A stretch of 41,938 nucleotides of DNA, taken from positions 1-41,938 of IMG/VR virus record IMGVR_UViG_3300042449_002081. One strand, 5' to 3'. The position numbers and the translations under genes were made by a program. Positions 1 through 41,938 of this stretch are shown here, piece after piece. Under the pieces are notes generated by a model. It saw nothing but the letters and a program-made list of their open reading frames with translations. It was not told where the DNA came from and ran no database searches. Source of the stretch: a virus. Position 1 is the stretch's first letter. Each line of letters opens with the position of its first letter.

Positions 1-112
1 TAAGGGCAAAATCTCGGAGGGCCAGACTTGGCGGGACATGCCGCCGGCGCTTCGGGACCAAGTCTCGGCGAGGCCGGAGGATTTCCTCAAGGCGGTAACG
101 AAGGCGGCATAG
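1..112 (+). CDS. Sak4-like RecA-fold ATPase, C-terminal end only
   Basis: The window opens inside a gene; only the last 36 codons before TAG (110-112) are present. They read AKGKISEGQTWRDMPP and onward, ending FLKAVTKAA. All 112 bases are identical to 40699-40810, the end of the complete Sak4-like ATPase gene at 39881-40810. Function is therefore taken from that copy: an ssDNA-binding, strand-annealing ATPase of phage recombination. The next gene starts directly after the stop codon. Confidence 0.85.
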   Translation, partial: KGKISEGQTWRDMPPALRDQVSARPEDFLKAVTKAA

Positions 113-373
113 GTGACACTCGAGAGGGAATCCCTGGATGCTTTGTGGGAGGCGGGTGGTTTGTTCCAAATCAAAACCTCCCCCGAGGGGTGGCGCACAC
201 GAAAACTGCGTGTTGATATCTATACGCCAGAAGACATTCGAGCGCTGCCCCCCTACCTCTCGGCCTCAAGTTGCGATGAAATCAACGCCGCCTGCGACAG
301 ATTTTTAGCCTCTCGAGGCAAGCTGACAGGAAAAGCATACGCAAAATTTTTAAATAATAAACACCATGAATAA
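113..373 (+). CDS. Small conserved phage protein of the recombination operon, copy 1
   Basis: An 86-residue protein starting with GTG right after the ATPase stop codon. It starts MTLERESLDALWEAGG and ends FLNNKHHE. I do not recognise a family. The partner at 40813-41073 has the same length, with conserved cores at AGGLF, KTSPEG, DIRALPPYLS, CDEINAACD and KLTG. Conservation of length and frame despite much nucleotide change in the first half shows it is translated. Its last 8 bases overlap the nuclease start (ATGAATAA), so the two are probably translationally coupled. A role beside the annealing ATPase and the nuclease is inferred from position only. Confidence 0.75.
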   Translation: MTLERESLDALWEAGGLFQIKTSPEGWRTRKLRVDIYTPEDIRALPPYLSASSCDEINAACDRFLASRGKLTGKAYAKFLNNKHHE

Positions 374-1397
374 TATACGACACAGCATGCTGCCGAAGCT
401 GGCGGCTTGCCCGAAATACACACCGAAGCCGGGGGATGCGGGGCCAGCGGCGCAGCGGGGGACGGTGATGGATGAGGCTTTTCGTTTGGGGTTGCAGGGC
501 GACCGCTCCAAAATCGACGCGCTGCCGGCGGAGGACCGCCCAGCCGTGGAGTGGGCGGTCGCCCTCATGGAGGACTACAAGCGGACGGGGACCATCGAGG
601 CGCGGGAGGAGTATCTGGCGATGCATACGCCGGGAATCGCCCACATCGGCACGGCAGATGCACTCTGCACCAAGCTCGGCTGGGTGGCAGATTTGAAGAC
701 AGGGCAGTTACGCAATTACGCCGAGCAATTGGCCGCCTATTGTTACGCCATGATGCACATGACTTTCGAGCAGGAATATACGGCTCATGTGCTCTACTGC
801 GACCACCAAGTGGTGAAGAGCTACCGCTTCACGCTGGAGCAGGCGAAGGGGATCGTGGAACGCATTATTGCCGAAGTGAATGATCCGGCAGCGGAGCCTC
901 GGGCGTCGGAATACTGCGGGTGGTGTGCCAATTACGATTCGTGCCCTGCCGTTGTGAAGCCTGTCGAGGAGGGCTTGGCCGTGATCGCGGCGGGGTCCCC
1001 TACCCTGTCTTCGATGCTGGAGCGGGTGATGGAGTCGCCGGAAAAGCTCGGGCAATTTGTGTCGCAGTGGAAGGCCGTGGAAAAAGCCATCGCCGAACCG
1101 GCTCTGGAGGCGCTTAAGGCGATGCTCGAGGACGGCCGCGAGGTGGATGGCTGGAAGCTGACGGAGGTGAAGGGGCGCGAATACTTTGATGTGGAGGGGA
1201 TTCTGTGGGTGGCGCGGGAGACGAATGCGCCGGTGGAATCCATCATCCTGGCACTCGGCGGAAAGATGTCCGGCAAAGCCTACCGCGAGTGGGCGGCTCA
1301 ACTGGGCCGCGAACCGCTGAACGCGCATGTGCGCACCGGATCGACAACAAAGCAACTCAGACAAGTGAAAACCAAACAAACCAAACAACTAAACTAA
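366..1397 (+). CDS. PD-(D/E)XK exonuclease with Cas4/AddB-type Fe-S cysteines, copy 1
   Basis: A 343-residue protein of the RecB/Cas4-like PD-(D/E)XK superfamily (DUF2800-like in phages). Visible motifs: RGTVMDEAF near residues 31-39, where the RGT-x-x-H of relatives would lie but with Asp in place of His; GTAD with Asp98; ADLKTG with Asp109 and Lys111; and QLAAYCY with Gln121 and Tyr125. One cysteine near the N-terminus (Cys15) and three later ones (Cys184, Cys187, Cys193 in CGWCANYDSC) match the split four-cysteine 4Fe-4S pattern of Cas4, AddB and Dna2. Such enzymes resect DNA ends to give single strands for annealing. It lies between the Sak4-like ATPase and an SSB-like protein, the expected partners. 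The Lys-rich C-terminus (KTKQTKQLN) differs from the catalytic core in composition. Confidence 0.85.
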   Translation: MNNIRHSMLPKLAACPKYTPKPGDAGPAAQRGTVMDEAFRLGLQGDRSKIDALPAEDRPAVEWAVALMEDYKRTGTIEAREEYLAMHTPGIAHIGTADALCTKLGWVADLKTGQLRNYAEQLAAYCYAMMHMTFEQEYTAHVLYCDHQVVKSYRFTLEQAKGIVERIIAEVNDPAAEPRASEYCGWCANYDSCPAVVKPVEEGLAVIAAGSPTLSSMLERVMESPEKLGQFVSQWKAVEKAIAEPALEALKAMLEDGREVDGWKLTEVKGREYFDVEGILWVARETNAPVESIILALGGKMSGKAYREWAAQLGREPLNAHVRTGSTTKQLRQVKTKQTKQLN

Positions 1398-1398
1398 T

Positions 1399-1893
1399 AT
1401 GGACAACGAAAATAGATATGTCAACGAGTCGGGCCGCTACCTGTGCAAGGTGAAGGCGCCGGGCAATGGCTGGATCGGCGTGTCAGGTAGCGGGAGCGAA
1501 TTCATTCGCGTGCCGTTGCTTGTGACCGATGCGGGCTCGCAGGAGGGGCGCGAGATCGTGTGGCGGGGCTACCTGACGGAGGCCGCGGCGCGGCGGACGA
1601 TCCAGACGCTGGACGATTGCTTCGGCAAGCAATGGGACATCAAGTCCTTGGCCAGCGGGGCGGCGAGCTTTGCGGGTCAGATGGCTCGGATCACGGTGGA
1701 CTCCGAAGAATACAACGGGGAGACTCGGCACAAGGTGAAGTGGCTGAACCCTGCGGAGATGGCTCCGAAGAACGAGGTGGATGCCACGGTGATCGAGGCG
1801 CTGGCCGAGCGGCTGGCGAAGATCGACCGGGGCGATGATGTGATGGTGCCAACGAAACCTGCACCCAAAACCTCGGACGACATTCCGTTTTAA
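1399..1893 (+). CDS. DUF669-like single-stranded-DNA-binding protein
   Basis: A 164-residue protein with a beta-rich N-terminal half (GRYLCKVKAPGNGW, then FIRVPLLVTD and a GR-x-I segment) and an acidic C-terminal end TSDDIPF. A short acidic tail ending in proline-phenylalanine is the signature by which SSB proteins bind partner enzymes. DUF669 proteins, which resemble this in layout, sit beside RecA-fold ATPases and nucleases in many phages. It starts one base after the nuclease stop, so it is co-transcribed. Likely role: coating ssDNA and handing it to the annealing ATPase and resolvase. The SSB assignment rests on tail and context, not on a clear OB-fold motif. Confidence 0.65.
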   Translation: MDNENRYVNESGRYLCKVKAPGNGWIGVSGSGSEFIRVPLLVTDAGSQEGREIVWRGYLTEAAARRTIQTLDDCFGKQWDIKSLASGAASFAGQMARITVDSEEYNGETRHKVKWLNPAEMAPKNEVDATVIEALAERLAKIDRGDDVMVPTKPAPKTSDDIPF

Positions 1894-1895
1894 CC

Positions 1896-2123
1896 ATGAG
1901 GGGGATTCTGGAATACGACTTGCCGGAGGACGAGGCGGAGATGCGCTACGCACAGGCAGGGCTCGACGCCCTGTTGGTGCTTAACGACCTGGACCAAGAG
2001 TGCCGGAGCCGTCTCAAGCACGGCGCCGGCGCGTTTGCCGATCTCGACGACAAGACCATCGAGGCCGTGAGGGCTTGGGTGGTTGGCGCCTCGCAGCGTC
2101 GGAATTTGCCGGACCTCATATGA
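1896..2123 (+). CDS. Small conserved phage replication-operon protein
   Basis: A 75-residue protein starting MRGILEYDLPEDEAEM. It resembles the short phage proteins that begin with a beta strand plus a DLPE-D-x-E-E motif and continue as helices, common in replication operons and of unknown biochemical role. It begins two bases after the SSB-like gene and overlaps the RuvC-like gene by four bases (ATGA at 2120-2123). That packing supports it being a real gene. No catalytic motif is seen. Confidence 0.7.
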   Translation: MRGILEYDLPEDEAEMRYAQAGLDALLVLNDLDQECRSRLKHGAGAFADLDDKTIEAVRAWVVGASQRRNLPDLI

Positions 2124-2557
2124 CCATCCTTGCCCTCGATCCCGGCACTACCGAGACGGCGTTTGTCCTTTGGGACGGGCGCCGGATCCTCGAGGCTGAC
2201 CACCTGCCGAATGCGGAGATCCGCCAAATCCTCATTGGCCGCGAGTATGACGCGGTCGCCTGTGAGATGATCGCCTCCTACGGCATGGCGGTGGGAAAGG
2301 AGGTCTTCGAGACCTGTGTGTGGATCGGGAGGTTTGTGGAAGTGGCTCGGGTGGAGCCGCGTTTAGTCTACCGCCGCGATGCGAAGCTGCACCTGTGCCA
2401 CTCCCCCAGGGCGAAGGATGCCAATGTGCGGCAGGCGCTCATCGACCGCCTCGGGCCGCAGGGCACGAAGAAGAACCCCGGCCCGACCTACGGCATGCGC
2501 TCCCACCTGTGGGCGGCGCTGGCTGTGGCGGTCTATGCGGGGGATGTGAAGGAATAA
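2120..2557 (+). CDS. RuvC-like Holliday-junction resolvase
   Basis: A 145-residue RNase H-fold nuclease. The start at 2120 (ATGA overlap) gives MTILALDPGTTETAF, with the first catalytic acid Asp7 in the LALDPG strand; longer upstream extensions make no sense. The second acid is Glu49 in ACEMIASYG. The block EVFETCVWIGRF is typical of the phage branch. At the C-terminus, Asp100 and His129 (SHLWAALAVA) occupy the last active-site region, but the usual acid after that His is Ala132, so the metal site may be completed differently. Role: resolving branched intermediates before packaging or after annealing. It follows the nuclease and SSB-like genes in one operon. Confidence 0.85.
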   Translation: MTILALDPGTTETAFVLWDGRRILEADHLPNAEIRQILIGREYDAVACEMIASYGMAVGKEVFETCVWIGRFVEVARVEPRLVYRRDAKLHLCHSPRAKDANVRQALIDRLGPQGTKKNPGPTYGMRSHLWAALAVAVYAGDVKE

Positions 2558-2562
2558 TTTTA

Positions 2563-4077
2563 ATGCAATACCCTGAGAAAGAGAGCGCCGTCGTCGGCTA
2601 TATTAGTGTCGCTGGCTTCGCCGGCGTGCCGAGGTCGGCGATTGTGGACCCCGATAGTTTTGTCTCGGTGCTGAATGGCGTTTACTACGCCGCGGCGCAC
2701 CGGCTGCACTATGCCAAGAAGGCCACGACGGGCACGACGATCATCGAGGCGATCGAGCGGGATCCGTTTTTGCTGAAGGTGGCGGAGCGGACGGCGCAGG
2801 AGTCGGGCATGGTGTGTTGGCGGGATGGCTTGGTCATGGCAGACAGCTCGCTGGCTTACAACCCGGCGGGTGGCGCGGTCGTGTCGGAATACCTGGCGGA
2901 CATTGCCTCGGCGGCGGCGCAGCGCAAGGCGACTAAGATCGGTCAGAGGTTGGCCTCGGGGGATATGCCTGTGGCGGAGGCTCTGGAGGAGCTCAAGACG
3001 CTGGCGAAGCCTCGGGCGTCGATGGTGGGCGTGGAGATGCATACTTTTGAGGAGCTGTGGAGTTACAAGGCCGAAGACGACTCCAGCACGCTGGTGGGGA
3101 ACCGCTGGCTGTGCCGTGGCGGGCAGCTGCTGCTGCTGGGGCAGAGCGGGATTGGCAAATCCTCCTACACTCTCCAACAGGCGATGACCTGGGCGCTGGG
3201 GATGCCGTTTTTTGGGATGAAGCCGAAGCGGCGGCTGCGGTGCCTGATCGTGCAGGCGGAGAATGATATGGGGGATATGGCTGAGGTGGTGCAGGGAGTC
3301 ATGTCCTATGTGGTGGCGCAGTCGAAGATGACGCAACGCGAGGCGGTGGATATCCTGCGGGAGAATGTGATCGTGGCGCGGGTGACGGCTCAGACGGGTG
3401 AGGCGTTCATCGAGGTGATTCGGGAGTTGATTGCGAAGCACGGGCCGTTCGATCTGGTGTATGGGGATCCGTTGCTGTCGTTCATCGGGGACGATATCTC
3501 GCAACAGGCGGTGGCCTCGCACTTTCTGCGGGAGCTGTGCAACCCGCTGGCGTTCGAGCATGGGTTTGCATGGGTGTGGTCGCACCATACCGGCAAGCCC
3601 CAATCGGACAGCAAGAGCCGGGCGCATTGGAATGCGAATGATTATGCTTACATCGGGCTGGGATCGAGTGAGCTAACGAACTGGGCTCGGGCGATCTGTG
3701 TGCTCCAGACCACGAAACACGAAGGAATCTTTAAGGTGCTGCTGGCGAAGCGGGGCAATCGGGCGGATGCGCTGGATGAGCATGGGCATCCGACGACGGA
3801 TATCGTCATCAAGCACGCGGCGAAGGGTCTGCATTGGGAGCCCGCGGAGCTGCCCGAGGAGACGGAGGAGCAGACGCAACACAAGGGCAAGGCGGGACGC
3901 ACACCCAAAATCTCGGCCTACGACGAGACGGACATCGTCGGGAAGCACGCTCAATGGCCTAAGGGTGCTCGGGGTTTTTATACCGAGATGACTGCCAAGT
4001 ATGGCGTCAGCCGGGACACCATCGAGAGGATCTTGCGCCGGTCCAAACAGGGCGCACAAAACCTCAAGGCGGCGTGA
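2563..4077 (+). CDS. RepA/DnaB-like replicative helicase (AAA_25 type) with C-terminal HTH
   Basis: A 504-residue protein. The ATG at 2563 lies five bases after the resolvase stop; a longer frame open upstream only shadows the resolvase. The N-terminal 150 residues are helical and resemble a DnaB N-domain (KATTGTTIIEAIERD). The RecA-like domain has Walker A GQSGIGKS (193-200), a Walker B-like strand FDLVYGDPLL, and WVWSHHTGKP, the H-motif seen in RepA-type hexameric helicases. A C-terminal segment around YGVSRDTIERIL looks like a helix-turn-helix. It probably unwinds the phage origin as a ring on ssDNA. No separate primase or polymerase is visible, so the phage must use host ones. The repeat-rich segment directly downstream may be its loading site. 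Confidence 0.85.
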   Translation: MQYPEKESAVVGYISVAGFAGVPRSAIVDPDSFVSVLNGVYYAAAHRLHYAKKATTGTTIIEAIERDPFLLKVAERTAQESGMVCWRDGLVMADSSLAYNPAGGAVVSEYLADIASAAAQRKATKIGQRLASGDMPVAEALEELKTLAKPRASMVGVEMHTFEELWSYKAEDDSSTLVGNRWLCRGGQLLLLGQSGIGKSSYTLQQAMTWALGMPFFGMKPKRRLRCLIVQAENDMGDMAEVVQGVMSYVVAQSKMTQREAVDILRENVIVARVTAQTGEAFIEVIRELIAKHGPFDLVYGDPLLSFIGDDISQQAVASHFLRELCNPLAFEHGFAWVWSHHTGKPQSDSKSRAHWNANDYAYIGLGSSELTNWARAICVLQTTKHEGIFKVLLAKRGNRADALDEHGHPTTDIVIKHAAKGLHWEPAELPEETEEQTQHKGKAGRTPKISAYDETDIVGKHAQWPKGARGFYTEMTAKYGVSRDTIERILRRSKQGAQNLKAA

Positions 4078-4108
4078 TCTTTTCCTATTACATCCACATG
4101 AAACCAAG

Positions 4109-4285
4109 TGCCGCAAAATTACCGCAGAATGACCGCAGAATGGAAATTATGCGGCACAGGATAACTGCCGCAAAATTACTGCCGCATAATCCCCCCTTAA
4201 AGGGGGGGGATAATTATGCGGTAGTTAATTTTTCGGCGTCGTTATTTCCGTCCTGCTTTTACCGCAAAATAGGTTTGTGCGGCAT
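4109..4285 (+). repeat. Nine-copy TGCCGCA-type repeat cluster (candidate origin or operator array)
   Basis: A short motif, T(G/A)CCGCA(A/T/G)AAT(T), occurs at 4109-4121, 4121-4130, 4132-4141, 4166-4178, 4180-4190 and 4261-4271 on the plus strand, and inverted at 4145-4156, 4212-4223 and 4276-4285. The segment is AT-rich and lies between the helicase stop (4077) and the next gene (4295). Clusters of short repeats next to a replication gene are typical of iteron origins; repressor operators are the alternative. The last copy covers a GTG at 4277, which is why I start the next gene at ATG 4295. Confidence 0.75.
4180..4223. other. Large palindrome inside the repeat cluster
   Basis: Two inverted repeat units (TGCCGCATAAT at 4180-4190 and AATTATGCGGTA at 4212-4223) flank a run of six C (4191-4196), TTAAA (4197-4201) and a run of eight G (4202-4209). 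The strand can fold into a hairpin with about 17 paired bases and a five-base TTAAA loop, or extrude as a cruciform. There is no U-tract after it, so a simple intrinsic terminator is less likely than an origin structure, although it would also block helicase-operon transcripts. Confidence 0.7.
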
Positions 4286-4294
4286 TTCAACTTT

Positions 4295-4549
4295 ATGAAC
4301 CACCCCAAAAAACCCATCGACCCATACATCGGGTGCCAAGCCTGCGGGAAGGAATGGCAGGACCACCCAGGCATCTCACACACCTGCCAAATGGCCTCAG
4401 ACCTCGCCGACTATCTCCGCTGGGCCCTCAACCACATCGAGCCGCCCGAATACACCAGGGACATTACCGAGCAGGAAGTCTACTTCCACTCCCTCGAAGA
4501 AGCACGCCGCCTCGTCGTCGAGGCCAGCAACTGGAAAGCCCGCTTATGA
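4295..4549 (+). CDS. Small protein with zinc-binding-like Cys/His cluster
   Basis: An 84-residue protein from ATG 4295. The N-terminal part has C-x2-C (GCQACGKEW) followed by HPGISHTC, so four Cys/His ligands for a small metal-binding knuckle could be formed. The rest is helical and acidic. An in-frame GTG at 4277 falls inside the repeat array and is rejected. Its stop overlaps the start of the next HTH gene (ATGA, 4546-4549). I do not recognise the family; a regulatory or packaging accessory role is only suggested by position. Confidence 0.65.
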   Translation: MNHPKKPIDPYIGCQACGKEWQDHPGISHTCQMASDLADYLRWALNHIEPPEYTRDITEQEVYFHSLEEARRLVVEASNWKARL

Positions 4550-5334
4550 AACCCAAACGCCCAGCCAAACCCGAGACAAAGCACAGCATCGCCACCAAGC
4601 TGGCCGCTGATTTCCATGTCAGCGTCCAGACCGCCACCCAGTGGTTCGATGCCGGTTGTCCGATGGATTACGAGGAGGCCAAGGAATGGAAACTCCAGAA
4701 ACGCGCAGAAGCCCCGATCAAGTCCGAGATGGGGTCAAGACCTAATAAGCTGGAGAAAGCCCTAGAACAGGCCGCAGCGTGCGAAGAAACGGTCAACTGG
4801 GATGCGATGTCGACGCAGTTCCGCCAGATGTGCGACATCGTCGCCGACTTCTACCTCATGGGCATGACGGTCTCCGCCATTAACACTAAGCTGGGCGTCA
4901 AGCCTGCGGTCATCTCTCGCATCATTGCTAACCACCCCGATACCAAAGACAAGGAATCCCAAGTCGCCGCTTCAAGCTGGAAAGATGTCCGACGCCTGGC
5001 AGTCGATGCCCTCCGAGACAAGCTCAACGACCCAACCCAAGTCTCCAAGATGAAAGCCGCCGAGCTCAACTTTGTAGCCGGCACCGCTCAAGACAAGATC
5101 CGCGACAGCGAAGGTGGCGCGCAGCTCACCATCAACATCAACCAGAAGATCAATGCGTTGTCGTTTGAGGAACTCATCAACAGCATTCCGAAGAAGGCCG
5201 ATGACATTGATGGTGAGTATGAGATCGAGACCCCCTCGGGAACCAGTAGCGAGGTGGAGAAGCCCTCGGCAAACACCCCGCTCAGTCTCAATAACAAGGC
5301 TAAAAACGAGGAGGATAATGGCTCGAATGAGTAA
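4546..5334 (+). CDS. terS: Probable small terminase subunit (HTH DNA-binding protein)
   Basis: A 262-residue protein. Residues around 15-37 (ATKLAADFHVSVQTATQWFD) read as a helix-turn-helix like that of Nu1-type small terminases, and a second HTH-like segment is GMTVSAINTKLGVKPAVISR. The middle is helical, and the C-terminus is acidic and low in complexity (NNKAKNEEDNGSNE). Small terminases recognise the packaging site and load the large subunit; the large terminase follows at 6247 in the same run of overlapping genes. No homology search was possible, so a transcriptional regulator remains possible. Confidence 0.55.
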   Translation: MKPKRPAKPETKHSIATKLAADFHVSVQTATQWFDAGCPMDYEEAKEWKLQKRAEAPIKSEMGSRPNKLEKALEQAAACEETVNWDAMSTQFRQMCDIVADFYLMGMTVSAINTKLGVKPAVISRIIANHPDTKDKESQVAASSWKDVRRLAVDALRDKLNDPTQVSKMKAAELNFVAGTAQDKIRDSEGGAQLTININQKINALSFEELINSIPKKADDIDGEYEIETPSGTSSEVEKPSANTPLSLNNKAKNEEDNGSNE

Positions 5335-5473
5335 GTCATTGAACATCAGCAACCGCCCAGTATCTACAAGAGTGGTTATTGGAAGTTATGGCCTCGACAG
5401 GGGGGGGAGGGGGGTCGGTTCGCTGGCTCCGCAAATTTCACCCCACTCGTCCAGCCCCCGAAAAATTTTATGA
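5318..5473 (+). CDS. Short possible gene between terS-like gene and 5470
   Basis: An open frame of 51 residues, MARMSKSLNISNRPVSTR and onward, overlapping the preceding gene by 17 bases and ending in the ATGA that starts the next. It fills an otherwise empty gap, and the overlap pattern is like its neighbours, but it crosses a G-rich tract (5400-5416) and shows no known motif. It may be non-coding. Confidence 0.3.
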   Translation: MARMSKSLNISNRPVSTRVVIGSYGLDRGGRGVGSLAPQISPHSSSPRKIL

Positions 5474-5748
5474 AAAAAGCCCAACCAAACAAGCAAGAAA
5501 CGAAGCAAGAGCAACCCCCTACCCCGCCTGAGTGGCCGTTGATGGGAAAGACCGCGCCAGGGAGACAACCGCAGAATCCTCGGATTTTGCGGGTCGTCCT
5601 CGAGGAGGAGGTCGTCAATGTGCAGGTCCGCAGCAATTCCTTCTACCGAGCGAACGAGCCGGTCTTGGTGGGAGTGGACGCCGGCGGGGCATTGGTGGCG
5701 GTGAAGCCGAAAACGAACCCGCTGCTGCACGGGGGGTATGAGGGGTGA
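5470..5748 (+). CDS. Small hypothetical protein
   Basis: A 92-residue protein starting MKKAQPNKQETKQEQPP, with a basic, Gln/Pro-rich disordered N-terminus and a beta-rich C-terminal half (ILRVVLEEEVVNVQVRSNSF, VLVGVDAGGALVAVKP; seen as separate blocks). The C-terminal half could be a small barrel, as in head-associated or nucleic-acid-binding proteins, but I do not recognise it. It overlaps the next gene by four bases at 5745-5748 (GTGA). Confidence 0.65.
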   Translation: MKKAQPNKQETKQEQPPTPPEWPLMGKTAPGRQPQNPRILRVVLEEEVVNVQVRSNSFYRANEPVLVGVDAGGALVAVKPKTNPLLHGGYEG

Positions 5749-6002
5749 GTGACACGCCCGAGACGGACGCCAAAGTTTCCGGACACATTGGATTCTATTC
5801 GTGTGCAACGGTTCCCGCTGAATTGTGCCGCCGCATGGAGCGCGAGCGCGATGAGGCGAGGGATATGGCGGAAAAGCTTACCGAGCATGGACTTGATCTT
5901 ATGGATGCCAACCGTTTGTTGAAGGCAAAAATCAAGCGCCAAGCAGAGCGCATTCGTGAGCTAGAAGGTGCGACAAACCATGCTGGCGGATTGCACAAAT
6001 GA
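5745..6002 (+). CDS. Coiled-coil small phage protein (SDTPETDA family type)
   Basis: An 85-residue protein with a GTG start overlapping the previous stop. The N-terminus SDTPETDAKVSG and following ELCRRMERERDEAR match a very common class of small phage proteins of unknown function, with a short acidic head and a long charged helix. The C-terminal half is predicted coiled coil. It overlaps the next gene by ATGA (5999-6002). Confidence 0.7.
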   Translation: MSDTPETDAKVSGHIGFYSCATVPAELCRRMERERDEARDMAEKLTEHGLDLMDANRLLKAKIKRQAERIRELEGATNHAGGLHK

Positions 6003-6250
6003 CCTGCCCCACCTGCCAATCCCCTACCCGCGTCGTCTCCTGCCGGTTGGTCGGCGAGGAGTTTTTTCGGCGCCGCCGGTGCGAGAACGGCCATCGCTTC
6101 AATACCTCTGAGGATTTTCGCCCCGGCCCGTTCCCCTGGGCGAAGAAAACCGCAACCAACCGCCCTAAACGCCCCAAACCCTCCCCCAAGGCCAAGCCCG
6201 AGTCCACCGATTGGCTCACCCGCATCGAAGACAAGCTCGCCGCCCTATGA
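5999..6250 (+). CDS. NrdR-like zinc-ribbon small protein
   Basis: An 83-residue protein. Its first 40 residues, CPTC then SCRLVGEEFFRRRRCENGH and RFNTSEDF, follow the zinc ribbon of the ribonucleotide-reductase repressor NrdR (CPFC, SR, RRRREC, RFTTFE), but with the last Cys replaced by His. The ATP-cone of NrdR is missing. The remainder is a Lys/Pro-rich linker and a short helix (TDWLTRIEDKLAAL). A nucleic-acid-binding accessory to packaging is plausible; it lies between the putative small terminase and the large terminase, overlapping the latter by ATGA. Confidence 0.65.
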   Translation: MTCPTCQSPTRVVSCRLVGEEFFRRRRCENGHRFNTSEDFRPGPFPWAKKTATNRPKRPKPSPKAKPESTDWLTRIEDKLAAL

Positions 6251-7857
6251 CCTTCACGCAAACTCCCCACCCGCTGCTGCCATTTATCCCGCCGGAGCAC
6301 TTTGTTGCCGACTTCGAGGCGGCGAAGGCCCTGCTTGCCGAGCGCGAGCGCCGCATTGTCTTGGAAAAAGAGGATCCGATCCGCTACGGCTACGAGCCCG
6401 AGCACTGGCAGAAGGCCGAAAAGATCGCCAAGCGCTACCGCGACCTCTTGGTGCTCGGCGGCAACCGCTCCGGCAAGTCCACATGGGCGGGAAAAATGGT
6501 CGTCCGCACCCTGCTCGAGAAGCCCGCGAGCCGCGTGTGGTGCTTCCAGACCACAAACGACAACTCCATCTCCATGCAGCAGCCGATTGTGTGGAATTTC
6601 ATGCCCGCCGAGCTACGAACGGCCAAGCGCAGCAAGATAACGAACATCAGCTACACGCAAAAGAACGGATTTTCCGAAAATACCGCCGTCCTTCCGAACA
6701 AATCGCAGGTCTGGTTCCGCAATTACGCCCAAGACATCACCACCATCGAGGGCGGCGAGATCGATCTCGCCTGGTGCGACGAATTGGTCCCCCTCGATTG
6801 GCTCGAAACCATCAGATTCCGCCTTCTCGACCGAAATGGCATCCTCCTCGTCACCTTCACCCCCATCGAAGGCTACAGCCCCACGGTAAAAAACTACCTC
6901 CAGGGCGCCAAAACCCTCGAGGAGTGCGATGCCGAGCTTTTGCCGAGAAAAAGCGGCAAGGGATTTGAAAAAGTCCCCGTCGTGCAGGAATGCACCACCC
7001 GGCACGCCGGCATCATCTATTTTCAGACCAAAAACAACCCATGGGCAGGCTACGGCCGCATGAAGACCGAGCTCGCCAAGCAACCCCGCGAAAAAATCCT
7101 CTGCCGCGCCTACGGCGTCCCCGTCAAGGCCGCCGCGACGCGCTTCCCCCGCTTCCGCGAGTCGGTGCATGTCGTCAAGGCCGACCAGATTCCCCAGGAA
7201 GGCACGAACTACCTCTTCTGCGACCCCGCTGGCGGGAAAAACTGGTTCATGCTGTGGGTCCGCATCGACGCCGCCGAGCGGGCGTGGGTCTACCGCGAGT
7301 GGCCGCAGACCGACACCTACATTGAGGGCGTCGGCTACGCCGGGCCGTGGGCGATCTCCAGCGGCAAGAAAGCCGACGGCGAAGCCGGTGAGGGGCAGAA
7401 ATCCTTCGGCTTCGGCCTACTCGCCTACAAGGCGGAAATCGAGCGCATGGAAGCCCTCGACGGGGTCAAGATTTTTGAGCGCTGGATAGACTCAAGGTAT
7501 GCGAACACCACCGTCGCCGGCACCCGCGAGCAATCTACCACCCTCCTCGAGGAACTCGAAGATGTCGGCATGTCCTTCCGATCCTGCCCAGGCGAGAACA
7601 TCGAGGAAGGCGTCGGCCTCATCAACAACGCATTATTTTATGACGAAGAAGCACCCATCGACCACACCAACGCGCCTCGGCTCTATATCTCCGAGTGCTG
7701 CACCAACACCATCTGGGCCCTCAAGGAGTGGACCGGCACCGACGGCCAGAAAGGCGCCAGCAAAGACCCCATCGACTGCCTCCGCTACCTCCTCACTTCT
7801 GGAGTCGGCAATGTGGAAGGAGGCAGGCTCCATGTTACCGGAGGAGGTGCCTATTAA
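6247..7857 (+). CDS. terL: Terminase large subunit (packaging ATPase and nuclease)
   Basis: A 536-residue DNA-packaging motor. Walker A GGNRSGKST lies at 71-79, Walker B IDLAWCDE at 172-179 with the catalytic Glu, and the coupling motif TFTP at 203-206. The RNase H-like nuclease domain begins near NYLFCDPAGGKNW (Asp326) and continues with RWIDSRYAN and the C-terminal DPIDCLRYLL, giving three acidic positions. Length and order are normal for a terminase_6 protein. It drives DNA into the prohead through the portal and cuts the concatemer. The ATG at 6247 overlaps the preceding stop. The gene after it starts inside its last 26 bases. Confidence 0.93.
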   Translation: MTFTQTPHPLLPFIPPEHFVADFEAAKALLAERERRIVLEKEDPIRYGYEPEHWQKAEKIAKRYRDLLVLGGNRSGKSTWAGKMVVRTLLEKPASRVWCFQTTNDNSISMQQPIVWNFMPAELRTAKRSKITNISYTQKNGFSENTAVLPNKSQVWFRNYAQDITTIEGGEIDLAWCDELVPLDWLETIRFRLLDRNGILLVTFTPIEGYSPTVKNYLQGAKTLEECDAELLPRKSGKGFEKVPVVQECTTRHAGIIYFQTKNNPWAGYGRMKTELAKQPREKILCRAYGVPVKAAATRFPRFRESVHVVKADQIPQEGTNYLFCDPAGGKNWFMLWVRIDAAERAWVYREWPQTDTYIEGVGYAGPWAISSGKKADGEAGEGQKSFGFGLLAYKAEIERMEALDGVKIFERWIDSRYANTTVAGTREQSTTLLEELEDVGMSFRSCPGENIEEGVGLINNALFYDEEAPIDHTNAPRLYISECCTNTIWALKEWTGTDGQKGASKDPIDCLRYLLTSGVGNVEGGRLHVTGGGAY

Positions 7858-8023
7858 ACGCCGCACGCTCCGCAAGCGCGATGTCATGGATCTCCTCGGC
7901 ATTTCGGAGCGCACCTACAAGACCTACATCGAGGTCGGCCTCCTGCACCCGATCCCCGCGCCCCGGCAGAAACGCCACACCTTCTCCCTCGCAGCCATCA
8001 TCAAAAAATTCCAACTCGCCTGA
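7832..8023 (+). CDS. Small MerR/excisionase-type HTH protein
   Basis: A 63-residue protein. ATG 7832 is chosen because AAGGAGG (7817-7823) sits at a good distance upstream; an in-frame GTG at 7847 is possible. After a basic start (IKRRTLRKRD) comes VMDLLGISERTYKTYIEVGL, a MerR/HTH_17-like DNA-binding helix pair, ending PAPRQKRHTFSLAAI, which looks like a wing. It overlaps the 3' end of the terminase gene in another frame. It may bind the packaging site or regulate late genes; the actual role is unknown. Confidence 0.65.
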   Translation: MLPEEVPIKRRTLRKRDVMDLLGISERTYKTYIEVGLLHPIPAPRQKRHTFSLAAIIKKFQLA

Positions 8024-8026
8024 CCT

Positions 8027-8308
8027 ATGTTCACCCTAAAAAAAACCACCCGCTACATGCTGCCAGACCGGCTCGACGAAGACGACATGACGACCGCGCT
8101 GTGCATGCCCGGCAGCAAGCCGCTCGTCGTGCAGGCTGTGTTGCAAGTCCTCCGCGACCACATCGACGACTCCGTCGAATTGGTCGGCAGCATCAAGACC
8201 GCCACCGAGCACGGCCAGCTCGCCCACTGCGCCGGTGCCCTCGACGCCCTGCGCGGCTTTGAGTCCGACCTCCTCCAGCGCATCGACGAAGCAAGCAAGA
8301 AGATGTAG
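8027..8308 (+). CDS. Small hypothetical protein after the terminase
   Basis: A 93-residue, mostly helical, acidic protein starting MFTLKKTTRYMLPDRLDEDD. It follows the HTH gene by three bases. The length and position suit a small head or packaging accessory factor, but no motif is recognisable. It is the last plus-strand gene before the AT-rich minus-strand cassette. Confidence 0.65.
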   Translation: MFTLKKTTRYMLPDRLDEDDMTTALCMPGSKPLVVQAVLQVLRDHIDDSVELVGSIKTATEHGQLAHCAGALDALRGFESDLLQRIDEASKKM

Positions 8309-8399
8309 AAAACTTTCGGCGGTCATTGAGGGCATGCCGTCTCGCCGTTCCCAGTGGGTAAGCGAGGCGACCATGAGCGACCTGAGCCGTCGGACCTTT

Positions 8400-8588
8400 T
8401 TACAATTTCGACTCGATAAACTTCCCTCGGCTCATCGAGCCACGCTGGCGGTCGAGCTTGTCCCAGGATTCGGGCTGCATCGACACGGATCGCGTGACGG
8501 CGGTGCGGCCTTTGGCGTTTTTGCTCTTTGCTCCTTTGGGGCGGCCCGATCCTTTGCGCGGGCCGCCGTGGGTGGTGGGCTTTTTCAT
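8400..8588 (-). CDS. Small basic DNA-binding-like protein (ribbon-helix-helix type)
   Basis: A 62-residue protein on the minus strand from ATG 8588. The head, THGGPRKGSGRPKGAKSKN, is a GRP-type basic linker common at the front of small phage repressors. It is followed by TAVTRSVSMQPESWDKLD, which has the strand-plus-helix order of a CopG/Arc ribbon-helix-helix. Longer upstream starts are possible but lack the GRP-headed layout. It is the last of three minus-strand genes and may control the cassette. Confidence 0.6.
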   Translation of the reverse strand: MKKPTTHGGPRKGSGRPKGAKSKNAKGRTAVTRSVSMQPESWDKLDRQRGSMSRGKFIESKL

Positions 8589-8599
8589 TCGAAAAAGTT

Positions 8600-8863
8600 T
8601 TAAACAATGAATCCCTTGCGAGTGAAGAATTTTGCAATTGGGGAACCCCACTCGTCGGCAAGAGAGCAACGAATGTGACACTCAAAATCGTTTCCTTCGC
8701 TTTCTGCGGTCTGACGATTGCATTCGATGTAATTCCAGACTTCGATTTTGCCGAAACCATCAGTTTCAAACCACTTGCTTTTTTGAGAATCACTTGCCTT
8801 CAAATCTTGATCATAAATAGCGTTTAGGATTTCGAGTTGGGTTTTTTTTGTTTTGTTTTTCAT
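8600..8863 (-). CDS. Hypothetical protein of AT-rich minus-strand cassette
   Basis: An 87-residue protein starting MKNKTKKTQLEILNAIYDQD. Charged, with a mixed alpha/beta look (WFETDGFGKIEVWNYIEC, CSLADEWGSPIAKFF). No family recognised. It reads opposite to the structural operon in DNA that is clearly AT-richer than the terminase and capsid genes, so it is probably a recently acquired accessory gene expressed independently, perhaps in the lysogen. Confidence 0.6.
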   Translation of the reverse strand: MKNKTKKTQLEILNAIYDQDLKASDSQKSKWFETDGFGKIEVWNYIECNRQTAESEGNDFECHIRCSLADEWGSPIAKFFTRKGFIV

Positions 8864-8873
8864 GGTCTTAGTT

Positions 8874-8896
8874 GGCGCGGGGGTCGAACCCGCGCC
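8874..8896 (-). other. Hairpin resembling a tRNA T-arm
   Basis: GGCGCGGG (8874-8881) pairs perfectly with CCCGCGCC (8889-8896). Read on the minus strand the seven-base loop is TTCGACC, giving the GGTTCGACCC pattern of a tRNA T-arm. No matching D-arm, acceptor 5' strand or good anticodon arm lies upstream. It sits between two minus-strand genes. It could be a tRNA 3'-end remnant, an RNA processing or stability hairpin, or chance. Confidence 0.5.
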
Positions 8897-8904
8897 GGGT
8901 GGGG

Positions 8905-9084
8905 TTAGATTGCAAATCCTTTTTCGCGGAGGATTCGAGCGGCTTGATGGATGTTCAAGAATCCCTCGTTCAGGTTGTCGATGAATGCCTCAAGGAGGAA
9001 TCGTTTTTGGCTTTCTCCGACTTCGGTGGCTTCGTGAAGAGCGTTTAGTTTTTTGATCAGTGATTTGCGAGTCAGTGTTTTCAT
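8905..9084 (-). CDS. Hypothetical helical protein, first gene of minus-strand cassette
   Basis: A 59-residue protein using ATG at 9084, MKTLTRKSLIKKLNALHEAT and onward, ending ARILREKGFAI. A longer frame begins at 9171 but reads through an A-rich leader and is less likely. It is helical and moderately basic; the end (NIHQAARILREKGF) could be the edge of an HTH. Family unknown. A candidate promoter lies upstream at 9140-9168. Confidence 0.55.
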   Translation of the reverse strand: MKTLTRKSLIKKLNALHEATEVGESQKRFLLEAFIDNLNEGFLNIHQAARILREKGFAI

Positions 9085-9407
9085 TTTTCGTTTTGGTTTT
9101 TGTTTTTTTTCTCTGCCGTGGTGGCTTCGATCTGGGATGACAATCTCACAAACTTGATTTCTCGTCAACAATTTTTTTCAAGAAAATGAAAATAATTTTG
9201 GAGGCTTGCGGAGCCGCTTAAAACCTAGCTCGGCGGGCGGCGGTCGATTGGTCGGCGTTTTTTTCTGCCGTTATAGGTCGGTCGATGCCTGTTTCTGCCG
9301 CTCTGGGTGCGGCTCTATAGATTTCCAGAATTCTGTCGTCATTCTGAATTTCAACGAGCCCCTGTGCCGCTCGCCCCAGAAGGCACTGACCCACTTGGTT
9401 GGAAACC
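9085..9407. other. Divergent intergenic region between minus cassette and head genes
   Basis: About 320 bases without a convincing gene. It holds the A-rich leader and candidate promoter of the minus-strand cassette (9085-9168), an AT-rich stretch (9170-9200), and on the plus strand a possible sigma70-type pair TTGGTC (9248-9253) and TTATAG (9271-9276), 17 bases apart, that could drive the scaffold-capsid operon. Frames open through it lack motifs and are judged spurious. Confidence 0.5.
9140..9168 (-). promoter_or_regulatory. Candidate sigma70-type promoter of the minus-strand cassette
   Basis: Read on the minus strand, TTGACG (9163-9168) is a near-consensus -35 box, followed after 17 bases by GATTGT (9140-9145), a weak -10 box. 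A purine-rich, A-rich leader then leads to the gene start at 9084. The -10 match is poor, so this is tentative. Confidence 0.35.
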
Positions 9408-10430
9408 ATGACGCCAGACACAAACGACACCCCAATGACGCTCTCCGACATTGCAGCCGAAATCGGCTTCGATCTCGAGGAGATAACCCCGCAGGAACAA
9501 CCCGCCGCCGAGGAGACCGAAGCCGCGCCAGAAGCGCAGCCAGAGGCCACCGAGACGGAGGACGCCTCAGCGGAAACTGATCTTTCACAGGATACCGACG
9601 AAAAGTCTGAAGACGACAGCGACGCCGAGTCCGAAGAGGACAAAGACGACGCCGAGCCGGAAGAGGAAAAGAACCCCGTCCCCGAGAAGCTCCTCAAGCG
9701 CATCGACAAAATCACGGCCAAGCGCCGCGAGGCTGAAGAACGCGCCGAGACGCTCGAGAGCGAGGTCAGCGAGCTGCGAGCCAAACTCGACGCCACCGTT
9801 CCCATCCAAGTTACACCCACCGCGAGCGACCCGCTCGCCGATGTGGAAACGCCCGAGCAACTCGAAGACCGAGTTGCCACCGCGAAGAAAATCCGCGCTT
9901 GGGCCATCAAGAATTTGGAAGGCGGCACCGTCCAGAATGCCGCCGGCGAGGATGTCTACTACGAGCCTTCCCAGGTTCGTGAATACCTCGCCACCGCCGA
10001 CGAGCTCCTCACCGAGCACGCCCCCAAGCGCAAGGAATGGATCTCGCAGCGCAGCATGGTCCTCAACGAAGCCAAGGCCGTCTACCCGGCCCTCTTCAAG
10101 GCAGGCACCCAAGAGCACGAAAGCCTCTTGGCCACCATCAAAGCCCATCCCTACCTCAAGAATCTCCCCCAACTCGAGATGATCGTGGGAGACGCGATGG
10201 AAGGCATGAAGCTCCGCTTCGCCCGAGCCGAGGCCGCCCAGAAAAAAGCCGCAGCGTCCAAGACCGAGTCGAAATCCCCCGTGAAAGCCAGCAACCCGCC
10301 GAGTCCCGCAAAAGGTGCCCGAGTGCCCGCCCAAGACATAGCGACCCGAGAAGGAGCCAGAAACCTGTTCTCTCGAGGATCCTCGCTCAAGACCGACGAC
10401 ATCGCGGCGTTCCTTGAAGGAGCGCTCTAA
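9408..10430 (+). CDS. Capsid scaffolding protein
   Basis: A 340-residue protein directly upstream of the major capsid gene. Residues about 20-90 are extremely acidic (runs of E, D, A, S, T), followed by a coiled coil (KRIDKITAKRREAEERAE, ETLESEVSELRAKLD), a helical middle and a basic, Pro/Ser-rich C-terminal stretch (KSPVKASNPPSPAKGARV) that would bind the capsid protein. This layout and position are those of scaffold proteins that shape the prohead and leave or are cleaved. ATG 9408 is preferred over an in-frame TTG at 9399. Confidence 0.8.
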   Translation: MTPDTNDTPMTLSDIAAEIGFDLEEITPQEQPAAEETEAAPEAQPEATETEDASAETDLSQDTDEKSEDDSDAESEEDKDDAEPEEEKNPVPEKLLKRIDKITAKRREAEERAETLESEVSELRAKLDATVPIQVTPTASDPLADVETPEQLEDRVATAKKIRAWAIKNLEGGTVQNAAGEDVYYEPSQVREYLATADELLTEHAPKRKEWISQRSMVLNEAKAVYPALFKAGTQEHESLLATIKAHPYLKNLPQLEMIVGDAMEGMKLRFARAEAAQKKAAASKTESKSPVKASNPPSPAKGARVPAQDIATREGARNLFSRGSSLKTDDIAAFLEGAL

Positions 10431-10466
10431 CCCCCCAAATCCAAACCAACACCCCCCCTTAACACA

Positions 10467-11489
10467 ATGGCCGCAACACTCATCACCTCCCAAACTGGCA
10501 TCCGCCAGGATCTCTCCGACCTCATCGCGGTCGTAGACGCAAAAACCTGCCCCGTCATCTCGATGGCGAAAAAAGGCGCAGAGCCCATCAACCCCCTCAC
10601 ACAATGGCAAGCCGACGCATTCAATGCGGCAACGGTTCCCGCCGGCGTCCTCTCGAACACAGATGTCTCCTCATCTGATTTCGTGGACAACGCCGCAAAC
10701 CGCGTGCTCCTCTCGGCCCGCATCCAGAAGTTCCGCGAAGTCCCATCCGTGGACGACCTCGCGCAGCATGTCTCCGAAGTTGCCGGCATCGGCAAGAAAA
10801 AAGAGATGGCCCGCGCCGTCAGCAAATCCCTCGAGCAAATGAAGCGCTCGATGGAAGCCGCATTCTGCTCCGACCAAGAAGGCGTCGAGCAGTCCGGTAG
10901 CACCCCTTACAAGACCCGTGGTCTTGGCAAGTGGATCCAGAACGGCGCTCAGTCCGACCTCCCCGTCAACTCGGCCTACCGCACACCGACCGCGTCGATC
11001 AACACGACCGCCACAGCCTCGCTCACCGAGAACAACATCCAAGACATGTTGCAATCCCTCTACGAGCAGACCGGCAAAGCACAGACCTACAGCCTCGTCT
11101 GTGGGCCTGCCCTCAAGCGCCAGTTCACCTCGTTCACACGCACCCAGTTCGCTTCGACGAATGTCGCCAGCGCCATCCGCGTGTTGAATCAAAAAGACAG
11201 CTCCAAAATCGTCAGCTCTGTTGACATTTTTGAAGGAGATTTTGGCACACTCGAGCTCATCCCATCGCTTTTCTTGGCGAAGGACGCGACCGGCGCTGGC
11301 GCAGCCGCCGTGCAGAACGGCCGCGGCTATGTCCTCGATATGGACATGGTCGAGCTCCGCTATAACCGCAAGCCCCGCTTCCAAGAACTCGAAGACCGTG
11401 GCGGTGGACCACGCGGCATCGTGGACGCGATCTGCGCCCTCTGCGTCAAGAGCCCTCTGGCTCTCGGCAAGTTCGCACCGACTGCCTAA
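10467..11489 (+). CDS. Major capsid protein, SU10/DUF5309-like HK97 fold
   Basis: A 340-residue protein. The N-terminal block (GIRQDLSDLIAVVDAKTCP, then a short linker to WQADAF) and the later GPALKRQFTSF, RGYVLDMDMVELRYNRKPRFQELEDRGG (two blocks) correspond to the SU10-like capsid family (DUF5309), with an HK97-type shell fold. It follows the scaffold by 36 bases and precedes a strong hairpin, the usual arrangement for high-level capsid expression. It builds the icosahedral head. Confidence 0.85.
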   Translation: MAATLITSQTGIRQDLSDLIAVVDAKTCPVISMAKKGAEPINPLTQWQADAFNAATVPAGVLSNTDVSSSDFVDNAANRVLLSARIQKFREVPSVDDLAQHVSEVAGIGKKKEMARAVSKSLEQMKRSMEAAFCSDQEGVEQSGSTPYKTRGLGKWIQNGAQSDLPVNSAYRTPTASINTTATASLTENNIQDMLQSLYEQTGKAQTYSLVCGPALKRQFTSFTRTQFASTNVASAIRVLNQKDSSKIVSSVDIFEGDFGTLELIPSLFLAKDATGAGAAAVQNGRGYVLDMDMVELRYNRKPRFQELEDRGGGPRGIVDAICALCVKSPLALGKFAPTA

Positions 11490-11499
11490 TCCAGCCTCC

Positions 11500-11567
11500 C
11501 CCGCATAGGCCCTACGGAGGGGCGCTCACACCCTCCAGAAATCAAAGAGCGCCCCTCCCAATGCGGG
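11500..11567 (+). terminator. Strong nested hairpin after the capsid gene (attenuating terminator)
   Basis: A perfect 12-base inverted repeat, GGAGGGGCGCTC (11516-11527) and GAGCGCCCCTCC (11547-11558), is nested in an outer pair CCCGCAT (11500-11506) and ATGCGGG (11561-11567). It is followed by ACAATTTTC, a short U-rich run. It probably ends or slows transcription after the capsid gene, lowering portal expression, or protects the capsid mRNA 3' end. Confidence 0.7.
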
Positions 11568-11579
11568 ACAATTTTCTAA

Positions 11580-11912
11580 ATGTCCGACCTCGCAGTAGAA
11601 CTCGAAGCCGATCTTGGTGACCTCGCCCCGCTGGTCACCGAGGAACTCCGCACCGGCTGGCACGCCTCCATGGTCACCGCCGAGATGCGCCAGCAGCGGA
11701 TCAAAGCCGCGAGCGACCGCATCGCCGCAGCCCGCAGCACGGTGGAAGGCATCGGCCAGCACACCATGTCCGTCGATTTCGACAGCTACATCTACTGGAA
11801 CAACCTCTACCCCGGTTGCTGGAAGGACAAAGGATTCCGCGAGGAATTCAAAAAGGCCAACCCCCACACCGTCGTCACCACCACCGCCAAGCCGACCATC
11901 GTCGTCCAATGA
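11580..11912 (+). CDS. Small head-associated hypothetical protein
   Basis: A 110-residue protein, MSDLAVELEADLGDLAPLV and onward, with a helical first half and an aromatic, more globular second half (DFDSYIYWNNLYPGCW, FREEFKKANPH). It lies between the capsid hairpin and the portal gene, overlapping the latter by ATGA. Position suggests a head or connector accessory protein; no family is recognised. Confidence 0.65.
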   Translation: MSDLAVELEADLGDLAPLVTEELRTGWHASMVTAEMRQQRIKAASDRIAAARSTVEGIGQHTMSVDFDSYIYWNNLYPGCWKDKGFREEFKKANPHTVVTTTAKPTIVVQ

Positions 11913-14002
11913 AATCCTCGGACATCTCAGAAATCATCGGCCTCGTCGAAGAAGCGGAGACCGACGCCGCCAACTACTGGTCGCGGAAGAATCTCAACTA
12001 CAACCAGCGATTCTGCCTCTGGCCAGGGCAAGACGACACCGGCCGCAAATATTCGTCGAACCTCGGCAAAAACGCATTCCCCTGGGATGGTGCCTCCGAC
12101 TCCCGAATCCGCCTTTCCGACATGCTCATCAACGAGCGTGTGCGCTTGATGAAAAACTCCTTCACCCGCGCCCGTCTCGCCGTCATGCCGACCGAGACGA
12201 CCGACATCCAAGCCGGCCGAAAGGTCGAGACCGTCATCCAGTGGCTTCTCAACTCTCACTGCGCCGCCATGACCAAGCGCGAGGTGGAACTCGCCGCAAA
12301 CATCCGAGAAACTTACGGCCTCGCCGTGATGGGCGTCTTCTGGCGCCGCACCACTCGCAACGAAAAGCTCACCTTCACACTCGAGTCTCTCCAGATGCAA
12401 TACATGGAGACCGGCGACCCCCAGCTCGCCCTCATCATCGAGGCCATCCTCGATCCCACGCAGGAAGAAGCCGTCGCCCGCGAGATGGATCTCCTGCTCC
12501 CTGGCCAAGGCACCGCTGCCAATGTTCGCAAGCTCCGCGAGACCGGAGCGTTTGAATACGACTCGCCCTACATCTTCGAGAACCTCCCCGACTGGCAAGC
12601 CTACGAGCCGTGGGAGGACATCATCTTCCCGCCCTCCACCTACGACCTCCAGCGGGCACCCTTCATCGCCTGCCGTGAACTCCTCCGCGAAGACGAACTC
12701 CGCGAGCGCGAAGTCACCGAAGACTACGACCCCCGCTGGATCGATGAGGCCGTAAAGCACAAAGGCATCTCCCGCCGCACCGGCCGGAACATGTATCGCA
12801 TCACCGATACATTCCTGCTCTCCGACGACCGCGACATGATCGAGGTCTGGCGCGTTTACCAGAAAAAGTGGAACGAAAAGATCGGCGCCATGGAGGTCAT
12901 CTGCACTCACATCCAGCCCAGCGTCGTGGACCGCGTCGCCAAGTCCGAGGCCATGGGCTACGAGCACGGGCAATATCCCTTCATCGAGCTACCCCTCGAA
13001 CGCACCAGCCGCCCGCTCATCGAGGCCCGAGGCGTGCCCGAGCTCGTCGCCACCCAGCAGAGCGAGATCAAGGTGCAGCGTGACTACCGCAGTGATCGCG
13101 CCAGTTTGACAATTCTCCCTCCCCTAAAAGTCCCCGCCAACCGAGGCAAAATGGAAATCGTCCTCGGCCCCGCCAAGCAGCTCCCAGAGCGTCGCCCCGG
13201 CGAGTTCCAATGGATGGCCCCGCCGGTGAATGACATGGGCACCATCGAAATCGAAGCCGCCACCCGCCGCGATGTTGATGAGTATTTCGGCATTCCCCGC
13301 GCCGACATGGCCCCGCAGCGGGCTCTCCTCGCCCAACAGGATTTGGTCGATACCTGGCTCGCCGACATGGCCCTCATCCTCGGCCAGACCTTCCAGCTCT
13401 GCCAGCAATACCTCGACGATATCCAGTTCGTGCGAGTCGCCGGCGGACTGCCCACCCCCTTCCGCGCCAGCCGCCAAGACATCCAGGGCAAATACGACCT
13501 CCGCCTCGACTTCGACGCCCGCACGCTCGACTCCGAGGCGCTCAAGATCAAGCTGCAAGGGCTCACCCAGCTCATCCCCCTCGACACGCAAGGCGTCATC
13601 GACCGCGCCGGTCTCGTCAAATTCCTCTTCGGCTCCATCGATCCCAATCTCTCCGAGCTCCTCATCCGCGACGCCGAAGCCGCCAGCCAGCAAGAGATCG
13701 ACGACGAGCAAGTCCAGTTCACGAAAATCGCCGCAGGCACCGAGCCGCCTCTCAAAGGCGAAGGCCAAAACTTCCAGCTCCGCCTGCAAACCCTCCAAAA
13801 CATCATCCAGAGCAACCCGGCAATCCAGCAGCGCCTCCAGCAGGACCAAATCTTCGCCGCCATGCTCAACGCCCGCATGGAGTCATTCAGCTTCCAAGTC
13901 CAACAACAACAAAACGCCCAAATCGGCCGCGTCGGCGCCCAGCCCGGCCTCCAAAAAGTCGCCGAAGAAATGCAAGCCCCCCAACAACCCACCCCCCAAT
14001 AA
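11909..14002 (+). CDS. Portal protein
   Basis: A 697-residue protein, the size of podovirus portals. The N-terminal part is helical and aromatic (EAETDAANYWSRKNLNYNQ), followed by the clamp region WPGQDDTG, AFPWDGASDSRIRLSDMLI, a large wing domain, and a long C-terminal helical barrel rich in Gln (QLRLQTLQNIIQSNPAIQQ). It forms the 12-subunit ring at the head vertex, through which terminase pumps DNA and to which the adaptors attach. Order scaffold, capsid, portal, adaptors is consistent with this, though the portal comes after the capsid. Confidence 0.85.
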   Translation: MKSSDISEIIGLVEEAETDAANYWSRKNLNYNQRFCLWPGQDDTGRKYSSNLGKNAFPWDGASDSRIRLSDMLINERVRLMKNSFTRARLAVMPTETTDIQAGRKVETVIQWLLNSHCAAMTKREVELAANIRETYGLAVMGVFWRRTTRNEKLTFTLESLQMQYMETGDPQLALIIEAILDPTQEEAVAREMDLLLPGQGTAANVRKLRETGAFEYDSPYIFENLPDWQAYEPWEDIIFPPSTYDLQRAPFIACRELLREDELREREVTEDYDPRWIDEAVKHKGISRRTGRNMYRITDTFLLSDDRDMIEVWRVYQKKWNEKIGAMEVICTHIQPSVVDRVAKSEAMGYEHGQYPFIELPLERTSRPLIEARGVPELVATQQSEIKVQRDYRSDRASLTILPPLKVPANRGKMEIVLGPAKQLPERRPGEFQWMAPPVNDMGTIEIEAATRRDVDEYFGIPRADMAPQRALLAQQDLVDTWLADMALILGQTFQLCQQYLDDIQFVRVAGGLPTPFRASRQDIQGKYDLRLDFDARTLDSEALKIKLQGLTQLIPLDTQGVIDRAGLVKFLFGSIDPNLSELLIRDAEAASQQEIDDEQVQFTKIAAGTEPPLKGEGQNFQLRLQTLQNIIQSNPAIQQRLQQDQIFAAMLNARMESFSFQVQQQQNAQIGRVGAQPGLQKVAEEMQAPQQPTPQ

Positions 14003-14008
14003 CCACCC

Positions 14009-14854
14009 ATGAGATCCGTCACCTTCCAATCCGTCCTCGACGGAGCTGCATCCCGCATCGGTCTTGACCCGACGCAGACTATCCAGCCCTCCACAGCTTC
14101 CGCGCTGACGGAGTATATCAACACTCGCACCCGCTTTGCTTGGGAGGCTTACAAGTGGCCTGAGCTTTCGGCTATCGAGAAGCGCCAGTTCCGCCCGACC
14201 TTTGACGCGGCGGCTACCTATGCCAGCGGCGACGAGGTTTTCTACCTTGGCAACTACTACCGCAAGACCGGCTCTGGAGCGGTCGGCGTCCTTCCTGCCG
14301 TGACGGCTACATGGACGGTTGCGACATCGCTTACCGACTTCGTGCGCTCGATTGATTTCGACCAGACCTTCACCGCCGCCTCTGGCACCACAGCGGCCAC
14401 GCCGATTGGCGAGGTGCTGCATGTTTACCGGCAAGACCCTCGCGTGGTGCGCTACGCCGAGCGCGTGAATTTCTGGGTCACAGACTCGGGAGCCATCGTC
14501 GGCCCCACGCAGTTCACCAACGCGACGCCGAACGAGGTTTTCGTGGAGTTCACGATTCGCCCGACCATGTTCAATACAGCTTCAAATTCTGAAGCCTTCC
14601 CTCGCGTCCTCAGCGAGTATGTCAAATTCGCCTCTGCCGCCGACGCGCTGCGCGAGGACGGGCAGTTTGACAAAGCCGCCTACATGGATGGCCTTGCCGT
14701 CGATGCGCTCCAAAAGGAGATCGACATCATCGAGCTCAAACAGGGCCAGACCCGCTTGCAAGGCACGCGCCGCGACCTTTACCCAAGCACGCCGATGCAG
14801 CGAGCCGCTTCCAGCCCCATCGCCAGCGCACTCGACAAAGCCGCTCGCCAGTAA
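14009..14854 (+). CDS. Head-tail adaptor protein with carbohydrate-binding-like insert (paralogue 1)
   Basis: A 281-residue protein. The frame, with a TFQSVLDGAASRIGLDP start, a WEAYKWPEL helix and a C-terminal helix KFASAADALREDGQFDKA, matches the next gene (LQQLLDSITARAGIDP; NYAWTFFDWPEI; LEEPGMENKSNYLTARAEG), so the two are paralogous portal-ring adaptors. An insert at about residues 69-103 (ATYASGDEVFYLGNYYR, then G and W residues) resembles the small CBM5/12-type module (Y-x-G-x-x-V, G-x-x-Y, W). It may decorate the connector. The adaptors extend the portal channel to the tail nozzle. Confidence 0.7.
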   Translation: MRSVTFQSVLDGAASRIGLDPTQTIQPSTASALTEYINTRTRFAWEAYKWPELSAIEKRQFRPTFDAAATYASGDEVFYLGNYYRKTGSGAVGVLPAVTATWTVATSLTDFVRSIDFDQTFTAASGTTAATPIGEVLHVYRQDPRVVRYAERVNFWVTDSGAIVGPTQFTNATPNEVFVEFTIRPTMFNTASNSEAFPRVLSEYVKFASAADALREDGQFDKAAYMDGLAVDALQKEIDIIELKQGQTRLQGTRRDLYPSTPMQRAASSPIASALDKAARQ

Positions 14855-14857
14855 CGC

Positions 14858-15802
14858 ATGAAAACCGTCCGTCTCCAGCAGCTCCTCGACAGCATCACGG
14901 CCCGCGCCGGGATTGATCCCGCGCTGCCCGAGAACGCGCATCGCGGGGCGCTGGTGATGGACTATGTGCAAGAGGCGGTCAACTACGCTTGGACATTCTT
15001 CGACTGGCCCGAGATTTACCACCTTGAGGAGCGCACCGTTCTTGGATCTGCGTTTGTAGAGGGTGCCTACACTTTCGAGTCCGATTACCAAGGCACAACA
15101 AACTATATTGGCCGCGCCATTGCGGGCAGTGCGTTTGACCAACCCATTTGGAGAATTAAGCGAGTCACTACGACATTGGCCGGTGTGGTTCTCAACATCG
15201 ACACCGCCATCAATGTCCAGTGGGACGACCGCACCACCGCGACCTACATCGAAGACAGCTCGAATAGTTCCGCCGAGGAGTTCCCTTACATCGTCCTCTT
15301 CAATCCCGGCTCCACGCCGATTGGCGCGGTCGAAGCCGTGTATGCGTCAAACCCTGACACCTCACTGGCTGCCTCGCTGCAATACAGCCTCACCGCCGAC
15401 CGCCTCCTCATCACCGACACCGCCTACGCTGGCGGAAATGTGTGGGTGAAATTTGCGGAGCCTGTGCCTGAGATCACGATTGCCAGCTACGACGCCGCGA
15501 CCCAATACGCCATGGGCGACTTGGTTTATCACAACGCCACCGGCGACTGCTACCGCGCCACCCTCGCCACCACTGGCAATGCGCCGACAAACTCCAGCTA
15601 CTGGTCCAAGCAAGCCATCCCGTTTTTTCTTGGCGACTACATCAAGACCAGCGGCCTTGCCTCCATCATGCTTGAAGAGCCCGGCATGGAGAACAAATCC
15701 AACTACCTCACCGCCCGCGCCGAGGGGCAACTCCTTAAAGCCATGGACGACGCCTGGCTCCGCAAAGGCGAGGTCCGCCGCTACTCCGCCAGCTTCCAAT
15801 AA
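14858..15802 (+). CDS. Head-tail adaptor protein with carbohydrate-binding-like insert (paralogue 2)
   Basis: A 314-residue paralogue of the preceding gene, three bases after its stop. Shared features: N-terminal helix QLLDSITARAGIDP, the aromatic WTFFDWPEIYHLEERTV segment, and a helical C-terminal part (NYLTARAEGQLLKAMDDAW). Here the CBM5/12-like block (DAATQYAMGDLVYHNATGD, then CYRA, and YWSKQ) sits near the C-terminus, about residues 209-250, not near the N-terminus as in the first copy. Two adaptors could form successive rings. The role is inferred from position and the paralogy. Confidence 0.7.
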   Translation: MKTVRLQQLLDSITARAGIDPALPENAHRGALVMDYVQEAVNYAWTFFDWPEIYHLEERTVLGSAFVEGAYTFESDYQGTTNYIGRAIAGSAFDQPIWRIKRVTTTLAGVVLNIDTAINVQWDDRTTATYIEDSSNSSAEEFPYIVLFNPGSTPIGAVEAVYASNPDTSLAASLQYSLTADRLLITDTAYAGGNVWVKFAEPVPEITIASYDAATQYAMGDLVYHNATGDCYRATLATTGNAPTNSSYWSKQAIPFFLGDYIKTSGLASIMLEEPGMENKSNYLTARAEGQLLKAMDDAWLRKGEVRRYSASFQ

Positions 15803-15841
15803 TCACCCCTTGACACCCTCTCCCATAATTCAATTAACGAC

Positions 15842-16138
15842 ATGAGCAACCCCACCGTCCAGATCGCCGCCCGCAACACCGCTGGCATTGTCCAGCCCGT
15901 CCAAGCCACTCCTGATGGGGCTCTCCGCGTCAGCACCGGCTTTGCGACCCCCGCTTACACCAAATACGAAAATGTTCGTTTCACATCCCCCGCGACGAAC
16001 AACACGAACTATGTCGAGTTCACTTTTGGCAGCACCTCGGTAGCCAGAATCATCAATACCTATTTCGGTGCCAATCCCCCCACGGCCGACAATGCGGAGA
16101 TCCGCAGCGTCGAGATTAAATTTCCGCCCTACGCGTAA
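15842..16138 (+). CDS. Small structural hypothetical protein
   Basis: A 98-residue beta-rich protein, MSNPTVQIAARNTAGIVQPV and onward, resembling small decoration or fibre-attachment proteins (TPDGALRVSTGFATP, YVEFTFGSTSVARI). It ends in TAA directly joined to the ATG of the next gene. No family recognised; it begins the fibre region. Confidence 0.6.
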   Translation: MSNPTVQIAARNTAGIVQPVQATPDGALRVSTGFATPAYTKYENVRFTSPATNNTNYVEFTFGSTSVARIINTYFGANPPTADNAEIRSVEIKFPPYA

Positions 16139-16405
16139 ATGTCCCAGGTTTTCTTCAACCCATTTTCCGGCGCAGCGCAAAATATCGCCCTGCCCCAGCT
16201 TGACTCATCGGGCCAGATCAGTGGCACGATGATCCCGGACGATTTCGACGATGTTCAGAGGTTCCCGAGCCTCGCCGATTTCCCCGCCGAAGGCGTCGTC
16301 GCTCGCATCTATTTTTCAGCCGACAACAATGTCCCACACCGTTGGGACCCCGAAACCCTTTCCTACATACCCATCGTCGCCGACTCCGACGGCGGTGAGT
16401 TTTGA
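16139..16405 (+). CDS. Small structural hypothetical protein
   Basis: An 88-residue protein, MSQVFFNPFSGAAQNIALP and onward, with a segment LADFPAEGVVARIYFSADN followed by RWDPETLSYIPI, a pattern seen in fibre-linked proteins where a short beta block ends at an aromatic stretch. It begins immediately after the preceding stop. Probably a fibre or baseplate-like accessory. Confidence 0.6.
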   Translation: MSQVFFNPFSGAAQNIALPQLDSSGQISGTMIPDDFDDVQRFPSLADFPAEGVVARIYFSADNNVPHRWDPETLSYIPIVADSDGGEF

Positions 16406-16450
16406 AGGACTAACCCCGCAGTAACACCCCCCCAATACCCCTAAAACATC

Positions 16451-17221
16451 ATGGCAAATATCAGAATCAAACGCCGCTTGACCGGCGCAGCAGGAGCCCC
16501 CGCAAGTCTTCTTTCGGGTGAGCCAGCGTATAACGCCGTAGACGGCGTTCTCTACCTTGGAACCGGCTCATCGGTGGTGCCAGTGGGCGGAAGCCACTAC
16601 GCGACCGCAGCAGCCCTCGCTACCGAGACCAGCAACCGCACATCGGCAATCTCCTCGGAGAACTCCCGTGCCGTTGCAGCGGAGCAAGCCCTCGGCACAC
16701 GCATCGACAATGTCCTCAGCAATGTGGACGGTGCAGCCCTGGACAGCTTGACAGAGGTTGTAAGCGCTTTCCAAAGCGCAGACAGCACGCTGAATGGTGC
16801 CATCACTAGCCTCGCTTCCAGCGCCTCCTCGGCCCTCACAGCCGAAGTCAACCGCGCCACCGCAGCCGAAGGCGTCATCGCCGCCAATCTCGCCACCGAG
16901 ATCAGCGACCGCGCTGCTGCCATCACGACCGTCCAGTCGAACATCAACACCGTTGCAGGCAATCTCTCCACAGAGACTTCCGCTCGCACCAGTGCTGATT
17001 CCACATTGACCTCGAACCTCTCGAGCGAAATCTCGCGTGCGACCGCCGCTGAAGGCGTCATCGCCGCTAACCTCGCCACCGAGATCACGGATCGTGCCTC
17101 AGCAGTGACCGCAGTGACCAACTCGCTCAACAGCGAGATTTCACGCGCCACAGCAGCCGAAAATTCTCTCGATTCGCGTCTCGACGCCATCGAAGCCGAG
17201 ATCGACGGCGGCAGCTTCTAA
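16451..17221 (+). CDS. Tail fibre protein with Mtd-N-like head and repeated coiled coil
   Basis: A 256-residue protein. Residues 1-45 (RIKRRLTGAAGAPASLL, then GEPAYNAVDGVLYLGTG) match the N-terminal attachment domain of fibre proteins (Mtd_N type). The rest is a trimeric-coiled-coil-like shaft of near-identical blocks: ATAAEGVIAANLATEISDRA, RATAAEGVIAANLATEITDR and RATAAENSLDSRLDAIEAE. It ends without a receptor-binding head, so it is likely a shaft that joins other fibre proteins encoded next to it. A hairpin follows. Confidence 0.75.
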   Translation: MANIRIKRRLTGAAGAPASLLSGEPAYNAVDGVLYLGTGSSVVPVGGSHYATAAALATETSNRTSAISSENSRAVAAEQALGTRIDNVLSNVDGAALDSLTEVVSAFQSADSTLNGAITSLASSASSALTAEVNRATAAEGVIAANLATEISDRAAAITTVQSNINTVAGNLSTETSARTSADSTLTSNLSSEISRATAAEGVIAANLATEITDRASAVTAVTNSLNSEISRATAAENSLDSRLDAIEAEIDGGSF

Positions 17222-17239
17222 GCTCCCCTCCCTCCCCAC

Positions 17240-17271
17240 AGCGGCGGTGCGGTTCCAACCCGCCCGCCGCT
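17240..17271 (+). terminator. Hairpin between fibre genes
   Basis: AGCGGCGG (17240-17247) pairs with CCGCCGCT (17264-17271), with a partly pairable interior. There is no clear U-tract directly after it. It may end the head-fibre transcript or separate it from the next gene. Weak evidence as a true terminator. Confidence 0.4.
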
Positions 17272-17285
17272 CCACGGGGCCACTG

Positions 17286-17317
17286 CTTAAAACTTAATCC
17301 TTAAAACTTAAAACTTC
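17286..17317 (+). repeat. TTAAAACTT leader repeat, copy 1
   Basis: CTTAAAACTTAATCC followed by TTAAAACTTAAAACTT ends five bases before ATG 17322. The core (17286-17309) is identical to that at 20664-20687 and differs by one base from that at 25243-25266. All three sit directly before the start codon of a gene that does not overlap its upstream neighbour. Confidence 0.75.
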
Positions 17318-17321
17318 CCAA

Positions 17322-17690
17322 ATGGCCACGGTCCTCAAGCTCCTTCGCACCACGGTTCCTGGCCGAGTGCCCACCGCCGCCCAAGTGGCCCAAGGCTCCC
17401 TCGCCCTCAACCTCGCCGACCGGCGTCTTTTCAGCAAAGACCACAACAACGAAGTTTTTAGAATAGCCCGCCCCCGCGACCCCTCCGACTACCAGCTCCT
17501 CCACGCCGTGGACGGCGACGATCTCTACCTCGGCCGCCTCGCTTGGACCGACTACCCCTCAAGCGGCCCCGCCGAAGACGCCGAAGAGTGGACCATTTAC
17601 CGAATCACCACCAACGCCGCAGGCGATGTTCTCTCGGAGCAATCCGCCACCGGCGCGTGGTCAAACAAGGGGAATTTAAATTATGCTTAG
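17322..17690 (+). CDS. Fibre-associated protein with Mtd-N-like start
   Basis: A 122-residue protein. Residues 1-46 (VLKLLRTTVPGRVPTAAQVA then GSLALNLADRRLFSKDHN) follow the same head pattern as other fibre N-domains: short strand, G-x-x-P, L-A-x-N-x-A-D-x-x-L-F-x-K. The remainder reads YLGRLAWTDYPSSGP and WTIYRITTNAAGDVL, a beta layout. It is probably an attachment or linker piece of the fibre. Its stop overlaps the next start by eight bases. Confidence 0.65.
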   Translation: MATVLKLLRTTVPGRVPTAAQVAQGSLALNLADRRLFSKDHNNEVFRIARPRDPSDYQLLHAVDGDDLYLGRLAWTDYPSSGPAEDAEEWTIYRITTNAAGDVLSEQSATGAWSNKGNLNYA

Positions 17691-18495
17691 TCCCCTCCAC
17701 GGCCAACTCTCCCCCCTCCGCGTTCCGACAATGGCAGGGGTTAACGCCGCTCAGATCGCCGCCGACTACATCGCCGCCGTTGAATCAGCCGACGGCCAAC
17801 CTTTAGAATCCGCCGTCAAAACTGCATACCAAAATTTCATCTCGGGTTGTGTGAGCGATGGTCTGTGGCTTGCGCTCAAATCCTCCTGCATTTTGGCAGG
17901 GGCGCGGACTCTTTCAGGCGCACTCGTCCCTCTCGTCGGCACGGCCCCGACAAATAACAACTTTGTCACCGCTGACTTCAACCGAAAAACTGGTTTAATT
18001 GGAAACAGCACAACAAAATATCTAAATACAAACCGCCCATCAAATTCTGACCCTCAAAATAATTGCCACATTTCTATTTATCAAAATGCAACATCTTCTG
18101 GGACAAAAACCTGGATAGGGCATTATCAGGCCACTCCTTTCGTCCATTCCGAGTTATTAACTAGCGGCGGACTTGTTTATTCAAGATTAAACAGCTCGTC
18201 CGCTGGAACTACTACCGCCTCGTCCACCGCATTAGGTTTTTATGGCGCAAGCCGTTCTTTCGCAGCCTCTTTTTCTTTTAAGCGACCAAATACAGCCGAG
18301 ACAACCATAACAAGATCAAGCGCAACCCCCTCTTCTCTTAATAATTATGTTTTTGCAAGCAATAATGACGGGGTGCTTTCCAATGTTCACGGCGCCCGCT
18401 TGTCTTTCTTTTCAATCGGCGAATCCCTTAACCTCACCCTTTTCAACACCCGTGTCTCCAACCTCATGACAGCCCTCGCCGCCGCCATACCATGA
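17683..18495 (+). CDS. Receptor-binding fibre protein with lectin-like domain
   Basis: A 270-residue protein. The first 70 residues are helical (GVNAAQIAADYIAAVESADG). The rest, from about residue 80, reads as a beta-sandwich of concanavalin/lectin type, with many Ser, Thr and Asn and aromatic positions (FNRKTGLIGNSTTKYLN, CHISIYQNATSSGTKTWIG, ASSTALGFYGASRSFAASF). The DNA from about 17990 to 18370 is much AT-richer than its surroundings, suggesting acquisition of this domain by transfer. It is the likely host-recognition domain. Confidence 0.6.
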   Translation: MLSPLHGQLSPLRVPTMAGVNAAQIAADYIAAVESADGQPLESAVKTAYQNFISGCVSDGLWLALKSSCILAGARTLSGALVPLVGTAPTNNNFVTADFNRKTGLIGNSTTKYLNTNRPSNSDPQNNCHISIYQNATSSGTKTWIGHYQATPFVHSELLTSGGLVYSRLNSSSAGTTTASSTALGFYGASRSFAASFSFKRPNTAETTITRSSATPSSLNNYVFASNNDGVLSNVHGARLSFFSIGESLNLTLFNTRVSNLMTALAAAIP

Positions 18496-18806
18496 CACTC
18501 GCCGACCTCATCACCCAGCCCGTGAGCTACGAGACCGCGAAAGACCTCGCCTTGGTCTTCAGTCCCGAACTCGCCGCGCAACTCGCCGCCGTCCAAGCCG
18601 AACACGGCAACCCCCGCCATGTCGCCAGCCCTGTCGATCTCACCGATGGCCGAAAAATGCTCTGCGCCGATTTGCTGACCGAAATCGGCCCCGGCGGTCT
18701 GTATTCCGGCGGATTCGCGCATCTCCCCGCCGAGCTTTTCCCCAGCGTCGAAGTCCTCCCAATGTCTGCCGTCCTCATGCTCCTGCCCCAACCCGAAGAA
18801 ATCTAA
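18492..18806 (+). CDS. Hypothetical protein of the fibre cluster
   Basis: A 104-residue protein, MTLADLITQPVSYETAKDLA and onward, ATGA-overlapping the previous stop. Helical start and a compact alpha/beta middle (ADLLTEIGPGGLYSGGFAHL). Possibly a fibre chaperone given its place directly after the receptor-binding gene, a common phage arrangement. This is inference from position only. Confidence 0.55.
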   Translation: MTLADLITQPVSYETAKDLALVFSPELAAQLAAVQAEHGNPRHVASPVDLTDGRKMLCADLLTEIGPGGLYSGGFAHLPAELFPSVEVLPMSAVLMLLPQPEEI

Positions 18807-18820
18807 ACCCACCACCACCC

Positions 18821-20116
18821 ATGCTCGAACAAGTCTCCACCTCCGTAAAATTCCTCGCCTTCTACACGGCGTCGAAACAAGGCAAAACCGGCCTCACCGT
18901 CACAATCGATATCTACAATCCAAGCGGCACGCAGATCGTGACCGCAGGCAGCGCCACCGCCCTCGGCGGCGGTCTCTACGCTTACACTCTTTCGACCGAC
19001 AACAGCGCGGAGGGCGAATACGCCGCCATTTTCAAAACCACAGACTCCACCGTGGACGCCCAGCATATCCCGAGCCTCTGGGTTCTCGGCCGCGCCGGAG
19101 TCGAAAACCTCGACGCTGCGACCAGCTCGCGCCTGCCATCCAGCAGCTACACCGCCCCAGCGAACTCGGACATCTCGGCAATCAAAAGCAAGACCGATGC
19201 ACTCCCCAGCGATCCCGCAGACCAAAGCCTCGTCGAGTCCGCCATCTCCGCCCTCTCGATCCCGACCGTGGTTCAGATTCGCACCGAGCTAGATTCCAAC
19301 TCCACAAAAATGGCGAACCTCGACGCAACGATCTCGAGCCGTTCAACCCTCACGACCGGCGACCTCCCAAGCGTGCCTAGTGCCGCCTCGGTAGCCACCG
19401 CCGTGCGCACCGAGCTGACCGAAATCTCGAACCTCGACGCCTCCATCTCGAGCCGTCTCGCTACGGCGTCTTACACAGCGCCAGCAAACTCGGACATCAC
19501 CGCGATTAAGAGCAAAACCGACAACCTCCCGGCTTCGCCCGCATCCGTCGCCGACATCCCGACCACCGCCCAAATCGCAACCGCCGTCGAAGGATCGCTC
19601 CTCAACGAGGCAGACGGCCAAGCGGTCCTCAACGCCATCGTCGGAGCCATTGGAAACACCAACCTCAGCGAAGTCTCCCTCGTCGCAGCCGTCCGTGCCG
19701 ACCTTGAGCGCAACGGCGGCAAGCTCATCAACCTGGATGCCGCAATCTCGAGCAGATTGGCCGCAGCCGATTACTCCGCTCCGACCAGCGCACCGACCGC
19801 CGCCAGCGTGGCGACAGCCGTCTGGGGAGCAGCAACCAAGGAGATCACCGGCGGCACCGTCACAACCCTCACTAATGCGCCAACCGTGCCAAGCGCCGCT
19901 TCAATCCGTGCTGAAATCGACAGCAACAGCACGCAGCTCGCCGCGATCAAATCCAAGACCGACGCACTCCCGGTCTCGCCAGCAGCGACCGGAGACATCC
20001 CGACCGCCGACATCACCGCGATCAAAGGCAAAACGGATCTGCTCGAGACAACCCGTTTGGCGCAGTGCAGCACCGTCGCCACCACCGGAGCCCAACTCGC
20101 CGCCGCGCTGAGCTAA
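18821..20116 (+). CDS. Repetitive tail fibre protein
   Basis: A 431-residue protein. Residues 1-90 form a beta-rich head (VSTSVKFLAFYTASKQGKTG, then DIYNPSGTQIV and GGGLYAYTLSTD). The remainder is repeats of LDA-x-I-S-S-R-L, SYTAPANSDISAIKSKTDAL and A-T-A-V-R-T-E-L type, a long rod-like shaft seen in phage fibres. The C-terminus is plain helix (LLETTRLAQCSTVATTGAQL). It lies just upstream of the lysis genes, so it probably closes the first fibre block. Confidence 0.65.
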   Translation: MLEQVSTSVKFLAFYTASKQGKTGLTVTIDIYNPSGTQIVTAGSATALGGGLYAYTLSTDNSAEGEYAAIFKTTDSTVDAQHIPSLWVLGRAGVENLDAATSSRLPSSSYTAPANSDISAIKSKTDALPSDPADQSLVESAISALSIPTVVQIRTELDSNSTKMANLDATISSRSTLTTGDLPSVPSAASVATAVRTELTEISNLDASISSRLATASYTAPANSDITAIKSKTDNLPASPASVADIPTTAQIATAVEGSLLNEADGQAVLNAIVGAIGNTNLSEVSLVAAVRADLERNGGKLINLDAAISSRLAAADYSAPTSAPTAASVATAVWGAATKEITGGTVTTLTNAPTVPSAASIRAEIDSNSTQLAAIKSKTDALPVSPAATGDIPTADITAIKGKTDLLETTRLAQCSTVATTGAQLAAALS

Positions 20117-20118
20117 CA

Positions 20119-20301
20119 ATGGACACCCACCAAGCCACAGCCTCCTTCACCGGCCTCCTCGCCACCGCGACAGGGCTTACCGTTTCCATGCTGCCGGAGC
20201 TGGAGGCGTGGCTTCGTATCGCGTCCTTACTCATCGGCTGTGCCGTCGGCCTCGCCTCGCTCTACGCCATCCTCCGCAACAAAAAGCACCCCCATGAATA
20301 A
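20119..20301 (+). CDS. Holin-like small membrane protein
   Basis: A 60-residue protein, MDTHQATASFTGLLATATGL and onward. One clear transmembrane helix (WLRIASLLIGCAVGLASLYA) precedes a basic tail (RNKKHPHE). It stands directly upstream of another small membrane protein, a lipoprotein and a candidate endolysin, so a holin that opens the inner membrane is the best reading. The 8-base overlap with the next gene suggests coupled synthesis. Confidence 0.65.
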   Translation: MDTHQATASFTGLLATATGLTVSMLPELEAWLRIASLLIGCAVGLASLYAILRNKKHPHE

Positions 20302-20461
20302 ATTCCTCTCGCACCTAAAACAACCATCCACCTGGGCGGGCATCGCCTCGCTCGTAGCACTCACCGGTTGGCAGGTTAGCCCCGACCAATTTTCGGCCAT
20401 TAGCGCCGTGATCATCGCGCTCGTAGGAGCCTACGAGGTGATCCGCAACGAGAAGAAATGA
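20294..20461 (+). CDS. Second holin-like small membrane protein
   Basis: A 55-residue protein, MNKFLSHLKQPSTWAGIASL and onward. Two short hydrophobic stretches (AGIASLVALTGW and ISAVIIALVGAYEVI) separated by a polar turn, with a basic tail RNEKK, as in r1t-type holins. It may act with the preceding membrane protein as a holin/antiholin pair. It overlaps the lipoprotein gene start by ATGA. Confidence 0.65.
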   Translation: MNKFLSHLKQPSTWAGIASLVALTGWQVSPDQFSAISAVIIALVGAYEVIRNEKK

Positions 20462-20631
20462 GTAGCCCAGCTCAGATTGCCACAACCGGCCTGCTGATCG
20501 GCTACATCTTTGTGACCATCTCGTTTTTGACCGGCTGCTCCAGTTTGGGCTCGCCCCAGGTCTGTCTCAAGACCGACTACGGCACCTTCTGCTACCAGCT
20601 CCCCGAAATCCCCGCGCTCAAGGACAAGTGA
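20458..20631 (+). CDS. Short lipoprotein, o-spanin-like
   Basis: A 57-residue protein, too short for most gene finders. ATG 20458 overlaps the holin stop. MSSPAQIATTGLLIGYIFV is a hydrophobic signal segment ending in the lipobox LTGC (residues 24-27), then CSSLGSPQVCLKTDYGTFCY, with three further cysteines, and PEIPALKDK. A small outer-membrane lipoprotein between holins and endolysin is the hallmark of o-spanin (Rz1-like) genes that fuse inner and outer membranes at lysis. An embedded i-spanin partner was not found. Confidence 0.6.
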   Translation: MSSPAQIATTGLLIGYIFVTISFLTGCSSLGSPQVCLKTDYGTFCYQLPEIPALKDK

Positions 20632-20658
20632 CCACAGAGGACACAGAGAGCACAGAGG
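20631..20658 (+). repeat. CACAGAGG microrepeat
   Basis: ACCACAGAGGACACAGAG, then AGCACAGAGG, repeats CACAGAG three times between the lipoprotein stop and the leader repeat. Similar purine-rich CACAGAGG runs are scattered between genes in some environmental bacteria. No hairpin or promoter is visible in it. Confidence 0.55.
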
Positions 20659-20662
20659 CGGA

Positions 20663-20687
20663 ACTTAAAACTTAATCCTTAAAACTT
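20663..20687 (+). repeat. TTAAAACTT leader repeat, copy 2
   Basis: ACTTAAAACTTAATCC followed by TTAAAACTT ends three bases before ATG 20691. Its 24-base core (20664-20687) is identical to copy 1. Confidence 0.75.
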
Positions 20688-20690
20688 CTG

Positions 20691-21236
20691 ATGCTCCCCC
20701 CGAGCCGCCCTCAACAAGCCAAGTCGAAAACGCAAGCCCTGCTCACAAAGGCCCGCGTCGGCGATGAGGTCGCGCTGGTGGGCATTCGCGGGTATTACCG
20801 AGACAGCATGGGCGAGGTCGGCAAGAACGACCGAGGCATCTACGACGACGCCATTTTTCTCGTGTCGCCAAACGCCTACGCGGCATTCAACGCCAACACC
20901 GATCCTTCGGTGTGCCGCCAAGGCATCGCCGTCCTCAAGCCCGGCGTGCACCGCTACCGCAAAGGCAAGCACGGCCTCAGCAAGCCCGGCGGCGGCTACC
21001 CCGCCCTTCGCCCCGCCACGCCTGGCGAACAACTCCCCGTGACCCGCGACGAGACAGGCGACTCGATGGGCATCGCAATCAACATTCACAAAGGCGGCTT
21101 CCGCACCACCAGCAGCGAAGGCTGTCAGACGATCCACCCCGCCCAGTGGAGCGCGTTCGTCGCCCTCGTCTATTCCGAAATGGACCGCGCCGGTCAGAAG
21201 ACCATCCCCTACCTACTCGTCGAGGAGGAGGCATGA
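20691..21236 (+). CDS. L,D-transpeptidase-like (Cys) lysis protein, candidate endolysin
   Basis: A 181-residue protein. Residues 25-60 contain DEVALVGIRGYYRDSMG and NDRGIYDDAIFLV; the C-terminal half contains MGIAINIHKGGFRTTSSEGC. His133 and Cys145 in S-x-G-C are placed as in the catalytic centre of YkuD-type L,D-transpeptidases, although the Arg after the Cys is replaced by Gln-Thr. Such a cysteine enzyme acting on the peptide stems of peptidoglycan would fit its position directly after the holins and lipoprotein. It has no signal peptide, consistent with holin-dependent release. Alternatively it could modify a virion part. Confidence 0.6.
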   Translation: MLPPSRPQQAKSKTQALLTKARVGDEVALVGIRGYYRDSMGEVGKNDRGIYDDAIFLVSPNAYAAFNANTDPSVCRQGIAVLKPGVHRYRKGKHGLSKPGGGYPALRPATPGEQLPVTRDETGDSMGIAINIHKGGFRTTSSEGCQTIHPAQWSAFVALVYSEMDRAGQKTIPYLLVEEEA

Positions 21237-21481
21237 GCCGCATTCGCAAACCCAAATCCTCCCCACCGAAAGACCGCGAGGCCGTGATGCTCCAAGTCCG
21301 CGACCTGCTCGCCGAGCACTTCGATGTCGGGATTGCCGTGGTCTCTTGGGAGGACGGCGGCGAGACCTACTACATGGATTTTAAGTATGGCAACGACTAC
21401 GCCGCCCGCGCCCTGTGCCGCGAGGCCGACGAAATCTTGTGGCCTTACGAAACCGAAGACGACGAGGAGGACGACGAATGA
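21233..21481 (+). CDS. Small acidic hypothetical protein
   Basis: An 82-residue protein with a GAGGAGGAG Shine-Dalgarno region just upstream and an ATGA overlap with the previous stop. The first 20 residues are basic (SRIRKPKSSPPKDRE), the middle is alpha/beta (LLAEHFDVGIAVVSWEDGG, YYMDFKYGNDYAARALC), and the end is a run of Asp and Glu. Not recognised. Confidence 0.6.
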   Translation: MSRIRKPKSSPPKDREAVMLQVRDLLAEHFDVGIAVVSWEDGGETYYMDFKYGNDYAARALCREADEILWPYETEDDEEDDE

Positions 21482-22485
21482 AAACATCATGGAGTTCCAT
21501 AGCCCGCGAACAAGCGGACAAATCCCACAAAACCGAGGTGGACGCGCTCAAAGCCAAGCTCGCCCAATACCAAGCCAGCGTCGAAAATTTAGAGAAGCAA
21601 CTCGGCATCGCGCTCTCGCTCGGCAAGACCCGCATCCGCCCGCAACCGCTCTCCGTCTCGATGAGCGACAAAGCCGAAGCCGTGGCCATCGCGCTGGCGA
21701 GCGATTGGCATGTCGAGGAAACGGTCGAATCCGCCAGCGTCAACGGCCTCAACGAATACCGGCTCCCCATCGCCAAGACCCGCATCGAGAAATTTTTCAG
21801 CACCATCGCCCGCCTCACCGAGATCGAACGCCACGGAGCCAAGATCGACGACCTAATTTTGTGGCTCGGCGGCGACTTGATGACCGGCATGATCCACGAA
21901 GAACTCGCCGAGAGTAATTCCAAAACCCCCACCCAAGTCATCCTCTGGCTGCAAGACCGCCTCGCCGACGGCCTCGCCACGCTCAAGCCCCACTTCAAGC
22001 GCATCCTCATTCCGACCAGCTACGGCAACCACGGACGCACCACCGTCAAGCCCCGCCACGCCACCGGAGCCGCCCACAGCTACGAGTGGCTGCTTTACCG
22101 AATCCTCGAAGGCCGCTTCGCCGAAGACCAGCAAATCGAATTTCAGATCGCCGACAGCTATTTCAATTTCATGACGGTCTTCGACCGCCGCCTGCGCTTC
22201 CACCACGGCGACGGCCTCAAATTTCAAGGCGGCATCGGGGGCCTCACGATCCCTACCGAAAAGGCAATCGCTTCATGGAATAAGTCGCCCAACCGAGCCG
22301 ACCTTGATCTCTTCGGCCACTGGCACCAATACCAACAGAACCGGCACTGGCTCTGCAACGGCAGCCTCATCGGCTATAACGCCTACGCCCTTTCGATCAA
22401 GGCCAGCTTCGAGCCCCCCACGCAGACCTACTTCCTCCTCGATAAAAAGCGCGGCAGGACCATGACCTCCCCCATCTACCTATGA
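21478..22485 (+). CDS. Calcineurin-like metallophosphoesterase
   Basis: A 335-residue phosphoesterase. Metal-binding motifs in order: SDWH (Asp76, His78), GGD (131-133), YGNHGR (GNH 183-185), RFHHGDG and GHWHQY. An N-terminal coiled coil (AKLAQYQASVENLEKQLG) precedes the catalytic domain. Relatives are frequent in phage tail regions, with unknown substrate; nucleotide, phosphoprotein or envelope phosphodiester cleavage are all possible. It overlaps its neighbours by ATGA on both sides, so it is part of the late operon. Confidence 0.85.
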   Translation: MKTSWSSIAREQADKSHKTEVDALKAKLAQYQASVENLEKQLGIALSLGKTRIRPQPLSVSMSDKAEAVAIALASDWHVEETVESASVNGLNEYRLPIAKTRIEKFFSTIARLTEIERHGAKIDDLILWLGGDLMTGMIHEELAESNSKTPTQVILWLQDRLADGLATLKPHFKRILIPTSYGNHGRTTVKPRHATGAAHSYEWLLYRILEGRFAEDQQIEFQIADSYFNFMTVFDRRLRFHHGDGLKFQGGIGGLTIPTEKAIASWNKSPNRADLDLFGHWHQYQQNRHWLCNGSLIGYNAYALSIKASFEPPTQTYFLLDKKRGRTMTSPIYL

Positions 22486-22910
22486 GCTGGAAATCCCTCG
22501 CCAAGCGCACCAACAGCCTCCCCGAAGGCTGGAGCACCCCCGACGAAATCGCCTCCGACCTCGATTGCGAAATCTCCGAAGTCCCCAAAATCCTCGCCGC
22601 CGCCATCCGCGACGGACAAGTCGAGAAGCAGAACTTCCCACACTGGCAACCCGGCAGCCGCCAACTCCTCTACCAAACCGGCTACCGCCAACGCACGGCT
22701 GGAACCAAATCCTCCCCAACTCTAGCCACCGTCACCTCCATCCCCGGCATCCCCGACGACCTCCTGCCCAAGGTCCGCCAGAAAATCGCCGAATACCCGA
22801 ACAAAACCGCCGGAGCCATCCGCGACCTTTTCAGCACGAACAACCGCCGCCGCCTCTCCACCCCGGCCATCCGCGCCCTCCTTGACAAGCCCCCGCACAA
22901 TAAAAGGTAG
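22482..22910 (+). CDS. Winged-helix-like DNA-binding protein in tail region
   Basis: A 142-residue protein. Residues 15-50 (GWSTPDEIASDLDCEISEVP then KILAAAIRDGQVEKQNF) read as a winged helix-turn-helix. The C-terminal half contains a second helical repeat (AEYPNKTAGAIRDLFS, STPAIRALLDK). It may regulate late genes or serve structurally. It overlaps the phosphoesterase by ATGA and abuts the nozzle gene. Confidence 0.6.
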   Translation: MSWKSLAKRTNSLPEGWSTPDEIASDLDCEISEVPKILAAAIRDGQVEKQNFPHWQPGSRQLLYQTGYRQRTAGTKSSPTLATVTSIPGIPDDLLPKVRQKIAEYPNKTAGAIRDLFSTNNRRRLSTPAIRALLDKPPHNKR

Positions 22911-25235
22911 ATGCCCGACGACCAAACAATCGTAGAAGGCGATGCCGGATTCCTCGGCATGGCCTCCCGCTTGAACCCGCTGCAATTGCAACCGGGTATG
23001 GTCCAGTATTGCGAAAACATGCGCCTCGACCGAGGCGTAGCCCAGACGCGCAAAGGCGCGAAACGGGTGGCAGAAAATATCAATCCATCAACGGATATTT
23101 TGCTGTTGGATTTTACGCTCGGGACAAACCGCTCGATTGCCACGCTGACTCAAGTCGGCGGACTGGCGACGGCGACCTTTGCCTCACCGCATAACCTCTC
23201 GAATTTAAGCTGGGTCAATATCAGCGGAGCGTCGCCAAGTGAATACAATGGCGATTTTCAAATCGCTGTGACCTCGCCAGCAGAATTCACCTACACCATG
23301 GCCTCCGACCCAGGTGCAAATGCTACATCGCAGGGGTTGGTTGTTGGGAATCAAGTCACATTTTCTAACTTGCCAGCCGGGTCAGGATTCACGGCGACCT
23401 ATTTGATTTCGGCCACCCCGTCAAGCACGACACTTTACCTTTCTAATATCAATGGAAATGCAATCGGTGTGAGCAATTCGTGGATCACGCCTGGAGTCAC
23501 TAAAATCAACATTTCATCAGGCGGTTCTTACACGGTGACGAACTTGGCAAGCGGGCTTCTGACGGTTGCGGGTTCTTCTTTTGTCGCCAACAACGGTCCT
23601 GTCGTAAAGACGACCTATGGCGGCGACATCATCCAGAGTGGCATCTACTCCTCGCCACGATTTGACAATGCGCGGGAATACATCGTGCTGGCCGCGCCTT
23701 CTGAGTCTTATCTGTGGCGGCACGACTCGGCCACGGTGGAGTCGGTGGCCTACCCTCTTGGCGACACGATGGAGAACGGGGATGATGTCGAGATCGTGCA
23801 GGCTTTTGACAAGCTCTACCTGCTACGCACCAGGCCGTCGGACTTAGCGCATCGAGTGCAATCCATCTTCAACACCAGCGGCACTGCGCTGGTGACGATG
23901 GATGCCGCGCATGGATACAAGACGGGCGAGGTGGTGCGGATCAGTGATTCGGAAACCCTCGGATTCAATGGCGATTGGGTAGTGACCAAAGTGAGCGCTA
24001 CCGAGTTCAGCTACACGCTGCCGGTCTCGGTGACTGCCGTCTCTGCCGTTGGCAAAAATTTTGCCCGCCGAGTGCTTCCAACTTTAGTCTGGGACGGGGA
24101 TTTGGATAATAATTTTGAGCGCGTGGAGCAAGGGGCGCATCCACTGGGAGTGACTTATTCCCGCCTGCCGAGCACCAGCATTGCGACCTACCACAACAAC
24201 CAACTCGTGATCGCCCGAAACCGCGACGAGGTGCTGGTGAGCGATGTCTTTGACGCCGAGACCTACGACGCGGTGGCCAAGGCTTTTCGCGCCAACGCGG
24301 GCTCCAACGACTACATCGTCGGCCTGCACCCTTTCAGCGAATCTCAGATTCTCGTTTTTTGCCGCAAGAGCATCTGGCTGGCCACGGCGGTCATCGGTGC
24401 GGATGGCGTTTCGATTGATCCCTCCGCCTCCAGCCTGCAACTCCTGACAAACGAAATCGGGTGCAGCGCGAAGAGAACCATTACGACAGCGGGAACGGCT
24501 GTGCTTTTTTTAAGCGACCGTGGAGTTTATCGGCTGGATAGCCAGTTCGATCTCAAGCTGCGCGGGAACACCATGCCTCTGAGCGATCCGATTAGTGACC
24601 TCGTAGCGACCATCAATAACAACAGCGTCGAGACGAGCAATGCGGTGTATTTTGACAACCGCTATTTTTTGGCCGTCCCAACCGGGGAGAGTGCGATCCC
24701 GAATGCGGTCTTTGTTTTCAACATGCTGAACGCCCAGTGGGAGACGAAGGATGTTTTCCCATTCGGCGTGGATCAGTTGCTGGTGAGCGACTACGGCACG
24801 CAGCGCCGTCTCTTTGCCAGCTCGCGCTACGGCAGCCTCTACCTCATCGACGAAAACGAGGACGGCAATGACGATGGAGCTTTTGGTAGCAGCCAGACTC
24901 CTGTGGCGGCCTCGCTCCTGACTCGCCGTTACGGTTGGGGGAATCTCAACGCCAAGCGCCTGCTGCGCGTCAAAGCCAGCACAGTCCTTCCCGCTGGAAG
25001 CGCCTGCTCGCTCGATGCGGTGACGACGGATTTCGACAATGACTTTGAAATCGCCGCCCTAAGCAATACGGCAGGCAGCCAAGAGGACTACACCCTCAAA
25101 ACTCCGCTGCGCTGTAAAGCCACGGCGCTCGACCTCCGCTACCGCACCACGGCTGGCCGCCCGATCCTTAGACAAATCACCGCCGAGGCCGCTCTCACTG
25201 GCCCTGCCAGCTCCGAAACCCGAACTTTGAATTAG
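22911..25235 (+). CDS. Tail nozzle / tubular protein B-like structural protein
   Basis: A 774-residue protein, starting directly after the previous stop. The N-terminal EGDAGFLGMASRLNPLQLQP, then ENMRLDRGVAQTRKG, is the start pattern of podovirus nozzle proteins (T7 gp12-like function) and similar stabilisation proteins. Two repeats follow the pattern A-x-H-x-L/Y ... V-x-I-S-x ... Y/F-N-G-D ... V-x-S-x-x-E-F-x-Y-T (about residues 80-130 and 325-370). The C-terminal part (YHNNQLVIARNRDEVLVSD, GVYRLDSQFDLK, FVFNMLNAQWETKDV, RRLFASSRYGSLYLIDEN) reads as a beta-propeller. It would form the distal end of the short tail. Confidence 0.75.
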   Translation: MPDDQTIVEGDAGFLGMASRLNPLQLQPGMVQYCENMRLDRGVAQTRKGAKRVAENINPSTDILLLDFTLGTNRSIATLTQVGGLATATFASPHNLSNLSWVNISGASPSEYNGDFQIAVTSPAEFTYTMASDPGANATSQGLVVGNQVTFSNLPAGSGFTATYLISATPSSTTLYLSNINGNAIGVSNSWITPGVTKINISSGGSYTVTNLASGLLTVAGSSFVANNGPVVKTTYGGDIIQSGIYSSPRFDNAREYIVLAAPSESYLWRHDSATVESVAYPLGDTMENGDDVEIVQAFDKLYLLRTRPSDLAHRVQSIFNTSGTALVTMDAAHGYKTGEVVRISDSETLGFNGDWVVTKVSATEFSYTLPVSVTAVSAVGKNFARRVLPTLVWDGDLDNNFERVEQGAHPLGVTYSRLPSTSIATYHNNQLVIARNRDEVLVSDVFDAETYDAVAKAFRANAGSNDYIVGLHPFSESQILVFCRKSIWLATAVIGADGVSIDPSASSLQLLTNEIGCSAKRTITTAGTAVLFLSDRGVYRLDSQFDLKLRGNTMPLSDPISDLVATINNNSVETSNAVYFDNRYFLAVPTGESAIPNAVFVFNMLNAQWETKDVFPFGVDQLLVSDYGTQRRLFASSRYGSLYLIDENEDGNDDGAFGSSQTPVAASLLTRRYGWGNLNAKRLLRVKASTVLPAGSACSLDAVTTDFDNDFEIAALSNTAGSQEDYTLKTPLRCKATALDLRYRTTAGRPILRQITAEAALTGPASSETRTLN

Positions 25236-25242
25236 TGAGCCC

Positions 25243-25272
25243 CTTAAAACTTAATTCTTAAAACTTAAAACT
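25243..25272 (+). repeat. TTAAAACTT leader repeat, copy 3
   Basis: CTTAAAACTTAATTC, then TTAAAACTTAAAACT, ends eight bases before ATG 25281. Its first 24 bases differ from copies 1 and 2 by one base. Confidence 0.7.
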
Positions 25273-25280
25273 CTTCTTCC

Positions 25281-26753
25281 ATGGCAACTCTCACTCCAGG
25301 CTACACTTTTACATCCGGCGAAGTCGTGACCCCGGCCAAGCTCAACAGCGCAGCGTCTCCGACACTCGTTCCCGCAACCGTCACAAACGCCGACATCTCG
25401 CCGACTGCGGCAATAGCAGACACAAAGTTGGCCACTATTTCTACGCCCGGCAAAGTCTCTGGCGCGGCAATAAGTGGTGACATGGCGACCGGCAATGTCA
25501 CGGCGACCGGCAATGTCACGGCGACCGGCAATGTCACGGCGACCGGCAATGTCACGGCGGCCGGCAATGTCACGGCGGCCGGCAATGTCACGGCGGCCAA
25601 AGTGGTGGGGAGATTGGCGGATGGGACGCTGAATGTTGTTTCGTCGGTAGTGACTATGACCTCGGCAAATCCTGGCGTCGTCACATGGACCGGGCACACT
25701 CTGCAAAATGGCGACATCGTAGAGCTATCGACCACAGGCGCTTTGCCCACAGCCATTACACCCAGCGCGGAATACTATGTGGTCAATGTCGCCGCGAACA
25801 CCTTCCAAATTTCCGCGACCTCTGGGGGCACGGCCTTAGATACCACCGCAGGCGCTCAATCGGGCGTGCATACAGCCCGCTTTGGCCGTGGAGCCATGCA
25901 AAATGGATTCGTGACTACGAACAAAATTGCCGACGGTTCAATAACGACCTCCAAGCTGGCCGGGAATGTGGACCAGCTTGCTACAGCCTGGGTTTTATTT
26001 CGCGGCGACATTGCCGATTCTGCTGTGCTCGGAGCCATCTTTACCCGCCTCACAGATACTAAAATCCAAGTTACCCGCTCGACCGGGCATGGCCTCTCGA
26101 ATGGCAACTGGATTACATTCCATGCGCTGACGGGCTTCTACGCTTTCTTAAACGGAACATGGGAAGTGCAGAACGCTACCGCGACAACTTTTGAGTTTAA
26201 TTTGGTGGGAGCCACGACCCCTTCCGCAGCGGTCACGATTACCACGGCCAACCCCGCCGTCATCACCTGGACGGGCCATGCTTTGGCGGTTGGGCAAACG
26301 GTCACATTTTCGACCACAGGGACGCTGCCTACGGGGATCACGGCTGGCACGACCTACTTTGTCAAAACGGCTACCGCTGGGACTACTTTCACGATTTCTT
26401 TAACCAGCGGGGGAACAGCTATTGCCACCACCGCCGCAGGCACCGGCACGCACACAGCCACGCTCACCGGCGTGATGACTTCGCAGATTTTCAGACCCGT
26501 AGCCATCAATCGCAAATATAACATCAGCAAAGTTGGCCGCCTTGATCTCGGCAAATACCGAGTCTTTTTTGAGGCAAAGCCGCTGACCGTCGATTACATT
26601 TCCTTGGGATCTGCTGCTGACGCAAGTGGCGACGCTGTAGGACTCGTTGGGGCTACGGCGCAGACCATCGACTACGCCGATATCGTCACAACAAATTCGG
26701 CAGGAACAAACGCCAACTACAACGCGGTGCGCTTAGTCGTGTTCGGAGGCTAA
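25281..26753 (+). CDS. Tail fibre protein with hexapeptide repeat and Ig-like domains
   Basis: A 490-residue protein. After a head with MATLTPGYTFTSGEVVTPAK comes a run of TGNVTA/AGNVTA hexapeptides (about residues 69-104), then two large similar domains: VVTWTGHTLQNGDIVELSTT and VITWTGHALAVGQTVTFSTT, each followed by a TTF-type and a GGTA-type motif. The C-terminal 80 residues (ISKVGRLDLGKYRVFFEAKP) form a different globular end. Such Ig-like and hexapeptide modules are typical of fibres that contact host surface polysaccharide or protein. It is preceded by the third leader repeat. Confidence 0.7.
   Translation: MATLTPGYTFTSGEVVTPAKLNSAASPTLVPATVTNADISPTAAIADTKLATISTPGKVSGAAISGDMATGNVTATGNVTATGNVTATGNVTAAGNVTAAGNVTAAKVVGRLADGTLNVVSSVVTMTSANPGVVTWTGHTLQNGDIVELSTTGALPTAITPSAEYYVVNVAANTFQISATSGGTALDTTAGAQSGVHTARFGRGAMQNGFVTTNKIADGSITTSKLAGNVDQLATAWVLFRGDIADSAVLGAIFTRLTDTKIQVTRSTGHGLSNGNWITFHALTGFYAFLNGTWEVQNATATTFEFNLVGATTPSAAVTITTANPAVITWTGHALAVGQTVTFSTTGTLPTGITAGTTYFVKTATAGTTFTISLTSGGTAIATTAAGTGTHTATLTGVMTSQIFRPVAINRKYNISKVGRLDLGKYRVFFEAKPLTVDYISLGSAADASGDAVGLVGATAQTIDYADIVTTNSAGTNANYNAVRLVVFGG
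25485..25592 (+). repeat. Six tandem 18-base repeats in the fibre gene
   Basis: Unit GCGACCGGCAATGTCACG repeats at 25485, 25503, 25521 and 25539 and continues as GCGGCCGGCAATGTCACG at 25557 and 25575. The array is in frame and encodes TGNVTA hexapeptides. Near-perfect tandem identity makes length changes by slippage likely, in steps of six residues. Confidence 0.9.
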
Positions 26754-26757
26754 TGCA

Positions 26758-27150
26758 ATGCTCCCCTGGGAACGAGCCCGCAACTGGCATGACGATCACA
26801 CCACCGAACCCTTTGAATCCCTCCTCGCCTGGCACATGGCCCACGGCCTCGTTTTCAATACCCCGCAAGTCTTCCTCCTCGCCCACGAAGTCCACTACTC
26901 CCCCGACACCAACACCATGACCTACGACCTCCCCCCCAACGCCTGGTTCGTCGAGCTGGCCGCCTCAATCGGCCACGCGAACCCCGTCCGCGAATTTCTC
27001 CGCGTCGCTACCCACCCCCAAGAGTGGGCGATCTGGCACCGCCGCAATTCCTTCCAACCCCACGCCTACCCATGGGCAAAACTCGCCCGCCGCGTCGGCC
27101 TTGGAGGGACGACCTCCGTGTCGTCCGTAGATGAAAGGGGGGTAGAGTAA
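26758..27150 (+). CDS. Hypothetical structural-region protein
   Basis: A 130-residue protein with a clear GGAGG just upstream. Unusually rich in Trp, His and Phe (WERARNWHDDHTTEP, AWHMAHGLVFN, WAIWHRRNSFQPHAYPW). It ends in TAATG, sharing one base with the next gene. It precedes the probable internal virion proteins. Family unknown. Confidence 0.6.
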   Translation: MLPWERARNWHDDHTTEPFESLLAWHMAHGLVFNTPQVFLLAHEVHYSPDTNTMTYDLPPNAWFVELAASIGHANPVREFLRVATHPQEWAIWHRRNSFQPHAYPWAKLARRVGLGGTTSVSSVDERGVE

Positions 27151-28244
27151 TGGGCGGCAAAGGACCCTCCAAACCAAAGATGCAGCCGGTGCCCGAGGCT
27201 GCTAAGCCTATCGACTACGGCAAAATGATGGCGCAGTCCAGCGTCGCGGCCAAAGAGCAATACCGCGACCAGTTCGCCGCGCAGATCGAAGCCTACCCAA
27301 AACTGGAACGCCTCCAACTCGGCACCGTCTCCAACTTCGCTTCAAACCTCTCTGGCGAAGGCGGCACCCTCTACGAAAATAAGTGGGTGCCCGGTAAAAC
27401 CACCGGCAAAGACAAGAACAAGAAAACCACCGAAGGCCGCTGGGAAAAAGTCGCTGTAGGAGAGGCTACGCCAAACCTCTACACAAAACGCGCCACCGAC
27501 CAGCTCATTGCCGCCGAAGACCAAGCCACCCAACTCGGCCGCATCGGCGACTACACCGAGCAACTCGGCTACCAAGCCGCCCGCGACCTTGAAGGAACGG
27601 ACATCGAACGCGAGCTCCAACGCCAAGCCACCAGCGAACTCGCCCTCGGCCGCGCCCTCAGCCCCGAGCAGGAGCGCCAAGCCGCCCAGCAAGCCCGCGC
27701 TGGCATGTCCGCCCGTGGCCTTGGAGTCGGCACCGGAGCCCTCGCTGCCGAAGTCCTCAACCGCGACGCCTACGCTTCCCAGCGCGAAGCTGACCGCCGC
27801 AACTTTGCAGGCTCAACCAATCAAATGCTCGTCGGCAACCGGCAAAACCGCATCGGCCAAGTCGGCACCATCCTCGGCCAGTCCGCCAACACCAGGATGA
27901 ACCAAGCCAACCTCCGTAGCAGCCTCGCCGGAGCCAACATCACCATCGACCCCTACGCCCGCGCCATGAACCCCGCCCTCGGCATGGGGGCCAGCACCCT
28001 CGGCCAAAGCGGCCAGATGATCGGCAATACCTACAACAACGCCACCCAGATGGCCGGCAATGTCGCCTCCTTCAATGCCAACATGATCGACACCCGCCGC
28101 AACTCTGCCCTCAACAACAACGCCTCACTCCAAGGCGCTTACATGCAAGCCGGGGCCACCGCAGGCGCAAGCAATAGCAGCATGATGGGCTCCGGCATGG
28201 CCGCTGGCGGCATGGTCCTCGGCATGACCGCACTCGCCATTTGA
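27150..28244 (+). CDS. Probable internal virion / ejection protein
   Basis: A 364-residue, largely helical protein: N-terminal Pro/Lys-rich head, long helices (AAKEQYRDQFAAQIEAYP, TPNLYTKRATDQLIAAED), Ala/Gly/Asn/Gln-rich middle (QQARAGMSARGLGVGTGALA) and a small-residue C-terminal stretch with a hydrophobic end (GSGMAAGGMVLGMTALAI). The composition is that of podovirus ejection proteins, which form a channel for genome entry. It is followed by the PAPS-reductase-like gene, which interrupts the virion block. Confidence 0.6.
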   Translation: MGGKGPSKPKMQPVPEAAKPIDYGKMMAQSSVAAKEQYRDQFAAQIEAYPKLERLQLGTVSNFASNLSGEGGTLYENKWVPGKTTGKDKNKKTTEGRWEKVAVGEATPNLYTKRATDQLIAAEDQATQLGRIGDYTEQLGYQAARDLEGTDIERELQRQATSELALGRALSPEQERQAAQQARAGMSARGLGVGTGALAAEVLNRDAYASQREADRRNFAGSTNQMLVGNRQNRIGQVGTILGQSANTRMNQANLRSSLAGANITIDPYARAMNPALGMGASTLGQSGQMIGNTYNNATQMAGNVASFNANMIDTRRNSALNNNASLQGAYMQAGATAGASNSSMMGSGMAAGGMVLGMTALAI

Positions 28245-29338
28245 TGAACCCACAACTGCAAACCCTCGTCGATCAAACCCTCTACCGCACTGAGTATTGG
28301 CTGCGGGAGTTTCGCAACCCTGTCGTCCTCTGGAGCGGAGGCAAGGACAGCACCGCTATGCTGCACCTCCTCATCTTCAAGCTCGGCGTGAAGCTCCCGT
28401 GCGTGCAGTGGCGCGAACCCCGCTTCCGCCACCGCTACGCCCACAGCGATTTGCTCGCCCGCGAGTGGGACCTTACCCTCTTCGATTACGCTCCCGGCCG
28501 CATCGCCATCCAAGATGGGTTCGACATCGAGACCGGCCAGCCCCGTTTTGATTTCCTCAAATACTACCAGTGGGGCCACCACAGCGCCCTCGTCCTCAGC
28601 CTCGGCACCGAGCACCCCAAGGAAGGCGAGCCCTACCTGTGCGGCCTCACCGATGTCCTCCAGCGCCCCACCGGCTCGTTCAACTGGCCGTGGGATGCCG
28701 CATTCCACGGGCAGAAGAGCGCCGATGTCGATCTCATCAAAGGCGGCGTGCCGCTCGCCCAGGATGTGCGCCGTGTGGATGACAGCCCGACCCAGCTTTT
28801 CCTCATGCGGCATTGGACCGACGACGACATCTTCGACTACCTCGAAGCCGAAGGCGTCCCGATGGACCCCACCCGCTACGACCGCGCCTCCGGCAAGTGG
28901 GGCCACAAGCAGGACAAATCCCACAACGCCGACTACTACCCGATCTGCTGGAACTGCGTGAACCGCCACCTCTCCGCCCCCGTGTGGTGCCCCAAGCTCC
29001 GCAGCGAGGTAAACAGCATCGCCCACCTCGCCCCCTACGAAGACAACGCCATCCCAGAGCAAGGCTTCAAACCCACATGGAATCCCAATACGACTGTCAA
29101 CGGTGTGGCGCATGTTGCTCGCACCGTTGGAGCTGGCCCGTGCTCAAGCGCGACCGCTCCGACGCCACCGGCATCCCTGCCGACTACCTCCGCACCGACT
29201 ACCCCCTGCTCAAGACAGACCCCTGCGGACGCTGCATCGCACTCCGTGGCGAGGTGGGCCGAGGAGTCGCCTGCTCAATATATCATGCTCGCCCATCCGC
29301 CTGCCGGTCCTTCCAGCTTGGCAGCCCACTCTGCATAG
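28244..29338 (+). CDS. PAPS-reductase-like adenine nucleotide alpha-hydrolase
   Basis: A 364-residue protein. The pyrophosphatase P-loop SGGKDS is at residues 31-36 (VVLWSGGKDSTAMLHLL), as in PAPS reductase, ATP sulfurylase subunit 2 and DndC. Other conserved-looking blocks: RHWTDDDIFDYLEAEGVP and a cysteine cluster CWNCVNRHLSAPVWC (Cys235, Cys238, Cys249). The ECGLH signature of sulfate-reducing PAPS reductase is absent, so the chemistry is more likely sulfur insertion or AMP activation. The start at ATG 28244 overlaps the previous stop. The last 86 residues (from about 279) lie over the next gene in another frame and are low in complexity (ATAPTPPASLPTTSAPTTPC); they look like read-through beyond the original end. 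Confidence 0.75.
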   Translation: MNPQLQTLVDQTLYRTEYWLREFRNPVVLWSGGKDSTAMLHLLIFKLGVKLPCVQWREPRFRHRYAHSDLLAREWDLTLFDYAPGRIAIQDGFDIETGQPRFDFLKYYQWGHHSALVLSLGTEHPKEGEPYLCGLTDVLQRPTGSFNWPWDAAFHGQKSADVDLIKGGVPLAQDVRRVDDSPTQLFLMRHWTDDDIFDYLEAEGVPMDPTRYDRASGKWGHKQDKSHNADYYPICWNCVNRHLSAPVWCPKLRSEVNSIAHLAPYEDNAIPEQGFKPTWNPNTTVNGVAHVARTVGAGPCSSATAPTPPASLPTTSAPTTPCSRQTPADAASHSVARWAEESPAQYIMLAHPPAGPSSLAAHSA

Positions 29339-29373
29339 AAGCCCGCCAATCCAAAAACCTCCCAACCCCCTAA
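29077..29373 (+). CDS. YkgJ-type cysteine-cluster protein
   Basis: A 98-residue protein in a different frame from the PAPS-reductase-like gene. MESQYDCQRCGACCSHRW shows the C-x2-C-x2-CC signature (Cys7, 10, 13, 14) of the YkgJ/CxxCxxCC family, and DPCGRCIALRGEVGRGVAC, then HARPSACRSFQLGSPLC, the second cluster. The family binds zinc or an Fe-S cluster; function is largely unknown, with putative methyl-accepting or metallochaperone roles. It overlaps the upstream gene by 262 bases, suggesting the pair is translated together. A metal cluster beside an alpha-hydrolase could supply sulfur or an electron carrier. Confidence 0.75.
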   Translation: MESQYDCQRCGACCSHRWSWPVLKRDRSDATGIPADYLRTDYPLLKTDPCGRCIALRGEVGRGVACSIYHARPSACRSFQLGSPLCIEARQSKNLPTP

Positions 29374-29379
29374 ACGCCC

Positions 29380-29883
29380 ATGTTCGCCTACAACCCCCAA
29401 GTCAACGACAACTCCGGCCAAATCACCGCCGGTTACCAAACCAAATCCGCCGAAATCAAAGCCGCTGGCAACGAAGCCCTGGCTAAAGGTATCACTGATG
29501 GCGTGACGAGCATCGCGGGGGGAGTCATCGGAGGCTTCACCAAAGCCGCCGAAAACAAGATGACCTCCGAGTATCTGGACCAGATGGCCGGCCAGTTTGC
29601 CCAGACGCCAGGCATGGATGGAAAAACCATGCTCATGTCCCAAGAGGAACTCGACAAATTCAGCAAAATGTCCCTCTCCGCCAAGCAGGGAATGATCGTT
29701 CCCAAGCAAGCCATGTTCGATCAATCCCTCAAAAACCAATACCTCGCCGCGCAGATTCAAGGATTCGGACAACGCAATGCCATTCAGAACCAAGTCCCGC
29801 AAAACCAGCAGCCATATCCTTCCCCCACAGCCCAACCGCAAGCCAACCCCGCCGGCGGGATCAACATGAACTTCGTCAAATAA
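29380..29883 (+). CDS. Probable internal virion protein
   Basis: A 167-residue protein, MFAYNPQVNDNSGQITAGYQ and onward. Helical with a Gly/Ala hydrophobic stretch (VTSIAGGVIGGFTKAAE), a Met-rich middle and a Gln/Pro/Asn-rich tail (QNQVPQNQQPYPSPTAQPQA). Composition suits a small core or ejection protein in the head. It lies six bases after the YkgJ-like gene. Confidence 0.55.
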   Translation: MFAYNPQVNDNSGQITAGYQTKSAEIKAAGNEALAKGITDGVTSIAGGVIGGFTKAAENKMTSEYLDQMAGQFAQTPGMDGKTMLMSQEELDKFSKMSLSAKQGMIVPKQAMFDQSLKNQYLAAQIQGFGQRNAIQNQVPQNQQPYPSPTAQPQANPAGGINMNFVK

Positions 29884-29884
29884 T

Positions 29885-30721
29885 ATGGACGACCCCCTCC
29901 CCTCCGACCTCGACGCCTTCGCCCAGAGTTACAATATGCCCGGCGCCGTGCCTCCCCCGCCGGCCAAGGCATCCAAAGGCAACAGCTTTGACTTTGGCAG
30001 CATCGTCGTGCAATCCGCCGAGGATTTCGCCCGGTTGCCAGAGTCCCAAAAGCAACTCCTGCGAAACATGAAGCAGGGCATCCAATACACCCCGCAAGCC
30101 GCAGCCGAATTCGTCGAGACCTTCAACACCCGCGTCTTGGAGCAGTCCACTCCCCAAGCCCAAGCCCAAGCTGAAAAAGCGCAGCTCGATATTCAAAAGG
30201 CCGAACTTGACCTTAAAAAATCCCAAGCCGACATCGCGCAGGTCGAATCCCGCAAGCAAGCCGCAGCCACAGAGATCGCCGGCATGAGATCCATGCTGGC
30301 CGAATTAAAAGGCCACGCAGGCATGAGCGCATCGGTCGGTGCTAAAGGAAGCGAATACCTTTTCGGTATTAACAAAGAGCCATTCAGCGGAACAAAAGCC
30401 GCCGATTTCTACACTCTGCTGGAGCAAGTCCAAGGCGGCACATTCATGCAAGCCTTCAACAACCTCAAAGGTGCCGGCCAGATCACCGAGCAAGAGGGCG
30501 CCAAAGCCACCGCAGCCATCGCTCGACTAAACCCACGCCAAACGGAAGACGGATTCAACAAGGCCCTCATGGATTTCGACGGCGTCCTCGCTCAAGCCCA
30601 AGCACGCTCACAGCCAGCAAGCCCCCAAGCCGCCCCCGCACAACCCCAGCAACCCGCCACCCGCGTCATCCGCGGCCAAACTTTCGTCCAACAACCCAAT
30701 GGCAACTGGCTCCCCCAATAG
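29885..30721 (+). CDS. Coiled-coil internal virion protein
   Basis: A 278-residue protein. The centre (QAQAQAEKAQLDIQKAELD, then KKSQADIAQVESRKQAAATE) is a long coiled coil, followed by a globular part (FGINKEPFSGTKAADFYTLL) and a Pro/Gln/Ala-rich tail ending NGNWLPQ. Probably an internal core protein. Its last 23 bases overlap the giant gene. Confidence 0.55.
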   Translation: MDDPLPSDLDAFAQSYNMPGAVPPPPAKASKGNSFDFGSIVVQSAEDFARLPESQKQLLRNMKQGIQYTPQAAAEFVETFNTRVLEQSTPQAQAQAEKAQLDIQKAELDLKKSQADIAQVESRKQAAATEIAGMRSMLAELKGHAGMSASVGAKGSEYLFGINKEPFSGTKAADFYTLLEQVQGGTFMQAFNNLKGAGQITEQEGAKATAAIARLNPRQTEDGFNKALMDFDGVLAQAQARSQPASPQAAPAQPQQPATRVIRGQTFVQQPNGNWLPQ

Positions 30722-33700
30722 AGAATTCACCTCCGACGAACTTGATGCCCTGGCAGCCGCCGAGCTGCCGGTGCAGGACCCCATTCCCCCATCTGCCACT
30801 ACGGCCCCAGCCGCCGCAAGCGGAGCACCTGAACCGACAGGATCTGCCGGACTGATCACCGGCGAGGGGGCACTTCCTGCCCGCGGACCTGCCATAGGCC
30901 CCGTTGCCCAGCTTGAAGATCGTGAATACACGGCCGAAGAAATCGACCTACTTGAGCAAGCCAACCAACCCAAAGGATACACTCAAGACGAGGTGGACAA
31001 AATGGTCGTCGAAGCCCTCGAAGACCCAAACTATGTGCCGACACGCGACGAGTATTTCGACCAAAAGGCCACCAAGGAGCGCCTCAAAGCCCAAGGCAAA
31101 ATCCCCGGCAACGCCGAACTCGCAGCCAAGGCCGTCGGCGGGTTGTTTGTCAGCGCCTTCGATGCCTTCAACTCGACTCTCTTTTCGCCCGTAGAGACTC
31201 TCGCCAAATCCCCCGCCACACTCCAGACCGGCATCGGACGCGCTTCCCTCGGTGCCATGCAGCTCGGAGGCTGGGCCAAGCAGGCTCTGGAAGGCCAGCC
31301 TAAATATCTCAACGAGGCCACGGGAGAGTTTCTTTTTGCCGATGCACAAGACCCAATGACCCTTGCCGGGTTCCAAGAGCGATACCCAAACCAACCGATC
31401 CGCCCCACCAACGAGGAGGATTTGAAGGACTACGAATTCAAAAACCACCTCCAAGAAAAAGGCATCGACGCCGAGTATCAAGCCCTCGGGCAAAAGACCG
31501 CGCCCACCGAGCTGCTCACCCGCGTGCTCACCGGCCGCAACCAGCAAGAGACGCCCATCGAGTCGCAGGCGCAGATTGTGGAGATCGCCACCGACCCGAC
31601 CAACATCATCCCCTTCAGCGCCGGTGCAAAAACCCTCGGCCTCTCCCGAGGCATGAAGATTGTTAGTTCCAAGACGGCCAGCGGCATTGAAAAACTCGCA
31701 GGCGGCCTTGTCAAAGGCAACGACGCCCTCGCTGAACGCTTCGCCAGAGTCGTCACCGAAAAGACCGGCGTGAGCCCGCAAAACATCTCCGCCGCGGCAA
31801 ACGCCATGACCTTTGGGCGCAATGTCGGCATCGGCGGCGGTATCGCCATGGGTGCCACAGCCCTCGGAGCCCCGCCAGAAGTCAGCGCCACCATTGCCGG
31901 GTTCTACCCCGCCTACAAAGCAGGCATGGGCGTGCTCCGCAAGATCGAGACCGCAGCCGGAACCAGCAAAATCATCCTCCGCGAATCCGCCGACGCCACC
32001 AATGGCCTGGACCAAGCCGCCCGAGCCGCCGTGTTGGCGAACCCCGCCGTGCCATCCATTTTTAAAGAAGTTCTTGAGCGCCCCAGCCAGTTCGTGAGCA
32101 TCGAGTCCACGCCCGCCCGCCTCGCCGCGAATCAAGCCCTCTCGCCGCAGATGCGTGCTTTCATGGGCAAGCTATCCAATCCTGCCATCGTCCAAGCCGT
32201 GCGTGGATCCAGTGCCCTCGCCACAGGTGCCGCAAAAGGTGCCGCCGCAAATGTTCCCTTCGCCCTCCTCGCCGCAAATGCCGGTCAGGACGAAGACGCC
32301 GCCGCCATGCTCGCCATGGGCGGAACCTTCGGCGCCCTCGGCGGAGGAGTGGACCGCTTCACCGGCCTCCAGCAACGACGCCAACAAGCCGCCCTCAGCG
32401 ATGTGTCCCGCATGCTCGTCGATGTCGAACTCAACGCCGGAGATGTCGGAAAAATGATGGCCACGCAGACGCCCGACAACCTCGTCAGGCTCGCCGCCAT
32501 GCAGGGCACCTTCCGCAACAACCTCGATTTCGTCCCCCTCAGCGCCGAGGAATACGCCAAAAATGTAGACGCCCAAGGCGGAGCAGGAACCGCCGGCATG
32601 TTTGTGCAGGCCCCACTCGGCGAACGCGCCAAGGTATTCATCAACCTCGACGCCCGCCGTGGAGGAGTCGAGCCCCACGAATTCGGCCACGCCCTCCTCG
32701 CCAGCGGTGCTCTCGATGGACAGCAAAAATACGCCGCCCGCGCCTGGGTCGATAAAACCTACGGCCCCGAAGGTGTCCAAGCCCGCGCCGCCGAATACGC
32801 CAGCAACATCATCCGAGGCAAAAACGCCAGCGCCTTCCCCGACGGCAACTTCGAGATCAGCCCCGGCACACTCGCCGCCGAGATGGACAACCTCAGCCAA
32901 GGCGGCCTCGCCCGAGGCGACATGGACGGCCTCGACTGGGCCCGCGACGAGATATTCGCCGAGACCTTCGCCAAGGCCAGCAACACCATGGATTTCGCCG
33001 CCATCCGCCGAGGAGCCCCCGCCGGAGGCAACATGCTCACCTTCGCCGAGAGCGTCCTCGGAGCCCAAGCCCGCTCCCTCAGCGCCAGCGGTGTGCGCAT
33101 CGACCCGCAGACCGGCCAAGCCCTCGACACCCCCGGCAGCCTCTTCAAAGAGAACCCCATCCTCGCCACCGACAAAGCCCTCCTCAACCAACTCGGCACC
33201 TACATCAACAATTACCGCCAGTGGGCCAACGACCCCACCCACGAAAAGCCCCGCCCAAACCGCATCGCCCCCAGCGGCCGAGCCAGCGACATCGCCAACA
33301 ACCCCCAGGTCACATTCTACGACCGAGGCGACGGCGTGAAAGCGAACGCCTTTGCCACGCAAGACCCCGCCACCGGCCAAGCCATCCTCCGCGACCAGCG
33401 CGACCTCAACAAAGAACACGCCAAGGTCAAAGAGCAGATCCGAAACATCGTCGGCTCCAAACTCATCGACCCCACAAACCCCGTCCTCGGCCCCAAGAAG
33501 CCAAAGGATGGCGACGGCCCCGTCAGAACTATCGGAACCGTCCTCCCGCCCAGCTTTGATTTCCTCAACGGCTTCATGCCGCACATCCGAGCCTTCGCAC
33601 GCCAGTTTGAGGCCCTCGGAGCCGCTGGCGAGAGCATGCAGGTCCGCTACCACGCCATCGGCAGCGGAGACACCGGGGCGTTCAAAGTTAAAAAACTTGG

Positions 33701-36251
33701 CAACCTCGAAGCCATCACCCGCGAAGTCATCCCTTGGGGATGGGAACTCACCAAAGCCGGAAACCTCAACGCCACCGTGCTCGACCTCTCGCAATTCCGC
33801 AACCGCGCCATGCGAGGCATCGCCGAGCGCAACCCCGCCCTCGCCCCCTTCGACTACGACATGGGCAAGATCGAAGCCGACCTCAAGACCTACATGGAGA
33901 ACCACCGGCAGGAACTCCCCGGCGCCAACAAGATCGGCGACGAGAAGCGAGACGCCATCAATGCCATCCTCGGCATCGCCACCACCAAAAACCGCGAGCG
34001 CAACGCCCTCTCCGGCAGCTTCGGCCCCGGCAGCGCCATCAAACAATTCCGCCTCGACCGCGTAGACGCCGCCGTAGGCACCGGCCGCACCGGCTTCCAC
34101 TTCGACTACGACCGCGCCAACCGCAACTTCATGCCCGACAAGCCAGCCCCCATGCCGGACTTGTCAAGGGACCTGCCAGGGCAGGCCACGCCGGATGCGG
34201 CAGGGCCTACAGATGCTCCCGCAGAACAAGGATTCAAAGTTCCCGAGATTTACAAAGTCATCCCCGGTCCAAACGGCAAATCTCGCGTCATCAATGCCGA
34301 AGGGAAAAAAGTCACAGATTATCCGACTCTTGAAAAAGCAATGGCCCGCGCTACGGAGGAAAACAATTTGCTCGCTCCGATGTCTGATCTCAAAAAATTA
34401 TTCAAAAGCCGAGAAGACAGGCAGGCCATTACAGATGCCCAGAAACGCATTACTGAAGTTGCAAAAAACAACCCAGAGGCAACCAGGTTGGAAATCCAAC
34501 GAGATGAAACCGGCCTGCCCAAAATCGACCTATTGGAAGATTCAGATGGGAATCCAATTTTAGATGAAAAAGGCAATCAAGTGCGTGGCGTGGTATTTGC
34601 AAAAAAAGAATACGAGCTACGCAAGGCGCCCGGCCTTAGCAAGGATGACAACACCGCAGTAAAACAAGGCGTGGCGCTTCTCCTTCCAGAAGCCAAAAGA
34701 GTTTTAGGCATTCCAGCCCTCGCCGCCGGTAAGGGATGGTATGGACGGATGCGAGATTTCTTGCAGCGTTCATTTGGCGCAAACATCGAAGTGTTTGGTC
34801 AACTCCTCGGAGCGACATCTGCACGCACTCCGGTAGACACCAATTTCAAACAAGGGCTTGAAGCTCTAAAATTAGTTGCTCTTGGAAAATACGACGACCT
34901 TTTGCAGCGCTTCGACGCACATGTCATGGACATCAAGACAAAGGCAGAATCTGGTCAACTAAAGACAGAATGGCTTGCGAAAAACCCAACCAAGCGCGAG
35001 TCGATGTTTGTTCTCAATGATGAGTATCGCAAAGCCATCAATACCTTCAAAGATGTCCCTCTTCGTGAAAACGGAGCAAAATACAACGCAAACTCTCAAA
35101 AGGTTTTGCACGCTCTATACGGCATCTGGCTAAGTCAGACCAAGGGCCCGAAGACTCCAAACTTTGCAGGCAACCTCACTGGGCGGACATTGCGAGCCAC
35201 CATCGATGTGTGGGCTGCACGCAACCTTCGCCGCCTGCTCTACTCGAACAAAATCAAAAAGTGGCGCATCCTGCCAGAGCAGGAATCCGGTGTGAAATAC
35301 ACCGTGGACAAAGACGGAAACTATGGCGGCGACTTTGAATTCGGCCAGCGCATTTACGACGAGGTAGCACGCCAGCTCAATATGAACCCGGACGACCTGC
35401 AAGCCGTCATGTGGTTTGCCGAAAAAGATGTTTGGGAAACGAACGGTTGGACGAACACCGTGGGCGCCGAGAAAAGCTCGTTTGATAAAGAAGCCGGCAA
35501 GCTCAACCTGGACCGATACCAGATCGGCCTCACCACATTCACAAGCGCCGAAAATTTTGATCCCAAGGTGCAAGAAGCCGAGCGCATCAGCTTCCGAAAC
35601 GCAGTCAGAAAAGTTCCCAACCTCGCCGTCTCCCGCATCACCGAATCCAGCGGCCTCTACGGGGGCACGCTGGAGCCGACTTTCGATGTCGAATTCAGCG
35701 TCCAGCGCGATGCCAAGATCGATTCGCAAAACTACCTTGAGCCAACCATCCGAGAAGCCCTCGCCATCGCAGACCGACGCGGGCAGATCGATGTGCTCAC
35801 ATCGCTCGTTGTAGATATCGATCACCCAAACGCACGGCCCATGGTCGAAATTGGTTTCAAATCACCGGCCAAGCCCGCCGAGATAGACGCCGTCGTCGAA
35901 GCATTCAAAGCAAACGGCATCGACGGCTTCACTATAGCAAAAAACGAACGCGGCGATGTGCTCGGGCTTCGTTCCCAGTATGTGCCAGAAATCTCTGCCC
36001 GTTATGACACGCTGGACCATTTGGATCCGGTAAAATTTGGGCAAAACTCCAAAGATTGGATGGGTAAAGCACAAACAACCCTTGTCCAAATTCAAAACAT
36101 CGACAATGTTAGCTACAGAAAGGAAGGATATGTCTCCTCTGCAATTTATGGAAAAGAAGAATACCGAACCGTCAACCCCGTTGACCTTAGCCGAAGCAGC
36201 TCGGCAAATGAACTGGGGCGCCGGAGATCGATCCTTAGCCCCGGATCCTAA
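30699..36251 (+). CDS. Giant virion protein (1850 aa) with zinc-metallopeptidase-like HEFGH motif
   Basis: A 1850-residue protein, the largest in the window, typical of podovirus internal or polyvalent virion proteins delivered with DNA. The N-terminal 100 residues are acidic and Pro/Ala-rich. HEFGH at residues 660-664 (VEPHEFGHALLASGAL) is the zinc-binding HExxH of zincin proteases. Two hydrophobic patches (about 370-410 and 515-550, e.g. NVGIGGGIAMGATALGAP) could contact membrane. Later parts: a region KNRERNALSGSFGPGSAIKQ, a stretch with clear repeats of K-I-D and N-P at about 1170-1260, and a C-terminal domain (KYNANSQKVLHALYGIWLSQ, NLRRLLYSNKIKKWRIL, QAVMWFAEKDVW) that resembles a conserved region of phage polyvalent proteins. 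Possible role: cell entry or alteration of host proteins at infection. Confidence 0.75.
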   Translation: MATGSPNREFTSDELDALAAAELPVQDPIPPSATTAPAAASGAPEPTGSAGLITGEGALPARGPAIGPVAQLEDREYTAEEIDLLEQANQPKGYTQDEVDKMVVEALEDPNYVPTRDEYFDQKATKERLKAQGKIPGNAELAAKAVGGLFVSAFDAFNSTLFSPVETLAKSPATLQTGIGRASLGAMQLGGWAKQALEGQPKYLNEATGEFLFADAQDPMTLAGFQERYPNQPIRPTNEEDLKDYEFKNHLQEKGIDAEYQALGQKTAPTELLTRVLTGRNQQETPIESQAQIVEIATDPTNIIPFSAGAKTLGLSRGMKIVSSKTASGIEKLAGGLVKGNDALAERFARVVTEKTGVSPQNISAAANAMTFGRNVGIGGGIAMGATALGAPPEVSATIAGFYPAYKAGMGVLRKIETAAGTSKIILRESADATNGLDQAARAAVLANPAVPSIFKEVLERPSQFVSIESTPARLAANQALSPQMRAFMGKLSNPAIVQAVRGSSALATGAAKGAAANVPFALLAANAGQDEDAAAMLAMGGTFGALGGGVDRFTGLQQRRQQAALSDVSRMLVDVELNAGDVGKMMATQTPDNLVRLAAMQGTFRNNLDFVPLSAEEYAKNVDAQGGAGTAGMFVQAPLGERAKVFINLDARRGGVEPHEFGHALLASGALDGQQKYAARAWVDKTYGPEGVQARAAEYASNIIRGKNASAFPDGNFEISPGTLAAEMDNLSQGGLARGDMDGLDWARDEIFAETFAKASNTMDFAAIRRGAPAGGNMLTFAESVLGAQARSLSASGVRIDPQTGQALDTPGSLFKENPILATDKALLNQLGTYINNYRQWANDPTHEKPRPNRIAPSGRASDIANNPQVTFYDRGDGVKANAFATQDPATGQAILRDQRDLNKEHAKVKEQIRNIVGSKLIDPTNPVLGPKKPKDGDGPVRTIGTVLPPSFDFLNGFMPHIRAFARQFEALGAAGESMQVRYHAIGSGDTGAFKVKKLGNLEAITREVIPWGWELTKAGNLNATVLDLSQFRNRAMRGIAERNPALAPFDYDMGKIEADLKTYMENHRQELPGANKIGDEKRDAINAILGIATTKNRERNALSGSFGPGSAIKQFRLDRVDAAVGTGRTGFHFDYDRANRNFMPDKPAPMPDLSRDLPGQATPDAAGPTDAPAEQGFKVPEIYKVIPGPNGKSRVINAEGKKVTDYPTLEKAMARATEENNLLAPMSDLKKLFKSREDRQAITDAQKRITEVAKNNPEATRLEIQRDETGLPKIDLLEDSDGNPILDEKGNQVRGVVFAKKEYELRKAPGLSKDDNTAVKQGVALLLPEAKRVLGIPALAAGKGWYGRMRDFLQRSFGANIEVFGQLLGATSARTPVDTNFKQGLEALKLVALGKYDDLLQRFDAHVMDIKTKAESGQLKTEWLAKNPTKRESMFVLNDEYRKAINTFKDVPLRENGAKYNANSQKVLHALYGIWLSQTKGPKTPNFAGNLTGRTLRATIDVWAARNLRRLLYSNKIKKWRILPEQESGVKYTVDKDGNYGGDFEFGQRIYDEVARQLNMNPDDLQAVMWFAEKDVWETNGWTNTVGAEKSSFDKEAGKLNLDRYQIGLTTFTSAENFDPKVQEAERISFRNAVRKVPNLAVSRITESSGLYGGTLEPTFDVEFSVQRDAKIDSQNYLEPTIREALAIADRRGQIDVLTSLVVDIDHPNARPMVEIGFKSPAKPAEIDAVVEAFKANGIDGFTIAKNERGDVLGLRSQYVPEISARYDTLDHLDPVKFGQNSKDWMGKAQTTLVQIQNIDNVSYRKEGYVSSAIYGKEEYRTVNPVDLSRSSSANELGRRRSILSPGS

Positions 36252-36351
36252 GACCGACCGCGTCTTTATCACCACCACAGGCACCACCGATCCAAATTGG
36301 GAGCCTGGTGAGGAAGATTGGAAACGCCTCGCGGAGCTTTTTCGCGGGTAG
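36130..36351 (+). CDS. Small hypothetical protein overlapping the giant gene end
   Basis: A 73-residue protein from ATG 36130, MSPLQFMEKKNTEPSTPLTL and onward, ending EEDWKRLAELFRG. AAGGAAGG just upstream could serve as a ribosome site. It overlaps 122 bases of the giant gene in another frame and continues 100 bases past it. It is followed by the terminator. Alternatives start at ATG 36148. Not recognised. Confidence 0.5.
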   Translation: MSPLQFMEKKNTEPSTPLTLAEAARQMNWGAGDRSLAPDPKTDRVFITTTGTTDPNWEPGEEDWKRLAELFRG

Positions 36352-36370
36352 AAATATTTTAACCCAACCC

Positions 36371-36404
36371 AACGCCCCGAGCCAAAAGCCGGGGCGTTTT
36401 TTAT
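36371..36404. terminator. Intrinsic terminator between late operon and integrase
   Basis: AACGCCCCG (36371-36379) pairs with CGGGGCGTT across a short loop (GCCAAAAGC region), followed by TTTTTTAT. A classic rho-independent terminator for the rightward late operon. It overlaps the integrase stop codon at 36401-36403 on the minus strand, so it separates two converging transcripts. Confidence 0.85.
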
Positions 36405-37405
36405 AACCCCCAAAACCTCTCCGCCTCCGCTTGCCGGACTGCCCGAGCATAGGTTTTGTTCACCATCTGCGGCGACGAGTGCCCAAGGAAAAACGCCGTC
36501 TTCCCCGCATCCTGCCACATTGCCAAGTGCATTGAGGCCGCTGTGTGTCTCAAACAATTTTGCGGCCATTCCTCCCACTTCATTTTCTCTGCCAGCGCCG
36601 TCCGCCCGCGCTTGATGAAATCCTCCTCCAAGCAGTCCCAATCCGCCGGCAGATGCCGCCGCAGGGCAGGCAGAATCGGCACATAGCGCTTCCGAGGCAC
36701 CGGATCCGTGGACTTGATCTGCGGCACCAAAATCTCCGCCTCCTCCACATGCTCCGGCTTCGCCCGCCACACCTCGCTCGTCCGCATCCCCCCAAAAACT
36801 CCCAGCACCAACCACGCCCGCAGCCGGTCATTCTGCGCCGTCAAGTCCAGCAGCCGATTCACATTTTTCACCGAGAGCAAATGGTGCTCGGTCGTCCGCG
36901 CAGGCACATCAATCTTCAGCACCGGATTCCGCTCCGCCAAATCGTAACGCACCGCCCAGTTCCAAACCAGCCGCAGGTAATCGAAGCCCTGCTTCGCCGT
37001 CGTGCCGGTCCACTCTGGGCGGGAAAGGAACCGGTCGATGTGCCCCGGCTTGATATCGCACAGATCCATCGGCCCATACTCCGCCACAAATTTTCCCCAC
37101 CACCAAAGCAAAAGCCGCTTGTGATTTCCCTCCTTCAGCTTCGGCATGCGAACCAGATTAAACTCCCGCCAAACCTGCGCCACGGTCATCCCCGCCGCCT
37201 GCTCAAAAGCCTCCGTCCCTCGCGCCTGTAGCTTCGTCAAAAGAGCATCCCGGTGCAGCGACGCCTCCAAGCGAGTCTGAAAAAAAGTCCGTTTCTCAAT
37301 GCCATTGATTCGTGAAAAAACCACATGCTTGGCCTCCCCCCGCACCGTGGCCTCCCGAAGAGTGATCAAGGGCGTGTTGCGTCCTGTTGCGTCCGTTGCG
37401 TCCAT
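36401..37405 (-). CDS. int: Tyrosine-recombinase integrase
   Basis: A 334-residue phage integrase on the minus strand. The C-terminal catalytic domain holds Arg208 (GGMRTSE), the beta-hairpin Lys region RKRYVPIL, box II NCLRHTAAS with Arg286 (Asn replaces the usual His two residues before Leu-Arg), His309 (FLGHSS) and the nucleophile Tyr319 (KTYARAV). The core-binding domain is around residues 60-160. The first codons (MDATDATGRN) are written by the three GTTGCGTC repeats on the other strand, so arm sites and the coding start overlap; a later start is possible. It recombines attP, directly upstream, with a host tRNA-Thr gene. Confidence 0.9.
   Translation of the reverse strand: MDATDATGRNTPLITLREATVRGEAKHVVFSRINGIEKRTFFQTRLEASLHRDALLTKLQARGTEAFEQAAGMTVAQVWREFNLVRMPKLKEGNHKRLLLWWWGKFVAEYGPMDLCDIKPGHIDRFLSRPEWTGTTAKQGFDYLRLVWNWAVRYDLAERNPVLKIDVPARTTEHHLLSVKNVNRLLDLTAQNDRLRAWLVLGVFGGMRTSEVWRAKPEHVEEAEILVPQIKSTDPVPRKRYVPILPALRRHLPADWDCLEEDFIKRGRTALAEKMKWEEWPQNCLRHTAASMHLAMWQDAGKTAFFLGHSSPQMVNKTYARAVRQAEAERFWGL
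37376..37402. promoter_or_regulatory. GTTGCGTC repeats, left arm of attP
   Basis: Three direct copies of GTTGCGTC at 37376-37383, 37386-37393 and 37395-37402, spaced 9 and 10 bases from start to start, at the beginning of the integrase gene. Two more copies in the same orientation lie on the other side of the core. This matches arm-type integrase binding sites in number, length and placement. Confidence 0.6.
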
Positions 37406-37460
37406 TTACCCATTTTCAGCCATTTCCACGAATTTTCAAACATATTGACGAAGAAAGCAG

Positions 37461-37503
37461 AAAAGCCCGCCGAACCAGTCTCCATGCGGTTCAGCGGGCT
37501 TTT
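37461..37503. terminator. Bidirectional terminator next to the tRNA fragment
   Basis: AAAAGCCCGCCGAACC (37461-37476) and GGTTCAGCGGGCTTTT (37488-37503) form a 16-base inverted repeat with one mismatch and A/T ends on both sides. Read on the minus strand it lies eight bases after the tRNA-Thr 3' end, where a tRNA terminator would be. It also insulates the integrase gene. Confidence 0.8.
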
Positions 37504-37511
37504 AGAAGGAG

Positions 37512-37557
37512 AGCCGACGACGGGATTTGAACCCGTGACCTATCGATTACGAATCGC
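37512..37557 (-). other. attP: attP core: 3' half of a tRNA-Thr(CGU) gene
   Basis: Read on the minus strand this is the 3' half of a tRNA: an anticodon loop TTCGTAA with CGT at 37549-37551, variable region ATAGGTC, a T-arm ACGGG-TTCAAAT-CCCGT (37520-37536) and the acceptor 3' strand CGTCGGC with discriminator T (37512). The acceptor, discriminator and anticodon point to tRNA-Thr(CGU). The 5' half is absent. Phages that integrate into tRNA genes carry exactly such a 3' copy so that the host tRNA is restored. Phage genes flank it on both sides, as in attP or a tandem-prophage junction. Confidence 0.8.
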
Positions 37558-37592
37558 GGATGGAGGATTGGTTTTCATTGTTTTGCGAGGGC

Positions 37593-37611
37593 GTTGCGTC
37601 GGTGTTGCGTC
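37593..37611. promoter_or_regulatory. GTTGCGTC repeats, right arm of attP
   Basis: Two direct copies of GTTGCGTC at 37593-37600 and 37604-37611, in the same orientation as the three at 37376-37402, with a related TTGCGAG just before. With the core between them they give a 3+2 arm layout around attP. Confidence 0.6.
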
Positions 37612-37617
37612 GAGTGG

Positions 37618-38025
37618 TCAGTTTTGGCTGAGGGTGGGAAGGGCTTGGCGCATGTAATTTTGGGCGTGGGGGTGGAGGTAGGCGACTTGCTGGGGCGGGG
37701 TGGCGGTGGTGAAGAAGTGCTGCTCTTGCACGGTGCCGTCGAGCCAGCGGGCTCGGAGGATTTGGACGACATTGCCGTTGAGTGGCCAGCTGCCTTGGTA
37801 GCAGCGCTTGAGCTCGAGGTTGCAGGGGGTGACGCCGACGACATCGCCGTTGAGGTCGATCATGGCGCCGCTGGGGGCGCTGTGGATGCGGACGGCGCGG
37901 TCAGTGAATTTGGCTTCCCACTCGGCGTTGAACTTGGCTTTGCGGGCGGCTTCGCGTTCTGCGGTGGCGCAGCCGCTTAAAATCAGGGCCGAGGCGAGGG
38001 CGAGGAGGTGGAGTGATGTTTTCAT
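37618..38025 (-). CDS. Lipoprotein with PEGA-like domain
   Basis: A 135-residue protein. The signal peptide MKTSLHLLALASALILSG ends in the lipobox LSGC (Cys19), so it is a lipoprotein. After a charged helix (REAARKAKFNAEWEAKF) comes a beta domain with VRIHSAPSGAMIDLNGD and VVGVTPCNLELKRCY, the PEGA pattern (short surface domain). It sits beside attP, a common place for lysogenic-conversion genes, so it may alter the host envelope or exclude other phages. It overlaps the next minus gene by ATGA. Confidence 0.65.
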   Translation of the reverse strand: MKTSLHLLALASALILSGCATAEREAARKAKFNAEWEAKFTDRAVRIHSAPSGAMIDLNGDVVGVTPCNLELKRCYQGSWPLNGNVVQILRARWLDGTVQEQHFFTTATPPQQVAYLHPHAQNYMRQALPTLSQN

Positions 38026-38300
38026 TTTTGGGGTGTCTGAAATTTTTTGAGCTCTGCTTGGCTGGCTTGAAATTTATGGACTCGGTAGGCGCGGCCGGGG
38101 GCGATTTTTTCAAAAGCGGATTTGATATTTTCGGCTTCGACTTGGTTGTCCATAAAACCAAAAACCAAAATGACATTGTGCCATTCGTTCATGGCTGGGC
38201 TGTATTGTTGGACAATGCTGACTTCTTTTTTTTCGACGGGATAAAACAAATACACAAGCAGGACGATGCCTGCGGCGATCCAAAGAAAATCATTTTTCAT
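38022..38300 (-). CDS. Small membrane-anchored protein
   Basis: A 92-residue protein. Start taken at ATG 38300: MKNDFLWIAAGIVLLVYLFY is a single N-terminal transmembrane anchor, followed by a soluble part (FGFMDNQVEAENIKSAFEKI and a charged, helical C-terminus). Longer frames extend upstream but lack a start with this anchor. It is paired with the lipoprotein, suggesting a joint envelope role, perhaps in the lysogen. Confidence 0.6.
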   Translation of the reverse strand: MKNDFLWIAAGIVLLVYLFYPVEKKEVSIVQQYSPAMNEWHNVILVFGFMDNQVEAENIKSAFEKIAPGRAYRVHKFQASQAELKKFQTPQK

Positions 38301-38310
38301 AGCGGGGTGG

Positions 38311-38655
38311 TCAGGTCGTGGATTTGCGCCGTCCACCCTTCTGGTAGCGTGCGGTCTTGGGAGTTGAGGATCCACCACCGGAGGTCTCGGTAGAGGGACG
38401 GATCAATTTGTCCTGGGGCGTGGCGTTTCCCGGCTCGTTCATCATCCAGCTGGGATGGTCGGGCATGGCTTGGCCGTGCATGGGGGGTGCGGCGCGCCGG
38501 GCGCGGTATTCGCGGATGGCTTCTTGAACGATGCGGCTGGCGCTCCAGTTTTCACCGAGCGTTTGGGTGCGTGATTGGGCTTCTTTTTTTAGCCATTCGG
38601 AGACTTCGGGCGGCAGCGAAACGCTGACTTTTTCGAAGTTTGGTTTTTTCTTCAT
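38311..38655 (-). CDS. Ribbon-helix-helix repressor-like protein (leftward)
   Basis: A 114-residue protein. Residues 5-45 (NFEKVSVSLPPEVSEWLK, then SASRIVQEAIREYRARR) have the strand-helix-helix pattern of CopG/Arc/MetJ DNA-binding proteins: a beta strand with V-S-V-S-L, P-x-E-V at the helix start, and S-x-I-V-x-E-A in the second helix. The second half is Pro/Gly/Ser-rich. ATG 38655 has AAGGAGGC immediately upstream (short spacing). It likely binds the inverted repeat at 38661-38685 just before its own start (autoregulation). Confidence 0.75.
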   Translation of the reverse strand: MKKKPNFEKVSVSLPPEVSEWLKKEAQSRTQTLGENWSASRIVQEAIREYRARRAAPPMHGQAMPDHPSWMMNEPGNATPQDKLIRPSTETSGGGSSTPKTARYQKGGRRKSTT

Positions 38656-38660
38656 GCCTC

Positions 38661-38685
38661 CTTGGTAGCACTTCTTGCTACCAAG
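38661..38685. promoter_or_regulatory. Inverted-repeat operator 1
   Basis: CTTGGTAGCA (38661-38670), CTTCT, TGCTACCAAG (38676-38685): a perfect 10-base inverted repeat covering the ribosome-binding region of the leftward repressor-like gene. Its half-site (GGTAGCA) recurs in altered form in the second dyad. Confidence 0.7.
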
Positions 38686-38702
38686 TGCAAAAAATATTTT
38701 GG

Positions 38703-38727
38703 CCCGCAGAGCCTTTGTTTATGCGGG
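38703..38727. promoter_or_regulatory. Inverted repeat in the control region
   Basis: CCCGCA (38703-38708) and TGCGGG (38722-38727) form a short inverted repeat in AT-rich DNA between the divergent genes. Its core resembles the CCGCA repeat at 4.1-4.3 kb. A GTGATCAC palindrome also occurs at 38751-38758. Function uncertain. Confidence 0.4.
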
Positions 38728-38782
38728 AGTCAAGTGTTTTTTTGTATGGAGTGATCACCCCATTTATTTTTTCTCACATTTT

Positions 38783-38815
38783 TTGTTGCTACTTTTTGCC
38801 ACTCGGTAGTAACAA
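38783..38815. promoter_or_regulatory. Inverted-repeat operator 2
   Basis: TTGTTGCTAC (38783-38792) and GTAGTAACAA (38806-38815) match in 9 of 10 positions around a 13-base spacer. The half-site GTTGCTAC/GTAGTAAC shares GTAG and CTAC with operator 1. It lies eight bases before the rightward repressor-like gene, where binding would block its promoter or translation. Confidence 0.6.
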
Positions 38816-38822
38816 CTGCGCC

Positions 38823-38999
38823 ATGCAAATCGCATATGTAAAAACAAGCATCTCGATGCCGGCGGAGATGCTGGCTTGGGCGAAGGCCGAGTCGGTTGAG
38901 CAGGGCCACTTACCTCTGTCCCGCATTATCGCCCAAGCGGTGAGGGAGAAGATGGAGAGGGCGGCCAAAGCCAAAACCAAAGGGGGGGCGAGGAAATGA
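38823..38999 (+). CDS. Ribbon-helix-helix repressor-like protein (rightward)
   Basis: A 58-residue protein, MQIAYVKTSISMPAEMLAWA and onward. A beta strand (YVKTSISM), a P-x-E-M-L-A helix start and a second helix LPLSRIIAQAVREKMERA give the CopG/Arc ribbon-helix-helix pattern. A longer open frame begins at 38640 but would read through operators. It is divergent from the gene at 38311-38655 and starts eight bases from operator 2. It heads the early operon, so it is probably a Cro-like or autoregulatory repressor. Confidence 0.75.
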   Translation: MQIAYVKTSISMPAEMLAWAKAESVEQGHLPLSRIIAQAVREKMERAAKAKTKGGARK

Positions 39000-39184
39000 A
39001 ATCTGCGGGGGAGATCGCAAGTGCTTTGGGTGTGGCGAAGGAGACGATTGAGGCGTGGGCTCGGGACTCAAAGATTCCGGCGTTTAAGGTGGGGCGGAGC
39101 TGGAAGTTTATCGAGGCGGATGTGCTGAAGGCTCTGCGGCTGTCGGGGAATGACCTGTCTCGTGCGATGGGGAGGGCGGCCTGA
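38996..39184 (+). CDS. Excisionase-like HTH protein
   Basis: A 62-residue protein, ATGA-overlapping the previous stop. SAGEIASALGVAKETIEAWA then KIPAFKVGRSWKFIEADVL has the MerR-like/HTH_17 pattern (helix-turn-helix followed by GRSWKF wing) of excisionases and small DNA-binding factors. With the integrase in the same phage it may direct excision. It is the second gene of the early operon. Confidence 0.7.
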   Translation: MKSAGEIASALGVAKETIEAWARDSKIPAFKVGRSWKFIEADVLKALRLSGNDLSRAMGRAA

Positions 39185-39324
39185 TGAAGCTCTGGCACTG
39201 CATGGCGAATGGGCTCTTCGGGCCTTTTGGCGACTACATCTTGGCGGCGACCCCTGCGGAGGCGCGGCTGAAATTTTACAGGGAACACAAGTGCACACCC
39301 ACTCGGGTGGTGCTGGAGAGATAA
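39184..39324 (+). CDS. Very small early protein
   Basis: A 46-residue protein, MKLWHCMANGLFGPFGDYIL and onward, ending TRVVLER. The start ATG shares bases with the stop of the excisionase-like gene (TGATG). The reading continues with no empty space to the next gene, supporting translation. Function unknown. Confidence 0.5.
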   Translation: MKLWHCMANGLFGPFGDYILAATPAEARLKFYREHKCTPTRVVLER

Positions 39325-39329
39325 TTTTT

Positions 39330-39452
39330 ATGGAACACGAAGTCATAGTGCGTCAGTTGCAGTTCGCGTGGGAATTTGCCCTCGCTGTCGGCCCAGCCGT
39401 TGTGCTGGGGGTCGCAACCTACTGGGTCACCACATGGGGGGAGGCACGATGA
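39330..39452 (+). CDS. Very small membrane protein
   Basis: A 40-residue protein, MEHEVIVRQLQFAWEFALAV and onward. One hydrophobic helix (FALAVGPAVVLGVATYWV) with short ends. It overlaps the next gene by ATGA. It may be an early membrane protein affecting host physiology. Function unknown. Confidence 0.5.
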   Translation: MEHEVIVRQLQFAWEFALAVGPAVVLGVATYWVTTWGEAR

Positions 39453-39712
39453 GCGCTTTCTGGGTGATCGATAAGGAGTCTTACGGCGAGAACATCGGAA
39501 CGAAAACGGTTTTCGGGCCGTTTGAGACGAGGAAACACGCCGAGAGTTTCATTGCCAACGATTTTGAGGGCTGGTGGAAGTCCACTGACCTGCCGCTCAT
39601 GGACCGAGATGAGAATGCGAGCGGGACTTACTTCATTCTGGAGCAACGAGCCGAGGTGAGGCCGGTGGCCAAGATGACACTCAAAACCGTGCTGGTGGAG
39701 GAGTCTAAATGA
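39449..39712 (+). CDS. Small early hypothetical protein
   Basis: An 87-residue alpha/beta protein, MSAFWVIDKESYGENIGTKT and onward, with FGPFETRKHAESFIANDF, a helix-strand pattern seen in short early phage proteins. It overlaps both neighbours by ATGA. Family unknown. Confidence 0.55.
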   Translation: MSAFWVIDKESYGENIGTKTVFGPFETRKHAESFIANDFEGWWKSTDLPLMDRDENASGTYFILEQRAEVRPVAKMTLKTVLVEESK

Positions 39713-39876
39713 GTGGCTGGGCGGCGATCTTGTTGGCGGTGCTGACGCTGGGCAGTTGCTGGGCCAGCTATTGCCTCGGGCAACGGGACATTCTGATTCG
39801 GCTCCGCAAGCTGCGGGAGAAGGAAGACCGCTGGCGTGAGTGGGATGCGAACAACTTGGAAGATTTTGAGGATTAA
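39709..39876 (+). CDS. Small membrane protein with C-terminal charged helix
   Basis: A 55-residue protein, MSGWAAILLAVLTLGSCWAS and onward. An N-terminal transmembrane segment precedes a strongly charged helix (LIRLRKLREKEDRWREWD). It lies five bases before the Sak4-like gene. It looks like an i-spanin in miniature but sits in the early operon, so that role is unlikely. Confidence 0.55.
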   Translation: MSGWAAILLAVLTLGSCWASYCLGQRDILIRLRKLREKEDRWREWDANNLEDFED

Positions 39877-39880
39877 AATT

Positions 39881-40810
39881 ATGAAACTGAACATAGTAAC
39901 AGGAAAACTACAGCGGGCCCAGCGGGTCTGCTTTTATGGGGTGGAATCCGTGGGCAAAACCACGCTGGCCGCCAAGATGCCACAGCCGGTCTTTCTCGAT
40001 GTGGAGAAGGGGACGGCGCACCTGGATGTGCCTCGCCAGGAGATCGGGTCTTGGGCGGAGCTGCTGGAAGTGGTGCGGGAGCTGGCCTCGGGGAGCTATG
40101 GCTACAAGACCGTCGTCTTAGACTCCATCGATTGGGCGGAGCGCCTGTGTATCGAGGACTTGAAGGCGGAGAAGAAGATCAAGTCGCTCGAGGAGATTCC
40201 GTATGGCAAGGGCTTTACGATGGCCTCGGAGCGGATGGCTCGTTTTCTTAACGATCTGGACCGGCTCATCGATGCGGGGATCCATGTGGTGCTGATCGGT
40301 CACGCTCAGGTGAAGCGGGTGGAGCCGCCAGATCAGGTGCAAGCCTATGATCGCTATGAGCTCAAGCTCATCAAGCAGACGGGGCCGCTGGTGAAGGAGT
40401 GGGTGGATCACCTTTTCTTTCTTAATTTCAAGACTCGCATTGTCGAGAGCGAGTCGGGCAAGGCCAAGGGCCGCGGGGGCAAGGAGCGGGTGCTCTTTAC
40501 AACGCATGCGGCGGCTTACGATGCGAAGACTCGCTCGGAGCTGGCGGATGAGTTGCCTCTGGAGTTTGCGAGCATTTCCTCCCTTTTCGGGGGGGTGAAG
40601 GCTCCGGTGGTGGCTGCGGCGCAGGCTTATGCGGCGGCGGAACCATTGGAGACCTTTCTTGAGCCGCATGCGGAGGTCGTGAATGCCTGGTTGCTCGCTA
40701 AGGGCAAAATCTCGGAGGGCCAGACTTGGCGGGACATGCCGCCGGCGCTTCGGGACCAAGTCTCGGCGAGGCCGGAGGATTTCCTCAAGGCGGTAACGAA
40801 GGCGGCATAG
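39881..40810 (+). CDS. Sak4-like RecA-fold annealing ATPase
   Basis: A 309-residue protein of the AAA_24/Sak4 family (RecA/Rad51 core without N-terminal domain). Walker A GVESVGKTTL (about residues 20-29), Walker B TVVLDSIDW, and later VVLIGHAQVKRVEPPD with the polar loop expected for the RecA fold. It drives single-strand annealing with SSB, using ends made by the nuclease. ATG 39881 is used; a longer frame from 39836 would overlap the previous gene. It is the complete version of the partial gene at 1-112. Confidence 0.8.
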   Translation: MKLNIVTGKLQRAQRVCFYGVESVGKTTLAAKMPQPVFLDVEKGTAHLDVPRQEIGSWAELLEVVRELASGSYGYKTVVLDSIDWAERLCIEDLKAEKKIKSLEEIPYGKGFTMASERMARFLNDLDRLIDAGIHVVLIGHAQVKRVEPPDQVQAYDRYELKLIKQTGPLVKEWVDHLFFLNFKTRIVESESGKAKGRGGKERVLFTTHAAAYDAKTRSELADELPLEFASISSLFGGVKAPVVAAAQAYAAAEPLETFLEPHAEVVNAWLLAKGKISEGQTWRDMPPALRDQVSARPEDFLKAVTKAA

Positions 40811-40812
40811 CT

Positions 40813-41073
40813 ATGACACTCGAGAGGGCATGCAGGGAGGTTTTGGGGGAGGCGGGTGGGTTGTTCCACCTCAAAACCTCCCCCGAGGGTGGGATCGAAC
40901 GAAGGCTGCGGTTTGAGACCTACTCGCCAAGCGACATCCGAGCGCTGCCTCCCTACCTCTCGCCGCGGATCTGCGATGAGATCAACGCCGCCTGCGACCA
41001 GTGGCTGGCTGCCCGAGGAAAATTGACAGGAAGAGAATACGCAAAATTTATCAATAACAATCATCATGAATAA
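40813..41073 (+). CDS. Small conserved phage protein of the recombination operon, copy 2
   Basis: An 86-residue protein, MTLERACREVLGEAGGLFHL and onward, ending FINNNHHE. Same length as the copy at 113-373, but with an ATG where that has GTG and two extra bases after the ATPase stop. Blocks AGGLF, KTSPEG, DIRALPPYLS and CDEINAACD are shared. It overlaps the nuclease by eight bases. Family unknown. Confidence 0.75.
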   Translation: MTLERACREVLGEAGGLFHLKTSPEGGIERRLRFETYSPSDIRALPPYLSPRICDEINAACDQWLAARGKLTGREYAKFINNNHHE

Positions 41074-41938
41074 TATACGACACAGCATGCTGCCGAAACT
41101 GGCGGCTTGCCCGAAATACACACCGAAGCCGGGGCCAGCGGGTCCGGCTGCAGAGCGGGGGATAAGAGGAGATGTTGCTTTTCGTTTGGGGTTGCAGGGC
41201 GACCGCTCCAAAATCGATGCGCTGCCGGCGGAAGAACGCCCAGGTATCGAGTGGGCGGTCGCCCTTATGGAGGACTACAAGCGGACGGGGACCATCGAAA
41301 CTCGGGAGGAGTATCTGGCGATGCATACGCCTGGCATCGCCCATGTCGGCACGGCCGATGCGCTCTGTGAGAAGCTCGGCTGGGTGGCAGATTTAAAAAC
41401 AGGGCAGTTACGCGGGTATGCCGAGCAGCTCGCGGCCTATTGTTACGCCATGATGCACATGAGTTTCGAGGAGGAATATACGGCCCATGTTCTGTATTGC
41501 GACCACCAAGTCGTGAAGAGCTACCGATTCACCTTGGAGCAGGCGAAGGGGATTGTGGAGCGCATCATTGCGGAGGTGAATGACCCCGCAGCGGAGCCTC
41601 GGGCGTGTGACTACTGCGGATGGTGTGCGAATTACGATTCGTGCCCTGCCGTTGTGAAGCCTGTCGAGGAGGGCTTGGCCGTGATCGCCTCGGAGTCCCC
41701 TACCCTGTCTTCGATGCTGGAGCGGGTGATGGAGTCGCCGGAAAAGCTCGGGCAATTTGTGGCGCAATGGAAGGCCGTGGAAAAAGCCATCGCCGAACCG
41801 GCTCTGGAGGCGCTCAAGGCGATGCTCGAGGACGGCCGCGAGGTGGATGGCTGGAAGCTCACCGAGGTGAAGGGGCGCGAATACTTTGATGTCGAGGGGA
41901 TTCTGTGGGTGGCGCGGGAGACGAATGCGCCGGTGGAA
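41066..41938 (+). CDS. PD-(D/E)XK Fe-S exonuclease, copy 2 (3' end cut by window)
   Basis: The first 291 residues of a nuclease nearly identical to the one at 366-1397. Catalytic parts are intact: HVGTAD, ADLKTG and QLAAYCY, and the cysteines Cys15 and CGWCANYDSC. Between residues 24 and 37 it differs clearly (PAGPAAERGIRGDVAF against DAGPAAQRGTVMDEAF). Elsewhere changes are single conservative residues, such as TF to SF and SE to CD before the Cys motif. No frame break is seen. It runs off the window end. Confidence 0.85.
   Translation, partial: MNNIRHSMLPKLAACPKYTPKPGPAGPAAERGIRGDVAFRLGLQGDRSKIDALPAEERPGIEWAVALMEDYKRTGTIETREEYLAMHTPGIAHVGTADALCEKLGWVADLKTGQLRGYAEQLAAYCYAMMHMSFEEEYTAHVLYCDHQVVKSYRFTLEQAKGIVERIIAEVNDPAAEPRACDYCGWCANYDSCPAVVKPVEEGLAVIASESPTLSSMLERVMESPEKLGQFVAQWKAVEKAIAEPALEALKAMLEDGREVDGWKLTEVKGREYFDVEGILWVARETNAPVE

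Follow-up and report, generated by a model that had tools for sequence, protein, structure and literature searches.

A putative replication origin directly behind a phage helicase gene, with a repeated word that varies with the helicase's C-terminal tail

In this study, we analysed a 41,938-nucleotide stretch of viral DNA (hereafter the window), which is the whole of IMG/VR virus record IMGVR_UViG_3300042449_002081 (positions 1-41,938). Comparisons with its relatives indicate that an array of short repeats at 4109-4284, directly behind the helicase gene, is probably a replication origin, and that the phage's replicative helicase would be its own origin-binding protein, loading at that site; we put the probability of this reading at roughly 0.8. 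An origin had been proposed in a preliminary description of this DNA and is still the best reading, since the repeats travel and change with the C-terminal helix-turn-helix (HTH) tail of the helicase and are absent when the helicase is DnaB. Origin activity of the array is what we infer from those two observations together with the conserved geometry of the array, the concerted change of its repeated word and the exchange of tail and array as a cassette.

The array and the helicase tail in the window

The window encodes an integrase, a Sak4-like ssDNA annealing protein, an exonuclease, an SSB, a Holliday junction resolvase and a terminase large subunit, and therefore it is probably a temperate tailed phage. 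Its two ends, 1-1238 and 40698-41938, repeat each other in diverged form (88.8% identity across 1241 columns), so the record over-runs a circle of ~40.7 kb, probably through the joining of two strains or populations. Exact 127-bp end repeats were seen in several relatives. No tRNA was found in the window, and none of the proteins scanned could be recognised as a primase; tblastn against named phages and plasmids gave no helicase homologue, and blastn against phages gave no match to the 4109-4284 segment. A scan of bacterial and archaeal genomes yielded four distant relatives, two of them in records named Verrucomicrobia or Puniceicoccaceae, and a match with an E value of 1e-60 or better was found in 13 of 387 genomes from the phylum of the Puniceicoccaceae genome. 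The phage appears to belong to a group with relatives in Verrucomicrobiota, these distant relatives being the guide to the host of the window. The features on which the analysis turns are as follows.

2560-4077, plus strand: helicase gene, 505 aa as read from 2560, the start probably being the ATG at 2563
3886-4074, plus strand: C-terminal tail of the helicase, a GRxPxLS arm and a predicted three-helix HTH (AlphaFold2 pLDDT 82)
Codons at 4012, 4024 and 4036, plus strand: recognition-helix switch positions R485, E489 and R493
4109-4119, plus strand: site 1, TGCCGCAAAAT
4120-4130, plus strand: site 2, TACCGCAGAAT
4131-4141, plus strand: site 3, GACCGCAGAAT
4146-4156, minus strand: site 4, TGCCGCATAAT
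4166-4176, plus strand: site 5, TGCCGCAAAAT
4180-4190, plus strand: site 6, TGCCGCATAAT
4191-4209, no strand: central palindrome, C6-TTAAA-G8
4213-4223, minus strand: site 7, TACCGCATAAT
4228-4238, minus strand: site 10, degenerate, CGCCGAAAAAT, between the palindrome and sites 8 and 9
4260-4270, plus strand: site 8, TACCGCAAAAT
4274-4284, minus strand: site 9, weak, TGCCGCACAAA, with no fixed difference between array classes A and B
4161-4245, no strand: imperfect hairpin in the DNA fold, sites 5 and 6 paired with sites 7 and 10
36401-37405, minus strand: integrase gene

The segment 4078-4294 is flanked by the helicase gene, which ends at 4077, and by an 84-aa open reading frame (orf84) that is followed by a protein we call terS from its position before the terminase large subunit gene (terL). 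GC is 0.44 for 4078-4294 versus 0.59 for the window. The preliminary description had the coordinates and layout of the array right. It had counted nine copies of TGCCGCA: nine [TG][AG]CCGCA words are indeed present, but only five are exact TGCCGCA (4109+, 4150-, 4166+, 4180+ and 4278-), the others being TACCGCA (4120+, 4217- and 4260+) and a single GACCGCA (4131+). Across the window exact TGCCGCA is not over-represented (16 copies versus 10.6 expected, a count as high in 9 of 100 shuffles). The clustering of the words is far beyond chance, with nine [GT][AG]CCGCA per 180 bp against a maximum of four in 200 dinucleotide shuffles, and a longer unit, [GT][AG]CCGCANAAT, occurs eight times in the array and once in the rest of the window. 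The reported 44-base palindrome has a genuine C6-TTAAA-G8 core but is imperfect, and it forms the centre of a hairpin of ~85 nt. Folded as ssDNA, that hairpin reached -28.3 kcal/mol (z -7.5), and none of 200 shuffles was as strong.

The helicase consists of a DnaB-like N-terminal part, an AAA_25 motor and the C-terminal HTH tail. AAA_25 (1.2e-15) was the sole Pfam family above cutoff for the window protein, and the DnaB-like family phrog_19 matched it at 0.003. Foldseek ranked DnaB first for the helicase model (mean pLDDT 72) with an E value of 1.8e-12 and a TM of at most 0.41 among the matches listed. Pfam also found AAA_25 in the helicases of the relatives, one of which (L213) additionally reached the cutoff for the DnaB N-terminal family. 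Because of the AAA_25 assignment, the first rank of DnaB and the match in L213, the protein is likely a DnaB-like helicase with an added HTH. Among PDB sequences there was no match to the helicase profile, and the tail profile gave E values of 0.06 or higher. Matches to the HTH of the tail were weak, being below threshold in Pfam and at E values of 0.3 or higher in Foldseek. The best structural neighbours of the tail are homeodomain-like and include Tn3 resolvase (5cy2, Z 5.8, 22% identity) and Tc3 transposase (1u78, Z 5.8); such middling Z values show a common fold and nothing more.

Array words and helicase tails among the relatives

Viral contigs were scanned with the window helicase, a class C helicase, a class D helicase, a helicase alignment and the terS protein, and bacterial and archaeal genomes were scanned as well. 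With repeated contigs removed and loci whose helicase is cut at a contig end excluded (L012, L041, L068, L234, L240 and L241), there were 97 loci, the window included, with the helicase stop codon inside the contig. A tail and an array lie behind the helicase in 76 of them, with 59 different cores and 41 different tails. Classes were assigned by eye from the array (A, 26 loci; B, 19; C, 9; D, 2; E, 1; F, 17; G, 2), and the other 21 loci (L052-L067, L069 and L200-L203) fall outside classes A-G; among these, L202 and L203 carry arrays built from further words and stood outside the class tests.

The repeated word is TGCCGCA in class A, CTCCGCA in class B and TGTCCA in class C, with other words in classes D-G; the words share an A-rich 3' half and vary in the 5' half. 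In classes A and B the layout is +++-++[pal]--+-, with offsets of about -82, -71, -60, -45, -25 and -11 on one side of the palindrome and +20, +37, +68 and +83 on the other. Between classes A, B and C the word differs but the order of the sites does not, nor, almost to the base, does their spacing, the exception being L043, whose array is longer. Four class C representatives have the left six sites at near-equal distances together with sites 7, 8 and 9, and the tenth was recognised in one of the four. Fewer pattern sites were recognised in classes D, E, F and G, and the array of L236 is longer. A second group of sites, in both orientations, was observed 200-270 bp before the palindrome of the standard array in L043-L045 and L236/L239. 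The C-run/AT/G-run palindrome is present in 74 of the 76 tail-bearing relatives; in L037 and L038 it reads CCACCC...GGGTGG, a paired change with both arms altered together, and in L051 it reads CCCTCCCC-TAAA-GGGGAGGG.

In the window and the contigs of 11 array-bearing relatives, the long form of the class word is concentrated at the array, less clearly so for class C, which was searched with a 6-mer. Enrichment in class F (L220, L223 and L233), with two-letter words allowed, and in L051 was matched by at most 4 of 200 shuffles; under a 6-mer rule demanding at least three letters the class F word escaped notice (counts as high in 200 of 200 shuffles for each of the three loci), and L051 gave 49 of 200. 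Among the bacterial-genome loci, 9 of 19 (L282-L286, L289, L295, L296 and L298) had post hoc repeat enrichment within the final 260 bases of the helicase gene or up to 500 bases after it, the 6-mer count being reached by at most 1 of 200 shuffles with up to three stretches tried for each locus.

The position of the repeats relative to the reading frame varies. The array is partly coding in L040. In L284, L296 and L298, from Verrucomicrobiota genomes, repeats and a C/G palindrome lie inside the helicase frame, in its last 260 bases, and the end of the protein is therefore translated array. A different repeat, CGAACA, occurs in seven copies 3' of the helicase gene in L289 (0 of 200 shuffles) with the palindrome GGCGAACATGTTCGCC. 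In the tail-less loci L052-L067 the helicase gene is followed by a small ORF of ~115 codons and then by short repeats (e.g. GGATGA) and a palindrome, an arrangement that looks like a helicase and a binding protein encoded apart; repeat enrichment was clear in L058 alone of the six tested. An N-terminal primase had been guessed for these tail-less relatives; Pfam gave it no support in the two tested, L053 and L060.

Comparison of classes A and B revealed that the repeated word varies with the HTH tail of the helicase and with no other protein tested. Nine of 69 tail columns separate the two classes without exception, as against none of 453 columns of the helicase core and none in exo, ssb, x75, ruvC, orf84, terS or terL (41 A/B rows, L208-L211 left out; columns with at least 80% occupancy in both classes; neighbour genes present in part of the rows, e.g. 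13 for ssb and 18 for ruvC). The separating residues include position 485, where R in class A is H or G in class B, position 489 (E to K) and position 493 (R to D or N); these are spaced i, i+4 and i+8 and would lie on one face of the predicted recognition helix. On the DNA side, fixed differences between A and B fall in 16 of the 20 columns formed by the two bases before CCGCA, in 1 of 45 other site columns and in 5 of the 135 remaining columns (P 1.9e-15; 26 distinct arrays, L043-L045 left out). The tree of helicase cores requires at least 15 changes of class, the least possible number being 6. In independent pairs joined by well-supported branches, taken from 45 A/B rows including L208-L211, the recognition-helix residue goes with the array in five of five, p 0.0625, the lowest value obtainable from five pairs. 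That the helicase tail binds the array downstream of its own gene is strongly supported, yet inferred, from this covariation.

Exchange of tail and array, and alternative readings

In five A/B pairs, DNA identity was 88-94% for the cores, 52-67% for the tails and 57-71% for the arrays, and terS, which the contigs of four of these pairs include, was 92-94% identical. The arrays of same-class pairs (n=3) were at least 99% identical in two and 88% in the third. L040 has a core 85% identical to that of the class A helicase of L024, yet carries a class C tail and array like those of L213, whose helicase is 57% identical to that of the window. Tail and array thus appear from these comparisons to be one exchangeable specificity cassette, with similar cores carrying different cassettes. 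Phages that keep orf84 and terS but have another helicase have no array at the junction, and repeat enrichment was found in none of the seven array-less junctions tested. The replacing gene is DnaB by Pfam in the two cases tested (L130 and L147), reads as DnaB by eye in L140, L141, L144-L146, L149 and L150, and is an unrelated gene in L148.

GC skew, which the preliminary description had suggested as a check on the origin, gave the locus no support, as the turning points of the relatives are off the array and an array-less DnaB-type relative shows the same switch. The window's own change of sign near 4.1 kb was dropped as origin evidence for both reasons. Window skew also changes sign at about 37.2 kb, and several relatives share this turning point close to the integrase. 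Raw cumulative maxima and minima were set aside, being dominated by the overall trend.

The alternative that survives best, though we consider it improbable at around one chance in ten, is that the helicase tail acts on the array to control transcription, by autoregulation or as a switch to the late genes orf84-terS, instead of starting replication. Operator arrays are bound by many HTH proteins, and this array sits between early and late genes. However, a sigma-70-type consensus scan found no promoter-like match in 3900-4700, the array is kept in front of a different next gene in L043, L208, L236 and L051 and is lost in front of the same next genes when the helicase is DnaB, and ten sites around a hairpin are more than the usual operator has. 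The repressor array, which the preliminary description had named as the main alternative, lost ground for the lack of such a promoter and because the covarying DNA-binding domain is that of the helicase itself.

It is considerably less probable that linkage alone accounts for the association, with neutral block recombination changing tail and array in the absence of any contact between them. Tail and array are physically adjacent and are exchanged together, and linkage therefore adds to the correlation. Adjacency alone is insufficient, however, because orf84, which borders the other side of the array, shows no association; moreover, almost all sites change mainly at one shared pair of positions, and the other site columns and the spacers stay as they are.

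Two further readings are the least probable of all. It is common for terminase small subunits to bind iterated sites close to the gene that encodes them, and with terS 260 bp further on and terL near, the array could be a packaging (pac/cos) site, but no column of terS or terL separates the classes, DnaB-type phages without the array have the same terS family, and L043, L208 and L236 have arrays without an adjoining terS. An RNA or terminator element, in which the hairpin works in the transcript, would fit the strength of the hairpin and the compensated central stem of L037/L038 and L051, but no terminator was called at the palindrome, no Rfam family matched and the direct repeats, for which pairing is not required, also change in concert.

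Proposed mechanism, known systems and significance

If the array is the origin, the C-terminal arm and the homeodomain/resolvase-like HTH of the helicase would bind each of the ten sites, the recognition helix reading the variable 5' half of the word (TGCCG in class A) and the arm probably occupying the minor groove along the A-rich half that the words share. Direct sites 1-3, at 11-bp spacing, and the inverted sites around the palindrome could then bring helicase subunits together as rings, one to either side of it. Opening of the AT-rich strands and extrusion of the palindrome hairpin would expose single strand, onto which the helicase may load with neither a separate initiator nor a loader.

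Several known systems resemble parts of this arrangement. The lambdoid O protein is a separate initiator whose iterons lie within its own gene, and host DnaB is delivered by a loader, P; origin specificity of O and its iterons changes between related phages. The relatives of the window are like lambda O in that the specificity of initiator and iterons would differ between related phages, but the window array lies between genes and not within the gene of a separate initiator.

Binding of a helicase to iterons that follow its own gene is already known. The SaPI Rep helicases are described as recognising iterons directly 3' of their own gene, the helicase being the initiator with self-loading proposed, and the SCCmec helicase Cch2 binds direct repeats that closely follow its gene, its isolated C-terminal domain binding the putative origin (PMC7581432). 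Here, too, the iterons lie directly 3' of the helicase gene, and the helicase has a C-terminal domain for binding dsDNA, in this case a predicted three-helix HTH. Unlike those helicases, which belong to the DUF927 (Cch/SaPIbov1) and Primase_Cterm/D5 (Cch2/SaPI5) families, the window protein has an AAA_25/DnaB-like motor, and it differs further in its homeodomain-like HTH, the fixed ten-site layout and the central C/G palindrome.

Plasmid pRN1 has an essential stem-loop downstream of its replication gene, whose protein ends in a DNA-binding winged helix (PMC4234260). The large stem-loop just 3' of the replication gene is a likeness between the window and origins of the pRN1/BIP-1 kind; in contrast, that source gives them an SF3 helicase and an archaeo-eukaryal primase, not matched here, and says that the pRN1 origin lacks iterons. 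RSF1010 (RepA/RepC/RepB') is similar in that a helicase acts at iterons plus stem-loops, but its iterons are bound by a separate protein, RepC (PMC4234260), whereas the predicted binding domain here is fused to the helicase. In a comparison with RSF1010-type RepA, the window motor is AAA_25 in Pfam, but the top Foldseek matches listed are DnaB. Judged by titles and abstract openings, searches of the openly licensed literature listed no paper on this helicase family, nor any on AAA_25/DnaB-like helicases that carry a tail of this kind.

We see an even chance that the broader proposal holds, namely that a DnaB-like helicase captured an origin-binding HTH and, because of this, needs no initiator or loader, and that a swappable tail/origin cassette, with many word pairs on one fixed scaffold, prevents the cross-firing of origins of co-infecting phages. 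These phages provide a natural series of at least seven matched pairs of helicase tail and putative origin word, several of them on a near-constant scaffold, with swaps between similar cores. The series makes directly testable whether a DnaB-like motor loads itself, by what code a small HTH recognises DNA and how origin specificity evolves, and it offers a simple way of finding candidate origins across a large body of uncultured phages.
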